The position numbers and the translations under genes were made by a program. DNA of 35,806 nucleotides from Micromonospora sp. HM5-17 (GTDB taxonomy: Bacteria; Actinomycetota; Actinomycetes; Mycobacteriales; Micromonosporaceae): positions 1-35,806 of the forward strand of contig NZ_RJWA01000017.1 of the NCBI RefSeq assembly GCF_003762835.1. Direction: 5' to 3'. Numbering within the stretch: position 1 is the first letter of the stretch; each line of letters begins with the position of its first letter. Below are positions 1 to 35,806 of the stretch, one piece after another. Under the pieces are notes generated by a model. It saw only the letters and a program-made list of their open reading frames with translations. It was not told the origin of the DNA and made no database searches.

Positions 1-100
1 CCAGACCCTTGTGCCCCTAACCGCCTAGAATTAAACCAGTCCAACTTTCGGGGGCTAGTTCACTTGCGCGGAGAGGGGGATGAAATCTACCTAGAGGAGA
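1..100. other. Intergenic stretch downstream of rplO
   Basis: No coding region, hairpin terminator or convincing promoter is visible in these 100 bases. In the usual spc order secY follows rplO, so on the minus strand this could be the rplO-secY spacer, but secY itself lies outside the window and that placement is inferred. Confidence 0.4.
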
Positions 101-547
101 TTACTTGGTGTTGGCGGAACCGCCAGCAGCCTCGATCTTCTCAACAGCAGACTTGGAGAACTTGTCAGCGGTGACGTTCAACTTAACGTTGATGTCGCCG
201 TTACCCAGAACCTTAACCGGCTTATTAGCGCGGACCAAGCCAGCAGCTGCGATGTCAGCAACGGTGACGTCGCCGCCATCTGCAAACTTCTCGGCCAGGT
301 CAGCAACGTTAACTACCTGGTACTCAACATGGTTCGGGTTCTTGAAGCCCTTCAACTTAGGCAGACGCATGTGGATCGGCATCTGGCCACCCTCGAAAGC
401 AGCAGAAACCTGCTTACGAGCACCGGTGCCCTTGGTACCGCGACCAGCGGTCTTACCCTTGGATGCCTCACCGCGGCCAACGCGGGTCTTAGGCTTATTT
501 GCTCCTGCGGTTGGGCGCAGGTCGTGCAGCTTGATGATATCAGCCAT
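101..547 (-). CDS. rplO: 50S ribosomal protein L15
   Basis: Ribosomal protein L15 is a late-assembly 23S rRNA binder of the large subunit. The 148-residue product opens with the family-typical [12 protein letters not shown], followed by the Gly/Lys/Arg-rich extended arm around residues 24-45 ([14 protein letters not shown]), which threads into rRNA in known structures, and a globular C-terminal half. Length is normal for actinobacteria. It is the last visible gene of the rpsH-rplF-rplR-rpsE-rpmD-rplO run, with only 3 bases between it and rpmD, so it is co-transcribed and probably translationally coupled. Identity is essentially certain. Confidence 0.98.
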
Positions 548-550
548 GGT

Positions 551-736
551 TTACTCCCCTGCCACTTCTTCGACGGTGACCAGGTGGCGAACCTTGTGAA
601 CCATACCGCGAACGATCGGGGTGTCCTGCTTAACTACGGACTGACCGATGCGCTTGAGGCCAAGAGCCTCAATGTTCTTGCGGTGGTTCGGCTTGGTGCC
701 CACCAGGCCCTTTACCTGTGTAATCTTCAGAGCCAT
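551..736 (-). CDS. rpmD: 50S ribosomal protein L30
   Basis: The 61-residue product matches bacterial L30, a small large-subunit protein. The core [18 protein letters not shown] and the following [10 protein letters not shown] are the family hallmarks: the strand-helix start and the basic rRNA-contacting loop. The length is normal for a bacterial L30. It sits between rpsE and rplO with 3-base gaps on both sides, as in the standard spc operon, which supports both the start codon and co-expression. Nothing unusual is seen. Confidence 0.97.
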
Positions 737-739
737 TGC

Positions 740-1363
740 TTATGCCTCCTGACCTGCGCGCTTGCGCAGCATACGGGCCGGGGTGACCTCTTCGATGGAC
801 TTGCCACGACGTGCGGCAACCTCTTCAGGGCGGACCAGCTGCTTGAGGCCGTCCACGGTAGCGCGGACGACGTTGAGTGCATTGTCGGAGCCCAGGGACT
901 TCGACAGGATGTCCTGCACGCCAGCACATTCAAGCACTGGACGAGCAGCACCACCGGCAATAACACCGGTACCAGGTGCGGCAGGCTTCATCATGACGAT
1001 GCCAGCTGCGTCGCGCCCCTCAACCGGGTGGGTGATGGTGCCGGCAATCATCGGAACGCGGAAGAAGTTCTTGCGAGCCTCTTCAGCGCCCTTCTGGATT
1101 GCGGCCGGGACTTCCTTGGCCTTGCCGTAGCCAACGCCAACCTGGCCCTGGCCGTCACCAACGACGACGAGGGCAGTGAAGGACATGTTGCGGCCACCCT
1201 TAACGGTCTTAGAGACGCGGTTAATGGTCACAACGCGCTCGATGTACTTATCGCGCTCGTTGTCCTGGTGGTTACGACGATCGTTGCGGCGGCCGTTGCC
1301 ACCGCGGTTGTTCTTGTTGTTCTCGGCGGAGCGTCCGCCGTCACGCTGTTCACGGTCCGACAT
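740..1363 (-). CDS. rpsE: 30S ribosomal protein S5
   Basis: S5 is a small-subunit protein involved in decoding accuracy and mRNA entry-channel helicase activity. The 207-residue product has a charged, Asn/Arg/Asp-rich N-terminal extension of about 37 residues, common in high-GC Gram-positives, then the S5 double-stranded-RNA-binding-like domain ([18 protein letters not shown], followed by the Gly-rich [17 protein letters not shown]), and the C-terminal domain with the conserved [10 protein letters not shown] segment. A purine-rich ribosome binding site (GGAAGGAA) lies upstream. A 40-base gap separates it from rplR, the widest in this sub-run. Confidence 0.98.
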
Positions 1364-1403
1364 TAGGCGTTCCTTCCGTTGATGTTTCCGTTGACGATGA
1401 TCA

Positions 1404-1805
1404 TTAGAACTTCAGACCACCTTCACGTGCGGCGTCAGCCAGCGCAGCGACGCGGCCGTGGTACTTGTAGCCTGCGCGGTCAAATACGACGTGCTCGATG
1501 CCAGCGGCCTTAGCGCGCTCGGCAACCAGCTCGCCTACCTTGGCAGCCTTGGCCTTCTTATCGCCCTCGAGTGCACGAACGTCCGCCTCCATGGAGGATG
1601 CGGAGACCAGGGTGTGGCCTGCCAGGTCATCGATGACCTGCACGTGCATGTGACGGGAGGAGCGGTGAAGAACCAGACGCGGTGCCTCAGGGGTGCCACG
1701 CAGGGTCTTACGGATACGGAAGTGACGGCGTGCGCGTGCCTCGCGACGACGGGAGGAGATGTCCTTGCCGACTGGAGTGCGCTTGGTGTTTTCAGTGTTT
1801 GCCAT
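1404..1805 (-). CDS. rplR: 50S ribosomal protein L18
   Basis: L18 binds 5S rRNA and, with L5, anchors it in the central protuberance. The 133-residue product has a basic N-terminal tail (residues 1-30) followed by the L18 fold. [18 protein letters not shown] and the C-terminal [20 protein letters not shown] are highly conserved family signatures. It starts 3 bases after the rplF stop codon, as expected in the spc operon. Identification is secure; the long basic tail is ordinary for actinobacteria. Confidence 0.98.
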
Positions 1806-1808
1806 TGC

Positions 1809-2345
1809 TTACTTACCCGTCTTTCCGACCTTGCGACGGATCTGCTCGCCCTCGTAACGAATACCCTTGCCCTTGTAAGGATCGTCCTTACGCAGACGAC
1901 GGATATTAGCGGCGATCTGTCCGACTAGTTGCTTGTCAATACCGGTAATGGACAGCTTGGTTGCGCCGTCCACTGCGAAGGTAATTCCCTCCGGAGCCTC
2001 GATGAGGATCGGGTGGGAGTAGCCCAGGCTGAATTCCAGGTCCTTACCCTTCTGCTGAACACGGTAGCCGACACCGAAGATTTCCATCTTGATGGTGTAG
2101 CCCTCGGTCACGCCAACAACGGCGTTGTTCAGCAGGGAGCGGGACAGACCGTGCAGAGCACGGTGCTTGCGGTGGTCATCAGGGCGGGAGACGGACAGTA
2201 CGCCGTCTTCCAGGTTGATGGCGATAGGCTCTGGAACGTTAACGCTCTGGGTGCCCTTTGGGCCCTTAACCTCAACGTCTTGGCCGTTGATCTTGATTTC
2301 GACGCCGTTCGGTACGGCGATTGGTGCTAGACCGACTCGAGACAT
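1809..2345 (-). CDS. rplF: 50S ribosomal protein L6
   Basis: L6 lies near the factor-binding site at the base of the L7/L12 stalk. The 178-residue product begins [17 protein letters not shown] and contains the two duplicated L6 domains. The C-terminal RNA-binding signature is at the end ([20 protein letters not shown]). Length is standard. It lies 15 bases downstream of rpsH and 3 bases upstream of rplR in the same transcript. No anomaly is seen. Confidence 0.98.
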
Positions 2346-2360
2346 GTGTCAAACCTCCCT

Positions 2361-2744
2361 TTACCAGACGTAGGCGAGAACTTCTCCGCCTACGCCCTTC
2401 TCCTCAGCCTGACGGTCAGTCAGCACGCCGTGGGACGTGGAAATGATAGCCACGCCCAGGCCGCCCAAGACCTGTGGCAGTTCGGTGGACTTTGCGTACA
2501 CACGCAGACCCGGCTTAGACACGCGACGCAGGCCAGACAGGGAGCGCTCGCGGTTGTTGTACTTCAGCTCGAGGGACAGGGTGTGGCCCTCGACGGTGTA
2601 GTCAGCGATGTAGCCTTCCTGCTTCAAGATGTCAGCAATATTTGCCTTCAGCTTGGAGGTAGGCATCGACACGGTGTCATGGTGCGCATTACTTGCGTTG
2701 CGCACGCGCGACAGCATGTCGGCAATAGGATCAGTCATAGTCAT
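2361..2744 (-). CDS. rpsH: 30S ribosomal protein S8
   Basis: S8 is a primary 16S rRNA binder and, in many bacteria, a translational repressor of the spc operon. The 127-residue product starts [17 protein letters not shown], has the family core [14 protein letters not shown], and ends with the conserved [26 protein letters not shown]-type tail. It is a few residues shorter than many relatives because of the loop around residues 52-57. Two in-frame ATGs (2744 and 2738) are possible; the first matches the usual MTMTDP start. It is the first gene after the fdhD/sortase insertion, so it must have its own promoter in 2745-3099 or depend on read-through. rpsN is not present here. Confidence 0.97.
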
Positions 2745-3099
2745 ATGAGTGACCGTGTACCTTTCTCGTTGCGGTTCCCGTACTCACCAAAGCGTTTTCC
2801 GTGTGATTTCGGGCTACTCACGCTCCCCACGGTCAGTACCGTGAGGCGCTCGCCACCCTTTGATTCAGACAACGGTCCGCTATCTACGGCGAGGGGCCTA
2901 CAACAAAGTTGATGTTCAGTTCTTGCATCGGCTCGGCGCTTTCTGCAGCTCAGCGCGCCAAAATTCGCAATGATTGAGGCACGCCGGAACCTCGGCGCAA
3001 GCACGAGGTACTATGCTACGCCATAACCTGGGGTTTTCCAAATAGTTCCGCCCAATCATTAGAGTCAAGACCAGCACGAACGTAAATAAGGAGATGGCT
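2745..3099. promoter_or_regulatory. Divergent regulatory region between rpsH and the DUF6457-type gene
   Basis: This 355-base gene-free stretch separates rpsH (minus) from the fdhD pair (plus), so it must hold the promoters of both. A short dyad, CACGGT-CAGT-ACCGTG, lies at 2828-2843 and could be an operator or a leader hairpin of the rpsH transcript. A plausible plus-strand -10 box (TACTAT, 3009-3014) lies upstream of the AAGGAG ribosome binding site at 3088-3093, but I see no good -35. No convincing minus-strand promoter could be pinned down. Confidence 0.4.
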
Positions 3100-3348
3100 A
3101 TGACCCAAACGCACGAGGACCCCATCCAATCCGCCCACGAGTGGCTGGAAGAAGCCGCCCGTCACCTTCACCTCGACCCAAAAGAGGCAACCGCGCTCAT
3201 CCGCGAAATCCTGGATTTAACTAAAGACGTTGCACATAATCGCTCCCGCCCGGCAGCCCCGCTTACTGCCTTCCTCGTCGGCCTCGCTTCTAGTGACGTA
3301 GACGAAGCGCGTAGCAATATTGCCGCCCTAAAGCAGGTGCTGCAGTAA
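3100..3348 (+). CDS. DUF6457-type small protein, probably linked to molybdenum cofactor use
   Basis: The 82-residue all-helical acidic protein (MTQTHEDPIQSAHEWLEEAA at the N-terminus) resembles the short DUF6457-type domain often encoded beside fdhD or MobA-like genes in actinobacteria. Its biochemical role is not known to me. An upstream in-frame ATG at 3094 directly abuts the AAGGAG ribosome binding site (3088-3093), leaving no spacing, so the ATG at 3100 is the better start. Its stop codon overlaps the fdhD start (TAATG at 3346-3350), indicating translational coupling. The link to formate dehydrogenase maturation rests on this coupling and on family context, not on a recognised catalytic motif. 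Confidence 0.75.
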   Translation: MTQTHEDPIQSAHEWLEEAARHLHLDPKEATALIREILDLTKDVAHNRSRPAAPLTAFLVGLASSDVDEARSNIAALKQVLQ

Positions 3349-4166
3349 TGGCCGGTCGCAAGAATTCCACCTTTGCCGTCACCAAGGTCCGTTTGGGAGA
3401 AGACCTGTACATCGATACCCGCGCCGATGCTGTCGCGGGCGAAGAGCCCCTCGAAATCCGCGTCGGCGGCCAGACCATTACTACCACCATGCGCACTCCC
3501 GGCCATGACATCGAGCTAGCGCACGGTTTCTTGCATTCGGAGGGCCATATTGCCTCGCTTAACGATGTCTCGGAAGCCCGCTACTGCGCCGGCTCCACCG
3601 TCGACGGAATGAATACTTATAACTTGCTCGACGTCGACCTGGCGAAAAAGAATGTGCTTGACCTAAGCGATCTGCGCCTGACCACCACAACCTCTGCCTG
3701 CGGCGTCTGCGGAACCTCCTCTATCGAGGCATTAACCAAGCAGACGCGTTACCCGATTCCCCACGTGCCGGTGGATCCCTATGTCGTATCCAAGCTGCCC
3801 GAAGCACTTCGCGCCGAACAGAAGCAATTTAAAAAGACCGGCGGCATCCACGCCGCCGGTGCCTTCACCTTGGCCGGTGAACCGGTTGTCATCCGCGAAG
3901 ATATCGGCCGACACAATGCCGCCGATAAGGTCATCGGTCACCTTCTGCTAGAAGATCGTCTGCCTGCGGACGATCTCATTTTGGTAATGAGCTCGCGCGC
4001 CAGCTTTGAGCTCGTCCAGAAGGCCGCAATGGCCGGCTTCGGAATGCTGGTTGCCGTCAGCGCCGCCTCTTCCCTAGCGGTGGAAACGGCTCGCGAGACC
4101 GGCATGGCGCTCGTGGGATTTGCTCGCGGCGACCGCTTTAATTTGTATTCCGGCGAGCTCGCCTAG
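3348..4166 (+). CDS. fdhD: Formate dehydrogenase accessory sulfurtransferase FdhD
   Basis: FdhD transfers sulfur to the molybdenum (bis-MGD) cofactor so that formate dehydrogenase becomes active. The 272-residue product shows the family signatures: the N-terminal EEPLEIRVGG strand, the sulfurtransferase CxxC motif (C118-G-V-C121 within TTTTSACGVCG), and the EDIGRHNAADKVIG segment near residues 184-197 that shapes the cofactor and GDP-binding pocket. Length is typical. It is coupled to the preceding small gene by a 1-base overlap. Its stop codon shares bases with the stop codon of the convergent formate/nitrite channel (CTAG at 4163-4166). No formate dehydrogenase catalytic subunit lies in the window. 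Confidence 0.96.
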   Translation: MAGRKNSTFAVTKVRLGEDLYIDTRADAVAGEEPLEIRVGGQTITTTMRTPGHDIELAHGFLHSEGHIASLNDVSEARYCAGSTVDGMNTYNLLDVDLAKKNVLDLSDLRLTTTTSACGVCGTSSIEALTKQTRYPIPHVPVDPYVVSKLPEALRAEQKQFKKTGGIHAAGAFTLAGEPVVIREDIGRHNAADKVIGHLLLEDRLPADDLILVMSSRASFELVQKAAMAGFGMLVAVSAASSLAVETARETGMALVGFARGDRFNLYSGELA

Positions 4167-4948
4167 TCACGGTAGGCCTCTGGGCCACGGTTGAGCCACG
4201 AGTACACTCCGCCAACCAAAAGGCCGCCGCCGATGAAGTTGCCGATCCACACCAGGATCCAATTGAGCGCTACGTTGCCAACAGTCAGAGTGGCCGGCAC
4301 TGGGTCGGAAGCGAAGAGCGCGATGCTAAATAGGCAGAAGTTCGCAATAACGTGTTCCAGACCCAATGCCACGAAGGCACCGATAATCGGGATAATCACG
4401 AAGAACTTCGAAGCCGCGTCCTTGGCAAAAATGGCTCCCACGATACCCATATTGACCACGAAGTTCGCGGCAATTGCCTCTACCAACATGCCCTGCGGGG
4501 ACTTGGTGAGCTTGCCTTCAGAAACCGTCACCAAAAGGTGCGAGGGATCTAGGTCGGCGAACTTGGCAGACATCGCCATAATCGCAGCAAAGATGATCGC
4601 GCCTACCAGGTTGAAAATGGTGGTGATGAGCAGCAGGTACAGGGCCTTGCCCCACGCCACATGCTTATTGCTGGCGGCATAGACCATGTACATCATGTTG
4701 CCGGTGGCCAGATCGGCTCCCAGGAGCAGAATGGCGAAAAGGCCTACGCCGAAAAACAGGGCAAAAGCCACGGAGCCCAAACCCGGTGCAACGCCGTTGA
4801 CGGCCTGGCCTACCACACCGGCAAAGGCGGTACCGATGCACAGGTACACACCTGCCAAGGTAGCGCGAACTGCAAAGCGAGCGAAGGATTCATCTAATAA
4901 GGTGACCTTCTTGACGGCCGCCGCCTTGGCGGCATCATTGAGAGACAT
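4163..4948 (-). CDS. Formate/nitrite transporter (FNT family channel)
   Basis: FNT proteins are pentameric inner-membrane channels for formate, nitrite or related small anions. The 261-residue product has six hydrophobic segments. The omega-loop region (LLGADLATGNMMY, with T82) and the second half-helix with the central pore histidine (GLEHVIANFCLF, H199) match the family. The neighbouring fdhD makes formate the likeliest substrate, but FocA- and NirC-type channels cannot be separated safely from sequence alone. A GAGGTTG ribosome binding site precedes the ATG. The gene converges on fdhD with overlapping stop codons and diverges from the sortase gene. Confidence 0.93.
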   Translation of the reverse strand: MSLNDAAKAAAVKKVTLLDESFARFAVRATLAGVYLCIGTAFAGVVGQAVNGVAPGLGSVAFALFFGVGLFAILLLGADLATGNMMYMVYAASNKHVAWGKALYLLLITTIFNLVGAIIFAAIMAMSAKFADLDPSHLLVTVSEGKLTKSPQGMLVEAIAANFVVNMGIVGAIFAKDAASKFFVIIPIIGAFVALGLEHVIANFCLFSIALFASDPVPATLTVGNVALNWILVWIGNFIGGGLLVGGVYSWLNRGPEAYRD

Positions 4949-4985
4949 TTCAACCTCATTAATTAAAGAGAATTAAATCCTTCTA

Positions 4986-5016
4986 ATCTTATCCTGACCA
5001 CCTGATTCCGCGTCAA
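4986..5016 (-). promoter_or_regulatory. Candidate promoter of the FNT gene
   Basis: On the minus strand a TTGACG -35 box (5011-5016) is followed after 19 bases by a TAAGAT -10 box (4986-4991), about 38 bases before the FNT start codon. The -35 is close to consensus and the -10 fits the corynebacterial TANNNT pattern; the spacer is slightly long. Confidence 0.4.
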
Positions 5017-5088
5017 TTCCGGGTATGCATGCCCCTGCGTTGTAAGCTAGAGCTTTCCTATAACCCTTAATTTCTCTTCGGAGGTCGC

Positions 5089-6066
5089 ATGGATTCCCAC
5101 TACTCTCCGCGCAGGGAGCCGTATCGACGCTCAGTAGAGGGACGGCAAGAGACTTCATCGCGCTCCCGCTACCGTGGCAACACGCCGGCAACACAGCACC
5201 CCGAGACGACGCAGTTCTCCGCCTGGGAAAATACTTCAAGTTCAAGCCGCTCCACTCGCCATTCCCGCAAAGCAGCTAAGCAAGAATGGCGCCGCAGTGA
5301 AAATCGCGCTCGCCGCGCCGAGCGGCGCAACCGGCCACGTCGCGTTGAAGATACCTCGCTTCCTCGCCACCGTAAAAAGCCACGCCATGGCTCTAAGCTA
5401 AAGGAGCTTTGGAAACGCTTTGGGCTTTTGCGGATAGTTTTGGGTATTGTCCTCACCGTCATCTTGGTTAGCACCATTCATCAGGCTGTACAGCCCCCCG
5501 AAGGTCTAGAGGAAAATGAAGTTTCCGCTGAAAACGCTCCAGTGATTGAGCCTTCGGCCGCTGTGGAACTTTTCATTCCCGCTATCGATGTTCATGCAGA
5601 ATTTGAAGCTGGCTCCTGCCGTGTAGTTGATGGCGCAATTAATCCAGATACTATGGACAAAGCCTGTACATATACGGCTGAGGACCGCCCCTACTCTCTA
5701 CCCGGGACAAATGCTAACGATATTGTGGTCATTTCTGGACATACGGGCGCGGGTGTTCCGGCTGTATTTAATAACCTTTACGATGGTGCTGCCAATGAGC
5801 ACAAGGTTAGCTTGGGAGATAAGCTTTATGTCCGGACCAAAACTTCGGGGCAGAACTGGCTCATTTACACCGCAACAGATCTCCATGACCCGCAAAAATC
5901 TGGACTATCGAGTGATACCAGCATTTGGGGTGAGGGCCCTATGCCCGGCCGTTTGCTCACTATTAGTTGTATCCAACCGGCCAACCTACTCGAGCCGGCT
6001 GTAAAAAATGCGGTAGTTGGTTGGCAGTTTGAGGGAACCACGCGCACTGAAGCGACAGCTTCATAA
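5089..6066 (+). CDS. Class F-type sortase (atypical active site)
   Basis: Sortases cleave C-terminal sorting signals and join proteins to the cell wall. The 325-residue product has a long basic, Arg/Ser-rich cytoplasmic N-terminus (1-110), one membrane anchor (about 112-131, LLRIVLGIVLTVILVSTI) and a sortase domain (about 158-316). The catalytic His lies in VVISGHTGAG (H218) and the Cys in LLTISCIQP (C294), with Ser where most families have Thr before the Cys. The usual catalytic Arg about 9-13 residues after the Cys is not seen: the only Arg after C294 is R319, and K306 is the nearest basic residue. A GGAGG site (5080-5084) precedes the ATG. No pilin genes are adjacent. Confidence 0.85.
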   Translation: MDSHYSPRREPYRRSVEGRQETSSRSRYRGNTPATQHPETTQFSAWENTSSSSRSTRHSRKAAKQEWRRSENRARRAERRNRPRRVEDTSLPRHRKKPRHGSKLKELWKRFGLLRIVLGIVLTVILVSTIHQAVQPPEGLEENEVSAENAPVIEPSAAVELFIPAIDVHAEFEAGSCRVVDGAINPDTMDKACTYTAEDRPYSLPGTNANDIVVISGHTGAGVPAVFNNLYDGAANEHKVSLGDKLYVRTKTSGQNWLIYTATDLHDPQKSGLSSDTSIWGEGPMPGRLLTISCIQPANLLEPAVKNAVVGWQFEGTTRTEATAS

Positions 6067-6200
6067 AACAGAGACGCACCAGGCGCTTAGACCATTCGCC
6101 TAGCCACACTTCGGATTGCTTCTCCTTGTGCAGGCACAAGCGGCGCTGTGCAAAGAGAAGGGGAACTTCTACGCGCTTTGAAATCTATGTGCTTGCAAGG

Positions 6201-6218
6201 GTTGCAGAATCTTGCAAC
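6201..6218. repeat. Small inverted repeat after the sortase gene
   Basis: GTTGCA (6201-6206) and TGCAAC (6213-6218) form a perfect 6-base dyad around a 6-base loop. A second small dyad, CTTGTG-CAGG-CACAAG, lies at 6125-6140. Neither has a T-tract; they may be minor structures at the 3' end of the sortase mRNA. Confidence 0.35.
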
Positions 6219-6234
6219 TCACGCGTGAAATAGC

Positions 6235-6270
6235 TAAAGCCCAGCTCTTCCTTAGGAAGGCTGGGCTTTA
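6235..6270 (-). terminator. Rho-independent terminator of rplN-rplX-rplE (probably bidirectional)
   Basis: TAAAGCCCAGC (6235-6245) pairs with GCTGGGCTTTA (6260-6270), with an inner CTTCC-TTA-GGAAG stem and a single T bulge. Read on the minus strand it lies 15 bases after the rplE stop codon and ends in TTTA. The symmetric A/T flanks mean it may also stop plus-strand transcription from the sortase gene. Confidence 0.85.
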
Positions 6271-6284
6271 GGCTAATGGATGGC

Positions 6285-6836
6285 CTACTTGAACGGGAAG
6301 CCGAGCTCGCGCAGGAGCTTGCGGCCCTCGTCGTCGTTAGTAGCGGTGGTAACGACGGTGATGTCCATACCACGAGGGCGATCGATCTTATCGATGTCGA
6401 TCTCGTAGAACATGGACTGCTCGGACAGGCCGAAGGTGTAGTTGCCGTGGCCGTCGAACTGCTGATCAGACAGACCGCGGAAGTCACGAATACGTGGCAG
6501 CGCGATGGTCAGCAGGCGGTCCAGGAACTCCCACATACGGTCGCCGCGCAGGGTAACGCGTGCACCGATGGGCATGCCCTCACGAAGCTTAAAGTTCGCG
6601 ATGGACTTCTTAGCGCGACGCAGCTGCGGCTTCTGACCGGTAATAGCGGTCAGGTCCTCGAGTGCGCCGTTGATGACCTTGGAGTCACGTGCGGCTTCGC
6701 CAACACCCATGTTGACAACAACCTTGGTGACACCAGGGATCTGCATGACGTTGTCGTACTTGAACTCGTCATTCAGGGTCTTGCGGATTTCCTCGCGGTA
6801 GCGAGTCTTCAGACGCGGGGTGTAGTTCTCGCTCAT
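6285..6836 (-). CDS. rplE: 50S ribosomal protein L5
   Basis: L5 binds 5S rRNA and contacts the P-site tRNA and small subunit. The 183-residue product begins [17 protein letters not shown] and contains family blocks [35 protein letters not shown] and [17 protein letters not shown], with the C-terminal [18 protein letters not shown]. Length is normal. It begins 2 bases after the rplX stop codon and is the last gene of a three-gene transcript, because a strong terminator follows and the sortase gene lies in the opposite direction. In the classical spc operon rpsN/rpsH would follow. Confidence 0.98.
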
Positions 6837-6838
6837 TT

Positions 6839-7153
6839 TTAGATGTCCTTCCCGTTGCTACGCGCGATACGGACCTTCTTGCCGTTCTCGTCGAAACGGT
6901 AGCCCACGCGGGTCGGGTTGCCTTCGGAGTCAACAATCGCAACGTTGGACACGTGGATCGGTGCTTCCTGGGTAACGATTCCGCCGGACTCGGCGCCACG
7001 CTCGGCAGCAGAGTTTGCGACGTGCTTCTTGATGCGGTTAACGCCCTCAACGAGGACCTTGTCGCGCTTTGGGTATGCCTCGATAACCTTGCCCTTCGCG
7101 CCCTTATCTGGGCCCGAAATGACGATCACCATATCTCCCTTATGGATCTTCAT
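6839..7153 (-). CDS. rplX: 50S ribosomal protein L24
   Basis: L24 is an assembly-initiator protein of the large subunit located near the exit tunnel. The 104-residue product starts [18 protein letters not shown], a typical KOW motif (about residues 4-30), followed by [18 protein letters not shown], and a basic C-terminal end. The gene lies 4 bases after rplN and 2 bases before rplE, so all three are co-transcribed. Identification is secure. Confidence 0.98.
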
Positions 7154-7157
7154 AAGA

Positions 7158-7526
7158 CTAGATCACCTCCGGTGCGAGAGAAACGATCTTCATGAAACGC
7201 TTGTCACGAAGTTCGCGAGCAACCGGTCCGAAGATACGGGTACCACGGGGCTCGCTATCGCCCTTGAGAACAACTGCAGCGTTCTCGTCAAAGCGAATGT
7301 AGGAGCCGTCCGGACGACGGGTCTCCTTCTTCGCGCGGACGATAACGGCCTTAACTACGTCGCCTTCCTTGACGTTGCCGCCTGGAACGGCGTCCTTGAC
7401 AGTCGCGACGATAACGTCGCCGATGCCAGCGGAGCGTCGGACAGAGCCGCCGAGAACGCGGATGCACAGCAGTTCACGTGCACCAGAGTTGTCGGCGACG
7501 CGCAGACGCGATTCTTGCTGAATCAC
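7158..7526 (-). CDS. rplN: 50S ribosomal protein L14
   Basis: L14 binds 23S rRNA at the subunit interface. The product is 122 residues, exactly the family length, when translation begins at the GTG at 7526, which is preceded by AGGAG about 8-9 bases upstream. The reading frame stays open further upstream but that extension is not L14-like. Signatures: [18 protein letters not shown] at the N-terminus, the L14 motif around residues 60-86 with the [14 protein letters not shown] loop, and [12 protein letters not shown] at the end. It heads the short rplN-rplX-rplE operon after an 11.4 kb interruption from rpsQ. Confidence 0.97.
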
Positions 7527-8061
7527 TATGGGTCTCCTGACCTGGATTGATGTGCGGTAAGATTTCCGTCCTTGCCGCACGCGGTCTACAAACTTGCGAT
7601 GCTCAAGCCTTGACAACGGACTATGCCGAAGGGTCTCGGACCGGCGGTTCGGAAACGCACCACTACGGGCCGACCAGCTTTTGCAACCTATACATTCAAC
7701 CACACGGCAGCGCCCATACCAAAACGCCGCTCAATGCTTGCCGACGCCCCCCTACCTCCACATTTATTTTCGCCAGTACACCCGCTTACCCCCTGGATCC
7801 TTATTTCGATTACAGCGACACGTGCAGGTGCATAGAAAAATTCGTCGCACTCTGCATATATAAATCACACTTTAATGCCCCTCGGTACAGATCCTGTCGA
7901 ACACCTGGTTTAATAGCGAGATTCCCTCGCAGCCGTGACGCAGGAAAATTACAGTTAACTTCTGATTTCCGTGTGACAACCGTGAAGTTTATGACTACTG
8001 TTATCTACGTCGAGAAAGACATTTTCTTTGCGCTTTTCAATATTCCCCGAAGGAGAAACAC
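7527..8061. other. Divergent intergenic region between rplN and the secreted-protein gene
   Basis: This 535-base stretch holds no convincing gene. The plus-strand open frame across it lacks a ribosome binding site and resembles no family. It must contain the minus-strand promoter for rplN, which I could not place with confidence, and the plus-strand promoter for the gene at 8062. Bases 7790-7990 are noticeably richer in A+T than the neighbouring genes. Confidence 0.5.
7973..8001 (+). promoter_or_regulatory. Candidate promoter of the secreted-protein gene
   Basis: GTGACA (7973-7978) and TACTGT (7996-8001) are separated by 17 bases, fitting a SigA-type promoter with a TANNNT -10. It would give a leader of about 54 bases carrying the AAGGAG site before the ATG at 8062. 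Confidence 0.4.
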
Positions 8062-8979
8062 ATGAAGCGTTTGCCACAGACCCTGACCGCTGCTGTACTG
8101 ACCGGCGCCCTCGCCTTTGGCGGCGCAGCTGTTGCTCAGGCTCAGATGCCACTCCCAGCTTCCATCGAATCCGATGGCATTACCTACGACAAGCAGCCTG
8201 ACGGCAGCTACGCACCACGCGACCGCTTTGAGAACCCAGCCGGCGAGGACACCGTACCTACCCTCACTGAGGATCAAGCTCGCGCTATCTGGGAGCGTCA
8301 GCAGTCCGACGCTGGTGAAAACACTGATTCTGAGACCTCTGGAACCGAAGCCGATACTGAAGGCGCAGCTGACGCCGAGGGCACTGATTCCGAGGGCTCC
8401 GAAGCAGAAGGCATCCCCGCTCCAGCCACCAAGAAGGACGCCGAGGGCAACGAGTGGTACCAGAGCCTGAAGGATCCCAATGTTTACGTCAACGATCCGG
8501 CCCTGGTGAACGAAGAGATCACCGACGAGATGCGCGATGCTTACGCAAAGGCCTTCCCGTCTGAGGATGCAAAGCCTGAGTTTGACAAGAAGAAGCTGGC
8601 TTGGTTGGCACTGCCTGCTGCACTGATCATCGGTGGCATCACCTGGTACCTGTCCCAGGACGGCAAGACCTACGTCAAGGACGAGGCACGCAAGAACCAG
8701 CAGCCAACTGCTGAGGAGAAGGCTGCTTCCGAGCAGATGCTGAACGCTAACAAGGACGAAGTTATCGCCCAGGGCGGTCAGCTCGCTGAGGGCGACGCTG
8801 CTCAGGCTGACGCTCCTTCCGCTCCAGCTGCACCAGCTGCTGGCGAGTCCGCAGACTCCGCACGTGGTATGTCCGCTGAGACCGGCTCCAACTCCGTTGC
8901 ACAGGCTCTGGCTGCACTGGCTGTAGCTGCGATGGTTGCTGCTGGCGCATTCGCCGCACGCCGCAAGTTCTTCGCTTAA
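8062..8979 (+). CDS. Secreted, wall- or membrane-anchored protein with a SAETG-type C-terminal signal
   Basis: I do not recognise a named family. The 305-residue product has a Sec signal peptide (1-27, ending VAQAQ), an acidic Glu/Asp/Ser/Thr-rich low-complexity linker (about 82-118), a hydrophobic stretch at about 180-197 (WLALPAALIIGGITWYL) and an Ala/Pro-rich region (about 245-262). The C-terminus resembles a cell-wall sorting signal: SAETG (271-275), a hydrophobic segment (279-299) and a basic tail (RRKFFA). This is not the canonical LPxTG. The ribosome binding site is GAAGGAGAA, and a terminator follows at 9021-9061, so the gene is monocistronic. The sortase 2 kb upstream is a candidate partner. 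The internal hydrophobic stretch leaves a two-pass membrane protein as an alternative. Confidence 0.8.
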   Translation: MKRLPQTLTAAVLTGALAFGGAAVAQAQMPLPASIESDGITYDKQPDGSYAPRDRFENPAGEDTVPTLTEDQARAIWERQQSDAGENTDSETSGTEADTEGAADAEGTDSEGSEAEGIPAPATKKDAEGNEWYQSLKDPNVYVNDPALVNEEITDEMRDAYAKAFPSEDAKPEFDKKKLAWLALPAALIIGGITWYLSQDGKTYVKDEARKNQQPTAEEKAASEQMLNANKDEVIAQGGQLAEGDAAQADAPSAPAAPAAGESADSARGMSAETGSNSVAQALAALAVAAMVAAGAFAARRKFFA

Positions 8980-9020
8980 GAAAGAGCCTTCCTACCAAGT
9001 AGGAAACTGAGTAGAGACTG

Positions 9021-9061
9021 GCTGCGCCGGTTGGACTACGGTCCGGCCGGCGCAGCTTTTT
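9021..9061 (+). terminator. Rho-independent terminator of the secreted-protein gene
   Basis: GCTGCGCCGG (9021-9030) pairs with CCGGCGCAGC (9047-9056), with an inner GGAC/GTCC pairing, followed directly by TTTTT (9057-9061). It starts about 40 bases after the stop codon. Confidence 0.93.
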
Positions 9062-9114
9062 GTATGCCTGACTAAAACTGCGGTCACACCGAGTCAAGGG
9101 CACATCCGAGTTAA

Positions 9115-9125
9115 GGCCGATCTGA
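9115..9125. repeat. Direct repeat copy of the PTS terminator arm
   Basis: GGCCGATCTGA at 9115-9125 is an exact copy of bases 9149-9159, the left arm of the neighbouring terminator. Either copy could pair with TCAGATCGGCC at 9173-9183, allowing two alternative hairpins. Confidence 0.7.
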
Positions 9126-9147
9126 TCAGGCTTAATTGAGGTAGAAA

Positions 9148-9184
9148 AGGCCGATCTGAGGAGTAGTTTTCCTCAGATCGGCCT
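9148..9184 (-). terminator. Rho-independent terminator of the PTS gene
   Basis: AGGCCGATCTGAGGA (9148-9162) pairs perfectly over 15 bases with TCCTCAGATCGGCCT (9170-9184). On the minus strand the stem is followed by TTTTCTACC, a proper T-tract, about 60 bases after the PTS stop codon. Confidence 0.9.
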
Positions 9185-9245
9185 GATCACTATGGACCTA
9201 ATGAAATGGACTCGAGAGCCCACCGTTGGCTTTAAAGGATGCGTA

Positions 9246-11267
9246 TTAAGACGCGGAGTCGGAAGCCGGCGAGGCTGTCTGTGCCGGTACTACGGCGGGC
9301 TTGGGGTCCACGGTGAAGATATCGGTACCGGAGCCAATGAGCTCGCCGGGGCGGAAGGCCTCGGTAGGGATCACCGGGCCGGTCTTCTTTGAATTGGAGA
9401 CAACCACCGGGGTGGTCACAGGAAGGCCGGCGGCCTTAATGGCCTCGATGTCGAATTCGGCGAGGACATCGCCCCGCTTGACCTCATCGCCCTTGTTTAC
9501 GTGAGAGGTGAAGTGCTCGCCTTTGAGGTTTACCGTATCGAAACCGATATGCATGAGGATATCGATATTGCCCACTGCCGGATCCTTGGTGCGGATGGCG
9601 TAGGCATGGTGGGAGGGGAAGGTGACGGTGATTTTGCCGTCGGCAGGCGCAACCAGCTTGCCCACGGTGGGCTCGATTGCCACGCCCTGGCCTAGCTTGC
9701 CGCCGGCAAACATAGGATCGCTGACCTGAGATAGTGGCACGGCGGTGCCCTCCAGTGGGGAGAAGATGGTGCAGGCATCGTCGGCAGCTACCGCGGCTGG
9801 GGTGGCAGCGGCGGCCTGAGCTTCGGCTGCCGGAGGGTTGACCTCATCCGGGTCAATGGAGCCATTCTTACGAATGAGCACACGGCCGTAGAGGTACGCA
9901 CCCACAAAGGCAATCACGAAAGAGATGACGCCGCACAGAAGGAAGGTCGGGACAAAACGGGGAACGGAGACGAACCCGATGAAGCCGGCGGCACCGAGGG
10001 CGTCGGCAAGCACGCCAAAGATAGCGATGAAAGCAGAAGAAATTGCAGAAGCTGCCATGCCGATATAAAACGGCCAGCGCAGGCGAAGGTTTACACCGAA
10101 GATGGCGGGCTCAGTAATACCAAACAGGGCAGAAATGCCGGAGGCACCGGCCAAGCCCTTGAGTTTTTCGGAGCGGGCCAGGAAGTACACGGCGAGCGCG
10201 ACGCCACCTTGGGCAATATTGGCCATGGAGGCGATCGGGAAAATAAAGGAGCCGCCCTCATTCCACAACATGGTTTCGATCGGCGGGAAGGATTGGTGCA
10301 GGCCGGTAATCACAATCGGCGAGTAAACGAGGCCGAAGAGGAAACCGGCCACTGGACCGGCGAAGTCATAGAGGTTGGCCAAGCCCATGCCCAGCCAGTC
10401 GCCGGCCGTGCGCAGAATGGGCCCCAAGCCCATAAAGGTTAAGAAACCGGTAATGAGCAGCGTTAGCAGCGGGGTGAGCATGAAGTCCACGGTGCCCTTG
10501 AGATGCTTGTGCAGGAATTTCTCCAGGGTGGCGAGGATCCACGAAATCACCAAGATAGGAAGGATGGAACCTTGGTAGCCGGCCTGGGCGACGTCGAAGC
10601 CAAAGATATTCCAGTAGGACATCTCGCCGCTGTCAATCGCTTCCGCCACGTTATAGCCGCTGACCAAATCGGGCATGACCATCGCCATAGCCATGCCGGC
10701 GCCAAGGAACTCGTTGCCACCAAAGCGCTTCGTCGCGGTAAATCCGACAAGAATGGGCAGGAAGGCGAACGGCGCGGCGGCGAGCAAGTTAACTAGCCCG
10801 GCAAATCCTTCCCACGCCGGGAACATCTCGATGACGGATTTATCGCCAAACAGGCCCTCGGCCGTCAAGACGTTATTGAGCGCCATAAGCAAACCGCCGC
10901 CCAATAGGATGGGGATGAGCGGCACGAAGATATCCGCCAAGACTTTAACCGCGCGGCTAAACCAGTTGCCGGATTCAGCAGCGATGTCTTTCAGACGGTC
11001 GGTGGATACGGCCACATCCTTGGAAACAAGGTTGGTCATTTCTTGGAAGACGATATTGACGTCACCAGGGCCGACGATGACCTGAAACATGCCGCCAGCC
11101 TCAAAGGTTCCCTTGAGGTCGGGGTCATTATCCAGCGCGGCGGTATCCACCTTGTCCGAATCTTGCAGCACCATGCGCAGGCGCGTGGCGCAGTGCGCGA
11201 GTGCGATGATGTTGTCTTCGCCGCCGAGCGCCTTAAGCGTGCGGGCGGCTACTTCCTTGTGGTCCAT
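9246..11267 (-). CDS. ptsS: Sucrose-type PTS permease, EIIBCA
   Basis: This phosphotransferase-system permease takes up and phosphorylates a sugar, probably sucrose given the adjacent GH32 hydrolase. The 673-residue product has domains in B-C-A order. IIB (1-90) has the phosphorylatable Cys in AHCATRLRM (C26). IIC (about 100-460) has many membrane segments and the GITEPAIFGVNLR motif. After an Ala-rich linker comes IIA of the glucose/beta-glucoside type (about 510-650), with the active His in DILMHIGFDTV. It lies 133 bases downstream of the hydrolase on the same strand, with its own likely promoter, and ends before a strong terminator. Sucrose rather than another beta-glucoside is inferred from context; the symbol follows the C. 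glutamicum homologue. Confidence 0.92.
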   Translation of the reverse strand: MDHKEVAARTLKALGGEDNIIALAHCATRLRMVLQDSDKVDTAALDNDPDLKGTFEAGGMFQVIVGPGDVNIVFQEMTNLVSKDVAVSTDRLKDIAAESGNWFSRAVKVLADIFVPLIPILLGGGLLMALNNVLTAEGLFGDKSVIEMFPAWEGFAGLVNLLAAAPFAFLPILVGFTATKRFGGNEFLGAGMAMAMVMPDLVSGYNVAEAIDSGEMSYWNIFGFDVAQAGYQGSILPILVISWILATLEKFLHKHLKGTVDFMLTPLLTLLITGFLTFMGLGPILRTAGDWLGMGLANLYDFAGPVAGFLFGLVYSPIVITGLHQSFPPIETMLWNEGGSFIFPIASMANIAQGGVALAVYFLARSEKLKGLAGASGISALFGITEPAIFGVNLRLRWPFYIGMAASAISSAFIAIFGVLADALGAAGFIGFVSVPRFVPTFLLCGVISFVIAFVGAYLYGRVLIRKNGSIDPDEVNPPAAEAQAAAATPAAVAADDACTIFSPLEGTAVPLSQVSDPMFAGGKLGQGVAIEPTVGKLVAPADGKITVTFPSHHAYAIRTKDPAVGNIDILMHIGFDTVNLKGEHFTSHVNKGDEVKRGDVLAEFDIEAIKAAGLPVTTPVVVSNSKKTGPVIPTEAFRPGELIGSGTDIFTVDPKPAVVPAQTASPASDSAS

Positions 11268-11298
11268 AGAAGAGCCCTTCAGTGTAATGGCTCACATC

Positions 11299-11327
11299 CT
11301 AATACCGGACGTGACTACTTATGTCCA
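11299..11327 (-). promoter_or_regulatory. Candidate promoter of the PTS gene
   Basis: On the minus strand TGGACA (11322-11327) is followed after 17 bases by TATTAG (11299-11304), about 32 bases before the PTS start codon. It suggests separate transcription of the PTS gene in addition to read-through from the hydrolase gene. Confidence 0.4.
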
Positions 11328-11400
11328 TTACAGCTGGAATTCGGGCCTAAGTCCACACATTCGGGCGAAGTGTTGGCAACTTCACCGGTGATAAGTACAC

Positions 11401-12609
11401 CTACCCGCGCGATTCCCACCCCTGCCACGGTGACTCGCCAAACACCGCGAACGAAGCAGCGATGCGACCACCCCCGGCATAGACCTCAACGGCGCAGCCA
11501 TCGGCAATCAAGCGCATGTCACCATCCGGGCAGTCGATGGGTTCTCCGCCATTAAAGGAAATGGTTCCGTCGCGTTGGGTGACGCGGAAGGCTTCATCCC
11601 CGGCGGCGTCGATAAGAGCAAAGGAACCTTCGCCCTTGATATCGATGGTGGAGCCAAAGCCTTCACGCCCGTGGGTCTCCGGCAAGGCGGACCACAGTGG
11701 CTCTTGGTGCAAGTAGTCACCCTCCAGCCATATGCGGCGTGGCAGGGTCAAGGTGTGCACCCAGCCTTGCGTCGGGGTGTCATCCTGGGCGGGCATGCCC
11801 ATCCACCCCAGTAGGATGCCGTCCTCAGTGGCCTGCGGCGCATAAAACTGGGTGCCGTGATCCAAAAGTGTAAAGCCGCGCTCAATGTGAAAATCCAGCC
11901 CTTTGAGCATGCCCACGACATAGCCGCAGCGGTCCGTTTCTGCTTGCGGGCAAAAGATGAGTACCTGCTTGTCCCCTAGCGTGAGGAGATTAGGGCACTC
12001 CCACATATATCCGCCCGGCAGCTGGGAAGGATCATCAAAAACAATCTCGCCCTGAAATTCCCACTGCGCTAAATCCTGGGAGCGGTACATAACAATGGTG
12101 CCGCGTTCATCTTCGGTTTGGGCGCCGATGACCATCCTCCAACCGTCAGCGTCGCGGGTGATCTGCGGGTCACGGAAGTGGCCCGTATAGCCCGTCGGGG
12201 AGTCCGGGATGAGGGGGTTATTCTCATCGCGAAGATAGATGCCACCTTCAGGGCCCGAAGGGTCGAGGGCGCGCACGCGGTTCTGCGAGGGGATGCGACG
12301 GCCATCCTGTTTCAGGTTGCCTGTATAAAACAGCCAGACATCGGTGCCATCGACCACCGCGCCACCGGAATAGCAGCCATCCTTGTCATAGGAAAGATCC
12401 GGGTATAAGGCATCCGGGTGGTGCTGCCATGGCGTGGGCGCGGAAACGCTAGTGGTCGCATGGCCCCAGCCGGTGCGCTTGGGCTGGCGCGGAAAAGCAG
12501 GGTCATGTTGGTAATAAACATGCAAGGTATCACCGTCTACAAAGACACCATTGGGATCATTGAGGCGGCCTTGGGGCGGGGCAAGATGAAAATTGGGCCG
12601 GTAGTTCAT
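11401..12609 (-). CDS. scrB: Sucrose-6-phosphate hydrolase (GH32)
   Basis: This GH32 enzyme would hydrolyse sucrose-6-phosphate, the PTS product, to glucose-6-phosphate and fructose in the cytoplasm. The 402-residue product has no signal peptide and carries the three GH32 catalytic motifs: the nucleophile in RLNDPNG (D18), the transition-state Asp in FRDPQI (D147) and the acid/base Glu in WECPNLL (E204). The C-terminal beta-sandwich is short, so the protein is somewhat smaller than typical 450-500 residue relatives. The ATG at 12609 lies 7 bases after a minus-strand TAGTAT (12617-12622), suggesting a leaderless mRNA, and only 20 bases from the divergent fructokinase start. Strict sucrose-6-phosphate versus free-sucrose specificity is inferred from the PTS neighbour. 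Confidence 0.93.
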   Translation of the reverse strand: MNYRPNFHLAPPQGRLNDPNGVFVDGDTLHVYYQHDPAFPRQPKRTGWGHATTSVSAPTPWQHHPDALYPDLSYDKDGCYSGGAVVDGTDVWLFYTGNLKQDGRRIPSQNRVRALDPSGPEGGIYLRDENNPLIPDSPTGYTGHFRDPQITRDADGWRMVIGAQTEDERGTIVMYRSQDLAQWEFQGEIVFDDPSQLPGGYMWECPNLLTLGDKQVLIFCPQAETDRCGYVVGMLKGLDFHIERGFTLLDHGTQFYAPQATEDGILLGWMGMPAQDDTPTQGWVHTLTLPRRIWLEGDYLHQEPLWSALPETHGREGFGSTIDIKGEGSFALIDAAGDEAFRVTQRDGTISFNGGEPIDCPDGDMRLIADGCAVEVYAGGGRIAASFAVFGESPWQGWESRG

Positions 12610-12616
12610 ATCACCG

Positions 12617-12623
12617 ATACTAT
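12617..12623. promoter_or_regulatory. Symmetric bidirectional -10 element for scrB and the fructokinase gene
   Basis: The near-palindrome ATACTAT reads as TACTAT on the plus strand (12618-12623), 6 bases before the fructokinase ATG, and as TAGTAT on the minus strand (12622-12617), 7 bases before the scrB ATG. Both spacings match transcription starting at the start codon. Only 20 bases separate the two start codons, so separate promoters cannot fit. A weak plus-strand -35, TTGGGC, is at 12593-12598. Confidence 0.6.
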
Positions 12624-12629
12624 GAAAAT

Positions 12630-13514
12630 ATGACTATTCATGTGTGCGGTGAAGGGCTCGTGGATCTCGTTCCGGTAGCCCCTGGCAGCTTGAACGACCA
12701 CACGCCGGCGCTGGGCGGCGGGCCATTTAACGTGGCCATCGCGGCGGCGCGACTGGGCGCCGATGTGGAATTCCAATCCCGCATTTCCACCGATGGTTTT
12801 GGGCAGGAGCTCGTCGCCCGCCTCGAGGCCGAGGGCGTGACCACCACGCACCTGCAGCGCGGCGATGAGCCCACTACTTTGGCGGTGACCACCATCCATG
12901 AGGACGGCTCGGCCTCCTATAACTTTTATATCGAGGGCACGGCCGACCGCTTGGTCGAACCACGTTTAGTGCCGGCCGATATCGCGTGCTTCGGCACGGT
13001 CTCCCTCGCCCTTGAACCTGGTGCCTCCCGCTATGCGCAACTGCTCAAGGATTTTGCCGTCCAAGGCACGTTGGTCGCCCTGGATCCGAATATCCGGCCG
13101 TTCTACGCCACCCCAGAGCACCGCGCGTTCCTGGCGGACCTGCTCCCTCACGTCACCTTGCTTAAACTTTCTGATGAAGAGGTGGATTTCCTCGGCCCCG
13201 ATCTCATCTCCCAGGTACCCGTTGTAATAGTTACCCGCGGCGGGGAGGGGCTTAGCGTGCAGGCCGGTGAGACCAAGCTAAACGTGCCGGCCGCACAGGT
13301 TCCCGTGACCGATACCATCGGCGCCGGCGATACCATCATGGCCGCATTGCTGACCCAAATTGACGAGCGGGGGCTCGACTCCTCCGCGCTTGCCCAACTG
13401 GACGCTGCAGAGTGGAAGGAACTGCTTTCCTTCGCCGCGGCCGCTGCAGGAATCACCGTCTCCCGGAAGGGCGCCAACCCACCGCGGCGCGAGGAAGTAG
13501 AGTCTTCGCTATGA
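12630..13514 (+). CDS. PfkB-family carbohydrate kinase, probable fructokinase
   Basis: PfkB/ribokinase-family kinases phosphorylate sugars using ATP. The 294-residue product has the N-terminal substrate-binding GGGPFNVAIAAARLG motif (about 29-43), a sugar-binding LDPNIRP segment, and the family signature DTIGAGD (228-234) with catalytic Asp234 and the anion hole. Beside a sucrose PTS and GH32 hydrolase, free intracellular fructose is the likely substrate, giving fructose-6-phosphate. No Shine-Dalgarno sequence precedes the ATG, and a -10 box (TACTAT) lies 6 bases upstream, so a leaderless mRNA is likely. The stop codon overlaps the next start (ATGA, 13511-13514). Confidence 0.9.
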   Translation: MTIHVCGEGLVDLVPVAPGSLNDHTPALGGGPFNVAIAAARLGADVEFQSRISTDGFGQELVARLEAEGVTTTHLQRGDEPTTLAVTTIHEDGSASYNFYIEGTADRLVEPRLVPADIACFGTVSLALEPGASRYAQLLKDFAVQGTLVALDPNIRPFYATPEHRAFLADLLPHVTLLKLSDEEVDFLGPDLISQVPVVIVTRGGEGLSVQAGETKLNVPAAQVPVTDTIGAGDTIMAALLTQIDERGLDSSALAQLDAAEWKELLSFAAAAAGITVSRKGANPPRREEVESSL

Positions 13515-13903
13515 CCTACACCAAGCGCACCCTGTGGCTGCACTCCGCGCTCTTTATTCTCGCGTTTCTCGCGTTTATCCTGCCCGTAGTCTTTGGCGCC
13601 TCCGCTCTACTTCCGGTCTGGTTAACCGGCGGGCTGAGTCTGGGGCTTGCGGCTTGCACGCTTGTCGACGCCGCCTATAAATTCTTCGCCCCCTCCTCCC
13701 CTCGTAGCCTCCGCCTACTCTCTGGACTTGCCGGCCTCGTTCTACTCATCGGCTGGGGCATCTGGGTCTATATCTACGGCAACATGGCCGCTGTAGGCAC
13801 AGGCTCCTATCGAATCGGCACCTTTTTGCTCGGCGCGGGAAGCGTGCTCAATCTTTTTGTAGTGGCAATTTCCTTTCTAGATGTACAAAGAAAGGTCAAC
13901 TAG
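13511..13903 (+). CDS. Small four-helix membrane protein of unknown function
   Basis: I do not recognise the family. The 130-residue product begins MTYTKRTLWLHSALFILA and has four predicted hydrophobic segments (about 8-30, 34-53, 65-88 and 100-121) with short loops and a small basic end (DVQRKVN). Its ATG overlaps the fructokinase stop codon (ATGA), so the two are translationally coupled. The frame is open further upstream, but that would overlap the kinase by about 100 bases and is unlikely. Coupling to a sugar kinase could suggest a role in sugar or fructose flux, but this is only context. Confidence 0.8.
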   Translation: MTYTKRTLWLHSALFILAFLAFILPVVFGASALLPVWLTGGLSLGLAACTLVDAAYKFFAPSSPRSLRLLSGLAGLVLLIGWGIWVYIYGNMAAVGTGSYRIGTFLLGAGSVLNLFVVAISFLDVQRKVN

Positions 13904-13939
13904 AGCGACTGGGCAACAGCCACAGTTAGCGGGTTTCCA

Positions 13940-14782
13940 CTAATGCGCCGCTACGACGCGGCGGGGAACGATGATGGGGGCATCGCCAAGCGGATCCTCC
14001 CATGCCTCAGCCTCGATGCCATAGGCCTGTGCCAATACCTTCGGCGACAGCGCTTGTTTCGGAGCCCCGCGAGCGATGATATCGCCTGCTTTCATCACCA
14101 CCATGGAATCAGAATAGTGGCCCGCCAGCATGAGGTCGTGCAGGACTACAACCACTGTTTTTCCCGCCTGCGCCTGTGCGCGGGCCAATTCCAGCATGCG
14201 CATGGCGTGGGCGGGGTCGAGGAAGGTCGTGGGTTCGTCGAGAAGCAGTACGGGCGTATCTTGTGCCAGTGCCAATGCCAGCCAGACGCGCTGGCGCTGC
14301 CCGCCCGATAGCGAAGCGATATCACGATCGAGGAAGTCCACAATGTCGGTAGCCTCGCAGGCCTGCGCGATAATCTCCCGATCCGTCGCGGAAAGGCCGC
14401 GCACCCTCCCCTGATAGGGATGACGCCCACGCGCGACCAACTCACCCACCCGCAGCCCATCGGGGGCCACGGGGTGCTGTGGCAGCAGCGCCACCTGCTG
14501 CGCGGCATCCTTCGCGGACATAGCGTGCAGGTCAGCTTCCCCGACCATGACGCTGCCCTGCCGCGGGGCCAGGATTTTCGAGAGAGTTTTCAGCAGCGTG
14601 GACTTGCCGCAGCCATTGGGCCCAATGAGCGTCGTGACTTCGCCGGCGCGGGCGTGCAGATCAACGCAGGAAAGGATATCCCCGCCATCCTTATATCCCG
14701 CATGAATGCCGGTGGCGCGGAGGCTGCACCGAGGCTTCGGCCTCGCGGTCTGTTTAGGCTGATTAGGCCGATTATCCGTCAT
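13940..14782 (-). CDS. Iron-siderophore ABC transporter ATP-binding protein
   Basis: This FecE/FhuC-type ATPase powers ferric-siderophore import. The 280-residue product contains Walker A GPNGCGKST, the ABC signature LSGGQRQR, Walker B LLLDEPTTFLD and the H-loop VVLHDL. The open frame extends further upstream, but those residues are not family-like and would overlap the permease; the ATG at 14782 has an AAGGAA ribosome binding site about 6 bases upstream and gives a normal length. It is the last gene of the binding protein, permease, permease, ATPase operon, 83 bases after the second permease. Confidence 0.94.
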   Translation of the reverse strand: MTDNRPNQPKQTARPKPRCSLRATGIHAGYKDGGDILSCVDLHARAGEVTTLIGPNGCGKSTLLKTLSKILAPRQGSVMVGEADLHAMSAKDAAQQVALLPQHPVAPDGLRVGELVARGRHPYQGRVRGLSATDREIIAQACEATDIVDFLDRDIASLSGGQRQRVWLALALAQDTPVLLLDEPTTFLDPAHAMRMLELARAQAQAGKTVVVVLHDLMLAGHYSDSMVVMKAGDIIARGAPKQALSPKVLAQAYGIEAEAWEDPLGDAPIIVPRRVVAAH

Positions 14783-14865
14783 TTCTTTTCCTTCATCCAC
14801 GTCTGACTGTCTAGCACCATCCGGCGCCGTACTTATCTGTCCCCTGCTGTACCGCGGCACAACGT

Positions 14866-15894
14866 TTAGCTGCGCCCAGCTGCATTCCACACCACTATCA
14901 CCAAGGCGCAGCCACCAATGACCGAGGAAACCGCACCCACCGGCGCATTTACCGGGATAGCGCCAGCGATGACAGCGCACACGGTCAGCAGCGCCGCACC
15001 AGCGGCCGCCGATGCCAGCGGCGATGGCGTGGGGGTGCGCGCCACCATCCGCGCCAGGTGCGGCGCTAGCAGCGCGATGAACCCGATGGGTCCCACCACC
15101 GAGACCACCACGGCGCTGATACCGGTTGCCGCAATAAGCAGTAGGGCACGCTGGCGGGAAATATTCACGCCCAGGGTAATTGCGGAGGAGTCATCATGGG
15201 CAAGCAGCGGCAACTCCCGCGCGCACCAGATGCCGATGGTAAGAAACGGCGCTAATGCTGCCAGGAGGGGGAAGATGACCTCCATGCGCACAAACCCAGT
15301 CGATCCCGCAAGCCACGTTTGTGCCTCCGCAGCGCGCAGGATCTCGGCGCTGCGCATCAAATACGCCACGATGGCCTGAAACATCAGAGATAAGGCAATA
15401 CCGACGATGACGATGCGGTTGCTCGTACCGATGCCACCAAGGGCGGCGAGGAGGATGACAACGAGGAGGGCGCCGATCGTCGCCAAGCATGCCCGCCACC
15501 AAAACTCCGGGATGCCCTCAGCGAAACTGGGGCGCGAACGCACGGTTCCCAAGACCACCAGCACCGATGCCCCGCCGGTAACGCCTAAAATATCCGGCGA
15601 GGCGAGCGGGTTGCGGGCCATGGTTTGCGTCCAAGAACCGGCCAGGCCGAGGGCGGTGCCCACGGTGGCGATAGCAACCGGCAGGCGCAAGTCCCACACC
15701 ACCCTGATGTGGCTCTCGCTGCCGCCGCCGGTGAGAACATCGATGACTTGCCGTGGGCTCAGTTCCACGGAACCTTGCCCCAACAATACTAAGTACGCGA
15801 TAAGGGCGATAAGGATAAATGCCAACGTGGAAGCGAGCACGTGCGCGTGCCGGCGGCGTTGCTGCGCTTGTAAAATAGTGCTGATTGCGGCCAT
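14866..15894 (-). CDS. Iron-siderophore ABC transporter permease (FecCD family), second
   Basis: This is an integral membrane subunit of the siderophore importer. The 342-residue product has about ten hydrophobic segments and FecCD hallmarks: WDLRLPVAIATVGTALGLAGS, NPLASPDILGVTGGAS, and the cytoplasmic coupling region followed by VVGPIGFIALLAPHLARM. It starts 3 bases after the upstream permease stop codon, so the two permeases are coupled and presumably form a heterodimer. The substrate siderophore cannot be told from sequence. Confidence 0.95.
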   Translation of the reverse strand: MAAISTILQAQQRRRHAHVLASTLAFILIALIAYLVLLGQGSVELSPRQVIDVLTGGGSESHIRVVWDLRLPVAIATVGTALGLAGSWTQTMARNPLASPDILGVTGGASVLVVLGTVRSRPSFAEGIPEFWWRACLATIGALLVVILLAALGGIGTSNRIVIVGIALSLMFQAIVAYLMRSAEILRAAEAQTWLAGSTGFVRMEVIFPLLAALAPFLTIGIWCARELPLLAHDDSSAITLGVNISRQRALLLIAATGISAVVVSVVGPIGFIALLAPHLARMVARTPTPSPLASAAAGAALLTVCAVIAGAIPVNAPVGAVSSVIGGCALVIVVWNAAGRS

Positions 15895-15897
15895 GCG

Positions 15898-16983
15898 TTA
15901 TTGCCCCCATGCTCTGCCTACGCCCCGGTGAGCACCCCAAATGAGGAAGGGTGCACCCACTATCGCGAGGACGATGGACATCTCCAGCTCCGAGTTACCC
16001 ACAATGAGGCGCCCGATGATATCGGCAGCAAGCACGGCACAACCGCCTAAGAGCGCGGAGGGCAAAAGCATGGTAGCAACGCTAGGGCTCACCACCCGCC
16101 GCACGATGTGGGGAATGGCAAAGCCGACGAAGGCAATGGGGCCCGTTGCTGCCGTTGCGCTGCCGGCCAACACCACGATGCTGAGCGCCGCGCCCACCCG
16201 CGCGGTGGTGGGTGATCCGCCCAAGGCGAGGGAGGACTCCTCCCCCATGGCCAAAAGGTCGAGGGGGCTGGCCACCATCGCCGCGCACGCTATGCCGAGA
16301 ACAAGCCCTATGCCCGCGATCGCGACGTCTTCTGGGCCGCGGCCAAAGGTGGAGCCGATGGTCCACCGCCGCATGCTATCGAGGACGTCCGTGGAATAAA
16401 GGCCGATGATCATCGCGCCCGATCCCAAGGCGGCGGAGACTCCGGCACCTACCAGAATGAGCGTCAGAGGATCCTGAAACCGCCGCGATACGGCTAAGAC
16501 CAGCAGCGTGGTAATACCCGCGCCAGCGAGCGCGAGGGTAGTCCGCATACCGGTGGAGGTAGCAATGCCGATGGCCGTGCCTATGGCAACAAAGAATGAC
16601 GCACCCGCGGTAACGCCAATAAACCCTGGATCCGCCAGCGGGTTTCGGGTCCACGATTGCGCCAGTACACCGGCCACAGCAAGGGCCGCGCCGGCGAAAT
16701 AAGCCAGGAAGGTGCGCGGCAGGCGCAGGTTCCACACGATATCGTGGATATCCTGCTCCCCCGCTCCGCGCAGCGCAGCGATGACCTCCCCGGGCGGAAT
16801 CGAGCGGGATCCTAGCGCCAGGGACGCCACCGCCAACACCAGGCTGGCGAGGATGAGGGCGACAAGGAGAACCTTGCGCCCCTGTGCCCGCGCCATTACC
16901 GATGTAGCGATGCCGGTGGTGCTAGAACTATCTGCTATGGAAAGCGGCTGGACTATTTCGCCGTCCTTCGTGGTTGCTAACAA
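15898..16983 (-). CDS. Iron-siderophore ABC transporter permease (FecCD family), first
   Basis: FecCD-type permease, 361 residues from the TTG at 16983, which directly follows the binding-protein stop codon and has a weak GAGAAG site. An internal ATG at 16896 (MARAQGRK) would give 332 residues, closer to the family norm, but lacks a visible ribosome binding site, so the start is uncertain. Hallmarks: WNLRLPRTFLAYFAGAALAVAG, NPLADPGFIGVTAGAS and TGPIAFVGFAIPHIVRR. It pairs with the downstream permease, 3 bases away. Confidence 0.93.
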   Translation of the reverse strand: MLATTKDGEIVQPLSIADSSSTTGIATSVMARAQGRKVLLVALILASLVLAVASLALGSRSIPPGEVIAALRGAGEQDIHDIVWNLRLPRTFLAYFAGAALAVAGVLAQSWTRNPLADPGFIGVTAGASFFVAIGTAIGIATSTGMRTTLALAGAGITTLLVLAVSRRFQDPLTLILVGAGVSAALGSGAMIIGLYSTDVLDSMRRWTIGSTFGRGPEDVAIAGIGLVLGIACAAMVASPLDLLAMGEESSLALGGSPTTARVGAALSIVVLAGSATAATGPIAFVGFAIPHIVRRVVSPSVATMLLPSALLGGCAVLAADIIGRLIVGNSELEMSIVLAIVGAPFLIWGAHRGVGRAWGQ

Positions 16984-17931
16984 TTACAGCTTCTCTTCAA
17001 ACTTATCTACTGCCCAGGGGATGGTCACCGGGTTCGGCATACTCATGGCATTGCCGGTATCCGTATCCAGGTAGCGCACGCGACCATCCTTGACAATGTC
17101 GAGGCCCTGGAAGGTCTTATCTTTCTTCAAAGCATCGGAAGAGCCGTTGTAGTCCAAGACAAAGAGGTAATCAACCTGGCTCAGCTTCGCGTAGTTTTCT
17201 GGGGCAATGTCTACGAAAAAGCTGGTGCCATCGCCCTGCAACGCATCGGGGATCTCCATGCCAAGATCTTCGATGAACTGTCCGCGCCCGTCCTCCTCGG
17301 TGTACAAGCCAATTTTGCCGTCATATGGCATGACGATGGCCGCAGACTTACCCTGCAATTCCGTGTGCTCGCGGCGGAAATCCTCGAGGGCCTTTTCGGT
17401 GTCATCGATAAGCTTATCGCCTTCGCCTTCCTTACCCACCGCATCCGCAATGGTCTCTACCTGCTTTTCCCAGGGCACCTGCCAGTCCTCATAGTCATCT
17501 GGCTTGACGGTGGTAGGCGCGATCTCTTCCAGGGATTCCTTCGTGCGCGCATCCACGGCCTGGTTCACCGCAATGATCTGGGTGGGGTCTGCCGCGGTTA
17601 CCTGCTCAAAGGTATCCGCGGTGAATCCGGTTGCGGTGTTATAAATCACCTCAGGCTGTGCATCGCCCAATAGCTTCTCTGCCCAGGGGCCGACGCCGGA
17701 GGGATCGCCATCCCCCTCAGCGCCCCACGGTGCCACCGTCACGGGAGTGATCCCCAGGGCAAGCAGCGTATCGGCGTCACCCAGGCCCAGGCTAGCCACG
17801 CGCTGCTCGCTGGCAGCGTTAGTCGCCTGAGCCGTTTCATCGCCCTCACCGCGCGAGCAACCGCCTAAGGCTACGGCTCCTACGGAAAGCGTTGCTACTA
17901 CGCCCATGGTTCGACGCCCGAAAATATTCAT
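16984..17931 (-). CDS. Iron-siderophore ABC transporter substrate-binding lipoprotein
   Basis: This extracytoplasmic receptor delivers ferric siderophore to the FecCD permeases. The 315-residue product has a lipoprotein signal peptide with lipobox ALGGC (Cys25), then a class III periplasmic-binding fold (QRVASLGLGDADTLLALGI near residue 44; the two lobes are joined by a long helix rich in Glu and Lys). An AAAGG ribosome binding site lies 9-10 bases before the ATG. It is the first gene of a four-gene operon and shares a 101-base divergent region containing an iron box with the reductase gene. Confidence 0.94.
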   Translation of the reverse strand: MNIFGRRTMGVVATLSVGAVALGGCSRGEGDETAQATNAASEQRVASLGLGDADTLLALGITPVTVAPWGAEGDGDPSGVGPWAEKLLGDAQPEVIYNTATGFTADTFEQVTAADPTQIIAVNQAVDARTKESLEEIAPTTVKPDDYEDWQVPWEKQVETIADAVGKEGEGDKLIDDTEKALEDFRREHTELQGKSAAIVMPYDGKIGLYTEEDGRGQFIEDLGMEIPDALQGDGTSFFVDIAPENYAKLSQVDYLFVLDYNGSSDALKKDKTFQGLDIVKDGRVRYLDTDTGNAMSMPNPVTIPWAVDKFEEKL

Positions 17932-17994
17932 GAGGCTAGACCTTTCAATAAAGGAAGAAAATCAACTTGCTTACCCTATACCGCAAAGGGTTAG

Positions 17995-18013
17995 TTAGGC
18001 AAGGCTTAGCTTT
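17995..18013. promoter_or_regulatory. DtxR-type iron box in the divergent siderophore promoter
   Basis: TTAGGCAAGGCTTAGCTTT matches the 19-base DtxR consensus (TTAGGTTAGSCTAACCTAA) at 13 positions by hand count. It lies between two divergent iron genes and just upstream of the -10 box of the plus-strand gene, where a repressor would block RNA polymerase. Confidence 0.7.
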
Positions 18014-18020
18014 GACCTAG

Positions 18021-18026
18021 TATATT
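18021..18026 (+). promoter_or_regulatory. -10 box of the siderophore-interacting protein gene (leaderless)
   Basis: TATATT ends 6 bases before the ATG at 18033 and no Shine-Dalgarno sequence is present, so transcription probably starts at the start codon. An overlapping TAGTAT (18018-18023) is an alternative. Confidence 0.5.
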
Positions 18027-18032
18027 AGACAC

Positions 18033-18854
18033 ATGACGTCTTCCCAACAATCGGCGCCGAGGCCTGAACACGAACTCATCCCCGTTACCCTGACCGCCAA
18101 CAAACGGATCCGGCCGCGCCTGCACCGCCTCACGTTTTATGCGGAGACTTTCCGGACCTACACCCTCTCCGGCCCCGATGAATTCTTTGGGCTCGTCATG
18201 CCGCAGGCTGGACAGGAATTTACGCCCTTCCCCGTCGACGGCATAAACCTCCGTGCCGCGGTAGCCGCAATTGCCGAGGAGAAGCGACCGGATCTGCGCT
18301 GGTACACCATCCGCGCGCTCCACCCAGAGGAGTCCACAGTCGATGTCGATGTGGTCACCCACGGCGATTCAGGGCCTGGTTCGCGGTGGATTCGCCGGGC
18401 ACAAGCCGGCGACACAGCGGGATTTTTTACCTGCAACGAACTGTGGCGACCAACCGAGGTAGCACAACTTCTAGTCGCCGACGCCTCCGCCCTGCCCGCG
18501 CTGCGGCATATTTTGGCCTACCAGGAAGAACAAAACCCGGCGATGCTGCGCTCCACCGATGTTTTGGCCGTGATTACCAGCGAGGACGAGGTAGAGCCGG
18601 GCCTTGCAACTCGGTGGGAGACCAGCGTCCGCAGCCTGCGCATCATTCATACCCAACCGCGTCAGGAGGCAGATGCTGTCGTAGCCGCTCTAAGAGCGGA
18701 CTATGCCTGTGCGCCGGGGCCGGGGTACGTGTGGGCTTCCGGCGAGGGGGAGCTAGCAAAGAGCGTACGAGGCCTCGCGGTGAATGAGTGGGGCCTGAAT
18801 ACCACCGACGTCACGTGGGTTCCCTACTGGTTTTATGGAAGGGCCCGTCCGTAG
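18033..18854 (+). CDS. Siderophore-interacting protein (ferric-siderophore reductase, ViuB/SIP family)
   Basis: SIP proteins are flavin-dependent cytoplasmic reductases that release iron from imported siderophores. The 273-residue product shows an FAD-binding barrel (about 10-135), including the family-typical RWYTIRALHPEESTVDVDVV and HGDSGPGSRWIRRAQAGD, and an NAD(P)H-binding-like C-terminal domain ending in TWVPYWFYGRARP, where the conserved YWxxG element is recognisable. It diverges from the siderophore uptake operon across an iron box, so DtxR repression in iron-rich conditions is likely. The mRNA appears leaderless. A terminator follows 21 bases after the stop codon. Confidence 0.94.
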   Translation: MTSSQQSAPRPEHELIPVTLTANKRIRPRLHRLTFYAETFRTYTLSGPDEFFGLVMPQAGQEFTPFPVDGINLRAAVAAIAEEKRPDLRWYTIRALHPEESTVDVDVVTHGDSGPGSRWIRRAQAGDTAGFFTCNELWRPTEVAQLLVADASALPALRHILAYQEEQNPAMLRSTDVLAVITSEDEVEPGLATRWETSVRSLRIIHTQPRQEADAVVAALRADYACAPGPGYVWASGEGELAKSVRGLAVNEWGLNTTDVTWVPYWFYGRARP

Positions 18855-18875
18855 CGAAGCCCTAAAACGGCGAAG

Positions 18876-18911
18876 GCCCCCGCTCCGAACTCCAGGTTCG
18901 GTAGCGGGGGC
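18876..18911. terminator. Terminator between the SIP gene and rpsQ
   Basis: GCCCCCGCT (18876-18884) pairs with AGCGGGGGC (18903-18911), with CGAA/TTCG inside the loop. The plus-strand side is followed by TTTGTTGT; the minus-strand side has a weaker T-tract (CGTTTTAG 7-8 bases on). It serves the SIP gene and probably also the S10 operon, whose last gene ends 18 bases away. Confidence 0.88.
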
Positions 18912-18928
18912 TTTGTTGTGGCTAGTTT

Positions 18929-19237
18929 TTACTTAGCCTTCTCGATGATCTCAACGAGACGGAAGTGCTTGTCCTTGGACAGCGGGCGGGTCTCAGCGAT
19001 ACGTACGAGATCGCCGATGCCTGCGGTTTCTTCCTCGTCATGCACCTTAACCTTCTTGTTAGAACGCATGATCTTGCCGTACAGGGCGTGCTGCTTGCGG
19101 TCTTCCAGCTCGACAACGATGGTCTTGGACATCTTGTCGGATACTACATAGCCGGTGCGAACCTTAGGAGCGCCCTTGACCTTCTCCTTCTTCGGAGTAG
19201 GTGCCTTCTTGGAATCAGTCACGTTAGCCTCACTCAT
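18929..19237 (-). CDS. rpsQ: 30S ribosomal protein S17
   Basis: S17 is a primary 16S rRNA-binding OB-fold protein. The 102-residue product has a Lys/Pro-rich N-terminal extension (1-27) typical of corynebacteria and the S17 core [20 protein letters not shown]. The signature [20 protein letters not shown] is near the end. It starts 2 bases after the rpmC stop codon and is the last gene of the S10 run here; a terminator follows, so rplN downstream is not in the same transcript. Confidence 0.98.
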
Positions 19238-19239
19238 GA

Positions 19240-19470
19240 TTAAGCCTCAGCTCCCGGAGCAACGGACAGGCCCAGCTCGCGCTCGCGCAGAACGGTGTAG
19301 ATGCGGGCAATGTCGCGCTTAACCGTGCCGATGCGGCGGTTGTTGGTCAGCTGGCCGGTGGCCTTCTGGAAGCGGAGGTTGAACAGCTCTTCCTTCGCAT
19401 CCTTCAGGCGGGACTGCAGCTCAGCGTTGTCGAGCTCACGGAACTCGTGGGCGGGGGTACCGGTTGCCAT
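19240..19470 (-). CDS. rpmC: 50S ribosomal protein L29
   Basis: L29 sits beside the peptide exit tunnel with L23 and contributes to the trigger-factor and SRP docking site. The product is 76 residues from the ATG at 19470, which overlaps the rplP stop codon by one base (TAATG). An upstream in-frame ATG at 19509 would add 13 unrelated residues inside rplP and is rejected. The core [19 protein letters not shown] and [16 protein letters not shown] are diagnostic. Confidence 0.97.
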
Positions 19471-19886
19471 TAGAACTGGTCCTCCTTCTTGATGATACGG
19501 ACCTTGCAAGGAAGCTTCTGGCCAGCACGGCGCAGAGCCTCAATTGCAACGGCATCGTTCGGATAGCTCATCTCGAAAAGTACGCGGCCCGGCTTAACGT
19601 TAGCCACCCACTTCTCAACCGGGCCCTTACCGGAACCCATACGAACGCCGAGCGGCTTCTGGGTCAACGGACGGTCCGGGAAGATGTTGATCCACACCTT
19701 GCCACCACGCTTGACGTGGCGGTTGATGGCAATACGTGCGGCCTCAATCTGACGGTTGGTGATGTACGCCGGCTCGAGAGCCTGGATAGCGTAATCGCCG
19801 AAGTTGATGCGGTTACCGCCCTTGGACACGCCGCGACGGTTCGGGCGGTGCTGACGGCGGTACTTAACACGCTTAGGAATCAGCAT
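19470..19886 (-). CDS. rplP: 50S ribosomal protein L16
   Basis: L16 helps form the A-site region of the large subunit. The 138-residue product begins [19 protein letters not shown] and contains [19 protein letters not shown] and the signature [19 protein letters not shown]. Length is normal. An AGGAGGG ribosome binding site lies about 7 bases before the ATG. The gene starts 3 bases after rpsC and overlaps rpmC by one base. Confidence 0.98.
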
Positions 19887-19889
19887 GGA

Positions 19890-20633
19890 TTAGCCCTCCT
19901 GCTTCTGCTGTGCTCGCTGGCGGCGCTGGCCACCGCGGCGGGAGCGACCATTGCGGTCACGGCCACGGCCCTGTGCCGGAGCGTTCAGTTCTGACTCGCG
20001 TACGCCACCGACGACGTCACCCTTGTAGATCCACACCTTGATGCCAATGCGGCCGAAGGTGGTGTGGGCCTCTGCGGTGCCGTAATCGATTTCGGCGCGA
20101 AGAGTGTGCAGCGGAACGCGACCCTCGTGGTAGCGCTCAACGCGGGACATTTCAGCACCACCCAGGCGGCCGGACAGCAGAATCTTGATGCCCTTGACCT
20201 GTGGCTGGCGCATAGCGGACTGGATAGCCTTACGCATTGCACGACGGAATGCGACGCGGTTAACCAGCTGCTCCGCGATGGAGTGAGCAACCAGGGTTGC
20301 GTTTGCGTCTACCTGCTTGACCTCGAGGATGTTGAGGGCAACCATCTTGCCGGTGAGCTTTTCCAGCTCGCGGCGGATACGGTCAGCCTCAGCACCGCGG
20401 CGGCCAATCACGATGCCCGGGCGGGCGGTGTGAATGTCAACGCGGACGCGGTCGCGGGTGCGCTCGATAACGACGTCGGCAATGCCGGCGCGCTCGAGGC
20501 CCTTGTTGAGGTAGTTACGAATCTTGATGTCTTCGGCTACGTAGTTCGCGTAGTCCTTATCGGCGAACCAGTGGGTCTTCCAGTCGGAAGTGATGCCCAA
20601 ACGTAGGCCGTGAGGATGGATCTTCTGGCCCAT
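19890..20633 (-). CDS. rpsC: 30S ribosomal protein S3
   Basis: S3 forms part of the mRNA entry channel. The 247-residue product starts [20 protein letters not shown] and has a type II KH domain (about 39-107) with the [13 protein letters not shown] loop and the C-terminal S3 domain ending near [21 protein letters not shown] basic, Gln/Arg/Gly-rich tail follows (about 217-247). It overlaps rplV by one base. No anomaly is seen. Confidence 0.98.
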
Positions 20634-20995
20634 TACTTGGCCCCTTCCTGCTGGCTTTCGACCACCACGGTGATGTGGCTGGTGCGCTTACGAATCATGA
20701 ATGCACGACCCTGTGCACGCGGCTGGAAACGACGCATGGTCGGACCCTCGTTGGCATAAGCCTCGGAGATGACCAGGGTGCGTGGGTCGAGGCCGAAGTT
20801 GTTCTCAGCGTTAGCGGCTGCAGAAGCAACGACCTTAGCAACTGGCTTGGAAGCACCCTGCGGTGCGTACTTCAGGATAGCCAGGGCTTCGCTTACGGAC
20901 TTGCCGCGGACCAGATCGAGCACGCGACGTGCCTTCATCGGGGTGACGCGGACGTAGCGGGCCGTGGCGGATGCGGAGGTGATGGTCTCACTCAT
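20633..20995 (-). CDS. rplV: 50S ribosomal protein L22
   Basis: L22 lines the peptide exit tunnel, where its beta-hairpin loop is a site of macrolide-resistance mutations. The 120-residue product shows [20 protein letters not shown] at the N-terminus, an internal [10 protein letters not shown] and the hairpin/signature region [20 protein letters not shown]. Length is normal. It starts 3 bases after rpsS and overlaps rpsC by one base. Confidence 0.98.
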
Positions 20996-20998
20996 CGC

Positions 20999-21277
20999 TT
21001 ATCGACGTCCCTTCTTGTCATCCTTGACGTGACCCTTAAAGGTCTTGGTTGGTGCAAACTCGCCCAGCTTGTGGCCGACCATGGAGTCCTCGATGAAAAC
21101 CGGCACGTGCTTACGGCCGTCGTGGACGGCGAAGGTGTGACCGATGAAATCGGGGAGAATGGTCGAGCGGCGAGACCAGGTCTTGATGACCTGCTTGGTG
21201 CCTGCATCGTTCTGAGCATCCACCTTGTTGAGGAGGTGCTCATCGACGAACGGGCCCTTCTTAAGGCTGCGTGGCAT
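20999..21277 (-). CDS. rpsS: 30S ribosomal protein S19
   Basis: S19 binds the small-subunit head together with S13. The 92-residue product begins [20 protein letters not shown] and contains the signature [20 protein letters not shown] and [20 protein letters not shown]. Length is typical. It is 13 bases downstream of rplB and 3 bases upstream of rplV. Confidence 0.98.
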
Positions 21278-21290
21278 TGTTTACCTCCTC

Positions 21291-22127
21291 TTAGCGCTTC
21301 TTGTTCGGGCGACGACGGCGCACGATCATGTTGTTGGAGTAACGGTTCGGGTTGCGGGTGCGACCCTCCTTGTGACCCCATGGGGACACAGGGTGGCGAC
21401 CACCCGAGGTCTTACCCTCACCACCACCGTGTGGGTGGTCAACCGGGTTCATAACGACACCGCGGACGGTCGGGCGAACGCCCTTCCAACGCATACGGCC
21501 GGCCTTACCCCAGCGGATGTTCATCTGCTCGGCATTGCCAACCTCACCAACGGTGGCGCGGCAGCGGATGTCCACACGGCGGATTTCGGAAGACGGCATA
21601 CGCAGAACTGCGTACTTGCCTTCCTTACCCAGCAGCTGAATAGAAGCACCAGCGGAGCGAGCCAGCTTAGCGCCAGCGCCCGGCTTGAGCTCAACAGCGT
21701 GGATGGTAGAACCGGTCGGGATGTTACGCAGAGGCAGGTTGTTGCCAACCTTGATATCTGCATTCGGGCCGGACTCTACGATGGTGCCCTGCTTCAGGCC
21801 CTTCGGGGCGATGATGTAACGCTTCTCGCCATCAACGTAGTGAAGCAGTGCAATGTTTGCGGTGCGGTTCGGGTCGTACTCGATGTGAGCGACCTTTGCC
21901 GGGATGCCGTCCTTGTCGTTACGACGGAAGTCGATCAGACGGTAACGGCGCTTGTGGCCACCACCGATGTGGCGGGTGGTGATGCGACCGTAGTTGTTAC
22001 GGCCACCAGTCTTGCTCAGCGGGCGCAGCAGGGACTTCTCCGGAGTAGAACGAGTGATCTCGTCAAACTCAGAAACGGAGGATGCGCGGCGACCCGGAGT
22101 TGTCGGCTTGTACTTACGAATAGCCAT
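21291..22127 (-). CDS. rplB: 50S ribosomal protein L2
   Basis: L2 is essential for subunit association and for the peptidyl transferase centre. The 278-residue product begins [20 protein letters not shown] and carries the highly conserved [18 protein letters not shown] loop, with the functionally important His at about residue 231. The basic tail ([12 protein letters not shown]) is also family-typical. It is 35 bases downstream of rplW, one of the larger gaps in this operon. Confidence 0.98.
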
Positions 22128-22162
22128 AGTTCTTCCTTTTCCTTTCGGCTCTCCGGTGACGC

Positions 22163-22465
22163 TTAAGCGCCGCCGCCGAAGACGTCGATGGAGTCGCTGC
22201 CTTCACGGAGCGTCACATATGCACGCTTGGTGGACTTACGCTGGCCGTAACCGGTGCGGGTGCGCTTACGCTTACCTGCACGGTTCACGGTGTTCACGGA
22301 GTCGACCTTGACGTCAAAGATCTGCTCTACGGCATCTTTAATCTGGGACTTATTGGAGTCCGTGGAGACGTAGAACGTGTACACGTTCTGCTCCATCAGA
22401 CCGTAGGACTTCTCGGATACAACCGGGGCGATGATGATATCGCGTGGGTTAGAAATCTTAGCCAT
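22163..22465 (-). CDS. rplW: 50S ribosomal protein L23
   Basis: L23 surrounds the exit tunnel and docks trigger factor and SRP. The 100-residue product begins [20 protein letters not shown] and contains [39 protein letters not shown] and a C-terminal strand ending in [12 protein letters not shown]. Length is normal. It overlaps rplD by one base. Confidence 0.98.
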
Positions 22466-23118
22466 TAGTTCTCCTCCTTATCCGCGCCGGTTGCGCGGTT
22501 GATGAAGGTGTGTAGCGCCTCAACGGAGAACACAACGTCATCGGAGTAGAGAACGTCGTAGGTGTTGAGCTGGCCAGCGTCCAGGATCTGAACGTTAGGC
22601 AGGTTATTAGCGCTACGACGAGCATTGATGTCCTCGCGGCCGATGACCAGGAGCACGTTCTTGCGCTCGGTCAGGGACTCGAGGAAAGCCTTAGCCGACT
22701 TGGTGGACGGCTTCTGGCCCGGTACGAGCTCTTCGATGACGTGGATGCGCTCGTTGCGAGCACGGTCAGACAGTGCACCGAAGAGAGCAGCCTTGATCAT
22801 CTTCTTAGGGGTGCGCTGTGCGTAGTCGCGCGGCTGTGGGCCGTGGACGGTGCCGCCACCGGTGTAGTGCGGTGCGCGGATGGAGCCCTGGCGTGCACGG
22901 CCGGTGCCCTTCTGACGGAAAGGCTTGCGACCACCACCGCGGACATCGCCGCGGGTCTTGGTTGCGTGGGTGCCCTGGCGTGCAGCAGCAAGCTGAGCGT
23001 TAACAACCTGGTGCATCAGAGCAATGGATGCCTCGGTGTCAAAGATTTCAGCAGGCAGGTCTACAGAGCCGTTGGTCTTACCCTCGGAAGTGTGGACGTC
23101 TAGCTTGAGGTTGCTCAT
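22465..23118 (-). CDS. rplD: 50S ribosomal protein L4
   Basis: L4 binds 23S rRNA, reaches into the exit tunnel and, in some bacteria, autoregulates the S10 operon. The 217-residue product has the tunnel loop with the family-diagnostic [19 protein letters not shown] and [16 protein letters not shown] segments, and a C-terminal Rossmann-like half ([20 protein letters not shown]). Its start overlaps the rplC stop codon by 4 bases (ATGA), so translation is coupled. Confidence 0.98.
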
Positions 23119-23771
23119 GCGTGTGCACCGCCCTTCACTGCGGTCTTAACGGTGACGAGGCCGCCGCGCGCACCAGGGATAGCACCCTTGATGAGCAGCA
23201 GGTTGGACTCGGCATCGATTTTCTGAATCTTCAGGTTCTGGGTGGTCACGCGGTCCTGGCCCATACGGCCAGCCATGCGCTTGCCCTTGAAGACGCGGCC
23301 CGGGGTAGCGGCGCCGCCGATACCGCCAACGCGGCGGTGAGCGGCCTGGTTACCGTGAGCTGCGCCCTGGCCTGCGAAGCCGTGGCGCTTCATGGCACCA
23401 GCGTAGCCGTGGCCCTTGGTCTTGCCGGTAACGTCAACGAAGGTGATGCCCTCGAAGATGTCAACCTTGACCTCTTGGCCAACCTCGTAAGCAGAGGTGT
23501 CGTCCATGCGGATTTCCGCAACGTGACGGCGCGGGGTTACGCCAGCCTTCTTGAAGTGACCACCAACCGGCTTGTTTGCCTTGCGTGGGTCGATTTCGCC
23601 AAAGGCGATCTGGATGGCGCTGTAGCCATCGGTTTCGGGGGTGCGAATCTGGGTGACAACGCATGGCCCTGCCTCGACGACGGTAACCGGTACAACGCGG
23701 TTGTCCTCGTCGAAGACCTGGGTCATGCCGAGCTTCTTGCCCAGAATGCCCTTGATCTCGTTTTCACTCAT
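23115..23771 (-). CDS. rplC: 50S ribosomal protein L3
   Basis: L3 is an early-assembly protein close to the peptidyl transferase centre. The 218-residue product contains [20 protein letters not shown], the long loop [20 protein letters not shown] and [20 protein letters not shown]. Length is typical. It lies 23 bases after rpsJ and overlaps rplD by 4 bases. Confidence 0.98.
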
Positions 23772-23794
23772 TATTTGTTCTCCACCAAAGTCGC

Positions 23795-24100
23795 TTACTG
23801 GATGTTCACGTCGACGCTTGCCGGAAGATCGATGCGCATAAGAGCATCAACGGTCTTCGGGGTTGGGTCGAGAATGTCGATCAGGCGCTTGTGAGTGCGC
23901 ATCTCGAAGTGCTCGCGAGAGTCCTTGTACTTGTGCGGAGAACGAATAACTGCGTATACGTTCTTCTCGGTTGGGAGCGGCACTGGGCCGACTACACGAG
24001 CACCGGTACGGGTAACGGTCTCGACGATCTTCTTTGCAGAAGCGTCGATAGCCTCGTGGTCATAGGCCTTCAGCCGAATGCGGATTTTTTGTCCCGCCAC
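23795..24100 (-). CDS. rpsJ: 30S ribosomal protein S10
   Basis: S10 is a small-subunit head protein that also acts in transcription antitermination through NusB/NusG. The 101-residue product begins [20 protein letters not shown] from a GTG start with a GAGGA site upstream, and contains [20 protein letters not shown] and the [16 protein letters not shown] signature. It is the first gene of the S10 operon, whose promoter and leader lie in the gene-free region 24101-24818. Confidence 0.98.
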
Positions 24101-24469
24101 GCTTATCCTCTTCCTCGCTTCCCCACTTTCACATTCCCGGCGTTTCCGGGGCGTGAAGCGGTGGGAAATTGCTTCTCGATTTCTCTATAACGTTGTCCGG
24201 GCTTGGGGCCTGACACAACGCCAGTGGTCTGACTGCCATGACGACCAAGAGTTGCGGTACATGGCAAGTGCCAGAACGCAGTGCTCTCGACGGGGTACAA
24301 GACCCGTAGTCAAAGTATTGTGAAGAGGACGGTTTTCACGCATTACACGTGGGGAGTGTCCAATTCGTCTACTGCCGCTGTTTATTTGCCATGCCCCTTC
24401 TCCGGTCCATCTTCTCGGGGTGTCACTGCTCTAACGCGGACCTAGCCCGATCGGATGACCTTCCAGTCA

Positions 24470-24493
24470 ATGTTTCAAGTTCCCCTGAAACAT
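24470..24493. repeat. Inverted repeat ATGTTTCA-N8-TGAAACAT
   Basis: The two 8-base arms, 24470-24477 and 24486-24493, are perfectly complementary around an 8-base loop. There is no T-tract and no gene nearby, so it looks more like a protein-binding site or an RNA hairpin than a terminator. Confidence 0.6.
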
Positions 24494-24745
24494 GGCGACA
24501 ACGAAGGTGTCATGTTCGCTTTACCAGCTCAGCGTCTCCCCAAAGCCGTGCTTAGCGACGTCCGTCGCTTGTATCACGTCTTGGTTCTCGCTGCCCTGTT
24601 AAAGCAACCTTTGTATTTAAGCATGTTGGGCTGCGGTTTTTCAAGCCGCGTTCTAAACCGTGCCAAAAATCACGTTTTGAATAATTTTGTTGCCCTGCGC
24701 CCCACGATTGTCGGAGAAGTATCTAAGCTCGGTGTCATTGGCTAT

Positions 24746-24758
24746 GGACAAATTGTCC
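24746..24758. promoter_or_regulatory. Operator-like palindrome upstream of the asp23-type cluster
   Basis: GGACAA-A-TTGTCC is a perfect 6+1+6 palindrome about 60 bases before the first start codon of the cluster. Its position near the expected promoter suggests a regulator-binding site. No regulator is identified. Confidence 0.45.
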
Positions 24759-24818
24759 TGCCTAGATAGTTGAATATCCCGTTCATGCATCATCCAATAA
24801 AGAAAGGCACATTCGCCC

Positions 24819-25298
24819 ATGTCTGAAAACAAGACTCCTGCACAAAACACCGATAACCAGGTTCCGGCTTCCGAGGAGCGCGAGGTTAATAACAACCTGG
24901 AGACCCAGTACGGCACCACCACCATCGATGATGTCGTGGTCTCTAAAATTGCCGGCATTGCAGCCCGTGAGGTTTCCGGCGTGGATTCCCTGGGTGGCGG
25001 CGGCGCCCGCATGATCGGCAATATTCGCGAGTCCTTCGGTGCTTCCGAGGACGTCCGCCAGGGCGTAGACGTTGAGGTAGCAGAGGGCACCGCCCGCATC
25101 GAGATTGCAATCACTGCTGAGTACGGCGTGGCCATCCACGAGCTCGCTGAGGCTATTCGCCGCAACATCATGAATGCTGTAGAGCGCATGACCGGCCTGA
25201 GCGTCGAGCGCGTCAACGTTGTTGTTCACGATGTCAAGCTGCCTAAGGAAGAGTCCGAGTCTGAAGACCAGGCTGCTTTGAACCAGGGTCAGGCCTAA
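24819..25298 (+). CDS. Asp23/Gls24-family envelope stress response protein
   Basis: Asp23 proteins are abundant cytoplasmic proteins held at the membrane by AmaP and linked to cell-envelope or alkaline stress in Firmicutes. The 159-residue product has a disordered N-terminus (1-30), then the Asp23 domain: TTTIDDVVVSKIAGIAAREV (about 32-51), DVEVAEGTARIEIAITAEYG, and an amphipathic helix followed by VERVNVVVHDVKLP. An acidic tail ends the protein. A GAAAGG site lies 11 bases before the ATG. It is the first and most canonical member of a six-gene cluster that includes an AmaP-like anchor. Confidence 0.92.
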   Translation: MSENKTPAQNTDNQVPASEEREVNNNLETQYGTTTIDDVVVSKIAGIAAREVSGVDSLGGGGARMIGNIRESFGASEDVRQGVDVEVAEGTARIEIAITAEYGVAIHELAEAIRRNIMNAVERMTGLSVERVNVVVHDVKLPKEESESEDQAALNQGQA

Positions 25299-25303
25299 GC
25301 CCA

Positions 25304-25651
25304 ATGCCTGAGCCCCGAGCACATTTCGAGCTCGAGGTAAGCCACGCCCGCGCTATTGCAGAGGCCGTCACGAAGGTCCGCGGCGTCGCTGCACTCGACG
25401 GCGGTTCGTTCGGTTCGGTGAGTTTGTACCTCCCAGGCGAGCGCATCGTCGGCATGCGGCGGCCCGATCCGCGCGATGATCGCCACCTGCAGATCAATAT
25501 CCGCGTCGATATCAGCGCGGCGCCGGACCTTTATGCCTTGGCAGAAGATATCCGGTTCGCCGCACGTGGGGCATGTCCCGAACTGCAACGCATCGACGTT
25601 GAGTTTTCTGACGCCGTGGATGGCTTATCCGCTGCTCCATCGAAGGAATAG
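25304..25651 (+). CDS. Small Asp23-like protein
   Basis: I recognise no named family. The 115-residue product reads as a lone, divergent Asp23-like domain: an N-terminal helix and GVAALDGGSFGSVSLYLPGE, a central strand LQINIRVDISAAPDLYALAE and a final strand ELQRIDVEFSDAV. It lies 5 bases after the canonical Asp23 gene and 2 bases before the next gene, so it is part of the same operon. Possible roles are co-assembly with, or capping of, the Asp23 layer; this is inference from fold and context. Confidence 0.75.
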   Translation: MPEPRAHFELEVSHARAIAEAVTKVRGVAALDGGSFGSVSLYLPGERIVGMRRPDPRDDRHLQINIRVDISAAPDLYALAEDIRFAARGACPELQRIDVEFSDAVDGLSAAPSKE

Positions 25652-25653
25652 AT

Positions 25654-25848
25654 ATGAAAAATTACACCACTTTGGGCATCATTTCCGGCCTTGTTCTTGC
25701 CTTCTTTTTGTACCTAGGCTGGGGTCCTACCCTGCTCGCCGTACTCCTTGCTGCCATTGGCGGAATCGTGGGAGCACACTTTGATGGCCGTATCGATCTC
25801 ACCTCTGTGTGGAATGGCCTCATTGGTAAGGAGAAAGGCCAAGGTTAA
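25654..25848 (+). CDS. DUF2273-type small membrane protein
   Basis: The 64-residue protein is almost all membrane-embedded, with two close hydrophobic segments (about 5-20, TLGIISGLVLAFFLYLGW, and 24-42, LLAVLLAAIGGIVGAHF), then GRIDLTSVWNGLIGKEKGQG. DUF2273 proteins are regularly encoded beside Asp23 and AmaP, which fits here. A GAAGGA ribosome binding site overlaps the end of the previous gene, and the stop codon overlaps the next start by one base (TAATG). Function is unknown; a membrane scaffold role is an inference. Confidence 0.85.
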   Translation: MKNYTTLGIISGLVLAFFLYLGWGPTLLAVLLAAIGGIVGAHFDGRIDLTSVWNGLIGKEKGQG

Positions 25849-26813
25849 TGACAGATAGTTCCACTCAGGGCCACACGCGTATCTCGCTGCGGACCATGGA
25901 ACGCATCGTTACCGCCGCGATTGCTAGCGTGCCCGGCACCAAGGCCATTGAGGCCAAGCTAGCGGGCATCGGCGGCCGCGGTTTTCCACGGGTCTCGGTC
26001 CAAATGGACTCGGAGCGCGAGGTAGCGGCGGTCAACGCCACTATCGGCGTGGTTTGGCCCTCGCCGGTTACTACGGTGGCGGAACATACCCGCGCCGCCA
26101 TTTCAGAAGCCATCGCGGCTCATACCGGTTATTCCACGACGCGCGTTAATGTCACCGTCGGCGGTTCCGTTCCAGGCAGGCGGGTAACAGCGGCAGAAGT
26201 GGAGCAGCGTCAGGTTGCTGCTGCCGTCGCGCCGCACATCACGCCCTCGCCAGTCTGGCAGCCGGTCACTGCAGAATCGGTCAACGTACGCAGCATTGCC
26301 ACACCGGAGAATACACCGGTGCGCAGCGTCACTGTCCCGGACTCCGGCATCGCGGTGCGGTCCGTAGGCACTCCGCGCGAGGCCGAGGTACGCAGCATCT
26401 CTGCAGATCTCCCTGACCACCAATTACGGGAAGTCTCTTCCCCAGGTGAGCAAACGCTGCGGCCGCTAAAGGAGCCTAAGCCGGTACACGTTCACAGCGT
26501 GGCGGCGCCGCGCCCAGCCAAACTGGCTCCCAGTGGACAGGTTCGCCCGCTGTCGCGAAAAATACAGGTTTCAACTCCTCGGCCACAGCCGCTGCGTGAT
26601 ATCGAGATCCGCCACGAATGGTCACCGCGCCGTGTGCAGGCCCCTAAGTCCGCTCCGGTGAGAAAGGTACAAGCCCCTCGACCACAAGCCCTCAAGCGTA
26701 TTGAGGTCACCCCGGCCAACCCTCGCCCGCTGCATGTGGATGCGCCGCGGCCGGAACCGTTGCGCGCCATTTCCATAAACCCCTACCGCCCACAAGGAGG
26801 CAACCATGGCTGA
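25848..26813 (+). CDS. Asp23-like protein with a Pro/Arg-rich repeat tail
   Basis: The 321-residue product has an Asp23-like N-terminal domain (about 10-108: ERIVTAAIASVPGTKAIEA, SVQMDSEREVAAVNATIGVV, TTRVNVTVGG) and a linker. A long tail (about 145-317) is built from roughly fifteen 11-12 residue units of the form (V/L)R-x-(I/V)-x-x-P, for example VRSVTVPDSGIA, VRKVQAPRPQA and LRAISINPYRP. The tail is strongly basic and rich in Pro, Arg, Val and Ala, with no Cys. There is no signal peptide or membrane segment, so it is presumably cytoplasmic and membrane-associated through its partners. Both ends overlap neighbouring genes. I know of no described function for such a tail. Confidence 0.8.
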   Translation: MTDSSTQGHTRISLRTMERIVTAAIASVPGTKAIEAKLAGIGGRGFPRVSVQMDSEREVAAVNATIGVVWPSPVTTVAEHTRAAISEAIAAHTGYSTTRVNVTVGGSVPGRRVTAAEVEQRQVAAAVAPHITPSPVWQPVTAESVNVRSIATPENTPVRSVTVPDSGIAVRSVGTPREAEVRSISADLPDHQLREVSSPGEQTLRPLKEPKPVHVHSVAAPRPAKLAPSGQVRPLSRKIQVSTPRPQPLRDIEIRHEWSPRRVQAPKSAPVRKVQAPRPQALKRIEVTPANPRPLHVDAPRPEPLRAISINPYRPQGGNHG

Positions 26814-27372
26814 ACAGCACATGCCTGAACACTTTGGGCAACAGCCGAAGGCGTCTCCAGCGGCGCGAACATGGGCCGTGATTCTAGGGCTGCTTCTGCT
26901 CGCCGCGGGCGTCGTCGGCGTGCGCGAGACGTGGCTTGTAGGTTCCGGTTCCGATGCTCAATCATGGGTGCAGCCAGTGCTTAATCTCATCGCCACTGAG
27001 CAGCTGCAAACCTGGATGATCTGGGCTGGTATCGCATCCATCATCGTCGGCCTTATCTTCCTGTTTGCAACACTAAAGACGCGCCGTACAACGCACCTGC
27101 AGCTGGCCTCCGATACCGCGTCTATGTGGATGCGGCCGGTAGATATCGCTCGCCTATCTTCGGCGACTGCTCGCCGCGTACCGGGCGTTGCCTCCGCCCA
27201 GACCTCAGCGGATAAAAAGACTGCCAAGGTCACCGTCAATGGTGATACCGACGATGCCGAGCTGCAGGCCCGAGTAGAGACCGCGGTTAAGCAATGCCTG
27301 GCTCACTTGAAGAATCCGCCGCAGGTCACCGTAGCTGTAGAGAAGATTCCGGAGTTGGATAACAATGTCTAG
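26806..27372 (+). CDS. DUF6286-type membrane protein with Asp23-like C-terminal domain
   Basis: The 188-residue product has two membrane segments (about 24-43, WAVILGLLLLAAGVVGV, and 66-86, WMIWAGIASIIVGLIFLF) and a soluble C-terminal domain (about 105-183: RPVDIARLSSATARRVPGVA, TAKVTVNGDTDDAELQA, PPQVTVAVEKI) that resembles an Asp23-like fold. An AGGAGG site precedes the ATG, which overlaps the previous gene by 8 bases; the next gene also overlaps by 8 bases. The AmaP-like topology suggests a second membrane anchor for the complex. Confidence 0.82.
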   Translation: MAEQHMPEHFGQQPKASPAARTWAVILGLLLLAAGVVGVRETWLVGSGSDAQSWVQPVLNLIATEQLQTWMIWAGIASIIVGLIFLFATLKTRRTTHLQLASDTASMWMRPVDIARLSSATARRVPGVASAQTSADKKTAKVTVNGDTDDAELQARVETAVKQCLAHLKNPPQVTVAVEKIPELDNNV

Positions 27373-27940
27373 AAAACTTGCTACTTTTGACCGCATCCTG
27401 CTCGGCCTGCTGGGAATTATCCTCATCGCTTTGGGCGTGTGGCCCATCCTTATCCACTTCAACGTGGAGTTTGCCAAGTATTTAGCCCTGTGGGTGGACC
27501 ACGATGCGTGGAAGACATTGGCGGACAATGACTGGTGGGTCTGGGCGTTGGCCGGTGGCTCCGCGCTGCTGCTTATCGTAGGTCTGTGGCTCGTGGTAGC
27601 TAACCTGCGCCACCGTCGCTTTAATAACGTGGAGTCTGCATCGTCTAATGACAAGGGATCTATCACGACGTCGATGAATGCTATTGCCGGCGCCGTGGCT
27701 CAGGACCTAGATGGGGTCAAGGGCGTCGAGCACGTGGAGCGGCTCGTGGCTTATGACCGCGCCCGCCCCACCCTGCAGTACACGGTGACGGCTAATCCGG
27801 ACACCCCGGTGGAGCGTCTTACCGGCGCAGTGGAGACCAATGAACGCGATTTCCGCGCGGCCTTTCCGGACGCGGACTTGGACACCATTTACAAGCTGCA
27901 ATTCAGCAAGGTGGGCCCGCTGAAGGATCTATCCGAATAG
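27365..27940 (+). CDS. amaP: Alkaline shock membrane anchor protein AmaP
   Basis: AmaP tethers Asp23 to the membrane. The 191-residue product has two membrane segments (about 11-30, ILLGLLGIILIALGVWPIL, and 58-81, WVWALAGGSALLLIVGLWLV) followed by a cytoplasmic alkaline-shock-like domain (about 96-185: TTSMNAIAGAVAQDLDGVKG, LQYTVTANPDTPVERLTGA). It is the last gene of the cluster. Its 3' end overlaps the convergent unknown gene by 12 bases, so no dedicated terminator fits between them. Confidence 0.88.
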   Translation: MSRKLATFDRILLGLLGIILIALGVWPILIHFNVEFAKYLALWVDHDAWKTLADNDWWVWALAGGSALLLIVGLWLVVANLRHRRFNNVESASSNDKGSITTSMNAIAGAVAQDLDGVKGVEHVERLVAYDRARPTLQYTVTANPDTPVERLTGAVETNERDFRAAFPDADLDTIYKLQFSKVGPLKDLSE

Positions 27941-28627
27941 CGGGTTTGGGGTCTCTGCCACTAAGACCTCTTCAATGGCCCCCAAACGGGCCGATTCGCC
28001 GCCCCCGAGGATTATTTCTAGTTCCTCTCCGGGGCGGCATTTTTCTATTCGCTGCCAAGAAAAATCCTGGCGGGTAACGCGGCGATTTTCCTTGGCAAAT
28101 AGGTGGAGTCCATGGTCAAGAACGCCAATAGATCCGGAGAAGCGAAGAACAAAGACGAAATCGCCTAAGTCCTGCCGCTTCAGGCCGTTGAGATCTGGGC
28201 ATTTCGTACTCAGCCGCATGAGGCTGGAGACCACGCCGAAGCGGTGCTCGAAGCCCTCTGCATCACGAATAGTAAAGGGCCGGCCGGGCCCGGCCGGGCG
28301 AATGGAATCATAGGACCACACCACCGGCTGGGTATCGGGGCGACGCACGATGATGTGGGTGGAGGTAGCGGTGATGCGGTTAGTGGGGGCTTCGGCAAGC
28401 ACGAGCCACTCCCCTTCCGCAATGCGGCCGTTGTCCAAGGGCAAAAGCGGCGGGTGCACGGCCGCTTGGCGCTGCAACTCCGCTACCAGCTCCGCATCGC
28501 TCGCGCCCCAACCGATACCCCGATTGGCCAACATGGCAAAGAAGGTGGCAAGGCTGAGGTCGGGCTGGCCCTCCCAGGCGCGGCGGAGGGACTCAAGAGT
28601 GGGATCGATGCGGGTGGGGTCATCCAT
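27929..28627 (-). CDS. Protein of unknown function
   Basis: I do not recognise this gene. The soluble 232-residue product has no signal peptide or membrane segment. Residues 1-70 look helical (LESLRRAWEGQPDLSLATFF); the rest is rich in beta strands (WLVLAEAPTNRITATSTHII, VVWSYDSIRP, FVFVLRFSGSIGVLDHG). The beta-rich part, with a Trp-rich segment, is vaguely PH-like, but I would not assign it. The ATG at 28627 is preferred; a TTG at 28636 would add three residues. It converges with amaP (12-base overlap) and diverges from the peptide importer. Confidence 0.65.
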   Translation of the reverse strand: MDDPTRIDPTLESLRRAWEGQPDLSLATFFAMLANRGIGWGASDAELVAELQRQAAVHPPLLPLDNGRIAEGEWLVLAEAPTNRITATSTHIIVRRPDTQPVVWSYDSIRPAGPGRPFTIRDAEGFEHRFGVVSSLMRLSTKCPDLNGLKRQDLGDFVFVLRFSGSIGVLDHGLHLFAKENRRVTRQDFSWQRIEKCRPGEELEIILGGGESARLGAIEEVLVAETPNPLFG

Positions 28628-28960
28628 ATCCGCCAAGACTACCCAGCGCCGGTGTCAGGCAAGAGGTCGGGGCGCGGGCGAAGATATTCACCCCCGGAGT
28701 TAATTTCATTCAATTAAATAAATACTATAAGTGTTCAACAATCGCGAACGCCATATCCCCTGTTCATCGGCACTTTATTGCACTATTTTCCCGCTTCGCC
28801 ACCCTCACCAATACCTATCACGTTAAAGGGGATTTATATCACGGGGCTAATTCGATTGTGTCCCGCACAACAGCTTATTAAATTGGTCACATACAACGAT
28901 TCGCTCGTTGGAACCACATTTACATCCCGTTTCCTGCTTAACCACGCACGGAGAATCTCT
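28628..28960. other. Divergent regulatory region between the unknown gene and the peptide importer
   Basis: This 333-base gene-free stretch contains an A+T-rich island at about 28700-28740 with a symmetric ATACTATA core that can read as a -10 box on both strands, and a plus-strand promoter candidate listed separately. No terminator or strong hairpin is seen. Confidence 0.5.
28856..28884 (+). promoter_or_regulatory. Candidate promoter of the peptide importer operon
   Basis: TTGTGT (28856-28861) and TAAATT (28879-28884) are separated by exactly 17 bases. Transcription starting near 28891 would give a leader of about 70 bases with a GGAGA ribosome binding site before the ATG at 28961. Confidence 0.4.
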
Positions 28961-29944
28961 ATGACTAAATATCTGATCAAAAAGACCTTGGGCTGGTTAC
29001 TCATGATCTTTTTGGCTACCAACCTCGCCTATCTCTTGGCGGCCAACTTCCTGGACCCACGGTCCAATTACATCGGCCGCCGCCCGCCGCTTTCGGCGGA
29101 GGAAATCAATAACCTCCTCGAGCCCTATAACCTCAGCCCCGATACCCCGCTAGTGCAACGCTGGTGGACGTGGCTAACCAATATCCTCACCAAATGGGAC
29201 TGGGGCCAATCGCCGGTGGGCGAGGTGGTGAACTCAGAAATTAGCTACCGTATCTGGGTCTCCGCGCAGCTACTTTTGCTTTCTACCATTTTGTCCATCC
29301 TCATCGGCGTGGCCGTGGGTGTTTATACTGCTTCGCGCCAGTACAAGACCGGCGACCGCGTCTGGCAGGGCATTTCCATCATTGCGATGAATACCCACGT
29401 CGTGGTCGCTTCTATCGCTGTGGTGTGGGGCGCGCTCAAAATCAACGAGCTGACCGGAAAGAAGATTTTCTATGTCGTCGGCTCCCACTCGCTGGATGTG
29501 GAAGGTTTCTTTCCCAAGCTAATGGACTCCGCGCAGCACTTGGTTCTTCCTACTATTTCGCTGGTTTTCATTAGCTACGCTAGCTATCACATGACCCAGC
29601 GCACCTTGCTGCTGGATAACTTGGATGCAGACTATGTGCGCACTGCTCGCGCTAAGGGCTTGACTCGCCAGCAGGCGATTCGCAAGCACGCTCTGCGCAC
29701 CTCCATCATTCCGGTGGCTACCTCGGTGGCCTTTTCCATTCCGGGTATTTTCACCGGTGCGGTGATGACTGAACGCATCTTTGGCTGGAACGGCATGGGC
29801 CAGTACTTCATCGAAACCATTAGCAAGAACGACGTCAACGGTGCAGCAGCCGTCGCCGCCTTTGGCGCCGCCATGACAGCCATTTCCGCGGTATTGGCGG
29901 ACGTGGTCGTCGTTGCGCTAGATCCACGAGTGAGGGTGAGTTAA
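28961..29944 (+). CDS. Peptide ABC transporter permease (DppB/OppB type)
   Basis: First membrane subunit of a di/oligopeptide-type importer. The 327-residue product has an N-terminal membrane segment (LGWLLMIFLATNLAYLLAA), a periplasmic loop, and five further segments. The cytoplasmic EAA-like loop ARAKGLTRQQAIRKHALR contacts the ATPase. The open frame begins at 28778, but the ATG at 28961 has a GGAGA site and gives the family-typical start; the extra 61 residues are not permease-like. The next gene starts immediately after the stop codon. Confidence 0.94.
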   Translation: MTKYLIKKTLGWLLMIFLATNLAYLLAANFLDPRSNYIGRRPPLSAEEINNLLEPYNLSPDTPLVQRWWTWLTNILTKWDWGQSPVGEVVNSEISYRIWVSAQLLLLSTILSILIGVAVGVYTASRQYKTGDRVWQGISIIAMNTHVVVASIAVVWGALKINELTGKKIFYVVGSHSLDVEGFFPKLMDSAQHLVLPTISLVFISYASYHMTQRTLLLDNLDADYVRTARAKGLTRQQAIRKHALRTSIIPVATSVAFSIPGIFTGAVMTERIFGWNGMGQYFIETISKNDVNGAAAVAAFGAAMTAISAVLADVVVVALDPRVRVS

Positions 29945-30937
29945 ATGACCCCATCTAAAGACCGCAACTATTTCAAGCAGGAACCGCGCGGGGAAATCAC
30001 CGCGCACAGCGAGGTCGCAACGGGGGACCCCTTCTCCCCGGCCGAGGCCGAGCAAGTAGCCACCCTAGAGCAGATGCCGCGGGGCACCTCGCGTTATAAG
30101 CTCTACCTGCGCCGCTTCTTCCGGAATAAGCTCGCTACCATAGGCCTAATCATCCTGGTCTTTTTGATGCTGGCAGCCCTCTTCGGCGGCTTTTTTGCCA
30201 AGTGGGACTATACCGAGCCGGACTTCCTCGCACTCTCGGAGCCGCCGAGCCCCGAGCATTGGTTCGGCACGAATGATACCGGCAATGACCTCTATGCCCA
30301 GACCATTCACGGCTTGGGGAGGTCACTGACCATCGCCATCGTGGTGTCACTGGCCACCTTGGTCATTTCCGCTTTTGTCGGATCGGCCGCGGCATTGTGG
30401 GGCGGTGTAGCCGAAAAGGCGGTGCTGGCGGTCATCCACTTCTTGCTGTCCATCCCTACCTTCTTGCTCATTGCGCTGGTGGTAGCGGATTCCGGTGGCG
30501 ATTGGAAGCTACTCATCGTAGTCCTCATCGTCTTTGGCTGGATGTACCAGGCCCGCGTGATTTGGTCCCTAGCACTTACGGTGCGCGAGCAAGACTATGT
30601 CCGCGCTGCTGGTTACATGGGCGTTTCCAAGTTGCGCACCATCGTGCGCCACGTCATCCCGAATATTGGCTCGCTTCTTATTATCCAATTCGTCTTTGGC
30701 GTGGTGGGCACCGTGGGCTCCGAGACGGCCTTGTCCTTCCTGGGGTTGGGCGTCAAGCTTCCCGACGTCTCCCTCGGCACCCTCCTGCAGGGCGGCACCG
30801 CCGCTGTGCAGTCCTCCCCGTGGCTGTTCTACTTCCCTGCCGCAACCTTGACCTTGCTCACCGTGTCCATGGCTTTCATTGGCGATGGCCTGCGCGATGC
30901 GCTCGACCCCAACTCGAATTCCGGAGGCAAAGCATGA
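29945..30937 (+). CDS. Peptide ABC transporter permease (DppC/OppC type)
   Basis: Second membrane subunit of the importer. The 330-residue product has a long cytoplasmic N-terminus (1-60), a first membrane segment (LATIGLIILVFLMLAALFGG), the DppC-type periplasmic motif HWFGTNDTGNDLYAQTIHG, further helices, and the coupling loop AAGYMGVSKLRTIVRHV. It ends with ETALSFLGLGVKLPDVSLGT and a final helix. It directly follows the first permease and overlaps the ATPase start by 4 bases (ATGA at 30934-30937). Confidence 0.95.
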   Translation: MTPSKDRNYFKQEPRGEITAHSEVATGDPFSPAEAEQVATLEQMPRGTSRYKLYLRRFFRNKLATIGLIILVFLMLAALFGGFFAKWDYTEPDFLALSEPPSPEHWFGTNDTGNDLYAQTIHGLGRSLTIAIVVSLATLVISAFVGSAAALWGGVAEKAVLAVIHFLLSIPTFLLIALVVADSGGDWKLLIVVLIVFGWMYQARVIWSLALTVREQDYVRAAGYMGVSKLRTIVRHVIPNIGSLLIIQFVFGVVGTVGSETALSFLGLGVKLPDVSLGTLLQGGTAAVQSSPWLFYFPAATLTLLTVSMAFIGDGLRDALDPNSNSGGKA

Positions 30938-32838
30938 CCTCGCCCGTCTTATCCGTCAAAGACCTGCGCGTAAACTTCCCGTCCGAGGCCGGATCGGTCT
31001 CCGCGGTCCGCGGCGTAGATTTTGATCTCTACCCTGGCCGCACGCTCGGCATCGTGGGTGAATCCGGATCCGGTAAGTCAGTAACCTCCATGTCCATCAT
31101 GGGCCTGTTGCCAGACTACGCAAAGATCACTGGATCCGTGAAATTCGAAGGCCGCGAGCTGCTCGGCCTGAGCGATAAGCAGATGTCCGAAATCCGCGGC
31201 AACGGCATTGGAATGATCTTCCAAGACCCGCTCTCCGCGCTCACCCCGGTTTTCGATATTGGATCGCAGTTAGTGGAGGCAATCCAGGCCCATAGGGACG
31301 TCGGCAAGAAGCAAGCGCTCAAAGAGGCCACGGAATTGCTCGATCTCGTGGGCATCCCCGATCCGCACCTGCGGTTGAAGTCCTTCCCACACGAGTTCTC
31401 GGGCGGCATGCGCCAGCGCGTAGTTATTGCCATCGCGATTGCCAATAATCCGCGCGTGCTCATCGCGGATGAGCCCACGACCGCGCTGGATGTGACCATT
31501 CAGGCGCAGATTCTAGACGTCATTAAGCTCGCGCAGCGCGAAACAGGCGCCGCAACCATCATGATCACCCATGACATGGGCGTGGTAGCAGAAACGGCCG
31601 ATGATGTCATGGTCATGTACGCCGGCCGCCCCGTGGAGCGCGGTGATGTGGATACCATCTTCTCCCAGCCCCGCATGCCCTATACCGTGGGCTTGCTCGG
31701 CTCCACGCCGCGCCCAGATGTGTCGGCCGAAGAACCGCTCACTCCCATCGTGGGCAGCCCGCCAGTACTGGTGGACCTCAAGCAGCGCTGCCAATTTGCC
31801 CCGCGCTGCCCCGTGGCGCAGCCCGCCTGCTCCGACGGCGAGCCCCCGCTTATTCCGCTTGACGATACCTCGGGCCACGAGAGCGCCTGCCTGCGCGCAC
31901 CCGAAATCCGCGACCGCAAGATCGGCGGCGACCTCATGTTCAAACCGCCGCAGCTGGCCGATGATGTCATGGCCGGTGTGCCCCGCGATGAGCGCCCCAC
32001 CACCCTGGAAGTCCGGGATCTACGCAAGGAATTCCCGCTCACCAAGGGCGCATTAGTAAAGCGCCGGGTAGGAACGGTCAAGGCGGTTGACGGTCTCACC
32101 TTTGATATCCGCAAGGGTGAATGCATGGCCATCGTCGGCGAATCTGGCTGCGGTAAGACCACCACCCTGCTGGAAGTCATGGACCTCAAGCCCGAACATG
32201 GCGCGGTAGTGCTCAACGGGAAAGACGCGGCCGGGATGAGCAACTCCGAGCGCCGCGCGGCCCGCAAGGACATCCAGATTGTCTTCCAGGATCCGATGAG
32301 CTCGCTAAACCCCCGTCTTACGGTTCGTGAGGTCATTGCCGAACCGCTCAATTCCCTCGGTTTTGATGGCGACGTGGATGCCCGCATCAATGAGCTCATG
32401 GGCCTTGTCGGTCTAGATTCCTCCCAGCTTGACCGCTTTCCTAGCCACTTCTCCGGCGGACAGCGCCAGCGCATCGGCCTTGCCCGCGCATTGGCTACCA
32501 ACCCCTCGGTTTTGGTGTTAGACGAGCCCGTCTCCGCGCTCGACGTCTCCATCCAAGCCGGCGTCATCAACTTGCTCGAAGATCTGAAGAGAAGGCTGGG
32601 GCTGTCCTACCTTTTCGTGGCCCATGACCTTTCGGTGGTGCGCCACCTCTCCGATAGGTTGGCTGTCATGTATAAGGGCAAATTTGTGGAATCCGGGCCA
32701 ACCGACGAGGTCTTCGAAAACCCCCAAGCGGACTACACCAAGAAGCTCCTGGATGCCATTCCGATTCCGGATCCGGAGGCTGCTCGCAGGCGACGCGACC
32801 CCCGTCCGGCCAATGCGTCCCCAATTTCCCAAAAGTGA
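30934..32838 (+). CDS. Peptide ABC transporter fused double ATP-binding protein (DppD-DppF fusion)
   Basis: The 634-residue product carries both nucleotide-binding domains of a peptide importer in one chain. Domain 1 (about 5-260) has Walker A GESGSGKS, signature FSGGMRQR and Walker B VLIADEPTTALD, and ends with the oligopeptide C-terminal region containing the CQFAPRCPVAQPAC cysteine cluster typical of DppD. Domain 2 (about 350-600) has Walker A GESGCGKT, signature FSGGQRQR and Walker B VLVLDEPVSALD. The frame is open far upstream, but the ATG at 30934 is where homology begins and overlaps the permease stop codon. Confidence 0.95.
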   Translation: MTSPVLSVKDLRVNFPSEAGSVSAVRGVDFDLYPGRTLGIVGESGSGKSVTSMSIMGLLPDYAKITGSVKFEGRELLGLSDKQMSEIRGNGIGMIFQDPLSALTPVFDIGSQLVEAIQAHRDVGKKQALKEATELLDLVGIPDPHLRLKSFPHEFSGGMRQRVVIAIAIANNPRVLIADEPTTALDVTIQAQILDVIKLAQRETGAATIMITHDMGVVAETADDVMVMYAGRPVERGDVDTIFSQPRMPYTVGLLGSTPRPDVSAEEPLTPIVGSPPVLVDLKQRCQFAPRCPVAQPACSDGEPPLIPLDDTSGHESACLRAPEIRDRKIGGDLMFKPPQLADDVMAGVPRDERPTTLEVRDLRKEFPLTKGALVKRRVGTVKAVDGLTFDIRKGECMAIVGESGCGKTTTLLEVMDLKPEHGAVVLNGKDAAGMSNSERRAARKDIQIVFQDPMSSLNPRLTVREVIAEPLNSLGFDGDVDARINELMGLVGLDSSQLDRFPSHFSGGQRQRIGLARALATNPSVLVLDEPVSALDVSIQAGVINLLEDLKRRLGLSYLFVAHDLSVVRHLSDRLAVMYKGKFVESGPTDEVFENPQADYTKKLLDAIPIPDPEAARRRRDPRPANASPISQK

Positions 32839-32947
32839 CGCGCCACACAGTTACTGTTCTATATAGTTATCCTCACACCTGAAATGATGCGGCGGCTGAA
32901 TCGCTGCCACATCTTTCACTTCCTCTCACTCAAGGAGAAACCCGATT

Positions 32948-34642
32948 ATGCACAAGTTCACTCGCTTCCGGATCGCTACCGTTGCCACCCTTTCCGCCGC
33001 AGCCCTCGCGCTCACCGGCTGTGCCGCCAACTCAGGCGGAGGCTCTAATAAGGCCGTAGGCGGTCTCGACATCGAGGTCAATCCAGCCGGCGATTATAAC
33101 GAGAAATCCCGTGACGAGCTCAAGGACGATGGTGAGCTCACCCTCCCCATCGACGAACTGACCGAGCAGCAAAATACTTTCCACGCCAATATGGTCACCG
33201 ATACCCGCACGGTATGGGGTTGGTACAACCCACAGCTGGCGCTTTACGACGGCGAGGGAAACTACACCCCAAACCCCGACTACGTCGACGAGGCCAAGGA
33301 AGATAAGAAGGGCAAGAACACCGTCGTTACCTATAAGATCAACAAGGATGCCACCTTCAACGACGGCACGCCTATCGACTGGAAGGCTTTCGAGAATACC
33401 TGGCGCTTTAACAACGGCAAGGACGAGGACGTCCAGGTAAACTCCACCGACGGATACGAGCGCATCACCTCCGTGGAAAAGGGCGCTACCGACAAGGACG
33501 TGGTCATCACCTTCGATGGCCCCTACCCGTGGTGGCAGGGTCTCTTCAACGAAGTACTCCACCCCGCTATTGATAGCCCAGAGAAGTTTGACAAGGCCTA
33601 CCTGGGCAAACTGAACCCGCAATACGGCGCCGGCCCATTCAAGGTAGAAAACGTAGACTTCAAGGGCGGCACCCTCACCCTCGTGCCCAACGAAAAGTGG
33701 TGGGGCGATAAACCGAAGCTGAAGAAGGTAAGCTTCCGCGTCATGGAATCCCAGGCCACCATCAACGCCTTCCAGGCCGGGGAAATCGATGCGGCTGGCG
33801 TGGCCGATAAGAACAGCCTCACCATTGCCGGACAAATGGGCGAGGACATCGACATCCGCGCAGCATTACGCCCTGCCAATGTCATCCTCACCCTCAATTC
33901 CAAGGCGCCACAGCTCAAGGATGAGGACGTGCGCCACGCCGTCTTCTCCGCCATCGACCGCGATCAGCTGGCCGAGATCCGCTATAACGGCCTGGGCTAC
34001 GAAGAAGAGATGCCGGGCTCCCTCACCCTCTACTCCACCCAGGAGGGCTACAAGGACAATATCAAGGACGTCATTAAGTTCGATCCTGAGCAATCCAAGA
34101 AGTTGCTGGAGGACGCCGGATATCAACAGGGTGACGACGGAATCTATGCTAAAGACGGGGAAAAGCTATCCCTGCGCTATATCCTCATTGGTGACGATGA
34201 GGTCTCCAAGTCCCTTGCCGCCGCAATCCAAAAGATGCTCAAGGACGTCGGCGTTGATCTCAAGATTGAAGAGCGCCCATCCTCCGAGTTCTCTAAGGTA
34301 ACCTCTGAGCGAGACTTCGACCTCTTTTTGTCCGCCTTTACTTCCTCCGACCCATTCGGAGTCGCCTACTTTGGCCAGACCTACGCCAGCGATTCCACAC
34401 TGAATATGTCCGGCACTGGAACCAAGGAATTCGATAAGAAGATTGAAGAGCTACAGAAGCTTCCTACCAAGGAGGAGCAAATTGACCGCGTCAATGAACT
34501 CGAGTCTGAAGCCTTTGGCCACTACGGAATCCTCCCCTTTGCCAACGGCCCACAGATGGTCGGTGTAAAGAAGGGCCTAGCTAACTTTGGCGCCAACGGC
34601 TTCGCTATCCTCCCCAAGGAAGATATCGGCTGGGAGAAATAA
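32948..34642 (+). CDS. Peptide ABC transporter substrate-binding lipoprotein (family 5)
   Basis: Extracytoplasmic receptor of the importer. The 564-residue product has a lipoprotein signal peptide (lipobox ALTGC, Cys25) and a large family 5 solute-binding fold, with the diagnostic VTYKINKDATFNDGTPIDWK block near residue 131 and a second lobe (VRHAVFSAIDRDQLAEI). Length is in the family range. It lies 109 bases after the ATPase with a good GGAGAAA site, so extra promoter activity in that gap (A+T-rich TATATAGTT near 32862) is possible. A strong terminator follows. Confidence 0.94.
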   Translation: MHKFTRFRIATVATLSAAALALTGCAANSGGGSNKAVGGLDIEVNPAGDYNEKSRDELKDDGELTLPIDELTEQQNTFHANMVTDTRTVWGWYNPQLALYDGEGNYTPNPDYVDEAKEDKKGKNTVVTYKINKDATFNDGTPIDWKAFENTWRFNNGKDEDVQVNSTDGYERITSVEKGATDKDVVITFDGPYPWWQGLFNEVLHPAIDSPEKFDKAYLGKLNPQYGAGPFKVENVDFKGGTLTLVPNEKWWGDKPKLKKVSFRVMESQATINAFQAGEIDAAGVADKNSLTIAGQMGEDIDIRAALRPANVILTLNSKAPQLKDEDVRHAVFSAIDRDQLAEIRYNGLGYEEEMPGSLTLYSTQEGYKDNIKDVIKFDPEQSKKLLEDAGYQQGDDGIYAKDGEKLSLRYILIGDDEVSKSLAAAIQKMLKDVGVDLKIEERPSSEFSKVTSERDFDLFLSAFTSSDPFGVAYFGQTYASDSTLNMSGTGTKEFDKKIEELQKLPTKEEQIDRVNELESEAFGHYGILPFANGPQMVGVKKGLANFGANGFAILPKEDIGWEK

Positions 34643-34673
34643 GAGCACTACAAGCTTCTAGCGCACTACGCTC

Positions 34674-34722
34674 AAGCCTCCCGCGGCAAACCCAACAGGG
34701 CTAAGTCGCGGGAGGCTTTCTT
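34674..34722 (+). terminator. Rho-independent terminator of the peptide importer operon
   Basis: AAGCCTCCCGCG (34674-34685) and CGCGGGAGGCTT (34707-34718) form a perfect 12-base stem around a 21-base loop, followed by TCTTC. It starts 32 bases after the binding-protein stop codon. Confidence 0.9.
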
Positions 34723-34834
34723 CTGCCCGCAAAAGTCCACGCAGGCGGCATCAACTGTCTACGGCAGCTCTGCGCGTAGCTTCAGCTTGAGTTCAGAGGG
34801 TCGTTGCAACACTTTCCCTTAGGAGGGTGTTGTT

Positions 34835-35695
34835 GTGTCTGGGGTTGTTGGCCCGTTTTATTCGTTGTCTGAGTCGGATCGTCGTGGCTTAGTTGCCTTG
34901 GTTGGCAGTGGGCGTAGTGTCCGTTCGGCGGCTGGTGAGCTTGGTTGTCATTACGGGCATGCTTTGAATTTTTGCCATGCCTTTGGATTGCCAGTCGTGA
35001 TTAAAGCCAAACGAGTTGATCGCCGCGGCAGCCAGGCTTTTCAGCTTGTGGAGCTAGTCCGAAGCGGACTGTCGGTACACCAAGCCGCCAAAAGATGTGG
35101 GATGCATCTGACTGCGGCTTATGCCGTAGCTACGGAAGCTGGGTGCCATATCCGGTTAAGTCAGTATGCTCGGAAAGTCCGCCAGACGCAGTTAAGAGTG
35201 GAATACTTGCGCCTTCGGCTGGCGAGCCTGCCTAGTGGTGATGCTGGCGCGGCAGTAGGAATTGATCGTCGATTGTCTTTAGATTTTGAAAAAGGACTTA
35301 CCAAATCCCAGGGTCAACGAGAAGAGTTCATACCCGTCGGCGAAGACGCCAGCACGTATAACAGACTTATGAAAGCGCTGCGCCAACGCCATGATGTCAT
35401 CGAATCCGGAAGGCTTGCCCCTCCCGCCTTACCTAGCGGGGTGGATCCGTATAAACGCATCAGTAATCGCTATATCTGCTTTGAAGAACGCGTCATTATC
35501 GCCGATCTTCTCCGCGAAGATGTGCCGCTGCGTGAGATTGGGCGCCGTTTAGGGCGAAGTGCATCGTCAATTCAGCGTGAAGTACGCAGAAACCACAGTG
35601 CTGAAGGCCCGTATCGTGCAGAAACAGCCCAGTTAAAGGCCTGTGCGCGCAGATTGGAGGGTGTCAGGAAGTTTGTGTGTGAGGCTCTGATCTAG
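34835..35695 (+). pseudogene. Truncated IS30-family transposase
   Basis: The 286-residue open frame starts at a GTG with AGGAGGG about 7 bases upstream. Residues 1-110 hold repeated helix-turn-helix-like segments (LVALVGSGRSVRSAAGELG; LVELVRSGLSVHQAAKRCG). Residues about 214-257 match the IS30 N-terminal domain (FEERVIIADLL, LREIGRRLGRSASSIQREV). The frame then reaches AETAQLKACARR and stops shortly after. The C-terminal DDE catalytic domain, roughly 180 residues in full-length relatives, is missing, so the enzyme should be inactive. The break near 35655-35661 coincides with the apparent left end of another element. Codon use is more A/T-rich than in neighbouring genes. Confidence 0.8.
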
Positions 35696-35806
35696 AAGGA
35701 GTTTCACCGATAATGACTACGGTGTCACCGAAGAAAACCATGACCCGGCGAGGGTCAACGAGATCAGCGAGAAGCTGATGGAAAATTCTGAAATCGCCAG
35801 CTTGAT
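35655..35806 (+). mobile_element. Possible left end of an IS256-type element inserted in the IS30 transposase gene
   Basis: The IS30 reading frame loses family similarity at about 35655-35661. The following leader is rich in GTGTG and runs into a transposase-like start at 35713. This layout suggests an insertion sequence whose left boundary is here; the right end is beyond the window, so neither the terminal repeat nor a target duplication can be confirmed. Confidence 0.45.
35713..35806 (+). pseudogene. N-terminal fragment of an IS256-type transposase with a frameshift
   Basis: An ATG at 35713 with AAGGAG about 11 bases upstream encodes MTTVSPKKT, then the frame breaks and stops at 35776. 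The neighbouring frame continues with HDPARVNEISEKLMENSEIA to the window edge, which resembles the N-terminus of IS256-family (mutator-type) transposases. One extra C in the CC run near 35737-35740 would join MTTVSPKKT to HDPARVNEI. A one-base deletion is therefore likely. Only about 30 codons are visible, so identification is tentative. Confidence 0.45.

Follow-up and report, generated by a model that had tools for sequence, protein, structure and literature searches.

A genus-wide tail of 11-residue units on an Asp23-family protein of Corynebacterium

One gene in the 35,806 bases of DNA analysed here (the window) encodes an Asp23-like protein, of a stress-protein family associated with the cell membrane, that continues, after its domain, into a long tail in which a short motif rich in Pro and Arg seems to recur every 11 or 12 residues. 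We asked whether this array is real, how widely it is kept, and what it could do for the protein that bears it. The original prediction had proposed a strongly basic repeat selected for length and periodicity, possibly binding an anionic polymer or SH3/WW-like partners.

The locus and the origin of the window

The window is one contig (C9) of a 6.17 Mb assembly, against 8.3-9.8 Mb in the genomes of its six genus mates. Ribosomal protein L3 was matched twice in this assembly, on C1 and on C9, and the window shares 95.8% DNA identity over 8,963 bases with Corynebacterium kefirresidentii strain SB. Therefore, the contig is a contaminant from Corynebacterium inside the assembly of another actinomycete, and the comparisons were made from a C. 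tuberculostearicum genome (G008, holding locus L004). The gene of the tailed protein belongs to an operon-like series of genes that overlap or stand close together, encoding in order Asp23, a 115-aa protein, DUF2273, the tailed Asp23, DUF6286 and AmaP. The features discussed below are:

24819..25298, + strand: the operon's first Asp23 protein, 159 aa (PF03780, 98.8 bits)
25304..25651, + strand: third, short Asp23-like paralogue, 115 aa (from its relatives' scores with an iterated Asp23 profile and a weak structure model)
25654..25848, + strand: DUF2273 small membrane protein, 64 aa (22.8 bits, below the cut-off of 25.4)
25848..26813, + strand: Asp23-family protein with the repeat tail, 321 aa (open reading frame, stop included)
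25866..26165, + strand: Asp23 domain of the tailed protein, PF03780, residues 7-106 (28.2 bits, cut-off 28; dN/dS 0.051 over residues 1-112)
26271..26780, + strand: array of 12 scored units of 11-12 residues, residues 142-311, irregular at 222-243 (held-out motif model against 1000 shuffles)
26745..26780, + strand: terminal unit PRPEPLRAISIN, residues 300-311, the kind of unit most conserved across the genus (unit composition, dN/dS, tail counts)
26806..27372, + strand: DUF6286 membrane protein, AmaP-like, 188 aa (49.4 bits, cut-off 35; AmaP model 32 bits, below its cut-off of 55)
27365..27940, + strand: AmaP membrane anchor, 191 aa (NF033218, 61 bits, cut-off 55)

The PF03780 score of the tailed protein is just over the curated cut-off, and the operon also holds AmaP, above its cut-off, and DUF2273, below its own. 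An Asp23 profile built from the genus gave 124 bits, from a starting alignment that included the tailed protein itself. What sets the protein apart is its end: 215 residues follow the profile match, in place of the short end seen in relatives outside the genus. The array thus lies after the Asp23 domain, where the original prediction had put it. Searched by sequence against solved structures, the whole tailed protein had no match up to E = 1. The first Asp23 protein had six weak ones, the best being ModE (30 residues, E = 0.007), which we took as chance.

The window's own 115-aa paralogue matched nothing in Pfam or NCBIfam. Its same-position relatives reached up to 60 bits with the iterated Asp23 profile (up to 42 in another search), and a weak model (mean pLDDT 57) gave the order helix-strand-strand-helix-strand, which the domain of the tailed protein, also in a weak model, shares with one extra helix. 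Judged by these profiles, the protein between Asp23 and DUF2273 is Asp23-like itself.

The repeat array and its distribution

We looked for periodicity in residues 146-316 by autocorrelation. Lag 11 gave z = 4.2 and lag 23 gave z = 6.5, neither being matched at its lag in 2000 shuffles. When the best of all lags was taken from each shuffle, the 99th percentile was 3.6 and the maximum 4.22; therefore, lag 23 survives the correction, and lag 11 is at its edge. A 12-position motif model, seeded on [LV][RK]x[IV] and trained on orthologs all from outside the window's clade, found 12 units at residues 142-311 with a score of 96.1, against at most 7 units and 19.0 in 1000 plain shuffles and at most 6 units and 17.0 in 1000 shuffles with the prolines fixed. 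Of the window's 129 stop-to-stop frames with a length of 100 aa or more, the tailed protein's frame scored highest, at 29.4 per 100 aa, the next reaching 3.6. These results consolidate the predicted array as a genuine, significantly periodic repeat. The count of about fifteen copies stood for 12 of them, and three weak positions (226, 237 and 261) were not recovered. The statement that the tail lacks Cys is true for the window, but 12 of 115 tails have one.

We found no DNA tandem repeats in the window's gene, and the units, judged at the sequence level, therefore look old and diverged. An origin of the unit from the last strand of the domain was considered and rejected: the motif scan returned the same 12 units with or without the domain, so the model finds no unit inside it. 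As a known repeat, the window's tail gave in Pfam only DCX (E = 0.071, 13.7 bits against a cut-off of 22) and in the PDB one chain at E = 1.2, both taken as chance-level, and the tail of L122 alone had no Pfam match. A search for a second protein with the repeat in 12 Corynebacterium genomes returned none at E < 0.1, the nearest matches being at E = 0.115 (G024) and 0.157 (G118). In G024 this search missed the gene's own tail, so its sensitivity is limited and a diverged second user of the motif is possible.

Among 201 genomes of the genus, the tailed protein was matched in 155 and Asp23 in 158. Loci were examined in 156 of the latter (G034 and G066 were left out), and in 152 of these 156 the tail had at least one unit. 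The tails extend 31-336 residues after the Asp23 domain and hold 1-22 units (median 7.5 over 152 distinct tails), with at least two units in 148 and four or fewer in 43; the four single-unit tails are near the shuffle level, which is about one unit per shuffled tail. For these genus counts the motif model was trained on the 115 sequences that it scored, the held-out test being that of the window's clade only. The 115 are the distinct second-Asp23 sequences, window included, left from 124 records after L001, L042 and L043 were set aside and identical copies removed. The comparison of copy number across orthologues thus shows a repeat present genus-wide, and close species share the repetitive tail.

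The period is also maintained across Corynebacterium. Successive units are spaced by 10-12 residues in 676 of 1086 cases and by 21-23 in 199, and in the 100 tails of at least 90 aa lag 11 was the commonest best lag (56 tails, against 26 for lag 22 or 23), with z > 2 at lag 11 in 84. Indels between 192 close-relative pairs, which are non-independent and come in large part from the window's clade, have length peaks at 11 (46), 22 (32) and 33 (38); the non-multiple lengths were 1 (19), 3 (16), 16 (16), 17 (16), 4 (7), 7 (7) and 15 (6), with others fewer. In a tree of the two domains short and long tails are interspersed, and therefore unit number changes readily. The range of residues and units given above leaves selection on length, the other half of the original proposal, unsupported.

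Some lineages depart from this pattern. One clade (L107, L121 and L248) has another unit in its tails, roughly 13 residues long and patterned on R-V-I-E-P-[R/K]-V-D, followed by an end motif that resembles the usual kind more closely. Five loci (L254, L263, L265, L266 and L267) are of another Asp23 type, whose second Asp23 protein has no tail. In the sequence examined, G031, G123, G144 and G207 have a tailless Asp23 locus alone, and G023 has one tailless and one tailed. An Asp23 match was absent from 43 of the 201 genomes, and a C. glutamicum control genome had none.

To see the family outside the genus, loci were collected through DUF6286, which matched in 96 of 200 genomes of the order and 78 of 197 of the class. 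We took 98 loci, namely 70 of the 96 order matches (the 30 best-scoring and 40 selected lower-scoring ones) and the 28 best-scoring of the class; L181 and L208 had no Asp23 hit, leaving 96 loci, among which stray Corynebacterium are possible. As in Corynebacterium, Asp23 proteins stand directly upstream of DUF6286 in these loci, usually with a short Asp23-like protein between. Unlike in Corynebacterium, the last Asp23 protein stops 3-34 residues past the domain in 93 of the 96, without a unit; three exceptions, L210, L214 and L220, have 180-198 residues there and no more than one unit-like match. No Asp23 frame in the 96 loci had more than one such match (seven loci had one and 89 none). The expectation that Asp23 proteins elsewhere have no such tail is therefore borne out among the relatives sampled.

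The short ends outside the genus give a hint on the origin of the tail. The C terminus is R-V-x in 61 of the 96 outside loci, and a similar tripeptide, [RHK]-V-[RQH], ends 16 of the 152 distinct Corynebacterium tails. Before a C-terminal R-V-R, short tails form a graded series of one unit (L270, with R-R-V-R), two (L224 and L232), three (L229) and four (L233). Considering both the ends outside and this series, we infer that the tail arose in the Corynebacterium lineage, probably by growth between the domain and an old R-V-x-type end or at that end.

The repeated unit and the possible roles of the tail

We then describe the unit itself. Over 1058 units (89-121 were found in each of 10 shuffled sets), the two most informative positions are 5 (Leu/Val) and 8 (Val/Ile), with about 2.1 bits each, followed by 6 (Arg/Lys, 1.2 bits) and 10 (Val/Ala/Thr/Ile, 1.0 bit), with Pro also conserved at 0, 2, 4 and 11. 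The last unit is closer to this consensus, with Leu in 86%, Arg/Lys in 79%, Ile/Val in 91% and Pro in 80% and 70%, against 57, 64, 89, 43 and 37% in all units. The strict core L[RK]x[IV]x[IVL] occurs within the last 50 residues in 105 of 152 tails, and a looser pattern in 129. The conserved signature, read from these alignments, is a Pro-flanked Leu/Val-Arg-x-Val/Ile, sharpest in the last unit.

Selection among nine close relatives points to the same end. dN/dS is 0.166 over the whole tail and 0.027 over residues 301-321, lower than the value listed above for the domain, and the fastest stretch of the tail, residues 151-180 (26298-26387), reaches 0.63. Within units of this close clade the value is 0.143 for the hydrophobic core, 0.185 for the x positions and 0.252 for Arg. 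On the time scale of this clade, so small a contrast between core and x positions, together with the less constrained Arg, counts against a sharp motif.

AlphaFold2, run with 11 close sequences, gave a mean pLDDT of 46.8, with no strands and a pLDDT of 33-49 in the repeats, and one short helix directly after the domain. The model is weak even for the domain (ten-residue means of 48-80) and therefore supports disorder weakly. As far as this prediction goes, the tail is probably intrinsically disordered and flexible.

We favour, with moderate confidence, the explanation that the tail is a disordered array of linear motifs acting multivalently and that, on an Asp23/AmaP assembly associated with the membrane, its last unit would be the chief docking site. 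In this view a unit spans about 11 residues and forms a short extended motif flanked by prolines, P-x-P-x-x-[L/V]-[R/K]-x-[V/I]-x-[V/A/I], which a protein partner would recognise. This partner would dock at the last unit, and the upstream units would serve as weaker copies and spacers giving avidity and reach, with whole units gained or lost. The assembly would be held at the membrane through the neighbouring AmaP, a putative attachment by analogy, and protein binding by the tail is likewise putative. Since the repeat was seen in this gene of this operon only, the partner may be sought first among the operon's Asp23-fold modules. In agreement with this reading are the periodicity, the genus-wide units, the indel peaks at whole units, the conservation of the last unit and the place of the gene in an Asp23/AmaP operon. 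Against it count the dN/dS of the core, barely below that of the x positions, the strict core being found near the end in only the 105 tails mentioned, the clade with units of about 13 residues, and the weakness of the structure model.

The docking explanation can be extended: the units may dock Asp23, the short paralogue, DUF6286 and AmaP, the operon's own modules of Asp23 fold, so that one tailed protein would bridge many membrane-bound subunits and unit number, through gain or loss of whole units, would set the mesh of a self-crosslinking, Corynebacterium-specific envelope-stress lattice. We regard this extension as speculative and unlikely.

Alternatively, the tail could be a passive spacer, a low-complexity entropic brush grown by unit duplication, in which bulk and reach matter without a specific ligand. 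The very labile unit number, the high dN/dS at residues 151-180 and a unit core barely more constrained than the linker positions in the close clade would all fit a brush of this kind. On the contrary, the unit signature persists genus-wide with no repeats in the DNA of the window's gene, the final 21 residues are under a constraint like that of the folded domain, and the shortest tails retain the motif rather than generic Pro-rich sequence. We therefore think a mere spacer rather unlikely.

That the tail acts through its basic charge, as a binder of lipid headgroups or of an anionic polymer, is very unlikely in our estimate. The tail is indeed basic in the window, with a net charge of +14 over 215 residues, the median over 152 distinct tails is +7, and about 64% of units have Arg or Lys. 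Nonetheless, "strongly basic" was an overstatement, since net charge ranges from -14 to +36 and is zero or negative in 22 of the 152 tails (for example in the acidic-tail orthologs L039, L040 and L044). A conserved net positive charge, as a polyanion-binding tail would show, is thus not found despite the positive median, and the Arg is less informative than the hydrophobic positions. As positive charge is unconserved, binding of anionic polymers is unlikely as a general role. For SH3-like partners, also suggested, the class II ligand motif is PxxPx[RK]; its required Pro is found in 13% of units, which leaves classical SH3 class II binding unsupported. Least probable is a folded repeat, for example a beta-solenoid or a polyproline-II bundle of 11-residue rungs, for which the strong, regular periodicity and a possible super-period (the 26 tails with best lag 22 or 23) speak, but which fits poorly with the low-confidence, strandless (and weak) model of the tail, with spacings of 10-13 residues interrupted by longer breaks, and with the 43 tails of four or fewer units, few for a solenoid.

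Comparison with known systems

In conclusion, this is a genuine, genus-wide tail on a known family, and the earlier interpretation based on charge and length does not generalise. The tail is undescribed in the literature searched, which was covered mostly at the level of titles and abstracts, plus parts of PMC6954212, PMC5437119, PMC7456259 and PMC10358988. In the parts of these sources consulted, two Asp23-family proteins are reported in C. pseudotuberculosis (PMC7456259) and an asp23 gene is named in new Corynebacterium species (PMC10358988). The closest known system within the Asp23/Gls24 family is Asp23 of Staphylococcus aureus, which is anchored at the membrane by AmaP, forms filaments in vitro and has a cellular distribution compatible with filaments, its molecular function being called still unclear (PMC6954212). 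Corynebacterium shares with this system the Asp23 domain and an operon with AmaP and a DUF2273 relative; it differs in the tail of 11-residue units and in having several Asp23-like proteins per operon, whereas filaments and membrane attachment are known from S. aureus.

The conserved terminal motif offers a defined peptide for fishing out partners, the natural range of copies a means to probe valency, and the tailless relatives the controls. More generally, the tail may be an example of a multivalent linear-motif tail on a bacterial envelope protein, apparently expanded by whole-unit duplication from a single motif or a small number of them.

The overall layout also recalls FtsZ, which consists of a polymerising domain, a disordered linker of variable length and a conserved C-terminal docking peptide. 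The likeness lies in a folded module able, in the Asp23 family, to assemble, followed by a length-variable region, probably disordered, and a conserved end. The two are not homologous, and in Corynebacterium, unlike in FtsZ, the variable region is made of copies of the terminal motif itself, whose docking is putative.
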